From Tricholomella constricta (taxonomy: Eukaryota; Basidiomycota; Agaricomycetes; Agaricales; Lyophyllaceae), in contig JAACJP010000042.1 of NCBI GenBank assembly GCA_013368375.1, positions 333,670-397,669 on the forward strand: 64,000 nucleotides of DNA. Reading direction: 5' to 3'. The notes beneath the pieces were generated by a model. That model did no database searches. It saw only the letters and a program-made list of their open reading frames with translations, and was not told where the DNA came from. The position numbers and the translations under genes are program-made. Position 1 is the first letter of the stretch; each line of letters begins with the position of its first letter. Below, piece after piece: positions 1 to 64,000 of the stretch.

Positions 1-2997
1 CATTTTGCGGATTTTCGATGGACTCTTTTTCGGCGCCGCGATTATACTCCTCGGTTCGACATCTTCACGCCGAATTGTTACCAGTCATATACGTTTCTTA
101 CACCACGGAATTATTTCGTCGCAGACTCGCAGAACCTCTACAACTCAGAATCGATATCATGTATCTCCAGAGGCTATATGGCTTGCTGTTCAAGATTCTG
201 TTTCGCTATTTTGACACCGGCAGCCGTTGGTGAGTTCATTCGTCAAGCACCACGAATTGAGTTTAATTTAGTACGTCGAGGCCCTCGAGATCATTGAACA
301 TCTGACAATTGAATAGGGATCATCTTCAAGCTTCTTCTCGCAAAGCTATTCAGTTTATTTATGGTACGTCTCTCTCAAGATCACCGAACTCTTGTCACCT
401 GCACGATGATCGTGTTTCCTTTCTTCTCTTATCGACTGTTCAGGTCATTTATCGTACGCCTCCATCGAGATCACGGAAGCCTTATCACCTGAGTAGAGGA
501 TGTTTTCCGCCTCTTCTTTCGATTCTCGTCCTCGGATACGCTCTATCCTTTTTGTGGGTGGTGCAGAACGCGACACGAAATTTTAGGTACTGTATTTTGA
601 GATACCTCTGCCACCCGTTGTTGTGCCGCCATCCCCCACGTCAATATACACGGGATGCAATCTTCAGATCATCGAACTCTCGCCACCTGCACTTTGATCA
701 TGTTTCCCTTCTTCTCTTATCAAGAACTGCTCAGGTCATTCATCGTAAGCCTCCCTCGAGATCACGGAAGCCTTATCACCTGAGTAGAGGTTGTTTTCCG
801 CCTCTTCTTTCGCAAATTGCGTTTGCTTCTCGTCTCCCGGGTACGTTATCCTTTTTGGGTGGTGTAGAATATAGGTGCTGTATTTACCTCTGTCACCTCT
901 TTTTGTGCCGCTCATGATTACTGCCCCACATTGATATACACAGAAAGAAATATTCTTTTCGAAGATGCACACCAAGTGGCCAGGTCCTTCACCAACTTTC
1001 GGCATCTGCGCGCTTAAAGAGCCCGCTCGCCCGTTCTCAAAAAATGAATTGGCGCCTCGAGTGCCATCAAACGGCACCATCTCCGTCCTTCCTCTCTCTG
1101 AGCATCAGTCTTGTGCTTTCGAGTTGTCTGAATTGAATGACATTGTTCGAGCCTTCATGCTTGCCACGTATTCAGCATCTTGCGCCCACGTTTGGACGAA
1201 TCAAGCATTGCCAGGCAAGTCTGAACAACTAACCTTATTTGACCGGAATGATTATTGTCAAGGAAAATTTAAAAACAAAAAAAACATATTTCATGATCCT
1301 CATGCGAAGGTTCTATTGCCGTCATTTAAAAGCAACTGTCCATACAACTTTGTATCTCTGGAGACAAGGATACCCGAAATCCAATCGGATTTTAACTCGG
1401 AAGTGCGGAAAATCTATGCACACTTGACCATTCCATCCTTCTGGTCAGCTACAGGTAATCTGCAATCAGGCCGGATTCCACATCCGACGGGATCAATAAC
1501 CGTTTCGCTGGCACGGAGTTAGAAGCGAGGAAAGAGGCTTGATAGGTGAAGCGCATTAGCGCTTGCTTGTTTTATGGCGCCCAGCCTGACTTTGTACTGT
1601 GGAATTACCCCAATACTCGACCTACCGCTTCGTGTTAAAGAACAATTAGTGACCTCTTTTTTCTCTGCCTGATGTACACTGTGCTATGTAGCATACTTCG
1701 ACTGTTTCTCCACAGTTTTTCCTCTGACCGAACACCCCGACTTTCGGATCGGCGTACAATCTATCAGGTCTGATCTGCCGCATGAGTTTTTCCCTGCATC
1801 GCGACTTCTCCCGCGAAGCCATCACGAATGTCACCACTGCTTGTGCATCGGATATCCGTGGTTTTTTGGGATGATGAGATTACCACCGAGACAGGCTTTC
1901 CAATGCCAAGCTTTTCGGAGTAACACCATCATAGTAATTGCGCGATGCTTGGGGGTTTCCAGCGCTGAGCGTACGTCCACCCACATACTTGCCCACTTTT
2001 CTTTCCACCGCTCTCTTCATGAAATCAGAACGCCTGATGTCCTAGTTTTCGACCCGCAAATTAACAGAGAGAGCAAATTTTCGAAGCCAACCTGTGCGTG
2101 CGGAATGACAATCCCAGTACTCGCTCGTTCCGCCTACTGGTGACCGGTGTCGTGCAATGCCTTGGACGAGTGTGGCACACTCGGAATGATCTATTACTGC
2201 ACCGCTATGCAGAACTTGGCAACTCTATTCCTACCGGCGATCAACCCCACACTCGTCATCCACCATCGTTGTAGTCAATCTGGAGGCGTTCGCGAGATCG
2301 GGGAGGAAACTGGCGGAATCCTATTTCGACATTCCTGGGCATTCCTTGGTATGGCTGGTGGCCATGCCCAGGATTATACCAAGCCTTGTGGCTGTCCTTT
2401 GGATGTGGAGGCTAGCCAAGGAAACTCGATCGTAAGCCCTCGATGCTGCCCACCCTTCCAGACATCTGCCCTGATCGCGGTTCTGCACGCAGTGTCACGG
2501 TCGTGCCAGAGTGAGGGGAATTCGTTTCAGTCGAGAGTCTATTCATCAGGAACAGAATTCAAGTTCGGGGCATATGCATCGAATCGTTCCGCCAGCAATC
2601 AGGATGTAGGCTGATGACATTAAGGTCTTCAACGACCCAAATCAGTCAAAGGGTCTGTCGTCAGAGCTTTAAGCTTATTTTTGTAGGCGATGCTCAAGGT
2701 GTACGGCAAGAATTCCAGACTGAGAATCACTTTTCGCAGTCGGGACCTCCGGCTCTACACCTTAGCCCGATAGCACGTTTTGATCACATAGAGCCAGCGT
2801 CCCCAATTATCGCAACAAGAGGACGACGTGAGACACCCAAAGAATCTTGAATATGGTATGTATAATATCCATTTAGCGCTGTCAATGGAGAGGCGCGGGC
2901 GCGCCAGCGTTCGTGAGGAAGGAAGATTCGACATGTGACCTACGGAGACATGATGTCATGTGTCCCACACGACGTCTTGTCAACCAGAGCCTTGACA
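1..2997. other. No supported gene; degenerate DNA
   Basis: No convincing gene was found in this stretch. Several open frames exist, for example 965-1522 and 2147-2614 on the plus strand. They show no recognisable domain, no consistent exon structure and no codon pattern that sets them apart from their surroundings. The one clear structure is the imperfect duplication at 381-915, listed separately. Confidence 0.5.
381..915. repeat. Imperfect tandem duplication, about 290-base period
   Basis: Two related blocks, about 381-631 and 670-915, share the same order of motifs. Both have a segment about CACCTGCAC, then CTTCTCTTATC, then a nearly identical stretch around ATCACGGAAGCCTTATCACC, and both end near TTGTGCCGC. 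The copies differ by many substitutions and small indels, so the duplication is old. Its function is unknown and no coding interpretation is supported. Confidence 0.7.
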
Positions 2998-3594
2998 ATG
3001 ACCACCACAAGCCCGAGCGAGCCTTTGTCGTCCTGGGTCCGATCCCATCTGGAAGCCATCTATGAATATCCACCCAGTTCACCAGAGAGAGGCTTGGAGA
3101 CTTCGTTTGACGCGATGTTTTCCCTCCAAAGTCAGATCCTCGTGAATCATGTTCCCGTCGCGCCAGAAGCCTTCAGAAATGATGTCAAGAATCGATCTTT
3201 CGCAGCGTCAAAAGCTTCCATAGACTGGAGAGAAATCATCGAGGTTCCCAAGGCAGACTCCGGAGAAAGCGAGGTAGGTCTCCAGACACATGTGTCCAAA
3301 TTGCGTTTTTTAATGCAGATAAAAAGGCAGGAATTGTTGCCGGTTGTTTTGTTGTGACTCGATCCCTGAAATTCAGGATTCGTGCAGGACCTGCACAGTC
3401 GCATTCGACGATGGTTTTCAGCGCAAAGTGTGTATGTTTTGATTCTAGGTGTACACACGTTGATAGCGCAATCCAGGATCGAGCGTGACACAAGTACCCA
3501 GGAGGGCGAGCCGCGGCGTGTCGTGCAGCTCTTCCTGACGATAACTGACAGGGCTGCGCCAATCCATCTGCAGGGACTGGGTCATAATGCGTAG
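2998..3594 (+). CDS. Small conserved-looking protein, possibly SnoaL/NTF2-like (3 exons)
   Basis: The proposed exons are 2998-3273, 3327-3427 and 3477-3594, giving about 164 residues. Intron 1 has a GTAGGT donor and an AAG acceptor; intron 2 has GTGTGT and CAG, and the phases fit. The N-terminal part starts MTTTSPSEPLSSW and contains a helix-rich segment. Exon 2 encodes AGIVAGCFVVTRSLKFRIRA, and exon 3 encodes PRRVVQLFLTITDRAAPIH, which resemble the alternating beta strands of small NTF2-like (SnoaL) fungal proteins. That family assignment is from memory of the pattern and is tentative. An upstream in-frame ATG exists at 2944, but 2998 gives a start like those of similar small proteins. There is no signal peptide, and the role is unknown. 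Confidence 0.55.
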
Positions 3595-6500
3595 CCTGAG
3601 AGTTAGAGCGTCCGCGTCATGGGCAAGCCTCCTGGCATATCGTTTCTGACATCACCTCTTGGTCAGATCAGTCTGGATATGTTGTATATGTGCCGTACCA
3701 GGTATGAACGTAGTCTCAGAGGAATTCAGGTTCGAAATCTAGGCTCGCAAAAGTTGACTGACACTTTTGCGCCTTGGACGTCGGCTAATTCCGAGAGCCC
3801 CAAACATAAACAAACACCTTTCTCCACAAACGGCCGTGATCTAGCCTTGGCTCTTCAATGCCTCGTTTGCAACGGAACCTCACATCGATTTCTCGAAGTA
3901 CCAGGGCTCTGTAAATCCCGCGTCGTCAAGATCTTTTGGACTTCGCAGGTTCTGTGGCTGAAGCCGGGTTCAACACCTCCAGCACTCCCTCTGGATCCTC
4001 CGATGGACGGTTGAACAGCACATGCTAATTTTCCCAACAAAGCTGTCTATAGACAACCTCTATCTTTGTCTCAGTCTATCCACTGAGAGGTCTTTCTGAA
4101 TGTCGATCATGGGCCGCAAGGAAAACCCATCCACACACTTCAAGCTTTATCACTCAGAGAAGCCGTACCGGCTTCTGTCGTTCAATCCTCCGTGTCAAAT
4201 TCCGACACGCTTTTTGTTCTGGTGGCATTTCTTTGATCCGAACTGACGGAGTATGCGCCGGCTTCTTCTAGTGGGGGCCTCGGCGGTACCTTCACACGAA
4301 CCGTCATAGTTCCGCTCTGGCGCATTTGTGCACACCACTGAGGGCTCAGTCAGTGGACCGGATGTCAATGTTTCGCGTATGATAAGATGACATAAAGTTG
4401 CTCTATCTTTGTTTCCTCTACCTTCGATGACGTTCTTCGGAATATTCATTGCTCATCTAACGCTATTCAACTTTGTCGTCCAAAGCAACTACGTCTATCA
4501 AGCGACCTCGGCCATCTTACTTTGCCAATAACTCATAACTCGACGTATACCAAGTTATCCCCGTGCTGCGTACTTCGTGCACCGATAAATCCACATCCAG
4601 CTCGGCCTTCTTCCTTTGACGACACTGATGCCCTGACAGATGATAGCTGGGTGAGAATATGGATACTTCGACTTCATCATCAGCTGACAGGCCACATAGG
4701 CCATCTAGGCTCAAGGTCCTGCAACCAGAAATCATCCGGCCGTTATCATGCTTCATGGAGTGCTGGTTGATTCCCATTGTAATCTCCCATGATCACTTGA
4801 GCACATTTATGAAAGCGAATTGATACGGCGCGCACAACAATGACGGGGTATATTATTGTCTGTTGAGTATGTGGTGACCTTTATGACAACGAACTACCTT
4901 CGTTACTGATAGGCTGGCAATAGCGACCGTCCGTCCGTTGCTTCGTAGCTTTGGACTTTCTGGGAGCTGTGTAATGCCTTCGTGCGTGATACGCGATACT
5001 GAACTCCCTACGAGCACACATAACGTTCGTGAAATCTTTTTATTATGTGCGCAATTGCTCTGCCTAATTCATGGGTCTGGAAGCCATCCAGGCACCGTCT
5101 CTATGATTAATATTGCGAAGGCGTTGTATTCTGACTTGCAGGGCCTTCAATTCTGAACTCCAATGCGGATAATCTGCCACACTCTATGTCGTGGATGCTT
5201 CGCGACCAACGCCTCGTCCACCTTATATGGCATCTCGCCCTGTGAATGAAGCCATGTCCCTGTCATCCTCAGATGCTTGAATACGAAGCTCACAAACAAT
5301 ATGGCCTCGTGCTCCACATTAGGTCCCTCGTCGTTTGACAGCCGGTTTGTGGTTTCCGATCAGGTAGGCCCCGGTCCCATCCCACCCATATTCGCTGAAT
5401 TGCATTGTCTTTCCCATCATTTGCCAACGGTTCTCTCTACATTTATGGTCGCGTCATCGTATCTGGGTCAAGTGAATGCGAATCATGTCGGGGCACGATT
5501 TTATCCATACTAGGGTTCCTATCGATTTAAGTACAACCATCCAGCCCCCCGCTTCCTAGTGGCTGGATGGCTCAAGTACACGACTGGCGCTGTCGGTAGT
5601 CAGGTCAGTTCCCACCTTTGTTTACTTCTTGTTCTGCTCAAACTTTAGAACGCGCTCTGTAACCATGATGTTTGGCATGTTCGTCGAGTTTGTCTTCCTG
5701 TCAGTCTTTTGACGGGCTTCGGCGTAGCGTGTGGCCTCCACCAAAAAAAATCATTTCGTGTCACAGCCCGTCTAGGTCACTGGACAGCTGAAGCTGATGC
5801 GGTCGTGCCCAGATGATCAATTACCTGCGTTATGTGGAAAAGATTACATGAAATGCCCTGCCCCTCGCTCTTCCTCTGGACCAATGAACATTATACTTGT
5901 TAAAACCCTGCCTAGGAACACAGCGTATGCCAGGGAGATTCCGTTACTGCCACTTTTACCTCGCCCATGACTGACCGACTGGTCCTAATCAGCCTCCCGA
6001 TGATTGGTTCCGGTCGAACCTCGGATGCTGACATTGTCAGTAAGGGAAGGTAAACATGATCAACGGTCTGTCAATTCCCTTTATCAAGAATTGTCCAAAT
6101 GATTTACTCCAGTGCAGAACATAGGTTACGGGCACCATTTCTCCAGCGAAGTGCTGATATGCCGGGCATCGTGAGGATACCGTATGCCCGACTTTACTCC
6201 TCCAGGATATAACTTTACCTTGGTTAACCCAAAGAAGACGATGAATGTGAGAGAATGGACCAATTATGGTGTGCGTGCCCTGCTCTCCTCGTCATATATA
6301 ATAAACTGAACCAATGTCTTGCTCGCCGACTTGTTTATCCTTTTCCTCAATGGTCGAACAGTTACCAAGTTGCGGAGCGAGAGATACTCTAAAATAATCA
6401 TAGATTTGGAACGTCCGATGTCACCCGGCCAGTGTCTCCATGCTCCGTGAGGCTCTGTCACTTGGCCTTGTGTAGCAATGCACATGTTAGGAGGTAAGGA

Positions 6501-6940
6501 TACCCCATATGGACATGCGACGGCTACTGATGTAGGCCAAACGCAGTCAACATGACATTTTGCACAGATATGTAGCCTGGGTGTCACATTTCATCATGAG
6601 ACGATGATGCTCGCCATCTGTCGCCAGTTCAACAACGAACTCTATCTGCCAACGGTCCCCGTGCGCACTCAGTCCCGTTATCTGCCATCAGCGAACATTT
6701 GTCAGCACTTCTGCAGGTAGACTTCGGTGGTTCCCTTTTACATTTGCGATGTTACTTGTATCGCCCTCTCAAGCCTAAGGTCTACCTGAAGTTCACTGGT
6801 GGTGCATGATTCGTTGCGTGAACCATTGTATCGCGCGCTGCAATATCGTACCTCTCAGAATCGAGGATAACAACGTAGCCATTCATTTCATGACATCTTG
6901 ACAGTTACGACCTGATTCACTTCTTAAAGCGCCTAAACGC
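3595..6940. other. Long region without a supported gene
   Basis: Open frames here are short and overlap on both strands. None continues through plausible splice sites into a recognisable protein. I see no tRNA or rRNA gene and no terminal repeat pair. The last part is presumably the upstream region of the laccase gene. Confidence 0.4.
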
Positions 6941-6998
6941 CCTCTATATAGCGTCCTTCCTCGATATCGCTCCGGTCATTCCGCCTTGCTCTTGACCC
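6941..6998 (+). promoter_or_regulatory. Core promoter and leader of the laccase gene
   Basis: A CTATATAG TATA-like box (about 6944-6951) lies some 50 bases upstream of the laccase ATG at 6999. A pyrimidine-rich stretch follows, as in many fungal leaders. This is a sequence-based inference; no transcription start is known. Confidence 0.5.
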
Positions 6999-9281
6999 AT
7001 GGTTTTGGTTACTCTTCTTATTTGTCTATTCACGCCGCTCCTGGCTGCTGCGGCGTCCATCAGTATCACACCTCCTTACCAGCCAAATTTGCCGCCAAAA
7101 CTATTGAAGGTCTCCAACGGAGTCGTTGCACCAGATGGCTTCAATCGCTCGTGCGTCACAGATCACATATAACATGCGTAGAAATTCATTTTTGATTCAG
7201 AGCTGTGCTGGTAAACGGTCAATTCCCAAGTCCGTTATTAAGTGGCAAAAAGGTGTGCTATCACAACTGCATCTCAATCACTTTCCATATAACTTCATGA
7301 AGGGCTCGACATTTCGTTTCAATGTGGAGAATGCTCTGACGGATCCCACGATGCAGAGGGGAACAAGTATTGTGCGTCTCGTAACTCTCATCATGAAGAT
7401 TTTTTTCGTCGTTTACGTCATCTCCTTCAGCATTGGCATGGATTGTTCCAAAAGGGAACAAACTATGCGGACGGTCCCGTTGGTGTCAGCCAGTGCCCTA
7501 TTGCGCCTCAGAATGCTTTTGTATACGAATTTGCTGTCAACAACCAGGCTGGAACATACTGGTATCACTCTCATTTCGGTATGTAACTCTCCATCAGCTA
7601 CCGCCCCTCATTTCGTTAAGTGTACTCCCACAGCAACACAATACTGCGACGGCCTCAGAGGACCTTTGGTCGTGTACGACGATAACGATCCCTACAGATG
7701 GCTCTACGACGGTCAGTACATGGCTTCTAGTCGCGGACCTGTCTTTGATCTCTTATCAATCTATTAGTTGATAACGAAAATACTGTTATCACGGTTGGAG
7801 AGTGGTACGTCAACCACGATGTCCTTTACTATTCCTGAGTTTGAACGATGCTAATAATTCAAGGTCAGGTATCATACCCCGACTCCTTCAATTGTGACAA
7901 TCCCGTCAGCTCACTCGACACTGATTAACGGAAAAGGCCGCTCGTCTGGTGGACCAGCAGTGCCACTTTCTGTGATCAACGTTCAGAGGTTCAAGCGCTA
8001 TCGCATTCGCCTTGTCTCAATCGCATGCGACTCCAATTATATTTTCTCTATCGACGGCCACCCGTTCCTTGTTTTGGAGGCTGATGGCCAGAATATCGTG
8101 CCATATTATGCGGACAAGATTCAAATATTTGCTGGTATGCACTTTGTTCCCGGAAGAAGCGTGTATATGAATCTCTGAATATGTTTTGACAGGACAACGC
8201 TATTCCTTCGTCTTGTTCGCGAATCAGAAGGTAGATAACTACTGGATCCGCGCATTACCGAACAATGGGAAGGGTGACTTACCGTTAAACTTCAACGGTG
8301 GCATCAACTCCGCGATTCTTCGATACAAAGGTGCTAAAGAGGTTGAGCCGAAAACTTCTGAAAAGGTAAAAGCGAAGATTCTCGAGGAATCCGAGTTGCG
8401 GCCTCTCCTTCTAGACGCACGAGCCCCGGGCGCCGCTCGCCCTGGCGGAGCCGACGTGAACATCAATCTCGATATTGGCGTTGACTTCCAGACATTGCGA
8501 TTCTTGATAAACGGCGCATCGTATTCACCTCCCAGTGTCCCCGTCCTCCTTCAAATTCTCTCTGGGGCCAAGACTGCACAGGAACTCATGCCTTCCGGAT
8601 CTATATTTACCCTGCCGAGACATAAAGTCATCGAGATCACTATCCCAGGAGGCTCTCCAGGAGGGCCAGTAAGTCCTTCTTTCTAGTATCCTTCATCCTA
8701 AGTCTCATCGACTTACCTTGTATTAAGCACCCTTTCCACCTACACGGTGTGAGTTTTGAACTCGACTGACATGACTTTCACTTAACGACAGTCATCCAGC
8801 ATGCCTTCTCTGTGGTTAAAAGCGCAGGCGCGAATGCGAAGGCGAATTACAGGAACCCCGTGAGGCGAGATGTTGTAAGCATTGGTGAGGCCGGAAGCAA
8901 CGTTACCCTACGATTCGTAACCGACAACCCTGGTCCTTGGTTCCTTCACTGGTAAGCCCTCTTGCGTGTTTCTACGATCCACTGTTAATAAAAAATCACA
9001 GTCACATTGACTGGCATCTTGACGCGTACGCCGCTGATTTTGCTTACTGTCGCAGCCGGGTGCTCACCCTGGATTTACAGCGGCCTTGCTGTTGTTTTTG
9101 CAGAAGATCCTGGACATACCAGTGTAACCGTTCAACCTCCTGGTCAGCGCATTTCATTCCCTCGACGTCGTTCCCATGCTCACGTCGCCTCCTTGCAGAT
9201 GACTGGAGAGCACTTTGCCCTACGTTCGATGCCTTGCCACCTTCCGCAACAGCTATCAGTCAAGTTCCTGAAGTGAAATAA
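6999..9281 (+). CDS. Laccase (multicopper oxidase), 13 exons
   Basis: A complete secreted blue copper oxidase that oxidises phenols while reducing oxygen to water. The exons are 6999-7150, 7201-7252, 7303-7371, 7431-7578, 7634-7711, 7768-7804, 7869-8134, 8193-8668, 8728-8748, 8800-8951, 9002-9025, 9081-9142 and 9199-9281. All introns have GT-AG ends and the phases join into 539 residues. A signal peptide of about 19 residues ([16 protein letters not shown]) precedes the mature start. All four copper signatures are present: [38 protein letters not shown] and GPWFLHCHIDWHL, giving ten His and one Cys. The residue at the axial T1 position is Leu, usual for medium- to high-potential fungal laccases. 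The C-terminus ([18 protein letters not shown]) is typical. No lesion was found. Confidence 0.96.
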
Positions 9282-10225
9282 TGGACGATTCTTTCTATGC
9301 CTGCCTTGTCCATTCATCTATTCCTCCGTGTTGGTTCAGGGTCCGGGACTTTCACCCCAGTCAATTTCGGTTCCTTCACGCCAGTTACCACCTGCTGGTC
9401 GCAAGTAACGTCCATTCCTTAGTACGTACACAGAGCAATAAGGTAGCATATTTACCGTTAATGTAAGCAACCATGATACTTCCTCGGTGTGCAATCTTCC
9501 AGTCCCGGATCCTGGCTTGTGCCATTCGCACAAGGGCAGCTCGAAAAACCTGGTGCTGGAACTCGGTGATATCACTGAATACCAGTCGCTGAAAATGACT
9601 ATCTCGAAGGTGACGCCGAAGGTTAGACCCACCATCTTCGCTGAGCAGTCGAAGCTGAAGCACGAGGTATCATATCGGGTGGCAATCGTTCGAGAATTGT
9701 ACTCAGTGAAAGAACACTCAGTACTCTTGAAATTAGCATCTTACCATGAGGTTGGCGTAAACCGGTGACGAATGAGTCTCACCGTGTAAGTGGCAAAATA
9801 AACTCTGGTTGGGTGGACATCTCAATCTCCTGGGACCGTAGGAATTGAAAGTCGGCTAGATTAACATCCTTGAAATCAAGGATAATTACCGTTTTGTTTC
9901 GGCCAGACACAGCCGGATACCGCGCGCGCCAACGAATGTCTCACTTGTGTGTTTCCTTGCCATCTGGTTAGCGTCTCTCGCTGGAGAACTCCTTCGGTAC
10001 GAATGTTCTCAACTATTCGGGAAAATTACTTTTCCTTTCACTGGCATTCTATGGATGCTTGGCAGGACCCGGATGCCTTCGACTGGTGCCTGGATCCGCC
10101 TAGAGAATGACGAATGGTGCAGGAAAATCTTCGCCAGCATCCAGCTGACATGGCGCTTCTTCACAGTCTTACGCGGCGTGCTACGCCGGTATTCGGCTAG
10201 ACGGGATGTCATCTTTTGTTTACTA
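9282..10225. other. Downstream of laccase; no supported gene
   Basis: Open frames occur on both strands (for example 9487-9768 plus and 9385-9663 minus), but neither is recognisable and they conflict with each other. The first part presumably carries the laccase polyadenylation signals. Nothing repeats elsewhere in the window. Confidence 0.35.
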
Positions 10226-10253
10226 CTAGCTGAGTACCCGTGCTTCGCACGGG
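10226..10253 (-). mobile_element. Helitron-like 3' terminus (candidate)
   Basis: Read on the minus strand, a hairpin with 7-bp arms (10247-10253 paired with 10237-10243, GC-rich, three-base loop) is followed seven bases later by CTAG (10229-10226) and then by T. Helitron 3' ends have this layout: a short GC hairpin, CTRR, and insertion before a T. I cannot locate the matching TC start or any Rep/helicase coding sequence, so this may be a short non-autonomous copy, a fragment or a coincidence. Confidence 0.4.
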
Positions 10254-10755
10254 CCTTCTAATGTCTCCACCCTTGTTCGAAACTGCAACGAAATTGTGAT
10301 GAATTACAACTACTTCATCATCAGAACATGAAATTCGAAAGAGAACAGTAAGCAAGAATACTAAATGAGAAGATAGGTCAAATTGCCTTGGATGAGGAGT
10401 TTGACGCAGGTTGAGTACGGCTCGGACGTTCAGCTGAAGTATCTAAAGCACTGCCCTCGGTGCGACCACATTTACCAAGAGAAGATTGGGAAGATGGAAA
10501 GCCAGAGAAGCTGAATTTGAGTGGTGTCGAAGGTAGTGTGGCCTGGCCCTTTCCTCACAAAGGGGAATCTGTGTCTAGGGAATATCAGTGAGACATCAGG
10601 GTAGGTGAGAGTGAGAGCATGATAAACTCACCTGAAATTTCAATCGTTTCCACCGAGGGGAGGGAGCTCGTCCGAGAAGTGTAACATCTTCAACTCGGAC
10701 CTCCAAGGAAACACCCTTGTATTGACCTTCACTCAGAGTTTCCAAGCCCGAAAGC

Positions 10756-10807
10756 TGTTGGGAGTCATTCCACTAAGCCGCGCGGCTTAGTGGAATGACT
10801 CCCAACA
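10756..10807. repeat. Perfect 52-bp palindrome, left end of the foldback element
   Basis: Two 26-base arms meet without a spacer between 10781 and 10782. It is identical to the copy at 11004-11055. Confidence 0.95.
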
Positions 10808-11003
10808 TAAAGTAAACCCGACGACCCATCAAGGCGTTGGTAGTTCGACCCCCCTTAGTGGCAATATCCTGGCATAAGCCTTTGAGCCCAATTTCGGTCC
10901 ACTACTTAAATATGGAGTAACATCACCCTGACGCGGTTACCGGCCAGCCGATTGTTGGACCACAGGGGGGTAGACACCGACCAGATGGGTCGGATTTACT
11001 TTA

Positions 11004-11055
11004 TGTTGGGAGTCATTCCACTAAGCCGCGCGGCTTAGTGGAATGACTCCCAACA
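11004..11055. repeat. Perfect 52-bp palindrome, right end of the foldback element
   Basis: Same sequence as 10756-10807. Because each end is itself a palindrome, the two ends are at once direct and inverted repeats. Confidence 0.95.
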
Positions 11056-11745
11056 AAAGCGCCCCCTCAACAGTAATGTAGCTGCCCTGCCTGATGAAAG
11101 AGCTGTGTTTCTTGGCATCCTTTAAGAAATTCCAGCGGGGAAGCGCGACGTCGATGGTGCATATTACCCCAGTGGCTGCTTTGGCTTGAAGGGGGTTCAT
11201 GTACTGCTCGACGAACCTCTTGAAGGAAATTTGGTCCGCTGAAGCTTGCACGCGATCGGCTGCACCACATGCAAACACATATGCCGGAACGCAAGGCTTA
11301 ACCGTGTCGGTGTTGTCATCAGACTCTATAATAACACGTCCGAGGGGAATGAGCTAAGGGGAAGCCAATGTCTTGTCAATTTTCATAACAGCCAGTAGAA
11401 AAGGGCGGAGACTCACACTCTTGAAATCTCCAATTAGTTAATAGTCCGAGAGCTGAGGGCCATCAGAGACGATCTTCAAGTCTTTTGCCTCCGAGGGAAA
11501 AGATTGCGGCATCGAGGCAACTCACAAAGGTTCAAACAAAGATGAGAGGGTCAGTTGTGCACAGGAAGACAGAGGTGCAGTACTTGCCTGTGCCGTAACG
11601 AAGTAGGTGTAGGGGGCCTCCAGAGGCTCACCTGAGTTGAAGAAATGAAAAGCTCCGGGAGCATCTTCAGATCCAGGGACAGGAACATAGAGATGACTGT
11701 CAAACATGTGGTTGTAGACAGTCTTGCTGCTAAGTGTGCGACCGT

Positions 11746-11938
11746 TGGAGATGGCCAAGCTGACCCTTGTTCAGGCTTGGTTGAGAATGCAGACGGCGGA
11801 AACGAGATGATTATTGTGTATCGAAATGTCCAAAAGAGTACTGCTATGACTAAGCAGCCCAAGCTGCTGCCAAACAACACCAAACAACGTCGTCCTCTCA
11901 CATTCCAATGGCCCAGAGTGCCGCATAGCGACACTCCA
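11746..11938 (-). repeat. 3' LTR of element A
   Basis: 193 bp, TGGAG...CTCCA on both strands. It is the left copy on the plus strand and pairs with 17667-17859, with one mismatch seen. Confidence 0.93.
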
Positions 11939-11950
11939 TGTGCCCCCCCT

Positions 11951-14900
11951 TCACGTGGCGACGCCCGCGTCGCCCTGCTCTGACACCTGATCATCCTCCT
12001 CCTCAAGCTGCGCTCCGTCGCTCTGCGTCTCCGTGCTCTGTTCGTAGTCCTGTTGCTGCGACACCTTCTGTCGCCTCTGCCGCTCCACTTCTGCCTGCTC
12101 CTCCGCCAACTTCGTTCCGGCCCTGGGCAAAAATCTCCGCAGCCGCCTCGCGCTGAAGTTGCCCTCTATGCTGTCCCCCTCTCGCGTCTCCAGCATGTAG
12201 GAATTCACGTTGCGATCGACCACCCGGCGGGGTACTGACCATTTTGGTAAAAGTTTTCGGTCCGCCTTGAACGTGTAGTCTAGATCGTTTCGGTACACTT
12301 GCACTAGATCGCCCTTCTCGAATACCACTTCTTGTTTGGACTCGGCCAGTACACGCTTGTCGAAAGCGGTCTTCCGTTTGATCGCGTGTTTGACGGCCGC
12401 CGCGTAGCCGTCGAGTCTCTGCTGTGCCGCGTAAGCCATCTGCGTCGTAACTGCGTCTCCCGTCAACGCTGCCGTGCTGTCCGGCAACGCCGTGCGTGGT
12501 GTGTTGACCACGAGGCCCAAGAGCAATTCCTTCGGGGTAAAATCGAAGGCTGGTAACAGGCGCCAGTTCAGAATCTTGAGCGCTTCGTCAAACCGATTCG
12601 GCCAAGTTCTTGGCAGGTCCGCTGCGGTCATCTTCTCGTACTCGTCCTCCCCTAAGCCCGGCGAACACAACCGCTTTAGGATGTGCAGGAGCAGCTTGTT
12701 CGTCCCCTCCACCAGACCGTTAACCCATGGCGAATACGCCGCTACGACGTGTAGTTCTGTCCCCCACTCCGCGCAAAAAGCCCTAACCTCTCCGTTGTTG
12801 AAATGTTTCCCCCCGTCTACCATGAACGTCTCGGACGGCGCGTACATGTGATAAATGTTCGAGAGAGCGCCGACCGTCGTCTTGGAACTTCCGGAAGTCT
12901 TGTATTTGTACCCCCACACGTGTTGGGAGTAGGTGTCAAGGTAAAGACCGATCGTGTGGTATCCGCCCACTCCTACTGGCATCGCGAGGTAACCGCCGAC
13001 CAAAAGCTCGAACGGGTGTCGCCGTGTAATGGGATTCAGGAGCGCGTGCAGGTGGGTGCTCCCGAAATTCTTGCAATGTCCGCAATCTTTGATGCCCTGG
13101 ATGATGGATGCATCCAACCCTGGGCTCCAGATGGTGTCGGTAAGCCGTTTCTTGATGGCATCGCATTGCCAGTGTCCTCCGTTCTGATGTTCCAGCCTCG
13201 CCAACTCAACCGCTTCCTTCCGCGTGACACACTCCACCCGTGCCCTTGCCCTTGCCCTCCGTCCTCCTCCGACTCGCCACAGTTTCCCTTTGTCGATGAG
13301 GTATTCCGATGCCCTGTGCTTCGCTCGCCTCCTGTCGTGCGCGTCCTTCCCGTGGTCCAACTCCAGTAACGCCTCCACAACCTCCAAGAACACTGGCTCC
13401 TCCGCAAACCGCTGTCGCAACTCCTCGCCTTCGGTTAATGTTGTCAGCCTGAAGATGTCATGGACCAGCCCAGTTACTGACTCCCAATCTTCGCAGACCG
13501 ACCACTCGCTACCGTCTCCCGCCTTCTTCTCCGTCCCTTCGGCCTTCCTGCTCAGCGCGTCCGCTACCACGTTGATTTTACCTGGGACGTGTCGTACATC
13601 AATGATTTGATGAGCCAGGATCCCGTCCCTCCATCGTGCGTGCGTAGCGCTCAGTTTGTCGCTCATTAGTACGTCCCGAAGTGCTTGACAGTCCGTCTCA
13701 ATGATAACGGGGAACCCCCACACAGTGTCCGAGAACTTGTCCAGCCCAAACTTCAAGGCCGCAAACTCCAGCAAAAAAGGTTTGTACTTCTCCTCCGCTG
13801 CGGAGGTTCGTTTGGATGCGAATCCTATGGGGTGAAGCTTCGTGACGGACGCGCCATTGGGAGTGATCGTTTCGAACCGCTGCGCTAGCACCGCGCCAAA
13901 TGCGTCCATACATCCGTCCGTGGTGACGACAAAGGGTGTTCCGTCCCACCGGGGTGCGCGCAAAACCGGCTCTGACGTGAGTATCTTCTTCAATGCGAGG
14001 AAACTCTCCGAGTGTGCTGAAGTCCACCTATCCACCAGCTTGAAATTCGCCATCGTCCTCCGATAAACCGACTTCGTTGCTCCGGCCGGTATCTCCACCT
14101 CCCGCAGCAGGTTCCTCAATGGTGCTTCAACCTTCGTGTACCCATGCACTAAGTCCCGAAACCAGCCCGCTAGTCCCAGGAATGCCGCAAGATTCTGTGC
14201 GTCTTCCGGCTGCGGCCAATTGACGATCGCCGTCAGTTTCGCCACGTCGGGCTGCACACCTTTCGGGCCCACAGAAGCGCCCGTGAACACTCCCGTGGTC
14301 CCGAACAGCAACGTCTTTGGGGCCGAAATCGACAGCCCTTTCTCTCGACACCTCCCGAAGATGATTCCCAGCCTCTCCATCATGTCTTTGAACTCGTCCG
14401 CCGCCGTACCGCCATCGTCGACGAACAGTTCCAGGATCTCTTGTACCAGTAAGTCGTGCAGACTTAACGCAGTCATTTGTGCAAAGGTTGACGGCGCTCC
14501 TGTTAGGCCGAAGGGCATCTTCCGGTACCAGAAGTACCCCCGTCCTTCGACGTAGAAGGCGGTGTACGGCCTTGAAGCTTCCGCCACCTCCACTGCATAA
14601 AACCCCGCCGCAAAGTCGAACAACGAGATCCACCTCTTCCCACTCAACTTTTGCTGCTTAGCGCGAATGTCGCCTTGCGGCATCGGCGCGACCTTGGTTA
14701 TCTTGTTAATCTCTGCGAAATTTTGACATATGCGCCATTTAGGTTCGGGTTCTTCTTGATTTGCAACTGGCCGGTCTTGTGGCCTCTCTGGCATCGGAAA
14801 GTACGGTTCTACCCCATTCTCTATGCATTGGTCGTTAACTCTATGTTGTAGCTCCTCGAGGGTGAGCCCCGCGCTCTGGTGGACCTTTTGTGCCAGTGTC

Positions 14901-16078
14901 GTAGGCGACACACACTTCACTTGTCCGGGTTCGCATTGCTCGATGACGCCGGCCTCCAGCATCTCGTTGATCTTCGCATGCAGGTACTGTCTTTGTGGTG
15001 GAGTGAGGGGCCGTTGGTGAACCCTCTTCGAGAACGTCGCCCCCTCCGGGATGTCCAACGTATGCACCGCCCCTTCGACTGGAAATACCTCCCCCACCGA
15101 CAACGCGAACACATCGGCGTTCCGCGCTATGAAAGCCTTCACCTCCGCCCGCTCGTCCTCTGACAAATCGTCCCCCACCTTCACCTGCCGCAACACCTCC
15201 GCCACTCTTGCCGCCTGAAACGGGTTCGTCTTCCGTGTGTATATGCCCTTTTCTGAACTGATCTCGTCGGTAGGCATGGACGGCCCTGGGTCGTCGGATG
15301 CTGCATCCTCGGATACAAAGCATACAGGGGCTATGCTCCAGCTGCCGACCTCCTCCGCTTCTGGGGCCCCTGACCTTGCGCACCCGTGCTCTGTTCCGAC
15401 ATCCCCCTGTTCGTCCCTGCCCGCTTCCTGTTTGCCTCCCTCCGCCCTTCTCTCTCCTTGCGTGCTTCCTCCTTCGATGCGATGTGCTTCGCCGAACCCG
15501 AGGTAATGTATCGTGTGGTCGCCGAACTGCGTATTGCTGAACTGATTTGGTAGCGTCTTCGTGGTGTTGCCCACCGTTATGGTGACTTCGTTGCGTCGGT
15601 AGTAATGAACGGCGTCAAAGGCGACCATCAACGGCTTGCCGAAGAGGAAGGACCAGCTTCCCCCGCTGTCAAAAATCTCGAAGGAGCCCCGTATGCGAAC
15701 ACCGCCCAGTCCGATCATCCCTTCCCATACCGCCTCCGCCTCTACCACTTTCCCATCCGCCATTCGGAGTTTCCTTTTCGACGGCCGCGTCGCGCCCAAA
15801 CGATGCCTCACCTTCTCGTATACCCGACTACACATCGCCGCCACCATGGCTCCATCGTCGAACATCCCCCAGACCCTCACAACCTCTCCTCCCGGACCTT
15901 CCAAGCTTAGGGTTTGCACGAAAGGTTGTATGTTTTTTCCGTCTTTGTCTCGTTGTTGCTCATGTCCCGCCGTGTACAGATTAACAATCTGCGATTCGTC
16001 AAGAAGTACAGAGCGGGTTTCGACTGCGTCTCCTTCCGCCACCCTGTCGCCGGTGGAGACCCCGCCTCCGTCGTGCAT
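11951..16078 (-). CDS. Element A Pol: protease, RT, RNase H, integrase (catalytic Asp replaced)
   Basis: An uninterrupted 1375-codon frame from ATG 16078, in the -1 frame relative to gag. The N-terminal protease-like part has FDDGA in place of the usual D(T/S)GA, with FLFGKPL as the second motif. RT follows with RICQNFAEIN, SLFDFAAGFYAVEV, MPFGLTGAPSTFAQM and the catalytic FVDD. RNase H has TTDGCMDAFGAVLAQ. Integrase has an HHCC finger ending CGHCKNFG, and a D35E pair (VDGGKHF ... GLVEG, 35 residues apart). The expected first Asp of the triad is glycine (codon 12992-12994, VGGYLAMPVG), where E has VGDYLSLPVG. The C-terminus carries a GPY/F-like module and a glutamine- and acid-rich tail, but no chromodomain that I can see. 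Confidence 0.92.
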   Translation of the reverse strand: MHDGGGVSTGDRVAEGDAVETRSVLLDESQIVNLYTAGHEQQRDKDGKNIQPFVQTLSLEGPGGEVVRVWGMFDDGAMVAAMCSRVYEKVRHRLGATRPSKRKLRMADGKVVEAEAVWEGMIGLGGVRIRGSFEIFDSGGSWSFLFGKPLMVAFDAVHYYRRNEVTITVGNTTKTLPNQFSNTQFGDHTIHYLGFGEAHRIEGGSTQGERRAEGGKQEAGRDEQGDVGTEHGCARSGAPEAEEVGSWSIAPVCFVSEDAASDDPGPSMPTDEISSEKGIYTRKTNPFQAARVAEVLRQVKVGDDLSEDERAEVKAFIARNADVFALSVGEVFPVEGAVHTLDIPEGATFSKRVHQRPLTPPQRQYLHAKINEMLEAGVIEQCEPGQVKCVSPTTLAQKVHQSAGLTLEELQHRVNDQCIENGVEPYFPMPERPQDRPVANQEEPEPKWRICQNFAEINKITKVAPMPQGDIRAKQQKLSGKRWISLFDFAAGFYAVEVAEASRPYTAFYVEGRGYFWYRKMPFGLTGAPSTFAQMTALSLHDLLVQEILELFVDDGGTAADEFKDMMERLGIIFGRCREKGLSISAPKTLLFGTTGVFTGASVGPKGVQPDVAKLTAIVNWPQPEDAQNLAAFLGLAGWFRDLVHGYTKVEAPLRNLLREVEIPAGATKSVYRRTMANFKLVDRWTSAHSESFLALKKILTSEPVLRAPRWDGTPFVVTTDGCMDAFGAVLAQRFETITPNGASVTKLHPIGFASKRTSAAEEKYKPFLLEFAALKFGLDKFSDTVWGFPVIIETDCQALRDVLMSDKLSATHARWRDGILAHQIIDVRHVPGKINVVADALSRKAEGTEKKAGDGSEWSVCEDWESVTGLVHDIFRLTTLTEGEELRQRFAEEPVFLEVVEALLELDHGKDAHDRRRAKHRASEYLIDKGKLWRVGGGRRARARARVECVTRKEAVELARLEHQNGGHWQCDAIKKRLTDTIWSPGLDASIIQGIKDCGHCKNFGSTHLHALLNPITRRHPFELLVGGYLAMPVGVGGYHTIGLYLDTYSQHVWGYKYKTSGSSKTTVGALSNIYHMYAPSETFMVDGGKHFNNGEVRAFCAEWGTELHVVAAYSPWVNGLVEGTNKLLLHILKRLCSPGLGEDEYEKMTAADLPRTWPNRFDEALKILNWRLLPAFDFTPKELLLGLVVNTPRTALPDSTAALTGDAVTTQMAYAAQQRLDGYAAAVKHAIKRKTAFDKRVLAESKQEVVFEKGDLVQVYRNDLDYTFKADRKLLPKWSVPRRVVDRNVNSYMLETREGDSIEGNFSARRLRRFLPRAGTKLAEEQAEVERQRRQKVSQQQDYEQSTETQSDGAQLEEEDDQVSEQGDAGVAT

Positions 16079-16110
16079 GGTCGCTTCTGGGGCCGTCCGG
16101 TGTTGCCTTT

Positions 16111-17580
16111 CTACTCAGACGGCCCGCCCTCTTTTCCCGCGTCCTCCGCTCCTCCCGCCTCCGCTACCTCCTCGACTGTGCCATAGTCGTCGATCGCCAC
16201 ATAGCGCACCGGCCTGACGTTATCTCTAGGTTCGCTCAGCATGTTAGTGCAGATGGCCCTCCAGCGTTGCTCGTGAGGGTGAAGCTGCTTGTTTTCCGGT
16301 GTCGGGCAATTGAAACTAAGGTGTCCGCGGCCTGGGTGGTCGCGGCCGCTGATACCACACTTGTAGCATTCATTGTTGTTGACTTTGCTTGTACCCGGCC
16401 TCAGCGGATAAGGTGTGAACTCTGTTACTGGTCCTCCCGCGCCATGTGCTTTGGCCCACGCTTGTTGCTGTGCTTGGTGCGCCAAGCGTCCCTCGTCCGT
16501 GTCAGGGTGATGGGCCAACACCGCGTATCTGTTTTTGAAAGCGGCTTTTTCTTCGGCTGTGAATTGTCGTGGGGACCCTTTCGTGTATGCGCCCTGGTTA
16601 CCGCCCTTTCCCGTGGCGCCTTGGCTGAAAAGAGTCGTGCCTACAGCCGGTGGAATGTTCGCTGTACCAAGCGTGGTGTTCGCCAACTGCCTACCCAGCG
16701 TCGTTCGTGGTGTCTCCAGTTGGGCGATCCGACCTCTTACCGCCTCTACCAGTGCGTCCCTTCTCATCTTGTCCTCCTCCACGCGCTCCTTGATATACGT
16801 GACACTGATGCCTCGGACTGCCGCCAGGAACAAGGCCCACGTCGTGTACTCGTCCGCCAGCTTCGCTTTAATAACCGACGGTAGACCTTTCCGGACTTGA
16901 CCAATGTACACGCCCCCCGTTTCCACGCCCGCTTCCTTCGCCAATCTCCCCATCTCGTCCGCCCACGCCACGTGCATGTACACTTTTCTCCCCGCAACGA
17001 CCTTCATCTGCCTGAGTTCTTCGTCTTTAAGCTTCGTGGTGAGCAGCTCCTCCTCACATTCCGAGGCCGTCTTCCTTACGACCGTTGCTTTGGGCCAGCG
17101 TGCATCGTACGCTGCCTTGAGTCGCGGCCAAGTAGCCTTGTCGGCTGGGTCGAGCCCGGAGAACCACTTGTCGGCTACGCTATCGGAATGCAGGAAGTTT
17201 TCGAATTCGCCTAGTTTATGCGCGTCGTCTTTACCGGCCATCGCTCGACTGAATGCGCGCCAGAAATCTTGGGCGTTCTCATTCTCTCGCAGGTCACCCC
17301 AGAACGGTTCGATGAACATGGCCGCCATGTTTTCTAGGTCTTCAAAATTTTGCTGGGGGTTTGCTTGGGGTGCCAGTGAGGTGAACGGGGTTGTCTGCTG
17401 TGTTTGGAGGCCTAGCGAGTTTGGCGCCGTGGAGATTGTTGAGCTTGTTGGGGCGCTCGATGGGGGCAATGAGCCTCCGGTTCTTCGAGGAGCGAAGCAA
17501 CCGTTGATTCTGAATTGTGTTCGAGGGGCCAGCGCGTAGGGATCTTTCCTTTCGTCGTCGTTCGGATTTCTTTTGCGCGT
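16111..17580 (-). CDS. Element A Gag (capsid/nucleocapsid), start codon apparently lost
   Basis: A frame homologous to the gag of E over its whole length. It contains FIEPFWGDLRENENAQDFWR and a nucleocapsid zinc knuckle of unusual spacing, CX2CX11HX4C (CYKCGISGRDHPGRGHLSFNC). At the position of E's start ATG, A reads ACG (17578-17580), and the next in-frame ATG lies well inside the capsid region. The frame is otherwise open to the stop at 16111-16113. Gag would package the element RNA in cytoplasmic particles. Translation from a non-ATG codon is possible but not shown. Confidence 0.85.
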   Translation of the reverse strand, partial: TRKRNPNDDERKDPYALAPRTQFRINGCFAPRRTGGSLPPSSAPTSSTISTAPNSLGLQTQQTTPFTSLAPQANPQQNFEDLENMAAMFIEPFWGDLRENENAQDFWRAFSRAMAGKDDAHKLGEFENFLHSDSVADKWFSGLDPADKATWPRLKAAYDARWPKATVVRKTASECEEELLTTKLKDEELRQMKVVAGRKVYMHVAWADEMGRLAKEAGVETGGVYIGQVRKGLPSVIKAKLADEYTTWALFLAAVRGISVTYIKERVEEDKMRRDALVEAVRGRIAQLETPRTTLGRQLANTTLGTANIPPAVGTTLFSQGATGKGGNQGAYTKGSPRQFTAEEKAAFKNRYAVLAHHPDTDEGRLAHQAQQQAWAKAHGAGGPVTEFTPYPLRPGTSKVNNNECYKCGISGRDHPGRGHLSFNCPTPENKQLHPHEQRWRAICTNMLSEPRDNVRPVRYVAIDDYGTVEEVAEAGGAEDAGKEGGPSE

Positions 17581-17666
17581 CAGTACTTTTTCTTCGGGTT
17601 CTTTGAGCTTTAAAACTTCAGTTCGTGACTTTAAAAAAATGAAATCGAATCGCTGTCGTCACCAGA

Positions 17667-17859
17667 TGGAGATGGCCAAGCTGACCCTTGTTCAGGCTTG
17701 GTTGAGAATGCAGACGGCGGAAACGAGATGATTATTGTGTATCGAAATGTCCAAAAGAGTACTGCTATGACTAAGCAGCCCAAGCTGCTGCCAAACAACA
17801 CCAAACAACGTCGTCCTCTCACATTCCAATGGCCCAGAGTGCCGCGTAGCGACACTCCA
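17667..17859 (-). repeat. 5' LTR of element A
   Basis: 193 bp. In the minus orientation it is followed by the primer-binding site motif TGGTGACGACAG, which also follows the 5' LTRs of elements E and C. Confidence 0.93.
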
Positions 17860-18111
17860 CCGTTCTCAAGAACGACGGGGGTGGAGAGGGTAACACGGCC
17901 TTTGTCTATTTGCGAATGTGGGGGAAAGCGTAGATGTTGATTTGAGAGCAGTGTACATGGATGTGTATGAGAGTGAAGAGTGTTGAATGCAGTGAGTAGG
18001 AGGGCCGACGCAACGAAGGGATAGTTCAGGTGAGCGTGACACTGGAGAAGTTGGGGGCCTACCTGAATGTTCTCGGAACCGCGGGTGTCGTCGCATGCCA
18101 TTCTCACACAT

Positions 18112-18808
18112 TAGGTGCCTTTCTCAGTGACCAAAAGGCCAGCATTCGTAGTGCATTGGGATTCTGAGTAGACGCACGGATTGGCTGTTCTCCTGGCAAG
18201 TGAACGGCAAGGCTGTTCATTGTGGTCGAAAAGAAAGATGCACCGTGAGATAAGATGGCCAATGAAAGATCTTGCACTATACCACACAGTCTCAGAGCAT
18301 GGTGCGGAGAGGTTAAATCAATTTATTGTATGTCGTGTAGGAGCCAGAAAGCGCTGAATACCAACGGCGAAGGGAGTGCTCAGAGAACCGGAGACCACCG
18401 GCTGTCTTTGTGTTTGTCTGCCGTGGGAACCGAGCGTTTTTGTTATAATAGACTAGAGGACGCTTTATGCCCTTCGTGTGTCCCAGTTTAAATTGCATTG
18501 ACCACACATATCTAGACCTCAAATTGCGGTCAGAACTCACCGAAGGTGCTGTGGTACAGCATGACTCCAGAAATGACGAATCAGGCGTAAAGGGTCATAC
18601 AATTGGTATCCAAATATTAGGGCCATTCTTGTCCACGGCGTCCGGGGTAATTACAGTGTTACAATTTCGAGATGGTAGTAAGGAAAGCGGCCTTCATCAA
18701 TCTTCGTGCGCATGTGTAGTAGGGTGCGCGTCCATCATAATTTTGTGGTGCGTTCTAATCCGAGAGCTCGCCTCTGAGGTGGCCGTCCACCTACCGCTAG
18801 GGTGAGTA
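18112..18808. other. Intergenic, no supported feature
   Basis: This stretch lies between the start of the broken host gene and the 3' end of the DUF6593-type gene. Its short open frames are unconvincing. Confidence 0.4.
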
Positions 18809-19458
18809 CTAAAACTACGTCGTGACGTATAGATGGAAGAGAGATCGAAAGAACATACGTCTTCGTCCTGCCACCTGACCTCAGAATAGATCATCACGAG
18901 AAGGAAGAATACCGTGTCGGTTTCGGAGAGTTCAGTGTGAAATTCGATTTTTGCTGACTGTGAAGCTTTGAAGATGCGCTGGACACTTTGATTAAATGTC
19001 GCCAACGGCGTAAGTCTCCTTGCTGAAATTGCCTGTGTCGCAAGCAATTTAGTTTCTAGCGCAACTATATTGACGAAGAAACGTAAAGGTACATACCGTC
19101 CATTGTTTTCCATATAAGTTTACTTTGTAGTCGTCACCTGCCCAATGCCATACGCGCAACCTACAGAGCCGAATGAAAATATCAGAGACATTCTGGTTGG
19201 TTTAGTAGAAGCTTACGTGTTGGATGGGCCCGCCGGACGACTCTTTAACTCAAATAATTCCCAAGTCTTGCCCTCGATGACAAAATCCTTCTCCCGCCAG
19301 TCAATTCCTCCAACGATGCGCTGCTCCGTTCCATTGATCAATGTCAAACTTGTCGTTTTTCGCCCATGGATTCCAATGGATGTCTTTGTACGGTACGAGG
19401 TGGGCCCCGAGCCGCTCAGTGTGGCGTTCAAGAGGTCAACGGTTGAGAATATGAGCAT
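18809..19458 (-). CDS. DUF6593-type fungal protein (4 exons)
   Basis: The proposed exons on the minus strand are 19458-19217, 19160-19097, 19032-18859 and 18814-18809, giving 161 residues. All introns are GT-AG with consistent phase, and the last exon holds only one codon plus the stop. The N-terminus (MLIFSTVDLLNATLSGSG), the central RKTTSLTLINGTEQRIVGGI and DW, and the late hydrophobic strand FFLLVMIYSEVRW follow the layout of the small fungal DUF6593 domain, a beta-rich protein of unknown function often found in multiple copies in Agaricomycetes. The assignment rests on pattern recognition without a search. It is divergent from the SNARE gene to its right. Confidence 0.65.
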
Positions 19459-19881
19459 GAGGCGCGATGCCAGCCGGCGCAGAGAAGAACAAGGGTATGA
19501 GTGATTTGATTAGATTTTTGGCGAAATCCTCATGACGGGGTTTTATATACCACCGTGTGACGTCGACCTCTCCCGGTCATCAGGGAGCCGGATGATCAAT
19601 TCCATTCACCGTCCACGTGGAAAGTCCTTCTTTGGATCGGTTGCCTAGCCCAACCATCAATACGATCGTGGTGGAGAATAGACTTGCCTTGTTTCAAGGA
19701 GATACCTAAAGAATTCTCTGCGAGCATCAGGACGGGGGGAGTTGCGCGCCGACCTGGAAAAATTGCATTCCGGTTCCGGATCAAGCCACGAGGTACCCGG
19801 ACCTGATTACGTGATGCTATTGTCATCAATGGCGAGCACAGCCCCGCACCGTCAGCAACAGCGACGAGCATACTCTTGACG
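19459..19881. promoter_or_regulatory. Shared upstream region of two divergent genes
   Basis: This 420-base spacer separates the divergently transcribed DUF6593-type gene (minus) and the SNARE gene (plus). A TTTTATATACC stretch near 19540 could serve as a TATA-like element for the minus-strand gene. No other signals are clear. Confidence 0.4.
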
Positions 19882-20798
19882 ATGGATCAGACACCGACGG
19901 CGCTCTTTGATTCGTATGAGCTAGACTTCCGGCATATTGTCGATAACGTTAAGGAGAAGCTTGAAGCCAGCGGGAATGGAGGTGCGCAGCATGCCCACTT
20001 ATTCGTTGTTATGAGTTTTACGCGATGATTAGAACAGCGCAAGGCTGCTTTGCGAAAAGTTGAAATCGAGCTCGATGAGGCGGACGACATAGTACGTTTC
20101 AAAAACATGAGAAAATTCTTTCATAACCCTAAAAGCTGACTCTGACGCATAGGTTTCCGCTCTCGAAGTCGAGATTCAAGGCATTCCGCAATCCATCAAG
20201 TCCCAATATCTTCCGCGGCTCAAGCAGGCCAAGGCTGACCTCACACGGTACAAGAAGCTTGCCAAGGATGTACACGCACAACACTCGCGCGCCGAGCTCC
20301 TTGCCCGAAGTGGTGGAGGTACTGGCACCTCGGACGACCCTTATGGCGAGCAAAATGACAGGGCTCGGCTCCTCGCCGGGACACAGACGCTCGAAGATGG
20401 TAGCAGGCGCTTGAGAGACACACATAGAATCGCGCTGGAAGCGGAAGATCAGGGTGCGGATACCTTGAGGAACCTTAGACAACAAAGGGAGACGATTGAG
20501 AACACCAGAGACACGGTAAGTACCATATCCTTTCCATTCTTATCAGTATCGTAACCACTCTCGAATGACTTTGCTCACTGGCATTCATCCAGCTCCGAAC
20601 GGCGGACACAAACATCGATCGTGCCTCCGGTACGATCAAGAAAATGATCAGACAGTAAGTCGACGCAATAACTATTCATCCTATTCGGCTATAACATGTT
20701 CTCACAGAATGTACAAGCAGCGTGTAATGCTTAGCGCTATGACTGTCTTCATCATCCTTCTCGTTATCACCATCCTCTATTTCAAGATCGTGCGGTAG
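19882..20798 (+). CDS. Vti1-type Qb-SNARE (vesicle fusion), 5 exons
   Basis: The exons are 19882-19981, 20033-20091, 20153-20515, 20593-20654 and 20708-20798, giving 224 residues with GT-AG introns. The N-terminus (MDQTPTALFDSYELDF) and the following helices match the Habc-like domain of Vti1. The SNARE motif runs from about residue 140 to 200, with a Gln in the central layer (LRNLRQQRETIENTRD). A C-terminal membrane anchor (MTVFIILLVITILYFKIVR) ends the protein two residues after a lysine, as in tail-anchored SNAREs. Vti1 acts in Golgi, endosome and vacuole fusion. The gene is intact and probably a housekeeping gene. Confidence 0.95.
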
Positions 20799-21060
20799 TT
20801 CGAATTTCTTCCCTCACACTCTGATGAACCCCTGCCGTGTTCTTTCTTTTCTTGATTCATCTTGTCGCCAACGTCAATCTTATGATACCCAACGGACGCA
20901 TGCATCCGTGACCTCATGCACATCCATATCGATCCTCTCTTGCATCTTATCTATCGTCTATCTATCCTGCCTCTCGTATTCAAGTCAATACCATGCATAT
21001 TTGCGCTATGTGTACGATTTGTTATTATCCTAACATCCATCTGATCAGAAGTCAGTGTAA
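20799..21060. other. 3' region of the SNARE gene
   Basis: A pyrimidine-rich stretch with several short A/T runs suitable for polyadenylation. There is no other feature. Confidence 0.35.
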
Positions 21061-21270
21061 ATGGCCTACGTCAAACAGCAAAGACACGACGGGTACACCC
21101 AGTCATTAGCACATACGATCACAAGAAAATCCGTGTTTGACAAAGGGATCCTCAATCAGAAACCAAGTCATTTTTCCAAAAGGACAACTAATTCAGATCT
21201 ACCGGAGAAATCTAGACTATACATTCAAGACAGAGCTTGTGCTCTGTCAGGGAAACTCCGTTTCGCATCC
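21061..21270 (+). pseudogene. Fragment of an A/E-type integrase C-terminus
   Basis: The frame starting MAYVKQQRHDGYTQS continues with TRKSVFDKGIL and, after a frameshift, GQLIQIYRRNLDYTFKTEL. This matches the end of the A and E Pol proteins (MAYAAQQRLDGYAAAV..., GDLVQVYRNDLDYTFK). Both ends are truncated, and the fragment is much more diverged from A and E than they are from each other. It marks an old insertion of the same family. Confidence 0.75.
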
Positions 21271-21550
21271 CTGTTGCTCACTGATCATCCACGACTCCTG
21301 ACCTCGTCTCAATCACATCCCCAATTCTCTGACCCCAGCGTTATGTACATACTTACATTCATCCAATTCCCCTTCTGATGTGCTGACCTGATTCTGACAT
21401 CACACTGTGGAACTCCCAGTCACGCCCTCTGGTGCTCACTGATCACCCTTAACCATGTATGATGGCTCTCGTCTCCATCCTGATCACATCCCCAACATTC
21501 TGACCCCAGCGTTGATGTACACCACCCAGGGCTGAGCACTGAACCGACTG
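21271..21550. repeat. Two diverged copies of a short block
   Basis: The blocks at about 21305-21355 and 21482-21525 share CACATCCCCAA, TTCTGACCCCAGCGTT and ATGTACA in order, each preceded by GCTCACTGATCA. They are probably pieces of one decayed retroelement terminal region. Confidence 0.5.
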
Positions 21551-21669
21551 CTGTCCCGAACACCAGACATCGTACCAAGGTAGACAGGACGAGACACGAC
21601 CGACCAACCAACATACCGACCAAAAAGCGAACTACCTAGGTCGGAAAGCCCTCTGTTGTAACGTAGTGC

Positions 21670-21853
21670 TCAGTTCGTTATCGGGGAAACGACTGTATTA
21701 GCATATACCTGTTGTAACTTCATAGTGCTAGTGCTAATATAAGTCGTAAGTAAAAGTCTGTTATTTAGTTGATACAATCCACATACCTCAATTCATTATC
21801 GGGGAAACAACTGAGGTATGATTTGGGGCACAGTGGTACTGTACAGTACCACT
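21670..21853. repeat. Repeated TTATCGGGGAAAC block and a 22-bp palindrome
   Basis: TTATCGGGGAAACRACTG occurs at about 21679 and again at about 21798, each after a CAGTTC/CAATTC-type lead. A perfect 22-bp palindrome (AGTGGTACTGT and its complement) lies at 21832-21853. These could be LTR remnants, but no element boundary is visible. Confidence 0.5.
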
Positions 21854-22950
21854 TTTGCCTCCGTGCATTCCACGCCTTTCTATCCCATTCTACGATCGGG
21901 GTGCACACTGTCACATGGTCTCCGCAAGGGGGTGTCGGAAAAGAAATTAAGCATATAGGGTCGATTTTTTTTTTTAACGGGAGAATCTCCTGGACTAACC
22001 AACTATTGCTGGGAACTAATTACCCAATAAGGTAATCTGGCACACGGTCCGGTCACCCGACTGTTGTTGTTGACATCATTCTCGGCTCCTCCACATTTCC
22101 CTGTTGCATACCTCACAGAAACCAGTTATGCAGTGCTCAAGCTGTACACTTCTGAAGCTGAAACTTTGACAATCACCAGGGTATGAATGGAACCACTGTT
22201 TAAAATCTTTGACTTGTGCATTACACTTGGAACAGTATACATGATTGTCAGATTAGAATAGTAGACATAGTAAGCAGCCCGAAACGTTGCCACAATAAAG
22301 AAGTGGTTTGCAGTAGGTCCATATACTAAGACACCATGTTGCGACTTTCAATAAGCCTAGGACCCTGAACTTCCCACACCCTTGTAAAGCAATAATTATA
22401 AAACTAGTGCTTTATATACCTTTGGATGAGAGCAGTTGTCATGAATACTGCCATTCAAGCCCAGGTTTGGTCCTGGGCCAAGGACAAGTCCCTTTAAACT
22501 GATGTCATATTTTTTTTTAACGACCTGGTGGCTTGGACTAACTAACTAACCCTATATAAGGAATGTCACATGTGACACCCCCTTGGGTCTCCGGCGTGTC
22601 AATTAGCGCGAGTTGCGTCATTCAACAACACACCCCCTGACTCGCATAACTCCCTGATTACTCCTCGCATAGTCTGAGCACGACGCAGATCTGGTGGTGA
22701 GCTGGGCACGGGAGGGGTTTGGTGAGGTTCTCGGCACTACATCAGCAAAACTAAAATGGGCTAGAATGTCAAGCACTAGCTGTTCTAGCTCCGCTATGCC
22801 GCTATCTTTGATGGTGGTGCTAAAAGACCCTCATGATTCTAGTTTACCCTTGTAGTCCTAGTAGGCCCTTACCTTTCCTCTAGGAGGCCCCTACCATTGC
22901 TCTAGCTGCTATCAAGATATATATATATATATTTGACTATTAAGAGGTGT
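21854..22950. other. Decayed repeat DNA without coding content
   Basis: Two sites (near 21967-21978 and 22508-22518) carry a T-run followed by TTAACG and, a short distance on, GGACTAAC. Read on the minus strand they look like two 3' ends with poly(A) tails preceded by the same GTTAGTCC motif. A short AT dinucleotide run lies at 22916-22932. No ORF is recognisable. Confidence 0.4.
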
Positions 22951-22953
22951 GCC

Positions 22954-23632
22954 CTACAAAAGAATGTAAGGGAACAACGGCATAAGGCACCGTGGATGCG
23001 GCGCCCCCTTATACACCGTCGTCTCCGCCTGCACGCCCGCCTTCCTCAAGCTTGCAGCATACACGATGCCCTCCCCACACAGCCCGTCGCACTCGCAGAT
23101 GCCAACCCAGGAGTGCGAGGCGGCGGCCAGGAGCGCGCGCGGCGCGAGGAGGGGCGAGGCGGCCCAGTCATGCTGGTCCGCAGGGCGCGGGAGGTAGTTG
23201 GCCCGGAACCAGACCATGCGAGCGGGGGTGAGCCAGGGGTGTGGGCGTTTGTGGCCCAGGTGGAAGGAAGGGAGGCGCCGATGAGGGGGATGGTGTTGCC
23301 GGTGACGGGAATGATGAGGAGCTGGAATACGAGGAGAATGGGAGGGGAAAGAGAGGGGGCTTTGAGGGCAAGGACTGCCGCAAGGTTGCTGCCGCTGGGA
23401 TGGGGTGGGTCAATGAGTGTGTGTGTAAGGTGCGTGGGAGGGGTGCCCACCTGGACGACCCGCCAACGGCGATGCGATCAGTGTTGATGCATTGATGCCC
23501 AGCTCTTGTGCGCCGCTGCGCACGAGACACGCACAAATGGCCATGTTGGTCGAACGAGGTCTCGTTGGTGATGTTGCCGAGGGTCCAGCCGCCTGCCCGG
23601 ATTATAGCGACCGCTTCCAGATCAGATCGCAC
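22954..23632 (-). pseudogene. Alpha/beta-hydrolase (hormone-sensitive-lipase type) pseudogene
   Basis: Read on the minus strand, GGWTLGNITNETSFDQ corresponds to the oxyanion-hole region (usually HGGGW). After an apparent deletion, DRIAVGGSS joins across an intron to SGSNLAAVLALK, the nucleophile-elbow region, and is followed by LLVFQLLIIPVTGN. A one-base frameshift follows, after which WFRANYLPRPADQHDW, ECDGLCGEGIVYAASLRKAG (acid region) and YKGAPHP (His region) appear. The HGGG motif is damaged, the segment between the oxyanion hole and the nucleophile is missing, and both ends are absent. This is a decayed host gene copy. Confidence 0.7.
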
Positions 23633-24045
23633 TCACCGCCGTTGAGATAAACTTGCTTGTCTTGGACTTGCTGATGTGAGGGAGTTGATCAAGTCTTGCT
23701 TTGTCACTACAGAAAAGAAGCCACTGGTTAGTTCTAAAATTATGTAGGATAAAGAATTAGGTGGACACCGCACCACCATTTGGACAGCATTGCGGGGACC
23801 AAAGGTCACTGTTCTGCAAGAAGGGGAAAGAATGTAACAGAGGGGTGCTTGCACCAGGCAGATAGTACCCACAAACGGGCAGTCACAATGACCACAAGCA
23901 CCGGGAGGGGACATGTCCTCCAAAAAAACAAGAGGAATCCGAACGCATTGAACAAGCGACGACGTGACGTGGCACTGTTTGGGAGGAGTTGAAGTGGAGT
24001 CTGAATGGACTTAAACAAGATTTTCGCGACAATCGGTTGTTTGTC
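23633..24045. other. No supported feature
   Basis: This stretch lies between the hydrolase pseudogene and the Copia fragment. Its open frames are short and unrecognised. Confidence 0.35.
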
Positions 24046-24562
24046 CTAGCGTTCTATGCCCCCTGGGTCGCCTATCTGTGATCTACCCATTCTAGCGCCG
24101 AGGAGTCTTGCTGATGTAGGTACATATGTCACTGTTATGTCGCCCTCCTCGACACATTCGCAAATGTAGTGATGGTGCACATCGATATGCTTGATGCGTG
24201 TGTTTCCCTTGGTATTCTCCATGAGAGAAATGGCGCCGTTGTTGTCTACATAGAGTACTGCTGGGTGAGGTTGTGGTAGTCCAATTTCTGCAAGAGATGA
24301 GTACATCCACATGAGCTGTTGCACCGTGCACGCAATGGACATGTACTCTGCCTTGGTGGTCGAGGTGGCTACAGTCTCCTGGAACCTGGCACTCCATGCT
24401 GTCGGTCTGCCTGCCTGTATGAAGACCATCCCCGTCACAGCAGTTGAGCACCCTCTTGAGGTACTCTGCCTGGTCAAGTGTGAGTGTGAGGTTTGCGCGG
24501 TCGTGTTCTATGCATATCCCCAGCACCACCTTAATCTCCCCCAGGTCCTTTACTTTGTACAT
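24046..24562 (-). pseudogene. Ty1/Copia RT-RNase H fragment
   Basis: MYKVKDLGEIKVVLGICIEH corresponds to the C-terminal part of Copia reverse transcriptase, ahead of RNase H. After a frameshift, TAWSARFQETVATSTTKAEY, LYVDNNGAISLMEN and TRIKHIDVHHHYI follow, which are hallmarks of Copia RNase H. The gag, integrase and most RT parts are absent. The fragment abuts an LTR piece of the D type at 24563, so it was truncated by or joined to another element. Confidence 0.85.
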
Positions 24563-24740
24563 TCTGTGTGGAGCTTAGTCGCACTGGCAGAGGGGAATCC
24601 ACATCAGGAAAAAAGAGGCAGGTATATAAACTGGGCTGAGGGTCTGTAGCTCGTGACCCTGTTCCGTAGCTCTCTGTACCTGTGATACCCTCCGATACCT
24701 CTATGTACCTCTCACTCAATGTCAGGAGGGCTTGCACATT
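24563..24740 (-). repeat. LTR fragment related to element D
   Basis: On the minus strand this holds CTCCTGACAT, a TATA-like TTTATATACC, and GATTCCCCTCTGCCAG then CGACTAAGCTC. The last two also occur in order at the ends of both D LTRs (about 29277 and 31076). The CCCTAACA terminus is missing, so it is a truncated solo LTR. Confidence 0.6.
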
Positions 24741-25775
24741 TGCTGATAGTTCTGTAGTGGTCCAAACATGTATGAGATTTTAATAAAACTACCAATAGTG
24801 TGGGCTTACAGATGGGCGCAAGATAAATTCTCACGTGGGCTGTTCTGCTCCGAAAGTAGAGAGCTGACTCTCTACTTTTAAAATCTGAATGTCAGCTGTG
24901 GCGCTTCCTAATCTGAAGGGTCACCAGTTTTTATTTTTAGTCTTTGGCTACCCTAAACAAACATGTCATATATAGGCAGCCACTCCATTTGCTAACACCT
25001 TTCTCTCCCCTTGCACCCCACACCATCTCAACCACCCACGTGCCAGAGCACACCGCCTTCCCCTCCCTCGCACAGACTCGGACCGCTCTACCTGGCCCTC
25101 CGTCACCTTCTCCCGCCCCTCCACTATATCGGTGTCCATGCTTAATGGGCTCCAGCACTAGGGCTTGCAGCAGCAGTCCCTAAGCATCATGATGCCACCC
25201 GCGCCCATGCCACCGTCATGCAGGATGGCTTCAGAGCGTGTCATGGCATTGAAGCACATGCAGAGTGGGTCGGAGATGGAGAGGCCGCCACCGGCGAAGC
25301 GCTTGATGCTGGGGCAGCTGGAAGAATGTCGCTTGATGGAGATAGAGATGAGGGCAGGGGTGGGGCGGGGAGGAAATCGACAGGGCATGCTGCAGATTAC
25401 TATATCTTTTGTTGTTGTTAGTACATAAGATGGTCATGCCGAGCGGTGCACACAAGATTGAGGTGATGTTGGTGAGTAACTGCATGACAGGGACAGTTCC
25501 AGAAGTGGAAGAGATCAAGGAGGTAACACATGTGGTAAAAATTGTAACTACGAAGGTAAGGGTTCAGATAGAAGGATTGTGCAACATTGAGGACTGTGTC
25601 AGATGACCAGGCATGGTTGATAGACCGACCAAAGTGAGGTACGAGGTGGCAGGAGCAAATGATCTGGGACGAAGGGATGATGGAGGTGCGGTGTCACGCC
25701 TGAAAAGTGTTTCAGACAAAGTGACATAAAAAGCCCAGTTAAATTGATCACTCTAAAGAAATGTCTTATATTTTA
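24741..25775. other. No supported gene
   Basis: Several open frames, such as 25158-25388 minus, have no recognisable content. The sequence looks like mixed old repeats and host remnants. Confidence 0.35.
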
Positions 25776-25990
25776 TAACACCAGTTCAATCCCTGCCTTA
25801 TAAACAGTTTAAAGTCTAGCTTGTCACAACAGCCCAATGGCTCAGTGGTTAAATTGCACCTACTGCTTTGGCACTTTTGACCTTGCTTCAATCTCGGCCT
25901 GGTGCAAAACTTTATAATCATGAGAGATTACTAAGCAACTCACATGGTGCAATGGTTAACTCCATCATTCTGATGATTCTGTAATCCTAA
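25776..25990 (+). repeat. tRNA-like / SINE-like sequences
   Basis: A near-perfect RNA polymerase III A box (TGGCTCAGTGG) lies at about 25839, and a B-box-like TTCAATCTC follows about 45 bases later, the spacing found in tRNA genes. A second A-box-like stretch (ATGGTGCAATGGTTAA) lies at about 25944. An isolated B-box-like GTTCAATCC lies at about 25788. No cloverleaf closes cleanly, so these look like tRNA-derived SINE remnants and not working tRNA genes. Confidence 0.45.
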
Positions 25991-26117
25991 GGACAAATCA
26001 GATGACCTCAGCTTAGTCATAACTCCTGAATCTTGACTGATTGAATCTATATGACCCGTTTCGTCATTGTGACTCATATGCAGCTCATGACTCATTGCAC
26101 CTTCATGACTCATATGT

Positions 26118-26264
26118 TGCAGGCGTGCATCATGGCCTCCACGAGGCATGGTCCGTGCGGCTTACAGAACTATAAATACATTATGGTGTACTGTATATAG
26201 ATCTATCCTACCATATCCAGTCTTTCCCACCCTACCGTGAGACTTGCTGAGGTTAACGCCTCCA
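26118..26264 (+). repeat. 5' LTR of element C
   Basis: 147 bp, TGCAGGCG...CGCCTCCA, preceded by ATGT. Confidence 0.88.
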
Positions 26265-26767
26265 TTTGGTGACGACAGTGGCATTCGTACCCGCAACTGT
26301 CTGTCTGGATCACCGTCCGCTTCCGGTTAATGAAGCAGTCTACCACCGACACCAATAACAACACCCCCCATCTGCGGCTTCTGACACCGACTCTCCTTTC
26401 CAAATCCAATCAACACTCCATGCACCAGCACCCTCGCGGTGCTTTTTAAAGTGCTTTTTCTGTTTCCGACACCTGCAACTGTTTTTACCTGGTTTTCTCG
26501 GTGCTGGAGGGTAGTAAAGGTGATGGGCTTGAGGGCTGCGATGAGGACGTCGCGATGTGGAGGTGGGGCATATGCAGACATTGGCGACACTTCCGCATTA
26601 GGACAGATACACTGCGCATTCGGCATCGCATCACGCTTGGAGACGTTTCACGGTTTCCCATCGCGCCTAGGTACAGCTGGGGTGATTTAGGGTTGTGTGT
26701 TTGGTTTCTGAGCTTAGGTTCATGTTTGGATCGCGACGAGGATGTCGCTATTTGGGAGTTGGGCACA

Positions 26768-26914
26768 TGCAGGCGTGCATCATGGCCTCCACGAGGCATG
26801 GTCCGTGCAGCTTACAGAACTATAAATACATTATGGTGTACCGTATATAGATCTATCCTACCATATCCAGTCTTTCCCACCCTACCGTGAGACTTGCTGA
26901 GGTTAACGCCTCCA
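26768..26914 (+). repeat. 3' LTR of element C
   Basis: 147 bp, followed by ATGT. It differs from the left copy by a G/A and a T/C change. Confidence 0.88.
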
Positions 26915-26918
26915 ATGT

Positions 26919-27510
26919 CAGGATGGTCCACATGCTCCACATGTCATTTATGTAAGCATGACTCATATGGCAGCATGAGTCACACCCCCACATGACTCAT
27001 CTGCCTACATGACCCAAATCTGACATTCTGACTCAAGTGTGCTAAATATAACCCGTATCCCAACATGACTCATGTCTATATGACTCCATTCTGACAATCT
27101 GACTCAAGTGTTCTATAATTAACCCTCCACATGTGATCTGACGTATGGATTGCATCTGGATGACTCATTTACAGTCATTATAACACTTGATTCATTACAA
27201 TCCTATATTTACCTCTACACATGTAATCTGGCTCATAGATTGCATCACACATTCTGACTCACTCTGACTCATTCTGACTCCTTCACTTACAATATATGAC
27301 TCTACATGACTCATTGCACTGCATCAATGCTTAGTAAGTGTAGGTGGCCAACATGTATATAAGAGAGAGGAAATTGAGTATTCCCCTCCAGTCTGGTGTG
27401 GTATAACAGTGGTTTCATCCAATATACAGCCTGCACTCACCCCCCATTGGTCACATTGTTGACCAAGGCAGTAATCTTAGTTGATGCACTGTTGTTTCTG
27501 TCTGCCAAAG
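26919..27510. other. AT-rich DNA, right part of the TGACTCA array
   Basis: No ORF is supported. A TGTATATAAGAG stretch near 27354 could be a TATA box of a lost element. Confidence 0.35.
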
Positions 27511-27850
27511 GTTGTTCATCACTGTAAGATACAGTGAGCAAACCAGGAAGTCAGTTTCAGTATAGTGGAATTCCTGCTCGAGCCTGGCAGTGCCCAGAAG
27601 AGTTGCGAAGTGAGCTAGTACCCTCTGTTGTTCTTGTCTGTCAATCTTGTCTGTCACTGTAAGAAACAGTGAGCAAGTTGATTGTTAGTTTGTTCGTCAC
27701 TGTCCACAACAGTGAGCAAACTCAGTATTCTTCGTCAAGTCTAGTATATATCTACTCGAGCCTGGCAGTGCCCAGAAGAGTGTGATTCAGACTAGTGTTC
27801 ATCATCGTCTGTATCTCTCAAGCTTGTTCGTCACTGTAAGAGACAGTGAG
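27511..27850. repeat. 178-base tandem duplication with four copies of a hairpin
   Basis: CTCGAGCCTGGCAGTGCCCA recurs with a period of 178 bases (27577 and 27755). Four stem-loops with the same 7-bp arms TCACTGT / ACAGTGA lie at 27519-27537, 27654-27672, 27697-27715 and 27831-27849, with five-base loops in all four cases. Each is followed by GCAA. The arms are conserved while the loops vary. Confidence 0.75.
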
Positions 27851-27954
27851 CAACCTTGTTAGATTTATTTCATCATTGTTTCTTGTATTGATCAGCTATC
27901 AGTTAGTTGATTACATTTATTACTGACCTATATTCTATCTTTTGTCATCAGGAA

Positions 27955-28165
27955 GCCTTCGTCATTGTCAAGTCCATTCAAGTTATCGTATACATCCGTC
28001 AGTCAAGTCATCGTCAAGTCTATTTAAGTTATCATATACATCTGCCAGTCAGTCAAGTTATTGTCAAGTCTATTCAAGTTATCGTATACATCTGCCAGTC
28101 AAGTTAAGTCAAGTCTAATCAAGTTACCATATATCAAGCCATCATATATCAAGTCATCATATACA
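27955..28165. repeat. Minisatellite, about 50-base units
   Basis: About four diverged units each contain GTCAAGTC, TTCAAGTTATCGTATACAT and, in most, CGTCAGTCAAG or TGCCAGTCAAG. The array ends in shorter CATATATCAAG repeats. It is non-coding. Confidence 0.7.
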
Positions 28166-28480
28166 CGTGGTATCTTCAACGACACACTCACGACATCTAT
28201 CATGACCATCTACGACTATCATGACTATTTACGACCTTCGTCACTGTCACTAACGATCTACTCCATAGCTGCTCATTGTCTTAAACATTGTTGAGATATA
28301 TTTCTCCAACAAAGACAATTGACTAACCACCCATCTCTATACCAGATAATAAACTAACCCAGTCATAGGTAATCGTATCTGGAAAGATTCTCCAACGAAC
28401 ACCAGGTGACCTTCCCGTCACATATAATAGCTTCCGGTCGAGCCTAGACACTGATCTTTTACATAAAGCTTGGTGTGAAC
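28166..28480. other. No supported feature
   Basis: AT-rich, non-coding sequence between the minisatellite and the D' fragment. Confidence 0.3.
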
Positions 28481-28842
28481 TGACAGCGGTGTTGGTGGTT
28501 ATGTGATGAAAATGAGAGGTCAGATCATCGGTCGCGATGTCGGTTGCGACGTCGGGCAGCGTTGGGATCAGTCAAAGTGTCAGGAAGGGAATTAAACGAA
28601 TGTAGGAATATGTACACGATGGGGTCAGAGCGTCGGGGATGCAATCGGGATCAGGATGAGAGCGATCGTGTGCAGTCGGAGGGCGACCAAGGGCATGAAC
28701 GGGAGTTCCCCTGACATTGCCCCCCTTTTGAATCGCAACAACTCAGTGCGGGGTGATGCTGATGAAGACAGCGGGGGACAGCGTGAAGATTTTGCAAATG
28801 TGGCGTGCGGCGTCGAGGTGGTCGTGATGGAACTTGCGCGCC
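28481..28842 (-). mobile_element. D' : 3' end of a D-family chromovirus, minus strand
   Basis: Read on the minus strand from 28842, the sequence matches the end of D's pol ORF (KFHHDHLDAARHI... FTLSPAVF..., ending TPH and a stop). It is followed by a polypurine tract (AAAAGGGGGG) and then by an LTR beginning TGTCAGGGGAACTCCCG at about 28711. D has TGTTAGGGGAACACCCG at the corresponding place. The LTR fades out at about 28481. D lies directly against the cut end of this fragment. Confidence 0.75.
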
Positions 28843-29327
28843 TGTTAGGGGAACTCCCTTTCGCGCCCTCCGACGCTCACTGACTGTCCCCCGACCCGTG
28901 CGATCGCTACCGACCGATCGCGATCCCGACCCCGACGCTCTGCCCCAAGTGTCGGTGTACATACTTATACCTTCCTGTCGTTACTCCTCCTTCCAGCGCG
29001 CGCCCGATCCCGACGCCCGACATCCCGACGTTGGTCGCCCGACCTCGTGCCCGCACCCTGAGCACGAGGATCGGACATCGTGGGGAACGTACAGACACGC
29101 GCCGCTGCCCATCCGTTATCATTTACGTACCATACACCCCAGAGAGCCGGCCCTCACGTATCTTACTCGTATATAGTCGTCCTCCTGACATGGGGAAATC
29201 CTTTACTCTATTCTCATTGGATTCCCCTCTGCCAGGTAGGTTTACTGACTCTCTCTATCGTACATAATATAACATTGGATTCCCCTCTGCCAGTACGACT
29301 AAGCTCTGCGCTGAGGTCGCCCTAACA
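28843..29327 (+). repeat. 5' LTR of element D
   Basis: TGTTAGGGG...CCCTAACA, 485 bp. It carries the GATTCCCCTCTGCCAG motif twice near its end. Confidence 0.85.
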
Positions 29328-29454
29328 GCAGAATAGAGTAACTCTAGAAACCCGACGAAGCCGACTGATCCACTTCCGCACCGAAACACGCGTCTGCTAC
29401 ACGCGACCGTCCAACGCGTGTTCGCTCCGATCGCCTGCCCAGTCCCGTTTCGAG

Positions 29455-30604
29455 ATGTCCGAATTTGGTGACATGTCACAGCGACTGTTCTCTCCCTTCC
29501 TCACGATGGAGGAGCGGTTGGCGAATATGGAAGCCACAATTTCGGCTCTCCTCCAACACCTCCAACTCGGCCTCTATGGACCGCCTCTCCGCTCTTTTCA
29601 AAAAATTCATATCAGGGACACCCCCCAATCCCACCCCCACTGCTCCCGAAGCAGACACGACCCCTCTGCCGCCTGAGACGACCACCCCGCTGCCAGGCTC
29701 TCCGCAATCGGGATCACACCACCTCCGACTGTTGCCCCCTCCCATTTACGACAGCGCCCAATCGGGCGGTCGCGCGTTCTTGAATGCCTGCAAGCTCTAC
29801 TTCTCCTTGTGCGGGGGAAGTTTCGCCGACGACCACACCCGAATAGTATGGGTGCTGTCGTACATGCAGCATGGGCGAGCCGCCGACTTCGATGTACATT
29901 CAGCGATGCAGCAGATCCCCTTCCTGCTTGGCACTGGTCGGCATCTGCGCATGGGCTTTGAGCCGCGTCGGGGTGCTTCCAAGAACGAGTCGGCCGACGA
30001 GTTCGTGGAGCGCATGAAGGAAGCACAGGAGGAAGCCAAGGCGGCGCTTTCAAAGGCCAAAGACGACATGGAGCAATATTACAACCAGCGACACGCCCCA
30101 ACGCCCGACTACCAGCCTGGCGACAAGGTGTACTTGGACACGACCGACATTTCTATGACCTGACTGTCTAAGAAGTTGTTGTATCGCTACCTTGGCCCTT
30201 TCGTCGTGCAAAGGCGAGTCGGCCTGCTCGCATACCGCCTGCTGCTGCCTCAGTCCATGAAGCGCATCCACCCAGTCTTCCACGTCATGAAACTTATCCC
30301 TGCTGTCGCTGATCTGATCGAAGGTCGTCGGTCCGATCCCCCTCCGCCCCCCGACATAATCGACGATGAACCCCATTATGAAGTTGAAAAGATCCTCGAT
30401 AGCCGAACCTTCCGCAAAAAACTACAGTACAAGGTCCTGTGGAAGGGCTATGGTTACGAAGAAGCTTCTTGGGAACCTTGCAAAAATGTCGCCTCCCCCG
30501 ATCTGGTACGAAAGTTCCACCGTGACAACCCCGATGCTGCCCGCCACATTCATGGCATATTCACACTGTCCCCAGCTGTCTTCGCCACCGCTACTCCGCA
30601 CTGA
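29455..30604 (+). pseudogene. Element D gag-integrase fusion with chromodomain (deletion derivative)
   Basis: The N-terminal part (MSEFGDMSQRLFSPFLTMEE from 29455) is gag-like and continues in another frame with AFLNACKLYFSLCGGSFADD. At about 29895 the frame passes straight into the integrase C-terminal region (GTGRHLRMGFEP, KAKDDMEQYYNQRHAPTP, GPFVVQRRVG). It ends with a chromodomain (HYEVEKILDSRTF, YKVLWKGYGYEEASWEP), the module that directs chromovirus integration to marked chromatin. A TGA interrupts the frame near 30161, after DISMT. About two thirds of a normal gag-pol is missing. Confidence 0.85.
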
Positions 30605-30631
30605 GTCGTTGCGATTCAAAAGGGGGGGTGA

Positions 30632-31120
30632 TGTTAGGGGAACACCCGTTCGCGCCCTCCAACGCTCACCGACCGTCCCCCAACCCGTGAGACCGTTACC
30701 GACCAATTGCGATCCCAACCCCGACGCTCTGACCCAAGCGTCGGTGAACATACTTATACCTCTTGTCATTAACCCTCCTTCCAGCGCGTGCCCAATCCCG
30801 ACGCCCGACATCCCGACGTCGGTCGCCTGACCTCGTGCTCGCACCCTGAGCCACGAGGATCGGACAGCATCGGGAACATGTACATACACGCGCCGCTGAC
30901 CATCCGATATCATTTACGTACCATACACCCCAGAGGCCCGGCCCTCACGTACCATACTCGCATATAGTCATCCTCCTGACATGGTTGAATCCTTTACTCT
31001 ATTCTCATTGGATTTCCCTCTGCCAGATAGGCCATACTTACGTTCTCTCTATTGTACATAATATAACATTGGATTCCCCTCTGCCAGTACGACTAAGCTC
31101 TGCTTGGATTCGCCCTAACA
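30632..31120 (+). repeat. 3' LTR of element D
   Basis: 489 bp, diverged from the 5' copy mainly by transitions and a few indels. Confidence 0.85.
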
Positions 31121-31784
31121 GCCTTACCCTGGAAGACTATCCATGACTTCATCAGCATGACGAATTTGAAGACATGGTGGGTAGTACGAAACAACAGTTA
31201 CCACCCTGGCGAGAAGTCAACTACGAGATAACCCTCTTTGATGACGAGAAACAATATCAGTATCACGCTCCGAGGTGTCCAATGTCATTTCATGAAGAAT
31301 TCTATGCAAAGGTCAAGCGGTGTACAGGCGCTAAATGGTGGGAGCCTCGTTCGGTGAAACAAGCAGCACTGCTGCTATGTATCCTGTAAAAGGATGGGTC
31401 CCTAAGAACACCCTTGGATGCACAGCAATGCAACGACAATACTATAAAGGATGTTACGCCGTTGCCAGACCAGGAAGTCATCCACAAGGATGTCACCAGG
31501 GGAAAAATACGCTCAAAAATTGACTTAACGGATGTGTATAAACAAGTACGCATCCTTGAAAAAGATGTACATAAAATCGCCTTCGCAACGATAGCAGGAA
31601 CATACATCAGTATCATCATGTAGATCGGGGACTGTAATGCCCCCGCATTAATGACGTCCATCTTTTGGGACATCATTGGGAAGTTTATGCATGTATACTT
31701 GGACAATATATTCATATTCTCAAACTCTATTGAAGAACATGAAGACCATTTACAAGTTGTGTTCGAACGATTACGCGAACAATC
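31121..31784 (+). pseudogene. F' : decayed Pol fragment of the F family
   Basis: This matches F Pol from the segment before RT through the RT active site (KQQLPPWREVNYEITL, KWWEPRSVKQA, IRSKIDLTDVYKQVRILEKD). It has a stop after LLCIL (31387), a TAG at about 31621, a small deletion before LMTSIF, and the RT active site YLDD changed to YLDN. Most differences from F are C-to-T or G-to-A. The F hairpins are still visible here but carry mismatches. Confidence 0.9.
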
Positions 31785-31842
31785 TGTAAGGGCGCCTACT
31801 ATCTTATCTACTATCGGTTATCTAATCATATCTTATCGAGAC
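31785..31842 (+). repeat. F' LTR, left part
   Basis: The first 58 bases of an F-type LTR (TGTAAGGGCGCC...ATCGAGAC) directly follow the truncated pol. The LTR continues at 54572 beyond the DIRS element. Confidence 0.85.
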
Positions 31843-32147
31843 AATAAGGCTGACGCAACTCGAGAATTGTATAAGTAGGAGCCGAAAGGAGAAAGGTGAA
31901 GGGGGGGGGATCCGACGCGCACTCAGGGGGGTTCGTGACTTAGGCGGGCGCGGGAAGGATTTTCCACGGTACAAAGGGCGGCGTGTTTACATAAGCGAGG
32001 GAACAACGACAACCCACCTTGAGCGTGGCTCTACGTCGGTGAACGAGCTACGTAAGAGGGCCGATCATAAGACCCCCCAAAGGAGGCATGCGAAGAGGAA
32101 TGAGAATGTGTTAAATTTAGTGAAATAATGAGAGTAAAAGTTAGATG

Positions 32148-33128
32148 TTAATATTTAAAGGAATTTTGTGTTTGAGGGGGAATTTTGTGTTTGAGGGCAA
32201 ACGCGAGACGTTGGGAAGCCCAGGAACGAGTTATAGCGTTAGGTACTAGGTAATCGAGACGACGCCAATAAAGGAGGAAACATAAAGAGGACCAGCCGCC
32301 GAGTTTCATGATGACTTCGGGAGGGACTCCAGCGGCAAGTAGTTCGATGGTCCCGCCTATTCGGTAGCTATGGCCGAAGACGGGTTCGAGATTATTAGCG
32401 AGGAAAATTTTGGAAGTAGTGGAAAGGAAGTGAGACTTAGTTAGGGAAGTAAAAGAATCGTTGGTACGATAGGCAAAAAGGTGGATGGAAGAAGAGGTGT
32501 GGTTAACGCGAAGATGGTTTTCGATAGCAGCGACGGGGCAGAAAATGTTGTTCGTCGCCGTGAGGATGCATTGGTCGCCTAGTGGCGAAGTCTTGGTCCA
32601 CGGAATATGAAAGGTGATGACTTTCGTGTCGTTGACGAAGGAAATTTTGAAGTTTGAGGAGCGGGAGGTGTGCCGAGAAGCATTGTAGGTTGAAGAGGAA
32701 GGAAGGAGTTCGCCGAGACGGCGACAGCCCCAGAAAGCGACGAGTGCAGCAGCCCAAACTGCAGCGCCGTATGGGGAGTTGAGATCAAGGTTGTTGCGTA
32801 AGCAAAGTAGGTGACGGCCGGAGATGGGATTGCGAGGGGGCCGTTTAAAAGGAACGCCGAGCTTGTCAGCAGAGTGTAAAAGGGAGAGTACCCAAGGGTC
32901 CCGACCATGCCATTCGGCACGATTGAAAATGTGCCACGCGCGAAGTCCGTTGAGCCAATTCCGGATGCATTCGCCGGAACAAGTAGCGGAAGCATCGGCG
33001 ACAAAGGCGGAAAGGAGGATGTCCAAAGCAGGCATGCGGAGGCGCTCGGAGACATGGAGGCGATCACAGAATTGGGTGAATCGTAGGAGTCCTGCTCCGT
33101 AGGACTGACGAGTCGATTCGGTGAGAGA
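32148..33128 (-). CDS. DIRS tyrosine recombinase, C-terminal part (continues from 44105)
   Basis: This is the catalytic part of a 503-codon recombinase gene that starts at ATG 44635 and is split by element F. It begins SLTESTRQSYGAGLLRF and contains the catalytic Arg in AFWGCRRLGELL, the HSYRIGG box (HxxR), GGWSS, and Tyr in FLLYWRRL. The R-H-R-(W)-Y set is therefore complete. The enzyme would integrate a circular DNA copy by recombination, in place of an integrase. Removing F and one TTCAA joins both halves in frame. As placed now, the gene is inactivated by the insertion. Confidence 0.88.
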   Translation of the reverse strand, partial: SLTESTRQSYGAGLLRFTQFCDRLHVSERLRMPALDILLSAFVADASATCSGECIRNWLNGLRAWHIFNRAEWHGRDPWVLSLLHSADKLGVPFKRPPRNPISGRHLLCLRNNLDLNSPYGAAVWAAALVAFWGCRRLGELLPSSSTYNASRHTSRSSNFKISFVNDTKVITFHIPWTKTSPLGDQCILTATNNIFCPVAAIENHLRVNHTSSSIHLFAYRTNDSFTSLTKSHFLSTTSKIFLANNLEPVFGHSYRIGGTIELLAAGVPPEVIMKLGGWSSLCFLLYWRRLDYLVPNAITRSWASQRLAFALKHKIPPQTQNSFKY

Positions 33129-33133
33129 TTCAA

Positions 33134-33354
33134 TGTAAGGACGCACACTATCTTATCTAATCTTGGTTATCTAATCGTATCTTATCGAGACGATTACGCT
33201 ATTGTTTGGCAACACCTTCTGGTGTTGCCTATTTAATTCATTACATTAATTAAGTATAAACAACCTTGTACACCTATACGTAGCAATCGACAGACTTGTC
33301 AAGCTTACGTCTAGTGTGAACAACAAGGTCCCCAAATTCTGTAACCCCGTTACA
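33134..33354 (+). repeat. 5' LTR of element F
   Basis: 221 bp, TGTAAGGACGC...CGTTACA. It contains a 9-bp hairpin GGCAACACC / GGTGTTGCC (33208-33216 with 33221-33229). No difference from the 3' LTR was seen. Confidence 0.95.
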
Positions 33355-33463
33355 TTTTTTTAAGCTACCTTGCTTTCTATTGCTGCGTACCCACGACGTT
33401 ACGCAGACCCACATTCCATTTAGAACACCCATCATCAAAAAGAACCAACGAGACCGAGACCCG

Positions 33464-36400
33464 ATGACAACAACTCCCACATCCGGAAAGAGCCGAACTC
33501 CGGTCCTCGAGGATGCGCTCACAGCGCATCCTCCATCACAACTTCCACTGCAACCAGTGGAAGTTGGATCAGTCGCTGGTGGACAAAGTTCACCAGCGCA
33601 GAATACACTAGGAGTAGAATCGGAGGAACTTTGGCCAATAGCAAGCACCAATGTGCCTGGGAGCTTGGCCGACGAATTGGCCAGGTCACATCGACCTGGC
33701 CCCACGGCGGGAAGCAGATGGCCAGACAGCCGTCTGTCAAATAGAGCGTTCGGGGCGTCCACCCTGAGCATAATCAAGATGGAGTCGGACGAAGACGACT
33801 TGTCCGACCCCGAGGCTAATGAAGAAGAGGCCAGCGAAAGGGAACTGCTTGCGCTTCAAGTGAAGCAATTCTGGGACACCACCGATGTGGTTAGCGAGCA
33901 TCGGCGAAGGCGACTGGAGGAACGAGCGGATAGGCTCGTTCTGCGATCTACCGGAGCACAATCCGTTGGAGAAATGGTCGCACAAGCATATGCCGACCGA
34001 TACTTGGAAGCGCTGTCCGTAGTAGTTACGGAATACAGGAAGAAGTACCCTAAGGGAACTTCGAATTCAGCAGTCAGCTCGATCGCTGGGACGCCTGTAC
34101 CTAAGAAAGCCTCGTTAAACAAAGGGAAAGGTCGTTGGGATGACCTCTTCACTCCTCAAGCAGTGGCTGCCGGATCGAACCAGCCTCTTGATGAGGCTGC
34201 CATGGCAGTATCGGCGCTGCATCAAGCGCGACAGTTAGGAGAATCTGACGACGATTATCGTCGTCGGTCTGCGGCAGCGAAGCGCGAGAGAATGACTCGT
34301 GAAGAGCATCTTGCGCAACCACAGGGATCCAAATGGGCCCCTGTTAGTGAGTCTACGTTAGACCCACCCACGGAACGTAAGTATACAACCACGCAAGCAG
34401 CTGGCGACGAAAGCGCGCCAGCTATTCAAGTACCTATGGATGCGAAGGATGGCCGTGTTCCATTAGCGAAAGATTGGAACAACCGAGTCGCATATCAGCG
34501 TTTGAGAAACGCTGATTTATCACGGAGCAAGTTCACGAATTATGATGATCAAGGAGTCGTCTTCGAAGGACATATGCCCGTAGATGAGATGGCGAGGCAA
34601 TGGGCCTCGCAAACTCAAGGTTCGGATGGTGGACTGGGAAATGGGGCCGTCGGAAAACATAATACGACGGCGACGGCTAACGGCCGTCAAGACATGCGGG
34701 TTCGTATAAGTGAACCCACTTCACACGCTCAGCCTCGATTTCAAAGTCGAGGCTACTCAATGCCTGACCCGATTCGCAGGAGTCAATCAATTGCGGACGG
34801 AATATATGCTGCTGGAGAGCAGCATAAAACTAAGATGCACGAACGGTTGCATCAACTGATACACGAGCGACTGGCTGTACGCCTATCGCTCCCTGATGGT
34901 ATGAAATCTCGCCGTGCGGACGCAAAGTCCGTAGGAACTTATAGTGGAAGCGCCAAGTTTGGCGAATTGGAAGAATGGCTAGCCAGCCTTGTCGTGATGC
35001 TAGCCGTGAGCCAGTTTGGAGGAGCAGAACGCGACCAAGAGCGCGTTCTGATAACATCTGAGTTCCTTGATGGTGAAGCTCGGAAATGGTACAATCGCCA
35101 TGTTATCCATGTGAACCGCGAAAAGCAGTCCTGGACGTTTGAAGACGTCATACTAGGGCTGTACGATCGGTTCGTGCTGCCTTCAACCATGCAGGATGCT
35201 CGTAACGACTTTAACGCCGTTACCTATTCGGCGAGCAAAGGCATACAAGGTCTGTATGACGACCTTGTGGATCATGCTATGAACATGGCAGCAAGAACGG
35301 ATGATTGGACGTTCCTGGAGAAATTTCTCAAAACACTTCCGCGCGATATGCGGAAGGCATTATTCGATGACGGGCTATCACCCGAAATCAATACAGCCCA
35401 AGAGTTCCTAGCGGTGGGCCTAGCACTTCAAGCCACCCAGAAAACGGCTGATTACTTTGAGCGGACCATAACCGCTCAGCGAAGTCAACCGAGCCAAATG
35501 CGGAAACCAGATGGGGGGCGAGTAAACGCTCCACACAATACTTTCAACAGGCCTCGACGGGTGTATGGCGCAGTAAATGAAAAGCCATATGTCAAGCCAG
35601 CGTATCAGGATCAACCTGGACGTGGAGAGCAAAAGCCCCACGTCGAAAAACCAGCGATGAAGACAGGAGATCGTCCGCGTTACGATCAACCTAAAAACCA
35701 CGATCATCACAACCATCCTCCGGGGGAAGTGTGCTTTAATTGTGGAAAACTAGGGCATTTTGCAAAAGATTGCAAACAGCCCAAGAAACAGCGAGCGTTC
35801 CTACGGGCCGCACGTACAGCGGCACCTGACGCGGCAAGTGAGGCGGACGATGAAGACACGTCTCCTGAGGACCCGGATGGACGAGACAATGGACGCCCTG
35901 ATACAGAGGCGGACAATGAAGACGAAGGCGATGAGTTCGTAGACATGGAGGTCTACGAAAATGAATACTATGCTCGGGACGATGAGACCGAGCGTATGTT
36001 TGCAATGACAGAAGTAATTGCGTCAGAAGAACGCAATGATAAACCACCAGTTCGCAAAGTTAAAGTGCGGACGGGGAGGGACAAAATTGCTCGTCCCGTA
36101 GTTCCGATAAAGGACAAGGAGTGCCTTGTCACCTACATTAACGTAGGTGGACATGAGGCTTGGACCCTTTGGGATTCCGGGAGTACAACTACCGGACTTA
36201 CGCCGTCATTCGCTCAAGTGGCCGATATTCGAGTATTTCCGCTGGAGGATCCATTAATCCTCCAGCTCGGGACTAAAGGAAGTAGGGCCACAGTAAACTT
36301 TGGTACGACGGTGGAAGCCGCTCTGCCAGGGTTTAAAGGCAAGGTTTACATGGACCTTGCTAACTTTGATCGATACGACGTGATTATAGGCACGCCGTTT

Positions 36401-36544
36401 ATGCGCGCAAATAACGTCGTGCTGGACTTTAACCGTGACGAAGTGGTCGTCAATGGAGTCGCTATACCAGCGACTAAGGTAAAAATGGAGGATACCGATG
36501 GCCGAGCTAGACGCCATCGGTCATTGGAGAAACGAAGAGAATGA
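33464..36544 (+). CDS. Element F Gag with C-terminal protease
   Basis: The first ATG is at 33464; the frame is open from 33380 without an ATG. It has 1026 codons ending in TGA (36542-36544). A capsid-type segment (EWLASLVVMLAVSQFGGAER, RKWYNRHVIHVNREKQSWTF) lies near residues 500-560, and a canonical zinc knuckle (CFNCGKLGHFAKDC, CX2CX4HX4C) near residue 757. An acidic spacer and an aspartic protease (LWDSGSTTTG near residue 902, then DVIIGTPFM) follow. The stop is followed by CTA, and the same frame stays open into Pol. Gag is therefore the normal product and readthrough would yield Gag-Pol. The N-terminal third is unlike usual gag. Confidence 0.9.
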   Translation: MTTTPTSGKSRTPVLEDALTAHPPSQLPLQPVEVGSVAGGQSSPAQNTLGVESEELWPIASTNVPGSLADELARSHRPGPTAGSRWPDSRLSNRAFGASTLSIIKMESDEDDLSDPEANEEEASERELLALQVKQFWDTTDVVSEHRRRRLEERADRLVLRSTGAQSVGEMVAQAYADRYLEALSVVVTEYRKKYPKGTSNSAVSSIAGTPVPKKASLNKGKGRWDDLFTPQAVAAGSNQPLDEAAMAVSALHQARQLGESDDDYRRRSAAAKRERMTREEHLAQPQGSKWAPVSESTLDPPTERKYTTTQAAGDESAPAIQVPMDAKDGRVPLAKDWNNRVAYQRLRNADLSRSKFTNYDDQGVVFEGHMPVDEMARQWASQTQGSDGGLGNGAVGKHNTTATANGRQDMRVRISEPTSHAQPRFQSRGYSMPDPIRRSQSIADGIYAAGEQHKTKMHERLHQLIHERLAVRLSLPDGMKSRRADAKSVGTYSGSAKFGELEEWLASLVVMLAVSQFGGAERDQERVLITSEFLDGEARKWYNRHVIHVNREKQSWTFEDVILGLYDRFVLPSTMQDARNDFNAVTYSASKGIQGLYDDLVDHAMNMAARTDDWTFLEKFLKTLPRDMRKALFDDGLSPEINTAQEFLAVGLALQATQKTADYFERTITAQRSQPSQMRKPDGGRVNAPHNTFNRPRRVYGAVNEKPYVKPAYQDQPGRGEQKPHVEKPAMKTGDRPRYDQPKNHDHHNHPPGEVCFNCGKLGHFAKDCKQPKKQRAFLRAARTAAPDAASEADDEDTSPEDPDGRDNGRPDTEADNEDEGDEFVDMEVYENEYYARDDETERMFAMTEVIASEERNDKPPVRKVKVRTGRDKIARPVVPIKDKECLVTYINVGGHEAWTLWDSGSTTTGLTPSFAQVADIRVFPLEDPLILQLGTKGSRATVNFGTTVEAALPGFKGKVYMDLANFDRYDVIIGTPFMRANNVVLDFNRDEVVVNGVAIPATKVKMEDTDGRARRHRSLEKRRE

Positions 36545-36550
36545 CTAAAA
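36542..36550 (+). promoter_or_regulatory. Probable UGA-CUA stop-codon readthrough signal between gag and pol
   Basis: gag ends in TGA followed directly by CTA. The frame then runs 118 codons without a stop to the first pol ATG (36899) and on through pol. UGA CUA is a well-known leaky context. Inverted repeats follow about 45 bases downstream (GTAGGC...GCCTAC). Confidence 0.75.
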
Positions 36551-39500
36551 GTAACAGTAGAAGATGACGATGATCCTGATAATGAGGGTAGGCCGATAAA
36601 CAGCCTACCGAAGGATCATCCAGCACTTTTATTATCCGAGGAAGAGTTTCAAGAAACTCTTAAGGAGGGGGATAAGCCACCTCCGAAGAAGAGAAAACTC
36701 CAACGACGACAGCAGAAGGCACAAAACGAGCCTTCGAACGAACGAGCACAGGTTGACGAGCCATGCGAAGAACATCAGCGCGATAATGAAGCGCGTAAGA
36801 CGAGCGGGGCCGACAAGGATACGGAATCAGAGCCGTATACGAATACGAGTAATCGATCATTTTGGGATAGACCAAATCCACATCCACAATATGAGTGGAT
36901 GTTCGACCCACGGATGCCGCAAGAATGGAACGCAGTAATAGCGTCAATGCGGGCTCACGAAGGAAGAAATGTAGGCACGCGAGGACAAGCGTACCGAAAT
37001 CCACGGCCTGAGGAAGTATCGGAGCCAACGGAAATGAATTTTCCGGTGAATATACAACGGGCTAAACGGCCGTTGTATCGGTTACCAGTGAAGGATGAGA
37101 GTGACTTTGCTCTCGTAAAACTACGAGCTAGGTTTGATGTTAAACCTAGCAATAAAGACACAGCGCACATTCGCGCTGCAAGAATGGTGAACGGAAAAGG
37201 TGAGGCACCCAATGGAGGCCTTACCGCGGAAGATTATCCACGACTTCGCCAGCAATGGCATGACGAATTCGAAGATATGGTGGGTGGTACGAAACAACAG
37301 CTACCACCCTGGCGGGAAGTCAATCACGAGATTACTCTCGTCGATGATGAGAAACAGTACCAGTACCACGCGCCGAGGTGCCCAATGTCCCTTCGCGAGG
37401 AATTCTACGCGAAGGTCAATCGGTATACGGATTCTAAATGGTGGGAGCCTCGTTCGGTGAAGCAAGCAGCGCCGCTGCTATGTATCCCGAAAAAAGACGG
37501 CTCCCTGAGAACACCCTTGGACGCACGCCAGCGTAACGATAACACGATCAAGGACGTGACGCCCTTGCCAGACCAGGAAGTTATTCGCGAAGATGTCGCT
37601 AGGGGAAAAATACGGTCCAAAATTGACTTAACGGATGCGTATGAACAAGTACGCATCCTTGAAAAAGATGTACATAAAACCGCCTTCGCAACGATAGCGG
37701 GAACATACATCAGTAACATCATGCAAATCGGGGACTGTAATGCTCCCGCGACATTTCAACGATTAATGACGTCCATCTTTCGGGACGTCATTGGGAAGTT
37801 CATGCATGTATACTTGGACGATATATTCATATTCTCGAACTCTATTGAGGAACATGAAGACCACTTGCGAGTTGTGTTCGAACGATTACGCGAACAATCA
37901 CTCTACCTTAAATGGAAGAAATGCGAATTGTATTCGGATCGCGTTGATTGCCTTGGTCATATTATTGACGACCAAGGAATTCACCCTGACGCCGACAAAC
38001 TGGCACGGATCCGTGACTGGAGGATACCACGGAATTACAACGATATCCAACGATTCGTTGGACTTGTTAACTATCTGGGACAATTTCTCCCAGATATATC
38101 TGCATACACTGGTCCACTAATGGCGATGACCGAGAATGGGTCGCCATTTTATTGGAGACCAATTCATCAGCGATGCTTTGAAATGATAAAGCATATATGC
38201 TGCACAACGCCAATTATTCGGCCGATTCAACCGAAGACAGGCGAACCAATTTGGATTATCTGTGACGCCTCCAAGTCAGGCGTCGGTGCGATGTATGGAC
38301 AAGGACCTACATGGATCCAAGCCCAGCCGGCTGGATTCATGTCCAAAAAATTCACTAATGCACAGCAGAATTATGCTGTGCATGAACTCGAGACCTTAGC
38401 TATTCTCGAAGCGTTACTTAAGTGGGAGGATAAACTTGTGGGCTATAAAATCCACATCATTACCGACCATAAAGCCCTCGAATTCTTTAAGACCCAGGTG
38501 AATTTATCACCTAGGCAGCGTCGATGGATGGAATACATGTCGCGATTTAACTTCGACATAACCTATGTGAAAGGCGAACTGAACAAAGTCGCCGACTGTC
38601 TATCGCGATACTTCGAGAGCGATAACCATCAAGATCGTTACGACGTCCACGACTTCGTAGCTGCTGATGCTAGAATCGATCCTACTGGTGAAGATCTACC
38701 AGTACCACGATACCATGAAATCGTGGAAAAAGTAGTTGAGATTCGAGCGATGAAAGACGTAGAACTACGTCGAAGCAAGCGTCTTCAAGAACGCCAGGAG
38801 GATCGAGATGTCGAGGCTCAGATAATGGAGGCTGCGGCACCAAGCACCGCATCCGGAACATCGTCACACCCTCAGAAAAGCATGAGTCCAACCGAACGGG
38901 AACGTACGGTCGGAGATATTGTCCTCGGGAGGGACACAGTTTCTCCTCCCCCAGACAAAACGGATGAAAAGATCCGTCACGACGTTATCCTTGGATACCC
39001 AAAGGATAAACTTTTTTCAGTTATTCTCGCTAACCCCATGGACTTTCGTACGTTCACCACGAAAGACAATCTCATTTGGACCACGAACGCTATAAATGAT
39101 AGCGTTCTATGTATACCGCGAGAACCCGAGCTCATCACCACAATTATTGAGCAAGCCCATAAAACTATGGGCCATTTCGGTGCCGAACGGACTACTGAAT
39201 ATATCCGACGATGGTATTGGTGGCCATCACTAGCCACGACCGTGCGTACGTTTTGTAAGACGTGCGAGTACTGCCAGCAGATCAAGACGTCGAATCAAAA
39301 ACCGTCAGGGAAACTACACTCCCTGCCAGTACCAACTAAGCCTTGGGATTCTATCGGAATGGACTTTATCGGTCCATTTCCAGAATCAAAGGGATATAAT
39401 TACCTATGGGTAGTAATTTGTCGTATGACGAGTATGGTGCATATGATACCCATACATACGACGACGACAGCAGCCCAATTATCATGGGTATACTTACGGG

Positions 39501-40444
39501 AGATCGTCAGGCTACATGGCCTGCCAAGCTCGATCGTAAGCGATCGAGACTCTAAGTTTACTTCACGCTGGTGGCGCGAACTACATAAGTTATTAGGAGC
39601 TAAGCTCCTAATGTCGACATCTTTCCATCCTCAGACGGATGGACAAACGGAGCGAGCCAATCGTAGTATTGGCCAGATATTTCGTGCCGTTGTGAGGCAT
39701 GACCAAAAGGATTGGGTAGATTGTATACCCATGGCTGAGTTCGCGATAAATGCGAGCGTATCGGCTACTACCAAGTTCGCTCCATTTGAGCTGAACAGTG
39801 GATACATGCCGTCCATGTTGAAAGAGATACGCTCAGACAGCGTAATACCGAAGGGAATTCGAGAGTATGCGGAACGCGCATTGCAGAATATAGCGGAGGC
39901 GCATGACGCTATAATCGAAGCGCGCGTATTTCAAACGCGCGAGGCAAACAGGCGCCGATCCGCTGGTCCAGAAATAAAGGGGGGAGACTTGGTGTATTTA
40001 TCCACCAAGAACTTGAACCTCCCCAAGGGACGCGCCCGTAAATTGTGCCCGAAATTCGTCGGGCCCTACAAAGTGCTGAAGGCCATGCCAGACACGTCGA
40101 ACTACACGTTGGAATTACCTACGGCACTCATGGAGCGCCGGATACATCCAACATTTCATATATCGATGTTGCGCCCATACTACGCAACGAATGATACAAT
40201 GTTCCCTAATAGAACTCATCCGGAGCCCTACGATTTTGGGGCGCCGGATAATCACGAATGGTTTGTAGAAGACATTTTGGGCCATAGATGGACCCAAAAT
40301 AATACTGTGGAATATCAGGTTAGGTGGAGTCTGGGAGACACCACCTGGGAACCGCACACCAATTGTAACAAGTTAGCGGCACTGGATCGCTACTTGGAAC
40401 TACAAGGGGTGAAGAGCGCGTCGAGATTACCGCGACGAACCTAG
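36545..40444 (+). CDS. Element F Pol: RT, RNase H, integrase, chromodomain
   Basis: In frame with gag after the UGA; the first ATG is at 36899. From there 1181 codons encode RT (CIPKKDGSLRTPLDARQRND, YLDDIFIFSNSIEEHEDH at about residue 305), RNase H (WIICDASKSGVGAM), integrase with an HHCC finger (HKTMGHFG...CKTCEYC) and a D,D35E core (MDFIGPF, SDRDSKF, QTERANRSI), a GPY/F module and a chromodomain (FVEDILGHRWT, VEYQVRWSLGDTTWEPH). The chromodomain places it among the chromoviruses. The 118 codons before the ATG are acidic and Lys/Arg-rich. No lesion was found, and this copy could be active. Confidence 0.95.
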   Translation, partial: LKVTVEDDDDPDNEGRPINSLPKDHPALLLSEEEFQETLKEGDKPPPKKRKLQRRQQKAQNEPSNERAQVDEPCEEHQRDNEARKTSGADKDTESEPYTNTSNRSFWDRPNPHPQYEWMFDPRMPQEWNAVIASMRAHEGRNVGTRGQAYRNPRPEEVSEPTEMNFPVNIQRAKRPLYRLPVKDESDFALVKLRARFDVKPSNKDTAHIRAARMVNGKGEAPNGGLTAEDYPRLRQQWHDEFEDMVGGTKQQLPPWREVNHEITLVDDEKQYQYHAPRCPMSLREEFYAKVNRYTDSKWWEPRSVKQAAPLLCIPKKDGSLRTPLDARQRNDNTIKDVTPLPDQEVIREDVARGKIRSKIDLTDAYEQVRILEKDVHKTAFATIAGTYISNIMQIGDCNAPATFQRLMTSIFRDVIGKFMHVYLDDIFIFSNSIEEHEDHLRVVFERLREQSLYLKWKKCELYSDRVDCLGHIIDDQGIHPDADKLARIRDWRIPRNYNDIQRFVGLVNYLGQFLPDISAYTGPLMAMTENGSPFYWRPIHQRCFEMIKHICCTTPIIRPIQPKTGEPIWIICDASKSGVGAMYGQGPTWIQAQPAGFMSKKFTNAQQNYAVHELETLAILEALLKWEDKLVGYKIHIITDHKALEFFKTQVNLSPRQRRWMEYMSRFNFDITYVKGELNKVADCLSRYFESDNHQDRYDVHDFVAADARIDPTGEDLPVPRYHEIVEKVVEIRAMKDVELRRSKRLQERQEDRDVEAQIMEAAAPSTASGTSSHPQKSMSPTERERTVGDIVLGRDTVSPPPDKTDEKIRHDVILGYPKDKLFSVILANPMDFRTFTTKDNLIWTTNAINDSVLCIPREPELITTIIEQAHKTMGHFGAERTTEYIRRWYWWPSLATTVRTFCKTCEYCQQIKTSNQKPSGKLHSLPVPTKPWDSIGMDFIGPFPESKGYNYLWVVICRMTSMVHMIPIHTTTTAAQLSWVYLREIVRLHGLPSSIVSDRDSKFTSRWWRELHKLLGAKLLMSTSFHPQTDGQTERANRSIGQIFRAVVRHDQKDWVDCIPMAEFAINASVSATTKFAPFELNSGYMPSMLKEIRSDSVIPKGIREYAERALQNIAEAHDAIIEARVFQTREANRRRSAGPEIKGGDLVYLSTKNLNLPKGRARKLCPKFVGPYKVLKAMPDTSNYTLELPTALMERRIHPTFHISMLRPYYATNDTMFPNRTHPEPYDFGAPDNHEWFVEDILGHRWTQNNTVEYQVRWSLGDTTWEPHTNCNKLAALDRYLELQGVKSASRLPRRT

Positions 40445-40572
40445 AATGTGGCGCGGTCATGTGACCACGGCGATCAGGAAAATTACATAACCATCAAAAG
40501 TTATGACAGAAGGTTAAATATGTTTGGCGCTAGACGCGCAACCGATTTTCAACCCTCTCAACACAAACCAAC

Positions 40573-43527
40573 ATGTACCCCAGCCAAGTACCAACCTCCA
40601 GCAACGACGCGATTCGGGGCGGCGACAGCCGCACCGACCAGCAAAATTTGAACCCGGGGCCGAGTTCAAGTGGGGAGGGAGCGCAGGGGCGCGCGGAAAA
40701 TGCGCCCCTGCCCCCAACTTACATGGGCTTGCAGCCCCAATTATATCAATATCCTCCGGTTGGCCATATGAGCCAACCGCCCCATCAGGGGCAACAAACA
40801 TTTCCGACGGTTGGCCATATGAGCCAACCGCACCACCAAGGGCAACAACCACCTATGGGTGGTTTTTACCCGCCAGGGCTGGCATTCCAACAGATGCCAT
40901 CAATGGCGGGTTTCATGGGGTACCCGCAACCGACGTGGTACCCCCAAATGCCCATGCAGCCTGTACCGCACAATACGCGGTACAACGAATCGGAGAAGAT
41001 GGAGGTAGACGACCAAAGTCGTCTGCAAGCAAATGTCCCGCCGGCGCAAGTGGTGCGCGGCGAACCGGTGCGGCAACATGTTGCACCGAATGCAGACGAC
41101 AAAGCGTCGTCGGCGTCGAGTTCGCGGAGGATGGCAGACGATCGTAGAGTATCGCCTGCGTCAAGTTCGAGGAGACCATTCGCAGACGATGGTCTCCTTT
41201 CTTCTCTCTTGGATCGATTGGAAGACGCGGGTATTCACCGCGAATTTTGTGATTTCTTGGACGATGGAATGGCGCAGCTGGTTATAACCCAGCTGCTTGA
41301 TGCATACGATGGAGTTTGCGCGGATTTGAGACGCGTGAAAGCGAGAGAAGCGGCCATGGCTGAGCAACTCAGCCTGGCAAGAAAACGGCCGGCAGTAGCA
41401 TCGCCGGATCGCGGGGAGGGACCATCGTCCCGACCCATAAAAAGGCAGCAAATGGAGGTGCGTCGAGAAGAACGCACCTCATACGAGCCGCGACGACAAG
41501 AGAGGAGCGAGCCCAGGCGTCCGGAACGACGCCTGGAACAGGAGAATCGGCGGTACAACCGCCACCCCGACCAGGAAGTGTGGCGTGACGAACGCCCACT
41601 TGATTATGGTTCTCAACGGGAAGAGCGCCGAGAGGATCAAGGGACGCGCGAAGTGCGCCCCTTACCTGCTCGAGAAATCGAGCGCACGGCGTCGACATCG
41701 TCGACGTCAGCGGAAGCAAAGCCGCAAAACCTATCCGGAGCGTTACCGCCCCCGGGAGAAAGCCGGGTGCGGAACCCAGAACGAGGTTCTCAGAAGAAGG
41801 AACCTGTTGGCAAATATACTTTGCCAGCGCCAGCCCCTGCACCACCTAGTACGATGGTGCAGCCCCCAACGCCGCCCTCCAAAGGCAAACAGAAGGCATC
41901 GGATCCATATGCCGAGGCTATGGATGAATCGGACTGGGGTGAGTCGTCTGACGACGACAAGCCTGTCAGCAAGAAGAAGGCTGCCGGGCAAAAGCAGCAT
42001 CGCGAGAATATGGCTCGCAAAGCTGAGAAGGAGATGCCGGGGCGGATCCCTGACGAGCTCGGGGTGGTCTTCATCAACGACCGCCACGAGAGGGACAACC
42101 GCTTTTGGGATATGCTAGTGCGGACGATATATGTATCGTCCGCCCAGAATCGTGCCTACGCACTAGGCACCGCAGCGCGAGTGTCCGAAAGCGAGTTGGG
42201 GACGGGACACAATTCTCGTCCCCCATCGGGACGGCTATATGCCGTCGCACCACGCGGGTTCCCAATGAACCCTCGTGAAGTTGATCAGTTGTATGCACTG
42301 ATCAACGATCGGCGCCCCGGCGTGACGGATGAAGAGCGGGCAGAGGCCTTTATGCTCTTTAGGGAGTTCCGGCGAGTCTCCCTTTCGGTAGCGCCCCATT
42401 TGCGCGACCGATCCATGGCTCGAGCAGCCATGGATGAATTTAGAAGCGTCAACCGACCGTTCGATACACGGTCACCCATTTGGCAGGCCGCGCCAATTAG
42501 GCGGCCTGGGAGGGCATTCGAATATAGGCCGGACAAGCCTACACGAGGCGCTGGCCTGCCTCAGCCAGGCCCCGACCATGCCCTCGATGTCGAGCACTGG
42601 TGCCGACATATGATTCACCATGGGCGTATTGGTTCAAAGAACCAATACGGAGGAATCGTCATGGACTACCGGTCCCGCGTACATAGGCGCGGAACTTGGG
42701 GATACTTGTTGGCGAATGTACTAGCGCCAACTACCCACAGCATGCGGTCATGGTTCATGCGACTTTTCGCGACCATTACTGCGCGGCCATACCTCTACGC
42801 AGAGGCTGTGGCTGCCTATAACGAGGCCAACCCAGATCGGCCTTTCACACCGATCGAAGGCCCTGAGGTTACCATACCTCGCATCCAAGTGATCCCTCCG
42901 GAGGTGCGGATCACTGAACAAGGTGTCTTGCAACACCTTATCAACATTGGTATTCCAGTAAGCTGGATACACCATAGCTACACTTATGGTCTACATTATT
43001 TGGACCATAACTACTCTAACTCAGGTCCCTATAAGGACCTGTTCCGCAATGTTGACGACGATCGAGTTCGTCGTCTAGATGAAATGGGTGTTCCGCCCGC
43101 CATCCCTGAGTGGGATGGGTGGTACCATCCCACCACCGACGACATCACGCGCATCCAAACACTGATGCACGTGGAATTCCAGACCGAATCACTAGACTGT
43201 CTAGTGAGTTCGGAATGGATGTTTGTGGGTGAAGACCCACACTTCCGAGGACTCCGTGTTCGGGTGGGGGAATATCTCCCCCCAGGCCTGCATCACCCCG
43301 CTTCATCGGGATCGACGTCCATCAACGTCGAAATGGCGGACCCGGCGGCAGCTATACCTGCCCCCGCGACACCCTCCACAGTCGTGGCAGCTCCAACTGG
43401 AGCTACCGAAACCCAAGTGGACCCCGTGTCGGCCCTTACAGGGCCTTTATCACTGGCGGTGATTACCACCAGCCAGGGTCTGGTGGACAACAACACCACC
43501 GACCCCGACACAGTGATGGAGTCATAG
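40573..43527 (+). CDS. Element F third ORF, unrecognised 984-residue protein
   Basis: An intact ORF after pol in a different frame, starting 128 bases after the pol stop. The first 140 residues are rich in Pro, Gln, Met and Gly, with a duplicated PVGHMSQPPHQGQQ-like unit. Residues 205-275 contain a hydrophobic helical segment (DDGLLSSLLDRLEDAGIHRE). A strongly charged Arg/Glu region follows to about residue 400, then SDWGESSDDDKPVSKKKAAG. The last 450 residues look globular (IPDELGVVFINDRHERDNRF, HALDVEHWCRHMIHHGRIGS, YRSRVHRRGTWGYLLANVL). I see no signal peptide or membrane anchor, so an envelope is not supported. A role in particle assembly or RNA handling is possible but speculative. Confidence 0.8.
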   Translation: MYPSQVPTSSNDAIRGGDSRTDQQNLNPGPSSSGEGAQGRAENAPLPPTYMGLQPQLYQYPPVGHMSQPPHQGQQTFPTVGHMSQPHHQGQQPPMGGFYPPGLAFQQMPSMAGFMGYPQPTWYPQMPMQPVPHNTRYNESEKMEVDDQSRLQANVPPAQVVRGEPVRQHVAPNADDKASSASSSRRMADDRRVSPASSSRRPFADDGLLSSLLDRLEDAGIHREFCDFLDDGMAQLVITQLLDAYDGVCADLRRVKAREAAMAEQLSLARKRPAVASPDRGEGPSSRPIKRQQMEVRREERTSYEPRRQERSEPRRPERRLEQENRRYNRHPDQEVWRDERPLDYGSQREERREDQGTREVRPLPAREIERTASTSSTSAEAKPQNLSGALPPPGESRVRNPERGSQKKEPVGKYTLPAPAPAPPSTMVQPPTPPSKGKQKASDPYAEAMDESDWGESSDDDKPVSKKKAAGQKQHRENMARKAEKEMPGRIPDELGVVFINDRHERDNRFWDMLVRTIYVSSAQNRAYALGTAARVSESELGTGHNSRPPSGRLYAVAPRGFPMNPREVDQLYALINDRRPGVTDEERAEAFMLFREFRRVSLSVAPHLRDRSMARAAMDEFRSVNRPFDTRSPIWQAAPIRRPGRAFEYRPDKPTRGAGLPQPGPDHALDVEHWCRHMIHHGRIGSKNQYGGIVMDYRSRVHRRGTWGYLLANVLAPTTHSMRSWFMRLFATITARPYLYAEAVAAYNEANPDRPFTPIEGPEVTIPRIQVIPPEVRITEQGVLQHLINIGIPVSWIHHSYTYGLHYLDHNYSNSGPYKDLFRNVDDDRVRRLDEMGVPPAIPEWDGWYHPTTDDITRIQTLMHVEFQTESLDCLVSSEWMFVGEDPHFRGLRVRVGEYLPPGLHHPASSGSTSINVEMADPAAAIPAPATPSTVVAAPTGATETQVDPVSALTGPLSLAVITTSQGLVDNNTTDPDTVMES

Positions 43528-43883
43528 GTCGGGGAGACAACTTAATCCCCCCGTCAACGAACCGACCTCGACACGTAGGGCGTACCGCCGGGCCGACCGC
43601 CATTGTCAGGTGCAGACCACCTGACTCCCGAGGAGCAATCCGCAGGTTGCGTATTAACGCAACATTGGATGTCCTCACCACCATTCTTTGCCGCACGGCA
43701 CTTTGAGGCCGTGCAGTGGCGCTAATGCATCCACTACTCGTTAAGTCACGAATACGTATTATACCTACGTATTCTTGCATTATTTGATAGGTCTAGGTCG
43801 CCGGGACCTAGACCCTCCTTTTACTTTCTTTTTCTGCCCAACTCCCTGGTGAAGATCGCTACACGCGATCTTAAAGGGGGGTA

Positions 43884-44104
43884 TGTAAGGACGCACACTA
43901 TCTTATCTAATCTTGGTTATCTAATCGTATCTTATCGAGACGATTACGCTATTGTTTGGCAACACCTTCTGGTGTTGCCTATTTAATTCATTACATTAAT
44001 TAAGTATAAACAACCTTGTACACCTATACGTAGCAATCGACAGACTTGTCAAGCTTACGTCTAGTGTGAACAACAAGGTCCCCAAATTCTGTAACCCCGT
44101 TACA
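43884..44104 (+). repeat. 3' LTR of element F
   Basis: 221 bp, preceded by the polypurine tract at about 43871-43883 and followed by TTCAA. Confidence 0.95.
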
Positions 44105-44635
44105 TTCAAGAAGACGTTGGAAAATCTGGGACTGGAAAGAATGAGAGAAGTGAAAAAGGAAGAGAGAAGGAGGTACTTGATTTTCGAGAGGTAATTGAGT
44201 ATTGAGAATAGATTGAGCGTATAAGGAGTGGGGCGTAGTCCATAGGAGAAGTCGTTGACCTGCCGGTACAACGGGTCGATAAGGGCTAGGCGCATATGCG
44301 TTAGAAATGCGAGGATTGCGAGTTTTGTGAGAGGGTAAGGAGCCAGCGGCGATGCTACGTGGGTTTGGATTGGCAAGATAGACACCCGGCGCTACGGTGT
44401 GGGAAGTGGTGCGAGCTGGCGTTGCAGAGTCTTCGAGGGAAGGTGAATGTCGAGAGGAGGAGTGAGTCAAAGGAGCAGAGGGAATGACGAAGACCCCAGG
44501 AGCAATGGTCAAGGAAGTAGTACGGGCAGGCGTGCTTGCGATTTCGAAGACAGGAGTGCGTGGAAGGATCTCTTGAGGAGGTCCTACTCCGTCTACGAAG
44601 GCCTCGCAAGAGACCGAGCGGGAAATGTCAGACAT
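44105..44635 (-). CDS. DIRS tyrosine recombinase, N-terminal part
   Basis: Starts at ATG 44635, overlapping the RNase H stop codon in the sequence ATGTCTGA, which suggests termination-reinitiation. The 177 codons are rich in Ser, Pro and Thr and end SFQSQIFQRLLE at the F insertion point. The same frame continues at 33128 with SLTEST. No domain is recognisable in this N-terminal part. Confidence 0.8.
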
Positions 44636-45437
44636 GGAAAAATGAGAGGAGTTCGTGCGGTAGCGGGAAGCTATGCACGAGAAGAGTTCTAGGAGCGCCC
44701 GAGACTCCACGCGAGATCGGGTCGGCAGGATTGACTTTAGATTCGATGTATCTGAAGGATGGCACGATGAGGCGTTCGACGAGGACGGTGTACGTGCGAC
44801 GGGTACAGAGGTTGATAGGAGTATTGGGGCTACGATGTTTGTTGTGGGCGCCAATAGCTCCATAGTTATCCAAATGGATTAGGACGTGTGTGTGGGAGTA
44901 GGCGAGTTGCGCTAGGAACGAGATAACGAGTTCGATAGCGACGGCCTCCAGCCAGCATATATCATGCTGGGGTTGTTTCCAGTCGTCGACAAGTTGAAGA
45001 GCGTACCAGAAGTCGCCGATGATGAGACCTAGGTCCCACGACGTGGAAGCGTCGACGAAGATATCCACCTCGGCAATATCACGGATGGGGTGCAGTTGGC
45101 AGAAACCCAGAGGGTTTTCGAGCTTTGTCTGCCACCAGCGTAGAGCATGGACGACGGAATCCGATAGATGGTGGGTTACGAAGGCGTTCGTTTTGTAACC
45201 TGATTGAGTTTAGAAAAGGAAGCATGAGATATGGAATAGCTGACCTGACATGAAATTAGAGAAGGCTGGTAATCATGAAAAGCCTTCAGGATAAACAAAG
45301 GAGACGTGGACAAGCGTCCCATGAATGATTTGGATGTCGCGCAGCTTGAAAGTGGCGCGTTGTTGACAGTGAGCATTGAGCATGTTGGAGACTCGGCCGA
45401 GATATTTGAGACGTTTTTTCTCCGTCAGGGATACGGT
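44628..45437 (-). pseudogene. DIRS RT end and RNase H
   Basis: Beyond element E the frame continues from the RT C-terminus (TVSLTEKKRLKYLGRVSNML, TLVHVSFVYPEGFS) to a TGA at 45273-45275. It then reads LPAFSNFMS up to a 45-base intron (45200-45244, GT-AG), then KTNAFVTHHLSDSVVHALRW, and an RNase H-like domain (VDIFVDASTSWDLGLIIG, LDNYGAIGAHNKHRS). It ends at 44628. The TGA would be CGA with one C-to-T change and probably inactivates Pol. Confidence 0.75.
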
Positions 45438-45441
45438 ACGC

Positions 45442-45640
45442 TGGAGTGTCGCGGAGCGACGCTCCAAGGCAGGCGAAGTAAGGAGAGCGCGTTATTTGGT
45501 CTTGTTTGGCAACAGCTTTGGTAGCTTAGTCATAGGGGCCGCGGCCACTTTGGGCCAGTTGGTAGAAGGAATAATCATCTCATTCGCGCCGTCTGCACTC
45601 TCAACTAAGTTCGGTCGAGGGATCAACTTAGCCATCTCCA
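45442..45640 (+). repeat. 5' LTR of element E
   Basis: 199 bp, TGGAGTGTCGC...CATCTCCA. The first 30 bases form an imperfect inverted repeat (TGGAG.GTCGC / GCGAC.CTCCA). Confidence 0.94.
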
Positions 45641-45725
45641 TCTGGTGACGACAGCGATTCGATTTCAATTTTAAAGTCATAAAGTTTGAAGTTTTGAAGC
45701 TTAAAGACCTCGAAGAAAAGTACTG

Positions 45726-47195
45726 ATGCTTGAAAGAATTCCGAACGAAGAAGAAAAAAAGCCAAAAACCTACGCGCTGGCCCCAAGAACGCAATTCCGA
45801 ATCAACGGCCGATTCGCTGCCAGACCACTGCTGAGCCCATTACCACCATCCTCCGCTCCATCCAGTTCCACAGCTTCCCCAGCACCGGATTCCTTAGGCC
45901 TCGGTACGCAACGATCAACGCCGTTCACATCACCACCACCGCAACCAGACCCACAAGCAAACCCGTTCGACCAAAACGAAATGGCCGCCATGCTGATCGA
46001 ACCCTTCTGGGGCGACCTCAGGGAGAACGAGAACGCGCAGGACTTCTGGCGCGCATTCTGCCGTGCCATGGCAGGCAAAGACGATGCCCAAAAACTGGCC
46101 GAATTCGAAAACTTTCTGCACTCAGATAGTGTCGCTGACGAGTGGTTTTCTATGCTCGATCCCGCGCAGAAGGCCACCTGGCCACTCCTCAAAGCGGCGT
46201 ACGATCTACGCTGGCCGAAAGCGACGGTAGTCAAGAAGACAGCAACAGAATATGAAGAAGAGTTACTCACTACGAAATTGTCAGAGGCGGAGCTGGGGGA
46301 AAAGAGGATGGTCGCGGGGCGGAAGGTGTACACCCACGTCGCGTGGGCGGACGAGATGGGGAGGTTGGCGAGGGAGGCAGGGGTTGAAGCGGGGGCAGTA
46401 TACATCGGACAAGTGAGGAAGAGCCTACCTCCGGTGGTCAAGGCGAAGCTCGCGGATGAATACGCAACCTGGGCGTTGTTCCTAACTGCAGTGCGTGGCA
46501 TCAGCGTCACGTATATCAAGGAGAGGGTAGAAGAGGACAGGAAAAGAAGGGACGCGCTAGAGGCGGTAAAAGGCCGCATCGCGCAACTTGAAACCCCAAG
46601 AACCGCACTCGGGCGTCAGCTGGCCAACACGACCCTTGGCAGCGCGACGATTGCGCCGGCGGTCGGCACAACGCTGTTCGGACAGCAGAGCCCGGGGAAG
46701 GGAGGTTCGCAGGGACAGTATTCGAGGGGACCTGCACGCCAATTCACGGCAGAGGAGAAAGCCGCCTTCAGGGCTAGGTACGCGTCGCTTCTGCACCACC
46801 CCGACACGGATGCAGGTCGCTTGGCGCACAAGGCACAACAGCAGGCCTGGGCTAAGGCACACGGCGCGGGAGGACCAGTTACGGAGTTAACGCCTTACCC
46901 GCTGAGGCCCGGAACAAGTAAAGTCAACAATAACGAGTGCTACAAGTGTGGCCTCAGCGGGCGGGACCACCCAGGACGAGGCCACCTCAGTTTCAACTGC
47001 CCGGAACCCGACACCAAGCATCTTCACCCCCACGAGCAGCGGTGGCGAGCGATCTGTACCAACATGCTAAGGGGACCGAGGGAGGCTCCAGCGGCAGTAC
47101 GCTATATCGCAGTTGACGACTACGGCACGATCGAGGAAGTGGAGGAGACGTCCAGTACAGGAGAGTCGGGAAAAGCGGAAGGGCCGTCCGCGTAG
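45726..47195 (+). CDS. Element E Gag
   Basis: 489 codons from ATG 45726. The N-terminus is Pro/Ser-rich, then come the capsid-like region (LIEPFWGDLRENENAQDFWR), a long helical region (ISVTYIKERVEEDRKRRDAL) and the zinc knuckle CYKCGLSGRDHPGRGHLSFNC with CX2CX11HX4C spacing. It is intact and closely related to the gag of A. Pol follows in the -1 frame and has no ATG at the place where A has one, so a -1 frameshift near the gag end is the likely expression route. Confidence 0.92.
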   Translation: MLERIPNEEEKKPKTYALAPRTQFRINGRFAARPLLSPLPPSSAPSSSTASPAPDSLGLGTQRSTPFTSPPPQPDPQANPFDQNEMAAMLIEPFWGDLRENENAQDFWRAFCRAMAGKDDAQKLAEFENFLHSDSVADEWFSMLDPAQKATWPLLKAAYDLRWPKATVVKKTATEYEEELLTTKLSEAELGEKRMVAGRKVYTHVAWADEMGRLAREAGVEAGAVYIGQVRKSLPPVVKAKLADEYATWALFLTAVRGISVTYIKERVEEDRKRRDALEAVKGRIAQLETPRTALGRQLANTTLGSATIAPAVGTTLFGQQSPGKGGSQGQYSRGPARQFTAEEKAAFRARYASLLHHPDTDAGRLAHKAQQQAWAKAHGAGGPVTELTPYPLRPGTSKVNNNECYKCGLSGRDHPGRGHLSFNCPEPDTKHLHPHEQRWRAICTNMLRGPREAPAAVRYIAVDDYGTIEEVEETSSTGESGKAEGPSA

Positions 47196-50100
47196 ACCAG
47201 GACGATCGGACGACCCCGAGAGCGAAGACGGAGGAAGAGGAAGGCGTCCCCGCTGGCGACCGAGTGGCGGATGGGGACACAGTCGAAACTCGCAGTATAC
47301 TTCTTGACGATGTAAACATGGGCGAAGAATCGAACATCGTGAACCTGTACACAGCGGGATATCAGCGACAGCAAGATGAGGAAGGGAAGGAAGTCGAACC
47401 CTTCGTACACACAGTGAGTCTCGAAGGTCCGGGAGGGGAGATAGTGAGAGTGTGGGGCATGTTTGATGACGGGGCGATGGCGGCGGCCATGTGCAGCCGA
47501 GTGTTTGCGAAAGTAAAACACAGGCTGGGGGAGACACGACCTTCAAAACGCAGACTCCGGATGGCGGACGGGCAGATCATAAACGCGGAGGCTGTTTGGG
47601 AGGGGATGATGAGTCTGGGCGGCGTGAGGTTGAAAGGCTCATTCGAAGTCTTCGATAGCGGGGGGAGCTGGTCATTCCTGTTTGGAAAGCCTTTAATCCT
47701 GGCGTTCGACGCCGTGCACTACTACAGGCGGAATGAGGTCACCATCGCAGTGGGAGATGAGCGAGCGACACTCAGCAACCAGTTCAAAAATACGCAAGTG
47801 GGGGGCGACACCATACACTACCTCGGTTTTGGCGAACCCCAACGGATTGGCAGTGCCGGGAACCAAAGGCTCGGTTCCATCAGGGAAGAAAACACTGAAG
47901 AGGCGACATTCAGGGTCAAGGCGATGGCAGACAACATGCGAAGCGAAAACGAGGGGGACATACCACAGGAGGGCGGCAGCAAAACCGAGAAGTCAACATC
48001 CGAGGAAGGGAAGAACGGCGGGGTAGTGGAAGAGCACCGAGAATCCCAAGGGGGGGAGCAGAGCGGAAAAGAGGCGGAGGCAATGCATCCCGTTTGCCTA
48101 ACAACCATTGATGCAGAGGAGGCCGACATGGGAACACCGGTACACGACTTTGCCACGGAGGCAGAGGGAGGGATCTTCACGAGGAGGACAGACCCATTTC
48201 AACCAGCACGAGTGGACGAAATATTGAAGCAGGTTTCGGTGGGGGAGGACCTGTCGGAAACGGAGCGAGAGGAGGTGAAGGAGTTCATCGCACGGTATGC
48301 CGATGTGTTCGCGTTGTCGGTGGGGGAAGTCCTGGCGGTCGAGGGCGCCGTGCATACGTTGGACATTCCGGCAGACGCCACGTTCGCAAAGCGGGTGCAC
48401 CAACGACCGCTCACACCACCACAGCGCCGATACCTGCACACAAAAGTTGACGAGATGTTGGCAGCGGGGGTCATCGAGCAGTGTGAGCCCGGCCAGGTGA
48501 AGTGTGTGTCGCCCACAACACTCGCGCAGAAGGCCCACCAGGGCGCGGGCCTCAGTTTAGCGGAATTACAACACAGAGTCAATGACCAATGCGTAGCGAA
48601 CGGGTTACCCACTTACTTTCCTATGCCGGACAGACCACCAACTAGAACATCGGACGAAGGAGAACAAGGTGAACCAAAGTGGCGGATCTGCCAGAATTTC
48701 GCGGAGATCAATAGGATCACGAAGGTCGCACCGATGCCGCAAGGCGACATACGAGTGAAACAGCAGAAACTTAGCGGGAAGCGATGGGTATCGCTATTTG
48801 ATTTTGCAGCGGGGTTTTACGCGGTGGAGGTCGCGGAAGCGTCGAGGCCGTATACGGCATTTTACGTTGAGGGTCGCGGGTACTTTTGGTATAGGAAGAT
48901 GCCGTTCGGGCTGACGGGCGCGCCATCGACATTTGCGCAGATGACAGCGAGAACCCTGCACGACTTGCTGGTGCAGGAGGTATTGGAGTTGTTCGTCGAC
49001 GACGGGGGGACGTCGGCGGACGCGTTTCGGGAGATGATGACGAAGTTAGAGTTGATCTTCGGGAGGTTAGGGAGAAGGGCCTCTCTACATCGGCGCCGAA
49101 AACGACACTGTTTGCGACAACGGGTGTGTTCGCAGGCGCGACGGTGGGACCGAAGGGGGTGCAACCTGACTTGGCCAAGCTGACTGCGATCGTCAACTGG
49201 CCGACCCCCGCCGATGCACAGAACCTCGCAGCCTTCCTGGGCCTCGCTGGCTGGTTCCGAGACTTGGTCCAGGGCTACGCGAGGATAGAGGCGCCGTTGC
49301 GGAACTTGTTGAGGGAAGTGGATGTACCGGCAGGCGCGACAAAGTCGGTGTATAGGCGCGCAATGGCGAACTTCAAGCTAGCCGGCAGGTGGACGCCGGC
49401 GCATGCGGAAAGCTTCCTGACACTCAAGAAAATCCTGACGTCGGAGCCGGTGTTACGCGCACCACAGTGGGATGGCACCCCATTCGTCCTTACCACGGAC
49501 GGGTGCGTCGACACATTCGGAGCCGTCCTGGGACAACGTTTCACCACCGGAACACCTAGCGGTGCTTCCATCACGAAGTTGCATCCTATAGGATTCGCGT
49601 CAAAGAGGACCTCTACAGCGGAGGAGAAGTACAAACCATTCTTGCTGGAGTTCGCCGCGCTGAAGTTCGGCCTGGACAAGTTTTCCGACATAGTGCGGGG
49701 ATTTCCGGTCATCATCAAAACAGATTGCCAGGCGTTGAGAGACGTGCTTATGAACGACAAGCTCAATGCAACGCACGCGCGGTGGAGGGATGGGATATTA
49801 GCTCACCAGATTATAGATGTTTGCCACGTCGCAGGGAAGATTAACGTCGTGGCAGACGGGCTGAGCCGGGCGGCGGAAGGAAGTCCAAAAGTGGTTGGGG
49901 ATGGAAGCGAATGGACAGTCTGTGAGGACTGGGAGGCCGTCACTGGTCTAGTGCACGACATCTTCCACATGGCGACGCTGGACGAGGGCGAAGCATTGAG
50001 GCAGCGATTTGCGGAGGAGCCAGTGTTCTTGGAGGTCGTGGAGGCCTTACTCGAACTCGACCACGAGCGCAGTGCAGCAGACCGGCGAAGAGCGCGGCAC

Positions 50101-51429
50101 CGGGCGTCGGAATACCTTATAGAAGGTGGGAAGTTGTGGCGTGTGGGTGGAGGTCGTAGAGCGCGAGCGAGAGCGAGGGTGGAGTGCGTAACGAAAAAAG
50201 AGGCCACAGAGCTGGCAAGGCTGGAACACCAAAATGGGGGGCATTGGCAGAGGGACGCAATCAAAAAACGACTCACTGACACCATTTGGAGCCCTGGATT
50301 GGACGCATCGATAATCCAGGGCATCAAGGATTGCGGACGCTGCAAGAATTTTGGGAGTACACACCTGCATGCACTCCTGAACCCGATCACCCGGCGACAT
50401 CCGTTCGAATTACTGGTTGGGGATTACCTTTCACTTCCGGTTGGCGTGGGGGGGTATCACACCGTGGGCTTGTATCTTGACACCTACTCGCAACACGTTT
50501 GGGGCTACAAGTATAAGTCGGCCGGCACCGGGAAGACGACAGTCAGCGCGCTATCAAACATTTTTCATGTGTACGCCCCATCGGAGGCGCTCATGGTAGA
50601 TGGGGGGAAACATTTCGACAACGCGGAGGTTAGGGCTTTTTGCGCGGAGTGGGGGACGGAAGTGCACATTGTCGCGGCGTACTCACCATGGGTCAACGGA
50701 TTGGTGGAGGGTGCCAACAAACTGTTGTTGCACGTGTTGAAACGGCTATGCTCGCCGGATCTCGGAGAGGATGAATACGAGCGCATGAGCGTGGCAGACT
50801 TGCCAAGGTCATGGCCATCACATTTCGACGAGGCCATCAAAATTTTGAATTGGAGACTGCTGCCGGCCCTGGACTACAAGCCGAAGGAGCTCCTGTTGGG
50901 CTTGGTCGTCAACACACCGAAAACGCCGATCACGGACAGTATCACGGCCCTGCAAGGGGAGGACGTTGCGACGCAGATGGCCTATACCGGCCAGCAAAGG
51001 TTAGACGGTTACGCGGCGGCGGTTCAGCACGCCATGAAGCGGAAAACAGCTTTCGATAAGCGGGTGCTAGTGGAGTCAAAACAAGAAGTCGTGTTCAAAC
51101 GGGGCGATCTAGTACAGGTCTACCGGAGCGATCTTGATTTTACATTCAAGACGGAGCGCAAGCTATTACCGAAGTGGTCCGTTCCCCGACGGGTGGTTGC
51201 ACGCAACGTCAATTCGTACACATTGGAAACTCTGGAGGGAGGCGAGATGCCGGGGAGCTATAGCGCGAGGCGGCTGAGGCGCTTTTTTCCCAGGCCGGGC
51301 ACGAAGTTAGCCGAGGCGCAGGCCGAGGAGGAGGAGCGGATCACGCGACAGGAAGGCAACAACCAGGGGGCAAGCAGTTCAGAAGGGGACACAGCGGGAG
51401 AGGAGATGATCGTTGATCACCAAGGTTGA
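47196..51429 (+). pseudogene. Element E Pol with one frameshift between RT and RNase H
   Basis: The protease part has FDDGA and FLFGKPL, as in A. RT runs to FVDD and GLTGAPSTFAQM. At about 49066-49072 the sequence AGGTTAGGGAG lacks one base compared with A; after it the frame is shifted into RNase H (TTDGCVDTFGAVLGQ) and integrase. The integrase keeps all catalytic residues (VGDYLSLPVG, VDGGKHF, GLVEG). The second part reads openly from 49126 to the TGA at 51427. Apart from this one base Pol seems intact. Confidence 0.88.
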
Positions 51430-51470
51430 AGAAGGGCGACGCGGACGTCGCCATGAGAGGGGGGGGCACA

Positions 51471-51669
51471 TGGAGTGTCGCGGAGCGACACTCCAAGGCA
51501 GGCGAAGTAAGGAGAGCGCGTTATTTGGTCTTGTTTGGCAACAGCTTTAGTAGCTTAGTCATAGGGGCCGCGGCCACTTTGGGCCAGTTGGTAGAAGGAA
51601 TAATCATCTCATTCGCGCCGTCTGCACTCTCAACTAAGTTCGGTCGAGGGATCAACTTAGCCATCTCCA
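51471..51669 (+). repeat. 3' LTR of element E
   Basis: 199 bp. Differs from the 5' copy at two sites (CGCTCC/CACTCC and TTGGTAG/TTAGTAG). Confidence 0.94.
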
Positions 51670-52110
51670 ACGCGTAGTAAGATCCCAAGAAAATCCTATG
51701 TAGGTAAAAGTGAAAGAGAAGCAGGAATCAGTCTTCTGGGGGTGCCAAGGGATATTAAGGTCGGCGACGAGTAGCATGACGGAGTCTCGGTCGTGAAGAT
51801 AATGATAGGAACCGTCCGTATAGGGACCGTTAGGTACCGGGAAGCGGAAGGCCTCTATGTCGTCCTCGTATTTAAGAAAGAGAGACATAGATTGAACTTC
51901 GGCATGCCAAATGTCAATTGAGGCATTGGCTACCTGTCCAGAATTACTGCTTGCGGGACGAGCGCCGAAAGGGTGTACGTGATCTAAAAAGAATGCTCCT
52001 TTAAAGGAGACGACGAGAAATGGTTTGTGGTCCGGCAACGCCGGACAGGTACGATGAAAGGCTTTGATATCAAAGGACATAGCTTGAGTCCCTAGAGGGG
52101 CGCGAGCGAC
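51670..52110 (-). CDS. DIRS reverse transcriptase core, exon after the intron
   Basis: The frame continues from the preceding exon across a predicted intron (52361-52111). It reads VARAPLGTQAMSFDIKAFHR, FLVVSFKGAFFLDHVHPFGA and LKYEDDIEAF, and ends SFTFTYIGFSWDLTTR at the E insertion. SFDIKAFHR holds the first catalytic Asp region and the YEDD-type motif the second. The continuation lies at 45437 beyond element E. Confidence 0.8.
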
Positions 52111-52361
52111 CTTGAGAGAATTGGAAGAAGTTAGAGAAGAACTTAAAAGAAATTGAGGAATTTAATAAAGATTTTAATATAGGCGACCGTGGTTCCGTGG
52201 TTCGCCAGGCGGGAGAATTTGACAATTATGAAGTTGGGAGAAATTGAAGTTTAAGAAGTTGAGATCTCTGACGTGCACATCCGTGCATGACGAATTGCAG
52301 GTAATAGAAGTTGGGAAATTTGACGCTGAGAAAGTTCGCGAACAAAGAGAACGGGGCTTAC
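52111..52361 (-). other. Predicted intron in the DIRS RT gene
   Basis: A GTAAGC donor (52361 downward) and CTCTCAAG acceptor (to 52111) remove 251 bases and join AFRVAEE to VARAPLGTQAMSFDIK without a phase break. Unspliced, the frame meets a stop at 52251-52253. Confidence 0.65.
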
Positions 52362-53372
52362 CTCCTCGGCGACGCGAAACGCCATGTCGAAACGCGTTGG
52401 GAAGTCGTCTTTAGAGAAAAAACTATTTACAGAAGGTGTGCCCGACAATGGATCCCCCTTCGACAGGTTGCGACAGACGCGGAGCTTGGGAGGTAGCCCA
52501 GGCCCAGCATCCTGCTCTGCAACGATAAATGGAGAGCAGTAGATGGGACCGCGCATAATACACTCAACGTCTTGAAGGGAGTACGGACCGGACATACGAC
52601 CGAGGCCAATCTCGGTTGAGAGGTAATCGGCGACGGCTTCAGGGTGGATGTCGACAGAAGGGTGGTTCTTTATGACGACCGATTTCGATAGTTTAGGAAG
52701 CGTACCGAGGGGAAAACCGTGTTTAAGGTTGGAGACCAAGAGAGGATAAGAATCTGTGAGATGGTGTTTTTCAAGGAGACGGTCGAAGGCCGAAGCATCA
52801 TAAGGAGTGGATACACGCTCAAAGAGCTCGTCGTCAATAGGAGAGGAGTACGGAAGACGGGGACGGTAATGAATGACTGACGAGAAATCTTGGTATGTGA
52901 GCCGGACCTCAGGCTTGTATAAAGCCGTCAAAGGTCCGATCACATCCGGGGCTACGCTCGAAGGCTGCATGTTGGGCGCCACAGAGCGAGCAGACATGGA
53001 GAGCGTCGGTTCCGTGGCGGTTGTCGCAGAACTTGTTGAGGTTGTAGAATATGCATATCCTTTTTGAGGTTCCTCCTTTGTGGGGCTTCGCGGTCCAGAT
53101 AGTATTGTCTCGGAGGCGCGCGAAGAACGGCTTCCCATCTTCGAACGTTGTGAGAGAAGCGGGGTGGTCCCGAAAGGAGTGTCCTTTTGTGCAAATGAGA
53201 CACTGAGGCGCTCGCGTGGGCCCAGTCCGAAAGGACTGACGACCGCGCGCCGAAGGAGGAGACGTCTCATTGCGTTGGAAGCGAGGGGTTTTGTTCGGGT
53301 AGGTTTGTTCCGAATCTGTGTAACACTTATAGGAGGACGAGGTGGTACGGCGCTCACGCTCAAAATCTCCAA
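52362..53372 (-). CDS. DIRS RT, first exon, overlapping gag
   Basis: An open frame overlapping the end of gag in another frame (+1 relative to gag). It holds the region before the RT fingers (VRLTYQDFSSVIHYRPRLPY, LKHGFPLGTLPKLSKSVV) and the first RT motifs (LRVCRNLSKGDPLSGTPSVN, FPTRFDMAFRVAEE). A GTAAGC donor follows the last codon; the acceptor is at 52111. How translation passes from gag to this frame is not clear. Confidence 0.75.
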
Positions 53373-54393
53373 GGCGAATCCTCAACAAAACTTCCGACGC
53401 ATACGCATCCCAATCAAACAATACGCCCTTCAAGATATCCCTTCGTGCCTTGAGTTCAAAAGAGTACCAGTCCGGATATGTGACTTCGAAATTGTCCAGT
53501 TGGGTGAAGAAGTCGCGATGTTTTTTGTATTCGGTGGCGTAAGAAGCAACAGGTTCCGGAGAGACGGATGTTGGCGTCTGCGTGCCAAGCGTCGAGACCG
53601 TGGGTGCCGGATTACACAGTAACTCGAGGGAAAGGAGGAGGTTGTTAGAGGCCTCGACGGAACGGAAAGGAGTGAGACAATTGTGGGACTCATCTGAGCC
53701 CCAGAGGGATATCATTTTAGGCATATCGAGTAATTGCACCTTCTCGGAAGAATCTTCATCGGCCCAGGGACGCAATAACTTGAAATGAACCTCTTGAGGA
53801 GAGTAGTTGACTACTTCGAGACGCTCGTTCATGAAGAAGTTAAGTGGCGGGCACATCTTGTTCTTGATGCATAATAGGTAAGTCGTCGGGATAGTGATGC
53901 GATCGCGGCAGGCAGGGATCCGCTTCACCGGATCAACGAGCTGCATACTCCCGAGCAGTCTAGTCCACATCTTTGTCTCGGCCTCCTTTTCCTTTTCCTT
54001 GTCGGCCTGTCTGTCCGCTTCAGCTGTCTTCTTGTTTCGAGCACGTTCACCTTCGATGAAACGGACGAGAGTCACAGGCAGCGGGCTCAGCGTGGAACAT
54101 AAGACCTCGCTGTTAATGAACTCTTGGAATTCCTCATCCGTGAACCCATAGACGCGACGTAAAGGGGGCCCAATGTCCAAATTCGCTGGACGTGGGCAAG
54201 GCGTCTCCTTGACCGTAATGGTTTTAAAGATACTGTCGTTGTTAAACCTTTCGATTTCAACGTTGCGTCTGACGCGTGTCTGCAGAGGTATCTCCGGCAT
54301 AGAAAGCGCATCAGGCACAACGAGATGTGCGTCGAAGTCGAAGTCTTCAGGAATTGGGCCGGGAATCCCGGCGTTGGGCAGCTGAGCGGACAT
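52909..54393 (-). CDS. DIRS Gag-like protein
   Basis: A 494-codon ORF from ATG 54393 (MSAQLPNAGIPGPIPEDFDF). It has a lysine- and glutamate-rich segment near residues 115-145 that is probably helical. A cysteine- and histidine-rich C-terminus (CIFYNLNKFCDNRHGTDALH, then VCSLCGAQHAAFE) resembles the CCCH/CCHC clusters of DIRS Gag proteins. The frame is intact. It is the first gene of the element on the minus strand, followed by the overlapping RT frame. Confidence 0.75.
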   Translation of the reverse strand: MSAQLPNAGIPGPIPEDFDFDAHLVVPDALSMPEIPLQTRVRRNVEIERFNNDSIFKTITVKETPCPRPANLDIGPPLRRVYGFTDEEFQEFINSEVLCSTLSPLPVTLVRFIEGERARNKKTAEADRQADKEKEKEAETKMWTRLLGSMQLVDPVKRIPACRDRITIPTTYLLCIKNKMCPPLNFFMNERLEVVNYSPQEVHFKLLRPWADEDSSEKVQLLDMPKMISLWGSDESHNCLTPFRSVEASNNLLLSLELLCNPAPTVSTLGTQTPTSVSPEPVASYATEYKKHRDFFTQLDNFEVTYPDWYSFELKARRDILKGVLFDWDAYASEVLLRIRLGDFERERRTTSSSYKCYTDSEQTYPNKTPRFQRNETSPPSARGRQSFRTGPTRAPQCLICTKGHSFRDHPASLTTFEDGKPFFARLRDNTIWTAKPHKGGTSKRICIFYNLNKFCDNRHGTDALHVCSLCGAQHAAFERSPGCDRTFDGFIQA

Positions 54394-54571
54394 GATATTT
54401 GAACAAAAATTTAAGGATGGGTGAACGTGCGAGAGAAATATGTCTCAAAGGACGTGAAGTCCCGAAATAAATTCGCAAGATAAAATAAAACAAAAGGAAA
54501 CAATTCCGTATATGCGTCGCCTTATCTAAGCTGAGGCTAGCCGTGCGCAGGCTTACGTAGCCTTAGCGATC

Positions 54572-54914
54572 GATTACGCTATTGTTTGGCAACACCTTCT
54601 GGTGTTGCCTATTTAATTCATTACATTAAATAAGTATAAACAACCTTGTACACTTATACGTAGCAATCGACAGACTTGTTAAGCTTACGTCTAGCGTGCA
54701 CAGCAAGGTTCCCAAATTCTGTAACTCCGTTACATTGTTTTAAGCTACCTTGCTTTCTATTGCTGCGTACCCACGCAGTCACGCAGACCCAACTTCTATA
54801 TCGAACAACCATCATCAAAAGAACCCACGAGACCTAGACCCGATGACACCAATGCCCACATCCGGAAAGAGCCGAACTCCGGTCCCCAAGGATGCGCTCA
54901 CAGCGCCCCCATCT
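54572..54914 (+). mobile_element. F' : right part of LTR and start of gag
   Basis: 164 bases of an F-type LTR (GATTACGCTATTG...CGTTACA, to 54734), then the F leader and the start of gag (MTPMPTSGKSRTPVPKDALT from 54843), broken off at about 54914. With 31121-31842 this gives pol - LTR - gag in one direction around the DIRS insertion. The LTR shows a dozen or so differences from F. Confidence 0.88.
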
Positions 54915-55477
54915 GTTAGGACCTGTGTAGCACGCCGGTTACAGAGTTGTTCTGGAACCACCGAAGCGGACAGGCCTGACGTTCGTCGAGGAAGACGGCC
55001 TTCGAATGGGATATCCGGAGGTCGTGAGCGTCAACGAATGTGTTCACAAGAGCGTTTACGAGAACGTGTGGAGCTCAAGGGATACGAATAGGAGAAATAG
55101 AATAGATTTGAGAGCAAAAGGAATCGAGAACGGGACTGGTCGTAACAATAAGCAATATCGAGGTAAAGAGTCTGAAAAGAAGTGGTGCCATCATATATAC
55201 GGTGGACGTGCGTGGGAAAGCGTAAGTGATTGCGAGTTTAGGGGCGGTCGTGACATTACCCCCTCCTCAAGCGTCGAGCCACTGAGACGCGGAAAAAAAA
55301 ATGTTCGAATACGGGGAGTGTGGCGGTTATTCTCCTTTCTGGGTCGCGCGCGGTCACGTGAGGGGCACGTGTCGGTCTCGGTTGTAGGTCCTTGTGGGTG
55401 TTTTTGAGGATCTCGGAGATCGAAAGAGGAAAAACTTAGGTTGTTTGTTCCTCCTCCATCTTCTCTTCGTCCTGCTC
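54915..55477. other. Region upstream of the cysteine-cluster gene; possible LTR start
   Basis: Directly after the F' break the sequence reads TGTTAGGACCTGTGTAGC, an LTR-like start, but no second copy lies in the window. GGTCACGTGAGGGGCACGTG at about 55352 holds two CACGTG/CACGTGA-type E boxes and could be promoter sequence for the gene at 55478. Confidence 0.4.
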
Positions 55478-57459
55478 ATGTCGTCCTTCAATCCCGATAT
55501 CGCGGCCCCCGCCTCCGTTGACCCTGGCACGATTTTGCGCGATTCCGAGTTGGCGCATCTGTCCGTCGAAGATCGGGCGCGTGTGGCGTTCCTTGACGTA
55601 CCCCGACCCGTTTCCCCGACGTCCTCTCTCCCTGGGATCGTCACACTTGTCGATGGGAGTGTCGGGGCGGTCCCCGAATCTTCTCCCGCACCTCCCTCAA
55701 TTCCCGATCATCGTCTGGTCATCCGTCTGCTGGTTCGATCTCGACAGATCCGGCGTCCTCGTTCCTCCACTCCTGAGGTTGAGTTCGAACCGGCCAGCGA
55801 TCCTGTGTCACGTCCGGCGGCAACCTCGTTGTCTTGGGGGTCCCTTTTGACGGATGAGCTGTTGGCGGAGATCTTGCGTACCGCTGTGCGGGTTCCCCCT
55901 TCCTTGGCGTGGTGTGAGACGCATGCACCGGTAAGTGTTGCCCTTTTTCTGTGATCGATTGTTGATTCCATTTTGGGGTCTTCGTTAGTGTGATCGTTGT
56001 CGGGAGCGTCGGCTGTCCTGTCGATTTCAGGAGGTCCGTCTTCGCGGGACCCTGCCCTGTGTCGACTGCCGTGCGGCGCACTCCCTGTGTTTGCTTTCGT
56101 TGGATCATGGCCTAGAAGTGGCCGCTAGGCAGTTGGGGATTCCCTTGGCGTGGTTGCGCTCTCGTGCGGAAGGTTTTGCTTTCTCTCGCACTGGCGTTGC
56201 GATGTCGTTTACCAGCATCCATCGCGCCTTGCGTTTACCGCTCCCCCCTCCTCTTCCCGTTGTTTCCACATCCCTTGAAGGGTCTGGTGCTGTTCCTCCT
56301 CCTCGTGCTCCCCCGCCTCGCGCCTTTTTTTGCGGTACGCGAGGCCAGGGTCGAAAGTCTGTGCCTGTTGGCCGTAGGGGTGCGCGCTTGTCCGTTCAGG
56401 AGGTGCGCTCTTCGCCTATCCCTGGCCCTTCTCCCTCCTCCTCCCGCGATAGTTCGGTTTCGCTTGTCCCCGTTCGTCGTTCTGGGCCCGTTGTGCGCAC
56501 CGAGTCTCTGGGTTCCCCCATCGCCGGTCCTTCGGAGCCTCTCTTTTTAAAAGGGTCATCCTCCTCAGGCTCTTCTTCACCAGTTTTGCCCCCTTCCCCC
56601 CCCGCCATGTTGATTTCGACCCCCCCTGCTGCCCCGGTTCCCTCCCCTCCCTCGTCTGAGGAGTACCTCTGTCTTCAACGCCTCTATGACCAGGAGGTCG
56701 CGCGCGCGCAGGCCCTCTCTGTTCAAGTCGAGCTTCTCCGGGTCGAGGGTCAGCGTGCCAAGTCCCATCTTCGTGGCGTATTGGCCGACTTCACCGATGA
56801 ACGTGAGCGTTTCCTTCATCTGCAGGCGCAGACTTCGGAGGTCGTAGACGTCGATCATGACGCGGAGGTTGAGGATCTTCGGATGGAGGTATCGGTTCTT
56901 CAGGATGAGGTTGCTGGTTTGCAGGGGCACGTTGTTCACCTTCAGGAGGTTAGGGATCATTGGCGTGGTCACGCCTTGGACCTCCGCACTCGCGTTGACG
57001 GTGAGTTTCGATTCCCTTCATTTCTCCTTCTTGTTTCTAAAACTTTTCGTAGCCCTCAACCTTGCGCGTACCGCCTTCGTGTCCGATATGTATATCGCGG
57101 ATGGTGCTTTGCGTCGCGCCCTCGTCGAGTTGGAGGAGTCTCCAGTCCGAAGTATCATCGATGGCGCCCACAAGATTCTTGAGCGGCACTCGCTCCTGGA
57201 GCTGTTCCCCCCCCCCCCCCTTGATCCCGAGTCGCCGTTCCCCGCGTTCGAGCATTTCCTTGCTCTTCATCGCCCTTCTCTTACCCGCGAAGGTGCCTTG
57301 GCGGAGTTCGTATCTCAGTCTCAGTTGATCGCCGATGACGAGCAGGACATTGCGTCGATGCGTCCCCTGGAGATAGGGTTGGTTGGGGAGGTGGGGGGTG
57401 ATCGTGAGGGCGGTTCTTCTTCCAGTGCGGGTCCCTCCAAGCGTCGTCGCATCGAGTAG
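55478..57459 (+). CDS. Cysteine-cluster, coiled-coil protein of unknown function (3 exons)
   Basis: The exons are 55478-55930, 55989-57000 and 57053-57459, giving 623 residues with GT-AG introns in phase. After LAWCETHAP, exon 2 begins with a CX2CX6C...CX2CX6C cluster (CDRCRERRLSC ... CVDCRAAHSLC), which resembles a zinc-binding domain but is not a standard Zn2Cys6. A Ser/Pro-rich middle follows, then a leucine-rich coiled coil near residues 390-490 (LRMEVSVLQDEVAGLQGHVV). The C-terminus ends SKRRRIE, a possible nuclear signal. It is antisense and convergent to the chromovirus remnant G and may be an accessory gene of that element or a captured gene. I do not recognise the family. Confidence 0.7.
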
Positions 57460-57673
57460 TCGGTCCCTTCTGCAGCGTCTTGGCCTTCATTTCTTTTTTG
57501 CTGAATATTTACAGTCCGAAGTTCGTTCGTTTGTTTTTCTTTTTTCTTGATATTTTTTCTTTTTGTGATATTGTTGCGCTGGTGGTCGGATACATATAGT
57601 AGAGTTTAGTCTTGGGAAAATTTGCATAATTTTCGTGATGTGTTGATGTGCGTGAGTGTTCGTCGAGTGTCTT
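57460..57673. other. Spacer between convergent reading frames
   Basis: T-rich (several TTTTTCTTTTT runs). It could serve as the 3' end of both the plus-strand gene and the minus-strand G fragment. Confidence 0.35.
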
Positions 57674-58600
57674 TTAAATTGTGGGGTCCCGTGGTTTTCT
57701 TGGGAATAGTCGGTGGAATTCAAGGGCCATGTCCTTTGCTCCTTCTATATTCTCCGCTGGTTCCCAGGTATCGTCTTCGGGGCCGTACCCTTCCCATCGT
57801 ACCAAGTAGAGGACATGTTTCCCTCGTGTTCAGGAATCCAGGATCTGTCCCACTTCGTAGTGTTCTTCGCCCTCGACTTCGATCGTCTGCGGAGGTGGTT
57901 TTGATCGTCCGGGGAAATTCTCGTGCTCGTGCTTCTCGAGCAACTTGACGTGGAAGACATTGTGAATCCCTTTCAGTGTCGGAGGTAGTTCCAGTCGATA
58001 CGCGTGGCTGGAGATCTTCTGCAGGATTTTGAAGGGGCCCAGTCTCCGGTGGTCCAGCTTTTTGGAGGGGCGTTTCGTTTTGATGTTCCGGCAATCGAGC
58101 CATACCTCCGTCCCTACGGCCCAGTCTGGTGTAGGGTCCCGTTTCTTGTCTGCAAATCGTTTGTAAGCTTCGTTTGCGATCTCTATTTCTTTGCGGAGGT
58201 AGTCCTGGAGGGTCCGGAGGTCTACGGCTACCTCCTGGGCTTCTTTCGCCGGTATATCTTTTATAGAGATTGTCAAGCGGGGGTGATAGCCCTTGTTCGC
58301 GAAGAAAGGGGAAACTCCCGTGGTCGAATGGGTCGTATTATTGTACGTGAATTTCGCCAGAGGGAGCTGAATTCGCCAGTTGGTCTGGAGATAGTTCACG
58401 TACATCCGGAGGTATTGTTCCAGTGTCTGATTTACTCGTTCCGTCTGGCCGTCGGTCTCCGGGTGATACGCGGTCGAGAGGTTTGATTTGATGTCCAGGG
58501 CTTTACATAGCGAGCTCCAGAAATGGGAGACGAAGAGGGTGCCTCTGTCCGATATGATGTCGTCGGGCAGTCCGTTGATGAGCACCGTCCCGCGCTGTAC
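57674..58600 (-). pseudogene. Element G: chromovirus integrase core and chromodomain fragment
   Basis: Minus-strand frame with GLPDDIISDRGTLFVSHFWS, STAYHPETDGQTERVNQTLE (second Asp and Glu of the integrase triad), KLDHRRLGPFKILQK, and VFHVKLLEKHE. The chromodomain starts HYEVGQILDS, meets a stop at 57830, and resumes in another frame as [20 protein letters not shown], ending at a TAA at 57674. The first integrase Asp, RNase H and RT are missing, cut off at about 58600 where element H sequence begins. Confidence 0.85.
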
Positions 58601-58615
58601 ACCGAACCTGCCCAT

Positions 58616-59688
58616 AATACGGACATCAACCGCTGCGCCACGACGAACGCGGTCCCGAATGCGACCAAAGCGCTAAACCGACCGACTGACAATACGACCG
58701 ACCGACCGGCAATACGACCAAACGACCGACGCACCGACCAAGGAACAAAGTAACTTGAAACGCCAGTTCTCCTCTCTGGGCGCACGGAGCACGGAACGCC
58801 GTATAACCTGTCAACGACCGCGCACGTTCGGATGCCAAGGTCTCCACCCGGCGACAACCAAACCCGATTTGAAATGACCCTAGGAAACGCCGTTGCCCAG
58901 CCAGTCGCAGGAAGGATCCGGCCGTACCACGGAGTTCCGCACCCAAGAGCCACTACCGATCGCAAAGCCACCACCGATCATACATCCGACCCGACGCCTC
59001 GAGCCGATCAAAAGCCCCCTTTGCCGAGCCAAAGAGCGCCACACTCTCTAAAAAGCGTCGCGCGGTACCAAGCTTGGCGGCGCTTCTCCCAATAAACCAG
59101 TAAAACACCTGCTTCGCCGGCTCGCGCGAGGCGAGTCGGTCGTATAGTATAAAAACGTACCCATGTATTACCTGCTCCCCCAGTGAATTACAGCCCGTAT
59201 TTTCCCTCACACTCAGAGTGAATAGCTCGAAACCGTCGTCTCTGTCGTCTCTGCACCGTCCTCGTCGTATAAATCATCGCCACTGTCGTAAATCTCGTAA
59301 CTGCCGTCTCTGTCGCCTCGTACTCGTCGCCCGAACCCGTGAGTTCTCCGTATTAACCTCGTTCGTCTCGTTGTCGCACGGCCGACATCCAAAGTCGCGT
59401 CGCCGACCCGTTCCACTCGGGAACGTCGCGTACCATCACCCCCGTCGCGTTGTTGTCGGTTCGACTGGCTACGAGTCGGATCGTCTCTTACCTTCGTCAA
59501 ACAACCCTTACAAGCCCTGCACACTCGCGTGTTTGGGAACTTTTAACATTTCTCGCCCCCCATAGTTGTTAGTTGTTTTGTTGTTGTGCGCAGCACCTAC
59601 AGGCCTTCTAGCTCTATCATTCTGGAGCCCACCGCGAGGGTTTTAAAAGCCACCGCCGGACACGCAACCTCATTCCTCTTGTTCATAA
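58616..59688 (+). other. Presumed 5' LTR and leader of element H
   Basis: No supported ORF. It contains short CCGACCGA repeats, a TATA-like box and several T/C-rich segments. LTR ends and primer-binding site were not identified. Confidence 0.4.
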
Positions 59689-61704
59689 AAAACCTACGAC
59701 TCGTCGACCATTCCGCCCGCAACCCGACAAGAAGCTAAAGCCCGAACCCTCCGTGCCGAAATTCGCGCTGCTCTCGGACAAGCCGACACCGACTCAGAAT
59801 CGCTCTCCCCGTTCTTCCGCTCAGTAACCCCACACCGCGCGATCCATAACAACCTCAGCCCGCTCTTCTATAGCCCTTCGTCGACACTACCGTCGCCTAC
59901 CCCGACCGATCAAACACCGCTCCCCGAACCAACCGCGCAACCCGACCTAGCTTTCGACCCCTTTGCGTCGGAACCTCCTACCACTGATCAAGGAGTTGAA
60001 TTTAGACTCCCCTATCTATCGCCCGCGACCCCAGAAATCTCAGATTCTTCTTCACCGTCGTATTCCCCCTCCCCGTCCCCTATCCCGAAGCCAATACCAT
60101 CTATCATGGCACAACCACCAATCATTATAAAGCCGATGCCCGCACGCGGACAAAGCTCGGCACCGACGTTCGTGCCCGAACGTGCGCGTGAACTGCGCCG
60201 ATATTTCTCGGACTTAAATCATCTCTTCATCGAGTGTAACGTCGTAGATGAACAAGAGCAGAAAACGCACACTACGCGATACACCGACATCGATACCGCG
60301 GATCTGTGGGAGCAACTTGACGAGTTCGCGGTCGGCACCACATACGACGATTGGCGAAAAGCGATAATGGCGCTTTACCCAGGCGCAAGCGAAGAAAGAA
60401 AGTATTCAATGGCCGACCTCGACTACCTGATCAGGGAACGACACCGACTCGGGATCCAGTCGAATAGCGACCTCGGGGAATATTACCGACAGTTCCTTTC
60501 TGTTACCCAGTTCCTTGTCAGCAAAAACCGACTTTCGATAAACGAACGCGACCGCCAATTCCGTCGCGCGTTCCAGTCAGATCTATGGTCAAAGATCCAT
60601 CGCAGGCTCGAGATCCTAAATCCGAACCACCATCCCGACGACCCCTACGCCACAGAAACCGTTCGCGCTGCAGCTGAACATATCCTCCACGGAACAAACG
60701 CCGGCCAACGACAGGAAGCGCCATCGGGCGCGCCCCCACAAATTACGATCGCGCCAAGCGGGTCGTTAACGGGCGCGACCAAGTCGCCTAGCACGGGACA
60801 GCCCCTCAAGTTGGAAGAGCTCTACGAAAGAATAAACCTGTTGGAACAACATATCCAACGCTTAGGACAAGACAAAGGAAGCGACGGCGGCCGACCGAAT
60901 CAGTCACCTAATGACAACTGCCACTTCTGCGGTGGTGAAGGACATTATATTCCTAACTGTCCCATACATCAAACATACGCGACCGAAGGACGCTGCCGAC
61001 GAACCGACGACAACAAAATAGGTCTGCCAAGCGGCGCGCGCATACCGGCGGGAACCCCAGGTCGATACATAAAAGACAAGTTAGACGAGTGGCACAGACG
61101 CAACCCCGGCCAAATGGCGACAGGACAGCTATCAGCGAACGCGAACCCGACCGAAAGCATGATGTTGGAAATACTACAGTTTAACGACGTCACCGACCAT
61201 GACCTAAAAATCGAGGATCGCATGATCGTGTTAGAACGAGAACTCAACACCCTGCGCGCAAGGAAAGAGGTGTTCGACGGCGTAGAACTTATTAGCCGCG
61301 CACCGCAAAAGCGACCCGTCACGGTCGAAACCGTTCAAGACGCCGACCAACCAAGGATCGCACCAGTCAACAAGTCAGCGCCCGCGTCGCAGCCCGTCTC
61401 GGGCGCGACGAAAGGCCAAGCCAAGGCTCCCCCGCCACCGTCCAACATACCTCTGACCCCCAGTAGCAAGACCGACGCCACAGGCACTGCCCGCGACCAG
61501 ACTCCAGTACACCCTTTTTCTAACATTCCCGAGAACCGATACATCCCTCCTACCACGCGAAACTTAGCCGCCACGGAGAAGGCGAAAGCCGACAGCGCGT
61601 ATCGCACACAAGCGCCCATTACAGATCCGACCAAATCAACGACTCTATTCGAACGCGCACTCGACGCCACCATACCGTCACAGTTCGAGAACTCTGCGGG
61701 GTAG
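59689..61704 (+). CDS. Element H Gag
   Basis: The first in-frame ATG is at 60106 and gives 532 codons. The same frame is open upstream to a TAA just before 59689, without an ATG, and reads ATRQEAKARTLRAEIRAALG like a real N-terminus. An ATT at 59710 may be a lost ATG, or the start may be spliced or non-ATG. Capsid-like segments (TYDDWRKAIMALYPGASEER, LGEYYRQFLSVTQFLVSKNR) precede a zinc knuckle, CHFCGGEGHYIPNC. A Pro- and Thr-rich C-terminus follows. The stop is at 61702-61704. Confidence 0.85.
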   Translation, partial: KTYDSSTIPPATRQEAKARTLRAEIRAALGQADTDSESLSPFFRSVTPHRAIHNNLSPLFYSPSSTLPSPTPTDQTPLPEPTAQPDLAFDPFASEPPTTDQGVEFRLPYLSPATPEISDSSSPSYSPSPSPIPKPIPSIMAQPPIIIKPMPARGQSSAPTFVPERARELRRYFSDLNHLFIECNVVDEQEQKTHTTRYTDIDTADLWEQLDEFAVGTTYDDWRKAIMALYPGASEERKYSMADLDYLIRERHRLGIQSNSDLGEYYRQFLSVTQFLVSKNRLSINERDRQFRRAFQSDLWSKIHRRLEILNPNHHPDDPYATETVRAAAEHILHGTNAGQRQEAPSGAPPQITIAPSGSLTGATKSPSTGQPLKLEELYERINLLEQHIQRLGQDKGSDGGRPNQSPNDNCHFCGGEGHYIPNCPIHQTYATEGRCRRTDDNKIGLPSGARIPAGTPGRYIKDKLDEWHRRNPGQMATGQLSANANPTESMMLEILQFNDVTDHDLKIEDRMIVLERELNTLRARKEVFDGVELISRAPQKRPVTVETVQDADQPRIAPVNKSAPASQPVSGATKGQAKAPPPPSNIPLTPSSKTDATGTARDQTPVHPFSNIPENRYIPPTTRNLAATEKAKADSAYRTQAPITDPTKSTTLFERALDATIPSQFENSAG

Positions 61705-62408
61705 CGCCAGAGGTTCGCGGAAAGTTTAGGGAAGCTAATACCCCGAAGCGCATCGTCGCCGGCAACCTCACAACGGTATACCAAGAAGTCCCCACGTCGG
61801 CGTTCATTGAGGAACTCGACGCACTACCTTGCGAATCCAACAGCGACAACGCGACGCCACCGCCCGGAGCGCTAGTCACCGGCGACATCTACGACACGTA
61901 TTACCAGACACTACTACCTGGCGAGCATCCGGACCGACTGATCGTCGCAATGGAATCGCATGCACTCAGATCGATCATGATAATGGTCGACGCAAGAGAA
62001 CAGATAGAAAGCATCGTCGACAGCGGGTGCCAGATCATAGCCATGTCGGAAGAAGTTTGCCATGGACTAGGGGTCAAATACGACCCAACTATAGTGCTAC
62101 AGATGCAATCAGCGAACGGAACAACCGACCCGTCGCTCGGTCTAGCACGAAACGTACCTTGTACGATAGGAGAGGTCACGCTCTACCTCCAAATGCACGT
62201 CATTCGCAACCCCGCATACGATATACTCCTCGGCCGCCCGTTCGACGTACTTACTTGCTCTAACGTGAAAACGAGATCCGCCGACGATACGATCATAACC
62301 ATCACCGACCCGAACACTCGAGAGGTCATCGCGATACCGACCTTCGCGCGCGGACAACGTCGCCGCCCCAAAACCGACGTAAATTTTCGTATACTCTCGA
62401 GGAAATAA
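61683..62408 (+). CDS. Element H protease (-1 frame relative to Gag)
   Basis: An open frame that overlaps the end of gag and has no early ATG (first at 61950), so a Gag-Pro frameshift is likely. It encodes an aspartic protease: ESIVDSGCQIIAMSEEV (catalytic DSG) and AYDILLGRPFDVL, the usual second motif. It ends in TAA at 62406. An AAATTTT heptamer at 62381-62387 lies in the correct phase (A-AAT-TTT) for a second -1 shift into RT. No canonical slippery heptamer was found at the gag-protease overlap. Confidence 0.82.
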   Translation, partial: VRELCGVAPEVRGKFREANTPKRIVAGNLTTVYQEVPTSAFIEELDALPCESNSDNATPPPGALVTGDIYDTYYQTLLPGEHPDRLIVAMESHALRSIMIMVDAREQIESIVDSGCQIIAMSEEVCHGLGVKYDPTIVLQMQSANGTTDPSLGLARNVPCTIGEVTLYLQMHVIRNPAYDILLGRPFDVLTCSNVKTRSADDTIITITDPNTREVIAIPTFARGQRRRPKTDVNFRILSRK

Positions 62409-64000
62409 GTCGAGATCACGGCGATCTTGCACTCCTCCTCGAGTACGACCCACTAAGCTATACCCCGACTGTCCTTTCTTTCTGCGAACTACCAACCGAA
62501 TTTAATAGCGACGCCACCTACGACGCGCAACTAGCCTCACTCTACGTCGCGGCATCCGAACTAACCACACCAGCAATCGCCGACCAATCCGTTAATACCA
62601 ACTCTGCCCCTCTGGAACGAACGACCCTCTGCACTATTTTACCGAACAACGAGCGCCATAGTGGACGCCACACCCAATCCCTGACCAACGCCGCCACCGA
62701 CGCCTTCGTTGTGAAAATCAAAGGCGTACAAACCAAAAAGAAGTACAAACCAGTAGCGCAAAAAGTGCGATCGATCATAGCAAGTTGTCCCGACCACTTC
62801 CGCATCGAGCGCAAAATATCGGGCGACCCTCTCGCCGACATGCCGACTCTGCTCCCCAACCCGCCACCTTTCCAACCCACCGGCCGCTACACTCTAGAGC
62901 GAAAAAACGACTTAGACCGTGAACACCCAGACTTCTTAACGCCCTCCGAACGAGCAATTATGCACGACCTCATGTGTAAGCAGAATCTCGCTTTCGCATG
63001 GGACGATTCCGAACGCGGTAGTTTTCGATCGGATTTCTTTCCCCCTATCGATATCCCGGTCGTTGCACATACACCCTGGATCGAACGAAATATCCCCATA
63101 CCGCCTGGCATCTACGATGAAGTTTGCGACATTATCAAAACTAAACTCGCCGCCGGCGTTTACGAACCGTCCAACTCCAGCTACCGATCGCGTTGGTTTT
63201 GCACTCTAAAGAAAAATGGCAAATTCCGCCTCGTCCACAGCCTCGAACCGCTCAACCGAGTAACCATCCGACACTCGGGTGTCACTCCGATACCAGACCA
63301 TGTCGCTGAACAATTCGCCGGTCGCATTTGTGGCGCAATGTTAGACCTGTTTGTCGGCTACGACGAACGGCTAATCGCACCATCGTCGCGCGACCTTACC
63401 ACTTTCCAAACACATTTCGGCGCGTTACGCCTAGTCACCTTACCTATGGGCTGGACCAACTCCGTCCCAATCTTCCACGACGACGTCACTCACATCCTGC
63501 AACCGGAGATCCCGGACTATACACTGCCTTATATCGACGACGCTGCTATAAAGGGACCAGCAACTTGGTACCCCGACCCGGGCACAGGATTGCCGAAAAC
63601 ACACCCCGACAATGCCGACGTGCGATTCGCGATCTGGGAGTTTTTCAACAACGTTAACCGAATCCTCCAGCGCATGAAGTACTGCGGCGGCACCTTCTCC
63701 GGCAAGAAGCTGACTTTATGCGCCCCACAATTTAAAGTCCTCGGACACGTCTGCACGCCCAATGGTCGCATACCCGACGCGGACCGACTCGCTTTACTAC
63801 GTAATTGGAAGTCGTGCGCCACCCTATCAGAGTTACGCGCGTTTTTAGGAACGGTCGGAGTACTAAGGATATTCGTCAAAAACTTTGCTCATCGCGCACA
63901 CCACCTCGTAAAACTAACCCGCAAGGATGCAGTCTTCGAGTTCGGCCCCGACCAGATCGCAGCGCAGCGCGACATCGTCGAGGCGATCGCAGAAGCGAAA
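62387..64000 (+). CDS. Element H reverse transcriptase, 3' end beyond the window
   Basis: An open frame, -1 to the protease, running without a stop from the presumed frameshift site to the edge (about 538 codons visible). It contains WIERNIPIPPGIYDEVCDII, the RT fingers (RSRWFCTLKKNGKFRLVHSL), MLDLFVGYDERLIAPSSRDL (first Asp region), LVTLPMGWTNSVPIF and the catalytic YIDD (LPYIDDAAIKGP). Connection motifs (KVLGHVCTPNGRIPD, LRAFLGTVGVLRIFVKNFAH) follow. It resembles the RT of widespread agaricomycete gypsy elements. No lesion was seen. Confidence 0.9.

Follow-up and report, generated by a model that had tools for sequence, protein, structure and literature searches.

The LTR retrotransposon F, at 33133-44106 of the window (the whole stretch of 64,000 nucleotides analyzed here), is filled with short perfect hairpins that very probably, judging from comparisons among its copies, reflect selected self-folding. 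We read F as a probable case of genome-scale ordered structure (GORS) in a retrotransposon, with a lineage under whole-sequence selection for local self-folding.

Structure of element F

F is a recently inserted Ty3/gypsy-type element with LTRs that are 100% identical, a target-site duplication (TSD) of TTCAA, and pol domains in the order RT - RNase H - integrase (PF00078, PF17917, PF17921, PF00665). Its features, and a decayed relative in the same window, are as follows.

31121..31851, + strand: decayed F-related relic that joins part of pol to part of an LTR (85% at the nucleotide level, 3 stops)
33129..33133, no strand: left TSD copy, TTCAA (read directly; same as 44105-44109)
33134..33354, + strand: 5' LTR, 221 bp, TGTAAGG...CGTTACA (100% identity with the 3' LTR)
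33172..43979, no strand: hairpin array, 108 perfect stems (7 bp or longer), 104 of them with loops of 3-12 (each stem listed)
33380..36544, + strand: gag frame with zinc knuckle zf-CCHC, PF00098 (ORF and Pfam)
36542..36544, + strand: lone in-frame TGA separating gag from pol, followed by CTA (read from sequence)
36899..40444, + strand: pol, with RT, RNase H, integrase and a Tf2-1-like SH3 (ORF and Pfam)
40573..43527, + strand: ORF3, 984 aa (ORF)
43528..43872, + strand: 3' untranslated stretch (hairpins counted over 43528-43882)
43873..43881, + strand: polypurine tract AAAGGGGGG, upstream of the 3' LTR (read from sequence)
43884..44104, + strand: 3' LTR (100% identity with the 5' LTR)
44105..44109, no strand: right TSD copy, TTCAA (read from sequence)

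The 5' LTR includes a TATAAA (33255-33260, read from sequence) and two hairpins (33172-33196 and 33208-33229). The gag start codon was called mechanically, and the pol frame is open already from 36545. The TGA-CTA between them, which from its motif we take to be a readthrough-type context, is present as TGACTA in 28 of 30 F/S2 loci (S2 being a subfamily of F, described below). A chromodomain match (PF00385) scored 19.5 bits, under the cut-off of 25.1. ORF3 matched no Pfam family, and its homologues among the matches listed number three, every one from Lyophyllum. F thus resembles basidiomycete Ty3/gypsy (chromovirus-like) elements in its LTRs, TSD, zinc-knuckle gag, RT-RNase H-integrase order and Tf2-1-like SH3, but differs from them in the extra ORF3, in its hairpin saturation, and in having gag and pol as a single frame split by a TGA.

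Hairpins in F and in controls

Perfect stems of at least 7, 8, 9 and 10 bp (loops of 3-20) number 108, 58, 30 and 13 in F, against means of 8.8, 2.1, 0.45 and 0.08 and maxima of 15, 7, 3 and 2 in 60 dinucleotide shuffles. The original prediction, that hairpins fill F end to end beyond random expectation, is thus borne out, and all 13 of the arm pairs that it cited are perfect. Its view that protein coding is not the explanation also agrees with the counts of stems of at least 7 bp in codon shuffles (60 per frame, protein and codon usage preserved), which none of the frames resembles: gag has 32 stems (3.3 in shuffles), pol 27 (3.8) and ORF3 35 (4.5), a 7- to 10-fold excess. The 3' stretch (43528-43882) has 6, against 0.2 in dinucleotide shuffles. 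Hairpin density begins and ends at the LTRs, with 11.3 per kb in element DNA vs. 0.78 in flanking DNA (30 LTR loci, including the two in the window). The pattern had been described as not seen in A, E or the DIRS element, which holds for A and E, whose five frames contain 1, 2, 0, 3 and 2 stems where 1.0-2.6 are expected; outside F, the 53 kb of the window contain 74 stems vs. 48 (10 shuffles).

Neither a wider class of repeats nor a known RNA family accounts for the hairpins. For 8-bp direct, mirror and complement repeats F shows no excess, and the one match to known RNA families scored 21.8 bits against a gathering score of 50; both candidates were rejected.

Geometry and folding energy

With loops of up to 12, stems of at least 6 bp are spaced on average by 63 nt and those of at least 7 bp by 105 nt, wider than the 30-60 bases originally proposed. 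Regular spacing was rejected, as gap variation (0.68-0.71) is, by our estimate, about that given by non-overlap alone. Within the loops of 3-60 examined, the excess lies at 3-12; stems of at least 6 bp with loops of 13-60 number 91 in the coding parts vs. ~85, although 8-bp stems taken alone number 13 vs. 4. Long-range pairing was rejected as the main feature of F. At 12 the limit is abrupt in F and more gradual in S2, and the sister families L061 and L062 show none. Enrichment extends to loops of 1 nt (5 vs. 0.7) and 2 nt (2 vs. 0.6), so that a lower loop limit was dropped as an argument for folding. The loops of F are A+T-rich (0.59 vs. 0.49), and third-third codon register is rarer than expected (39/152 vs. 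37.5%, p = 0.0025), an effect clear in F only and lacking in L062. The two strands of F are alike (z -3.42 on plus, -3.25 on minus, paired p = 0.45; second run, -3.66 and -3.04). Among 22-mers, the proportion with a folding energy of -4 kcal/mol or better rises from 16-18% to 25-27%; at ~1.5-fold this is modest for a small-RNA shield, and self-folding small RNAs were rejected.

Excess folding energy over order-shuffled controls (MFED) averages 26.3% in F (range 2.3-48.7, 60 windows), 22.8% in S2, 23.1% in L061 and 22.7% in L062, vs. -2.1% in A and -1.2% in E. Other parts of the window give 2.8% (1-10 kb), 4.5% (52-57 kb) and -1.9% (57-62 kb).

Relatives of F

S2 is 8% diverged from F and has the hairpin excess, with 57 stems to 57 in F over the same 6.5 kb. 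L061 and L062, known from one locus each, also have it (20 stems vs. 2.9 expected and 10 vs. 2.5, respectively). Neither this sharing of the trait nor the likeness of the two strands and the cut-off at loops of 12 in F was part of the original prediction. Hairpin centres coincide between families in only 0-3 cases; S2 and L061 have 3 in common, where 500 shifts gave at most 2, and some positions may therefore be kept between them. The relic at 31121..31851 lacks perfect stems of 7 bp or more (the matching stretch of F has 4) and retains some excess folding energy, ~1.5 standard deviations on one strand and ~2.4 on the other. A search for DNA of F relatives in viral contigs and in bacterial and archaeal genome contigs gave no usable relative, and one in plasmids only matches of 25-31%. 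Related elements are known from Lyophyllum atratum and L. shimeji, and further relatives have pol identities of 74-51%.

Fixed differences and recent variants

F and S2 differ at 4.6% of stem sites (61 changes) and at 8.9% of sites outside stems (401 changes), so that, as regards the arms, comparison of copies indicates conservation, with stem sites differing half as often. The avoidance extends to 4-fold sites (24/250 changed in stems vs. 131/639 elsewhere, p = 8e-5). Singletons avoid stems barely (9.1% vs. 10.6%), and the contrast between singletons and fixed differences has p = 0.0039 among 26 copies and weakens to p = 0.037 (Fisher) in a smaller clean set with outlier copies dropped. Between F and S2 there are 60 hairpin losses vs. 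105±9 expected and 32 gains vs. 20±3.6; scattering the same 520 changes randomly leaves 24.7 stems of at least 7 bp (maximum 36 in 100 runs), vs. 51 in the actual S2 and 56 in F. Because fixed differences avoid stems twofold, at 4-fold sites too, while recent singletons decay stems almost neutrally, selection on folding is favored over a hairpin-generating copying process. Compensatory changes in the arms, which the original prediction proposed to look for, are present but few (4/669 pairs perfect in F, 3/620 pairs perfect in S2). Neighbouring singletons form 14 pairs; a singleton cluster in locus L039 is absent from the global alignment and was taken as an alignment artefact.

Alternative explanations

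That base composition, codon usage or ordinary protein coding gave rise to the hairpins incidentally has a negligible probability: all that speaks for it is the small excess elsewhere in the window, but codon and dinucleotide shuffles contain 7- to 12-fold fewer stems, refuting chance, codon usage and composition as the source, and the hairpins are absent from A and E. A replication-linked process, in which the element's RT, through snap-back or quasipalindrome template switching, writes and corrects short perfect inverted repeats with no need of a function, deserves more attention. Quasipalindrome template-switch products are strand-symmetric. Such switching, in the part of PMC7202029 drawn on here, yields short perfect inverted repeats, and F is like it in both respects. 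The perfect Watson-Crick arms, the lack of G.U tolerance and the loop limit near 12 are likewise expected from templated copying, the enriched loops of 1-2 nt show no lower limit favoring folding, and the trait tracks the element rather than the genome. At equilibrium, however, copying needs gains to equal losses, and the 277 recent singletons make 14 hairpins (11.3 expected) and break 53 (65 expected), so that recent variants break hairpins oftener than they make them; the 100 singletons remaining when C>T/G>A changes are excluded are ambiguous, leaning weakly its way (7 gains and 16 losses vs. 4.3 and 22.2 expected). Stems perfect in only one subfamily mostly differ by one point change (14/24 of those perfect in F, 13/18 of those perfect in S2), with 4-5 changes, on both arms, in 3/18 of the latter. 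Stem residues of F match the conserved pol residue in 64/65 columns (elsewhere 414/433), and the third-third register depletion and A+T-rich loops also speak against copying. The replication process raised in the original prediction is thus disfavored, and we consider it quite unlikely.

Selection may instead act on single-stranded DNA (the cDNA intermediate), or on both strands alike, rather than on sense RNA, for example through cDNA compaction, less strand annealing or steered reverse transcription. Plain sense-RNA selection does not predict the strand symmetry of F or its single-side changes of stem pairs (G.U 30 : A.C 34, i.e., no G.U tolerance). The minus/plus MFED ratios of F (0.89) and S2 (0.92) are near that of a simulation with DNA energies (0.87) and far from simulated sense-RNA selection (0.59), and their G.T:A.C counts of 2:6 and 5:4 compare with 3:2 and 12:1 (G.U:A.C), respectively, in these simulations. 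A local-only RNA simulation, however, comes nearer to F (0.80), though with G.T 14 : A.C 3; MFED is slightly higher on the plus strand of F than on the minus strand (26.3 vs. 22.7); and the DNA-energy simulations also fail to reproduce the loop cliff of F (p = 0.012 and 1e-5). L061 has G.T 6 : A.C 2, and L062 (ratio 0.61, G.T 3 : A.C 0) is like sense-RNA selection and looks like ordinary RNA structure. A target confined to DNA, or indifferent to strand, is in our view rather unlikely.

Comparison with known systems

Genome-scale ordered structure is known from some plus-strand RNA viruses. F shares with these an element-wide excess of folding energy over order-shuffled controls, built up from numerous short local stem-loops both within and outside coding regions, and, as in the viruses, the property is common to relatives while positions turn over (F, S2, L061 and L062 all have 22.7-26.3% MFED with differing pairings). 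Non-singleton variability is reduced at paired sites. The same holds in SARS-CoV-2, where single-copy variants ignore pairing and recurrent variants avoid paired sites (PMC7642675, in the part drawn on here), much as singletons nearly ignore the stems of F and fixed changes avoid them. The mean MFED of F (26%) exceeds the 15% of SARS-CoV-2 and the 23.4% of the highest vertebrate RNA virus named in that part of PMC7642675, by a procedure that is similar, not identical. Unlike the viruses, F is an LTR retrotransposon, and it has perfect stems that are alike on both strands, do not tolerate G.U and have loops of no more than 12; the signs of plus-strand folding, strand asymmetry and tolerated G.U, are present in L062 but not in F or S2. 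The SHAPE-mapped yeast Ty1 and Ty3 are also LTR retrotransposons whose RNAs have stable, highly structured regions across the genome (up to 30% of the RNA, as given in the part of PMC11381356 drawn on here), a likeness that involves no comparison of sequences; the terms covariation and z-score are both absent from the main text of that paper. In the open-licence literature (titles and abstract beginnings), no description of a hairpin-saturated retrotransposon was found.

Proposed mechanism and implications

Selection on the folding of F would work mainly via synonymous choices, in the copies that replicate, and its target would be the folded state rather than particular hairpins. In what seems the most likely mechanism, the hairpins would hold single-stranded forms of the element (its genomic RNA and, for F, probably cDNA or antisense RNA as well) in compact local helices. 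Such helices would not readily anneal to complementary strands, which may shield them from host RNA silencing, and could help compaction inside the particle. Shielding against annealing or silencing is a tentative, somewhat doubtful candidate for the main benefit, and packaging or compaction an unlikely one; of the functional suggestions in the original prediction, a selected structural role is supported, of which stability, packaging and silencing escape would be candidate forms. A more speculative and fairly improbable reading is an undescribed kind of self-folding genome, with perfect Watson-Crick hairpins on both strands, loops of at most 12 and a hard stop at 13, selected at every single-stranded stage (RNA, cDNA, antisense or small RNAs). 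In that case the loop limit would be the ruler of a host sensor or an element protein, and the path would have led from sense-RNA structure (as in L062) to a both-strand hairpin code (as in F).

With selected self-folding in F, genome-scale ordered structure would reach beyond RNA viruses to LTR retrotransposons, whose genome exists as inserted DNA too. As dead copies serve as a built-in neutral control, the old problem of why certain RNA genomes are folded throughout could be tested in a system free of infection and immunity. Both the likeness of the strands and the upper bound on loop length are sharp and falsifiable hints at the sensor of the structure. Synonymous sites of transposons may be strongly constrained, which would bias substitution-based dating.

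Element F and its family

The features considered here are listed by window position.

31121-31851, F-related relic in which a pol piece runs directly into the first 67 LTR bases
33134-44104, F, a Ty3/gypsy-type LTR retrotransposon
40573-43527, ORF3 of F, 984 aa, no Pfam family

The two 221-bp LTRs of F (TGTAAGG...CGTTACA) are identical and a 5-bp target duplication, TTCAA, lies on either side, indicating a recent insertion. F encodes a gag with a zinc knuckle and a Ty3/gypsy-type pol (RT, RNase H, integrase, Tf2-1-like SH3), in which a chromodomain match scores below the cut-off. Gag and pol occupy one frame, interrupted only by a TGA with CTA directly after it (36542-36547), a context that favours stop-codon readthrough; TGACTA is present in 28 of 30 loci of F and its ~8%-diverged subfamily S2, and the other two loci are out of register in the alignment. 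The bases directly 3' of the 5' LTR (33355-33372, TTTTTTTAAGCTACCTTG) contain no primer binding site of the TGG type. ORF3 has an Arg-rich middle and a conserved C-terminal half, with three homologues, from Lyophyllum atratum and L. shimeji, among the best word-sharing candidates scored, which suggests that the host is probably a mushroom related to these.

The family is large. In 44 Mb of genome (118 contigs) there are at least 40 LTR places (40 scored of 211 candidates) and at least 39 pol places (39 scored of 1212, which include other families), both counts being lower bounds. Apart from the relic, other pol matches in the window are only distant (23-33% aa identity to F).

Hairpin saturation of F

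F carries 108 perfect stems of ≥7 bp with loops of 3-20 nt, compared with 8.8 in dinucleotide shuffles, in agreement with the original prediction, made from sequence alone, of hairpins far beyond chance; all 13 hairpins cited there are perfect. The same prediction held that protein coding alone is no explanation, and codon shuffles, which preserve protein and codon usage, bear this out, as gag (32 vs. 3.3 stems), pol (27 vs. 3.8) and ORF3 (35 vs. 4.5) are all far above shuffled. The excess starts and stops with the element: density (loops 3-12) is 9.5 per kb inside F and 0.83 per kb elsewhere in the window, and 30 LTR loci have 11.3 hairpins per kb in element DNA vs. 0.78 in flanks. Direct, mirror and complement repeats show no excess in F (1, 0 and 4; expected 3.6, 3.1 and 3.1).

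The excess in coding parts of F sits at stems of ≥6 bp with loops of 3-12 nt; for loops of 13-60 nt there are 91 stems vs. about 85, although counting 8-bp stems by themselves gives 13 vs. 4. Across F, stems of ≥6 bp number 12-21 per length for loops of 4 to 12 nt and 1 at loop 13 (~2 by chance), and loops of 1, 2 and 3 nt are also enriched (5, 2 and 7 vs. 0.7, 0.6 and 1.8). S2 has a gentler cliff, and two sister families, L061 and L062, have none.

Folding energy differences relative to order-shuffled controls (MFED), averaged over 350-nt windows, are 22.8% in S2, 23.1% in L061 and 22.7% in L062. Mean MFED is -2.1% and -1.2% in elements A and E, which were correctly predicted to lack the pattern, and 4.5%, -1.9% and 2.8% at 52-57, 57-62 and 1-10 kb. 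F itself averages 26.3%, compared with 15% for SARS-CoV-2 in PMC7642675, whose procedure is close, not identical, to ours; the same paper puts hepatitis C virus at 7-9% and the highest-scoring vertebrate RNA virus at 23.4%.

Conservation among relatives

The hairpin property persists across families, its places mostly changing. S2 (L059, L060) is 92% identical to F (nt) across 6.5 kb, over which each has 57 hairpins and 40 centres are shared. Each sister family was read at one locus, and hairpins number 20 in L061 (pol 60% aa; 2.9 expected) and 10 in L062 (76% aa; 2.5 expected). Coinciding centres between families number 0-3 (0.1-0.4 expected); S2 and L061 share 3, compared with a maximum of 2 in 500 random shifts, and a few positions may therefore be conserved.

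L062 (G000:C22:446093-449296) has equally strong sense-strand folding energy, yet longer loops, G.U pairs and a sense-strand bias, a different style of structure within the same lineage. L053 (G000:C57:36563-43105; 91% nt identity overall) combines an F-like pol (99% aa) with an S2-like ORF3 (84% aa) and is likely a recombinant between subfamilies.

Selection or mutation

Between F and S2, fixed differences number 61 in stems (4.6% of sites) and 401 outside them (8.9%); at 4-fold sites the corresponding figures are 24/250 and 131/639 (p = 8e-5). Singletons, variants in one copy only, hardly avoid stems (9.1% vs. 10.6% elsewhere in 26 copies, with outliers L040, L045 and L058 contributing many and L053 excluded throughout; 2.7% vs. 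3.2% in 23 copies, with outliers and S2-like variants dropped). The singleton/fixed contrast gives p = 0.0039 with 26 copies and p = 0.037 with 23. With the 520 F-S2 changes reassigned at random, 24.7 stems remain (≤36 in 100 runs), compared with 51 in S2. Singletons in F copies L032-L057 (23 used) are chiefly C>T and G>A (133/192), which suggests cytosine deamination of inserted copies.

Hairpins could also arise by a copying process without selection for folding, and the original prediction had raised a replication process making inverted repeats. This idea is weakened by recent singletons, of which (n = 277) 53 destroy and 14 create hairpin pairs (expected 65 and 11.3), while the 100 other than C>T or G>A (7 gains, 16 losses vs. 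4.3, 22.2) show a shift possible under either model. The 520 F-S2 differences create 32 and destroy 60 pairs, where 20 and 105 are expected; all these expectations use random sites of the same base with neighbouring bases unmatched, and overlapping loci of one physical copy may have turned some singletons into shared variants. The relic (85% nt to F, three stops) has no 7-bp stem where F's matching stretch has four, a comparison that assumes its ancestor carried F's hairpins. Its folding nevertheless still exceeds that of codon shuffles, by about 1.5 and 2.4 standard deviations on the two strands. Stems with third positions opposed are under-represented in F (39/152, p = 0.0025), as would follow if the stems are built from synonymous sites; random sequences selected for folding energy have a similar share (110/382), and S2, L061 and L062 show little or no depletion. 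Pol residues match the conserved residue in 64/65 stem columns and 414/433 others. Together, the F-S2, singleton, reshuffling, relic, register and pol-residue data favour selection for folding in replicating copies, followed by decay after insertion.

Strand dependence

F folds alike on both strands (z = -3.42 and -3.25, paired p = 0.45; second run, -3.66 and -3.04), departing from the known plus-strand pattern. Where F and S2 differ in just one member of a stem pair, the altered pair on the sense strand is G.U in 30 cases and A.C in 34.

Table. Strand indicators in elements and in simulated selection for folding (60-120 short random sequences, one selection strength each; a guide, not a fit).
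Set; G.T:A.C; minus/plus MFED
F; 2:6; 0.89
S2; 5:4; 0.92
L061; 6:2; 0.95
L062; 3:0; 0.61
Sense-RNA selection; 12:1; 0.59
DNA-energy selection; 3:2; 0.87
Local-only RNA; 14:3; 0.80
Local-only DNA; 3:4; 0.86

Set against these simulations, both indicators make L062 look like ordinary sense-RNA structure, and those of F and S2 give the impression that both strands matter, or else single-stranded DNA. Perfect hairpins are denser in F (8.2 per kb) than in every simulation (≤4.7), and its loop limit is sharper.

Possible benefit

None of the papers listed in searches of open-access PMC reports such hairpin saturation in a retrotransposon. F behaves like the genome-scale ordered RNA structure (GORS) of some plus-strand RNA viruses; since F, when tested, did not show the plus-strand pattern, we stop short of classing it as GORS in full. 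PMC3950689 discusses structure-dependent escape from RNA interference, with evidence that is not entirely consistent. Packaging or compaction is the main competing candidate. The proportion of 22-mers folding at -4 kcal/mol is 25-27% in F vs. 16-18%, a modest effect that disfavours a shield acting through the small RNA itself; shielding of the target by hairpins is possible. Of the candidate benefits, the likeliest is a proposed shield from annealing and silencing, in which local self-pairing would stop F's single strands from pairing with complementary strands, and with silencing small RNAs in particular.
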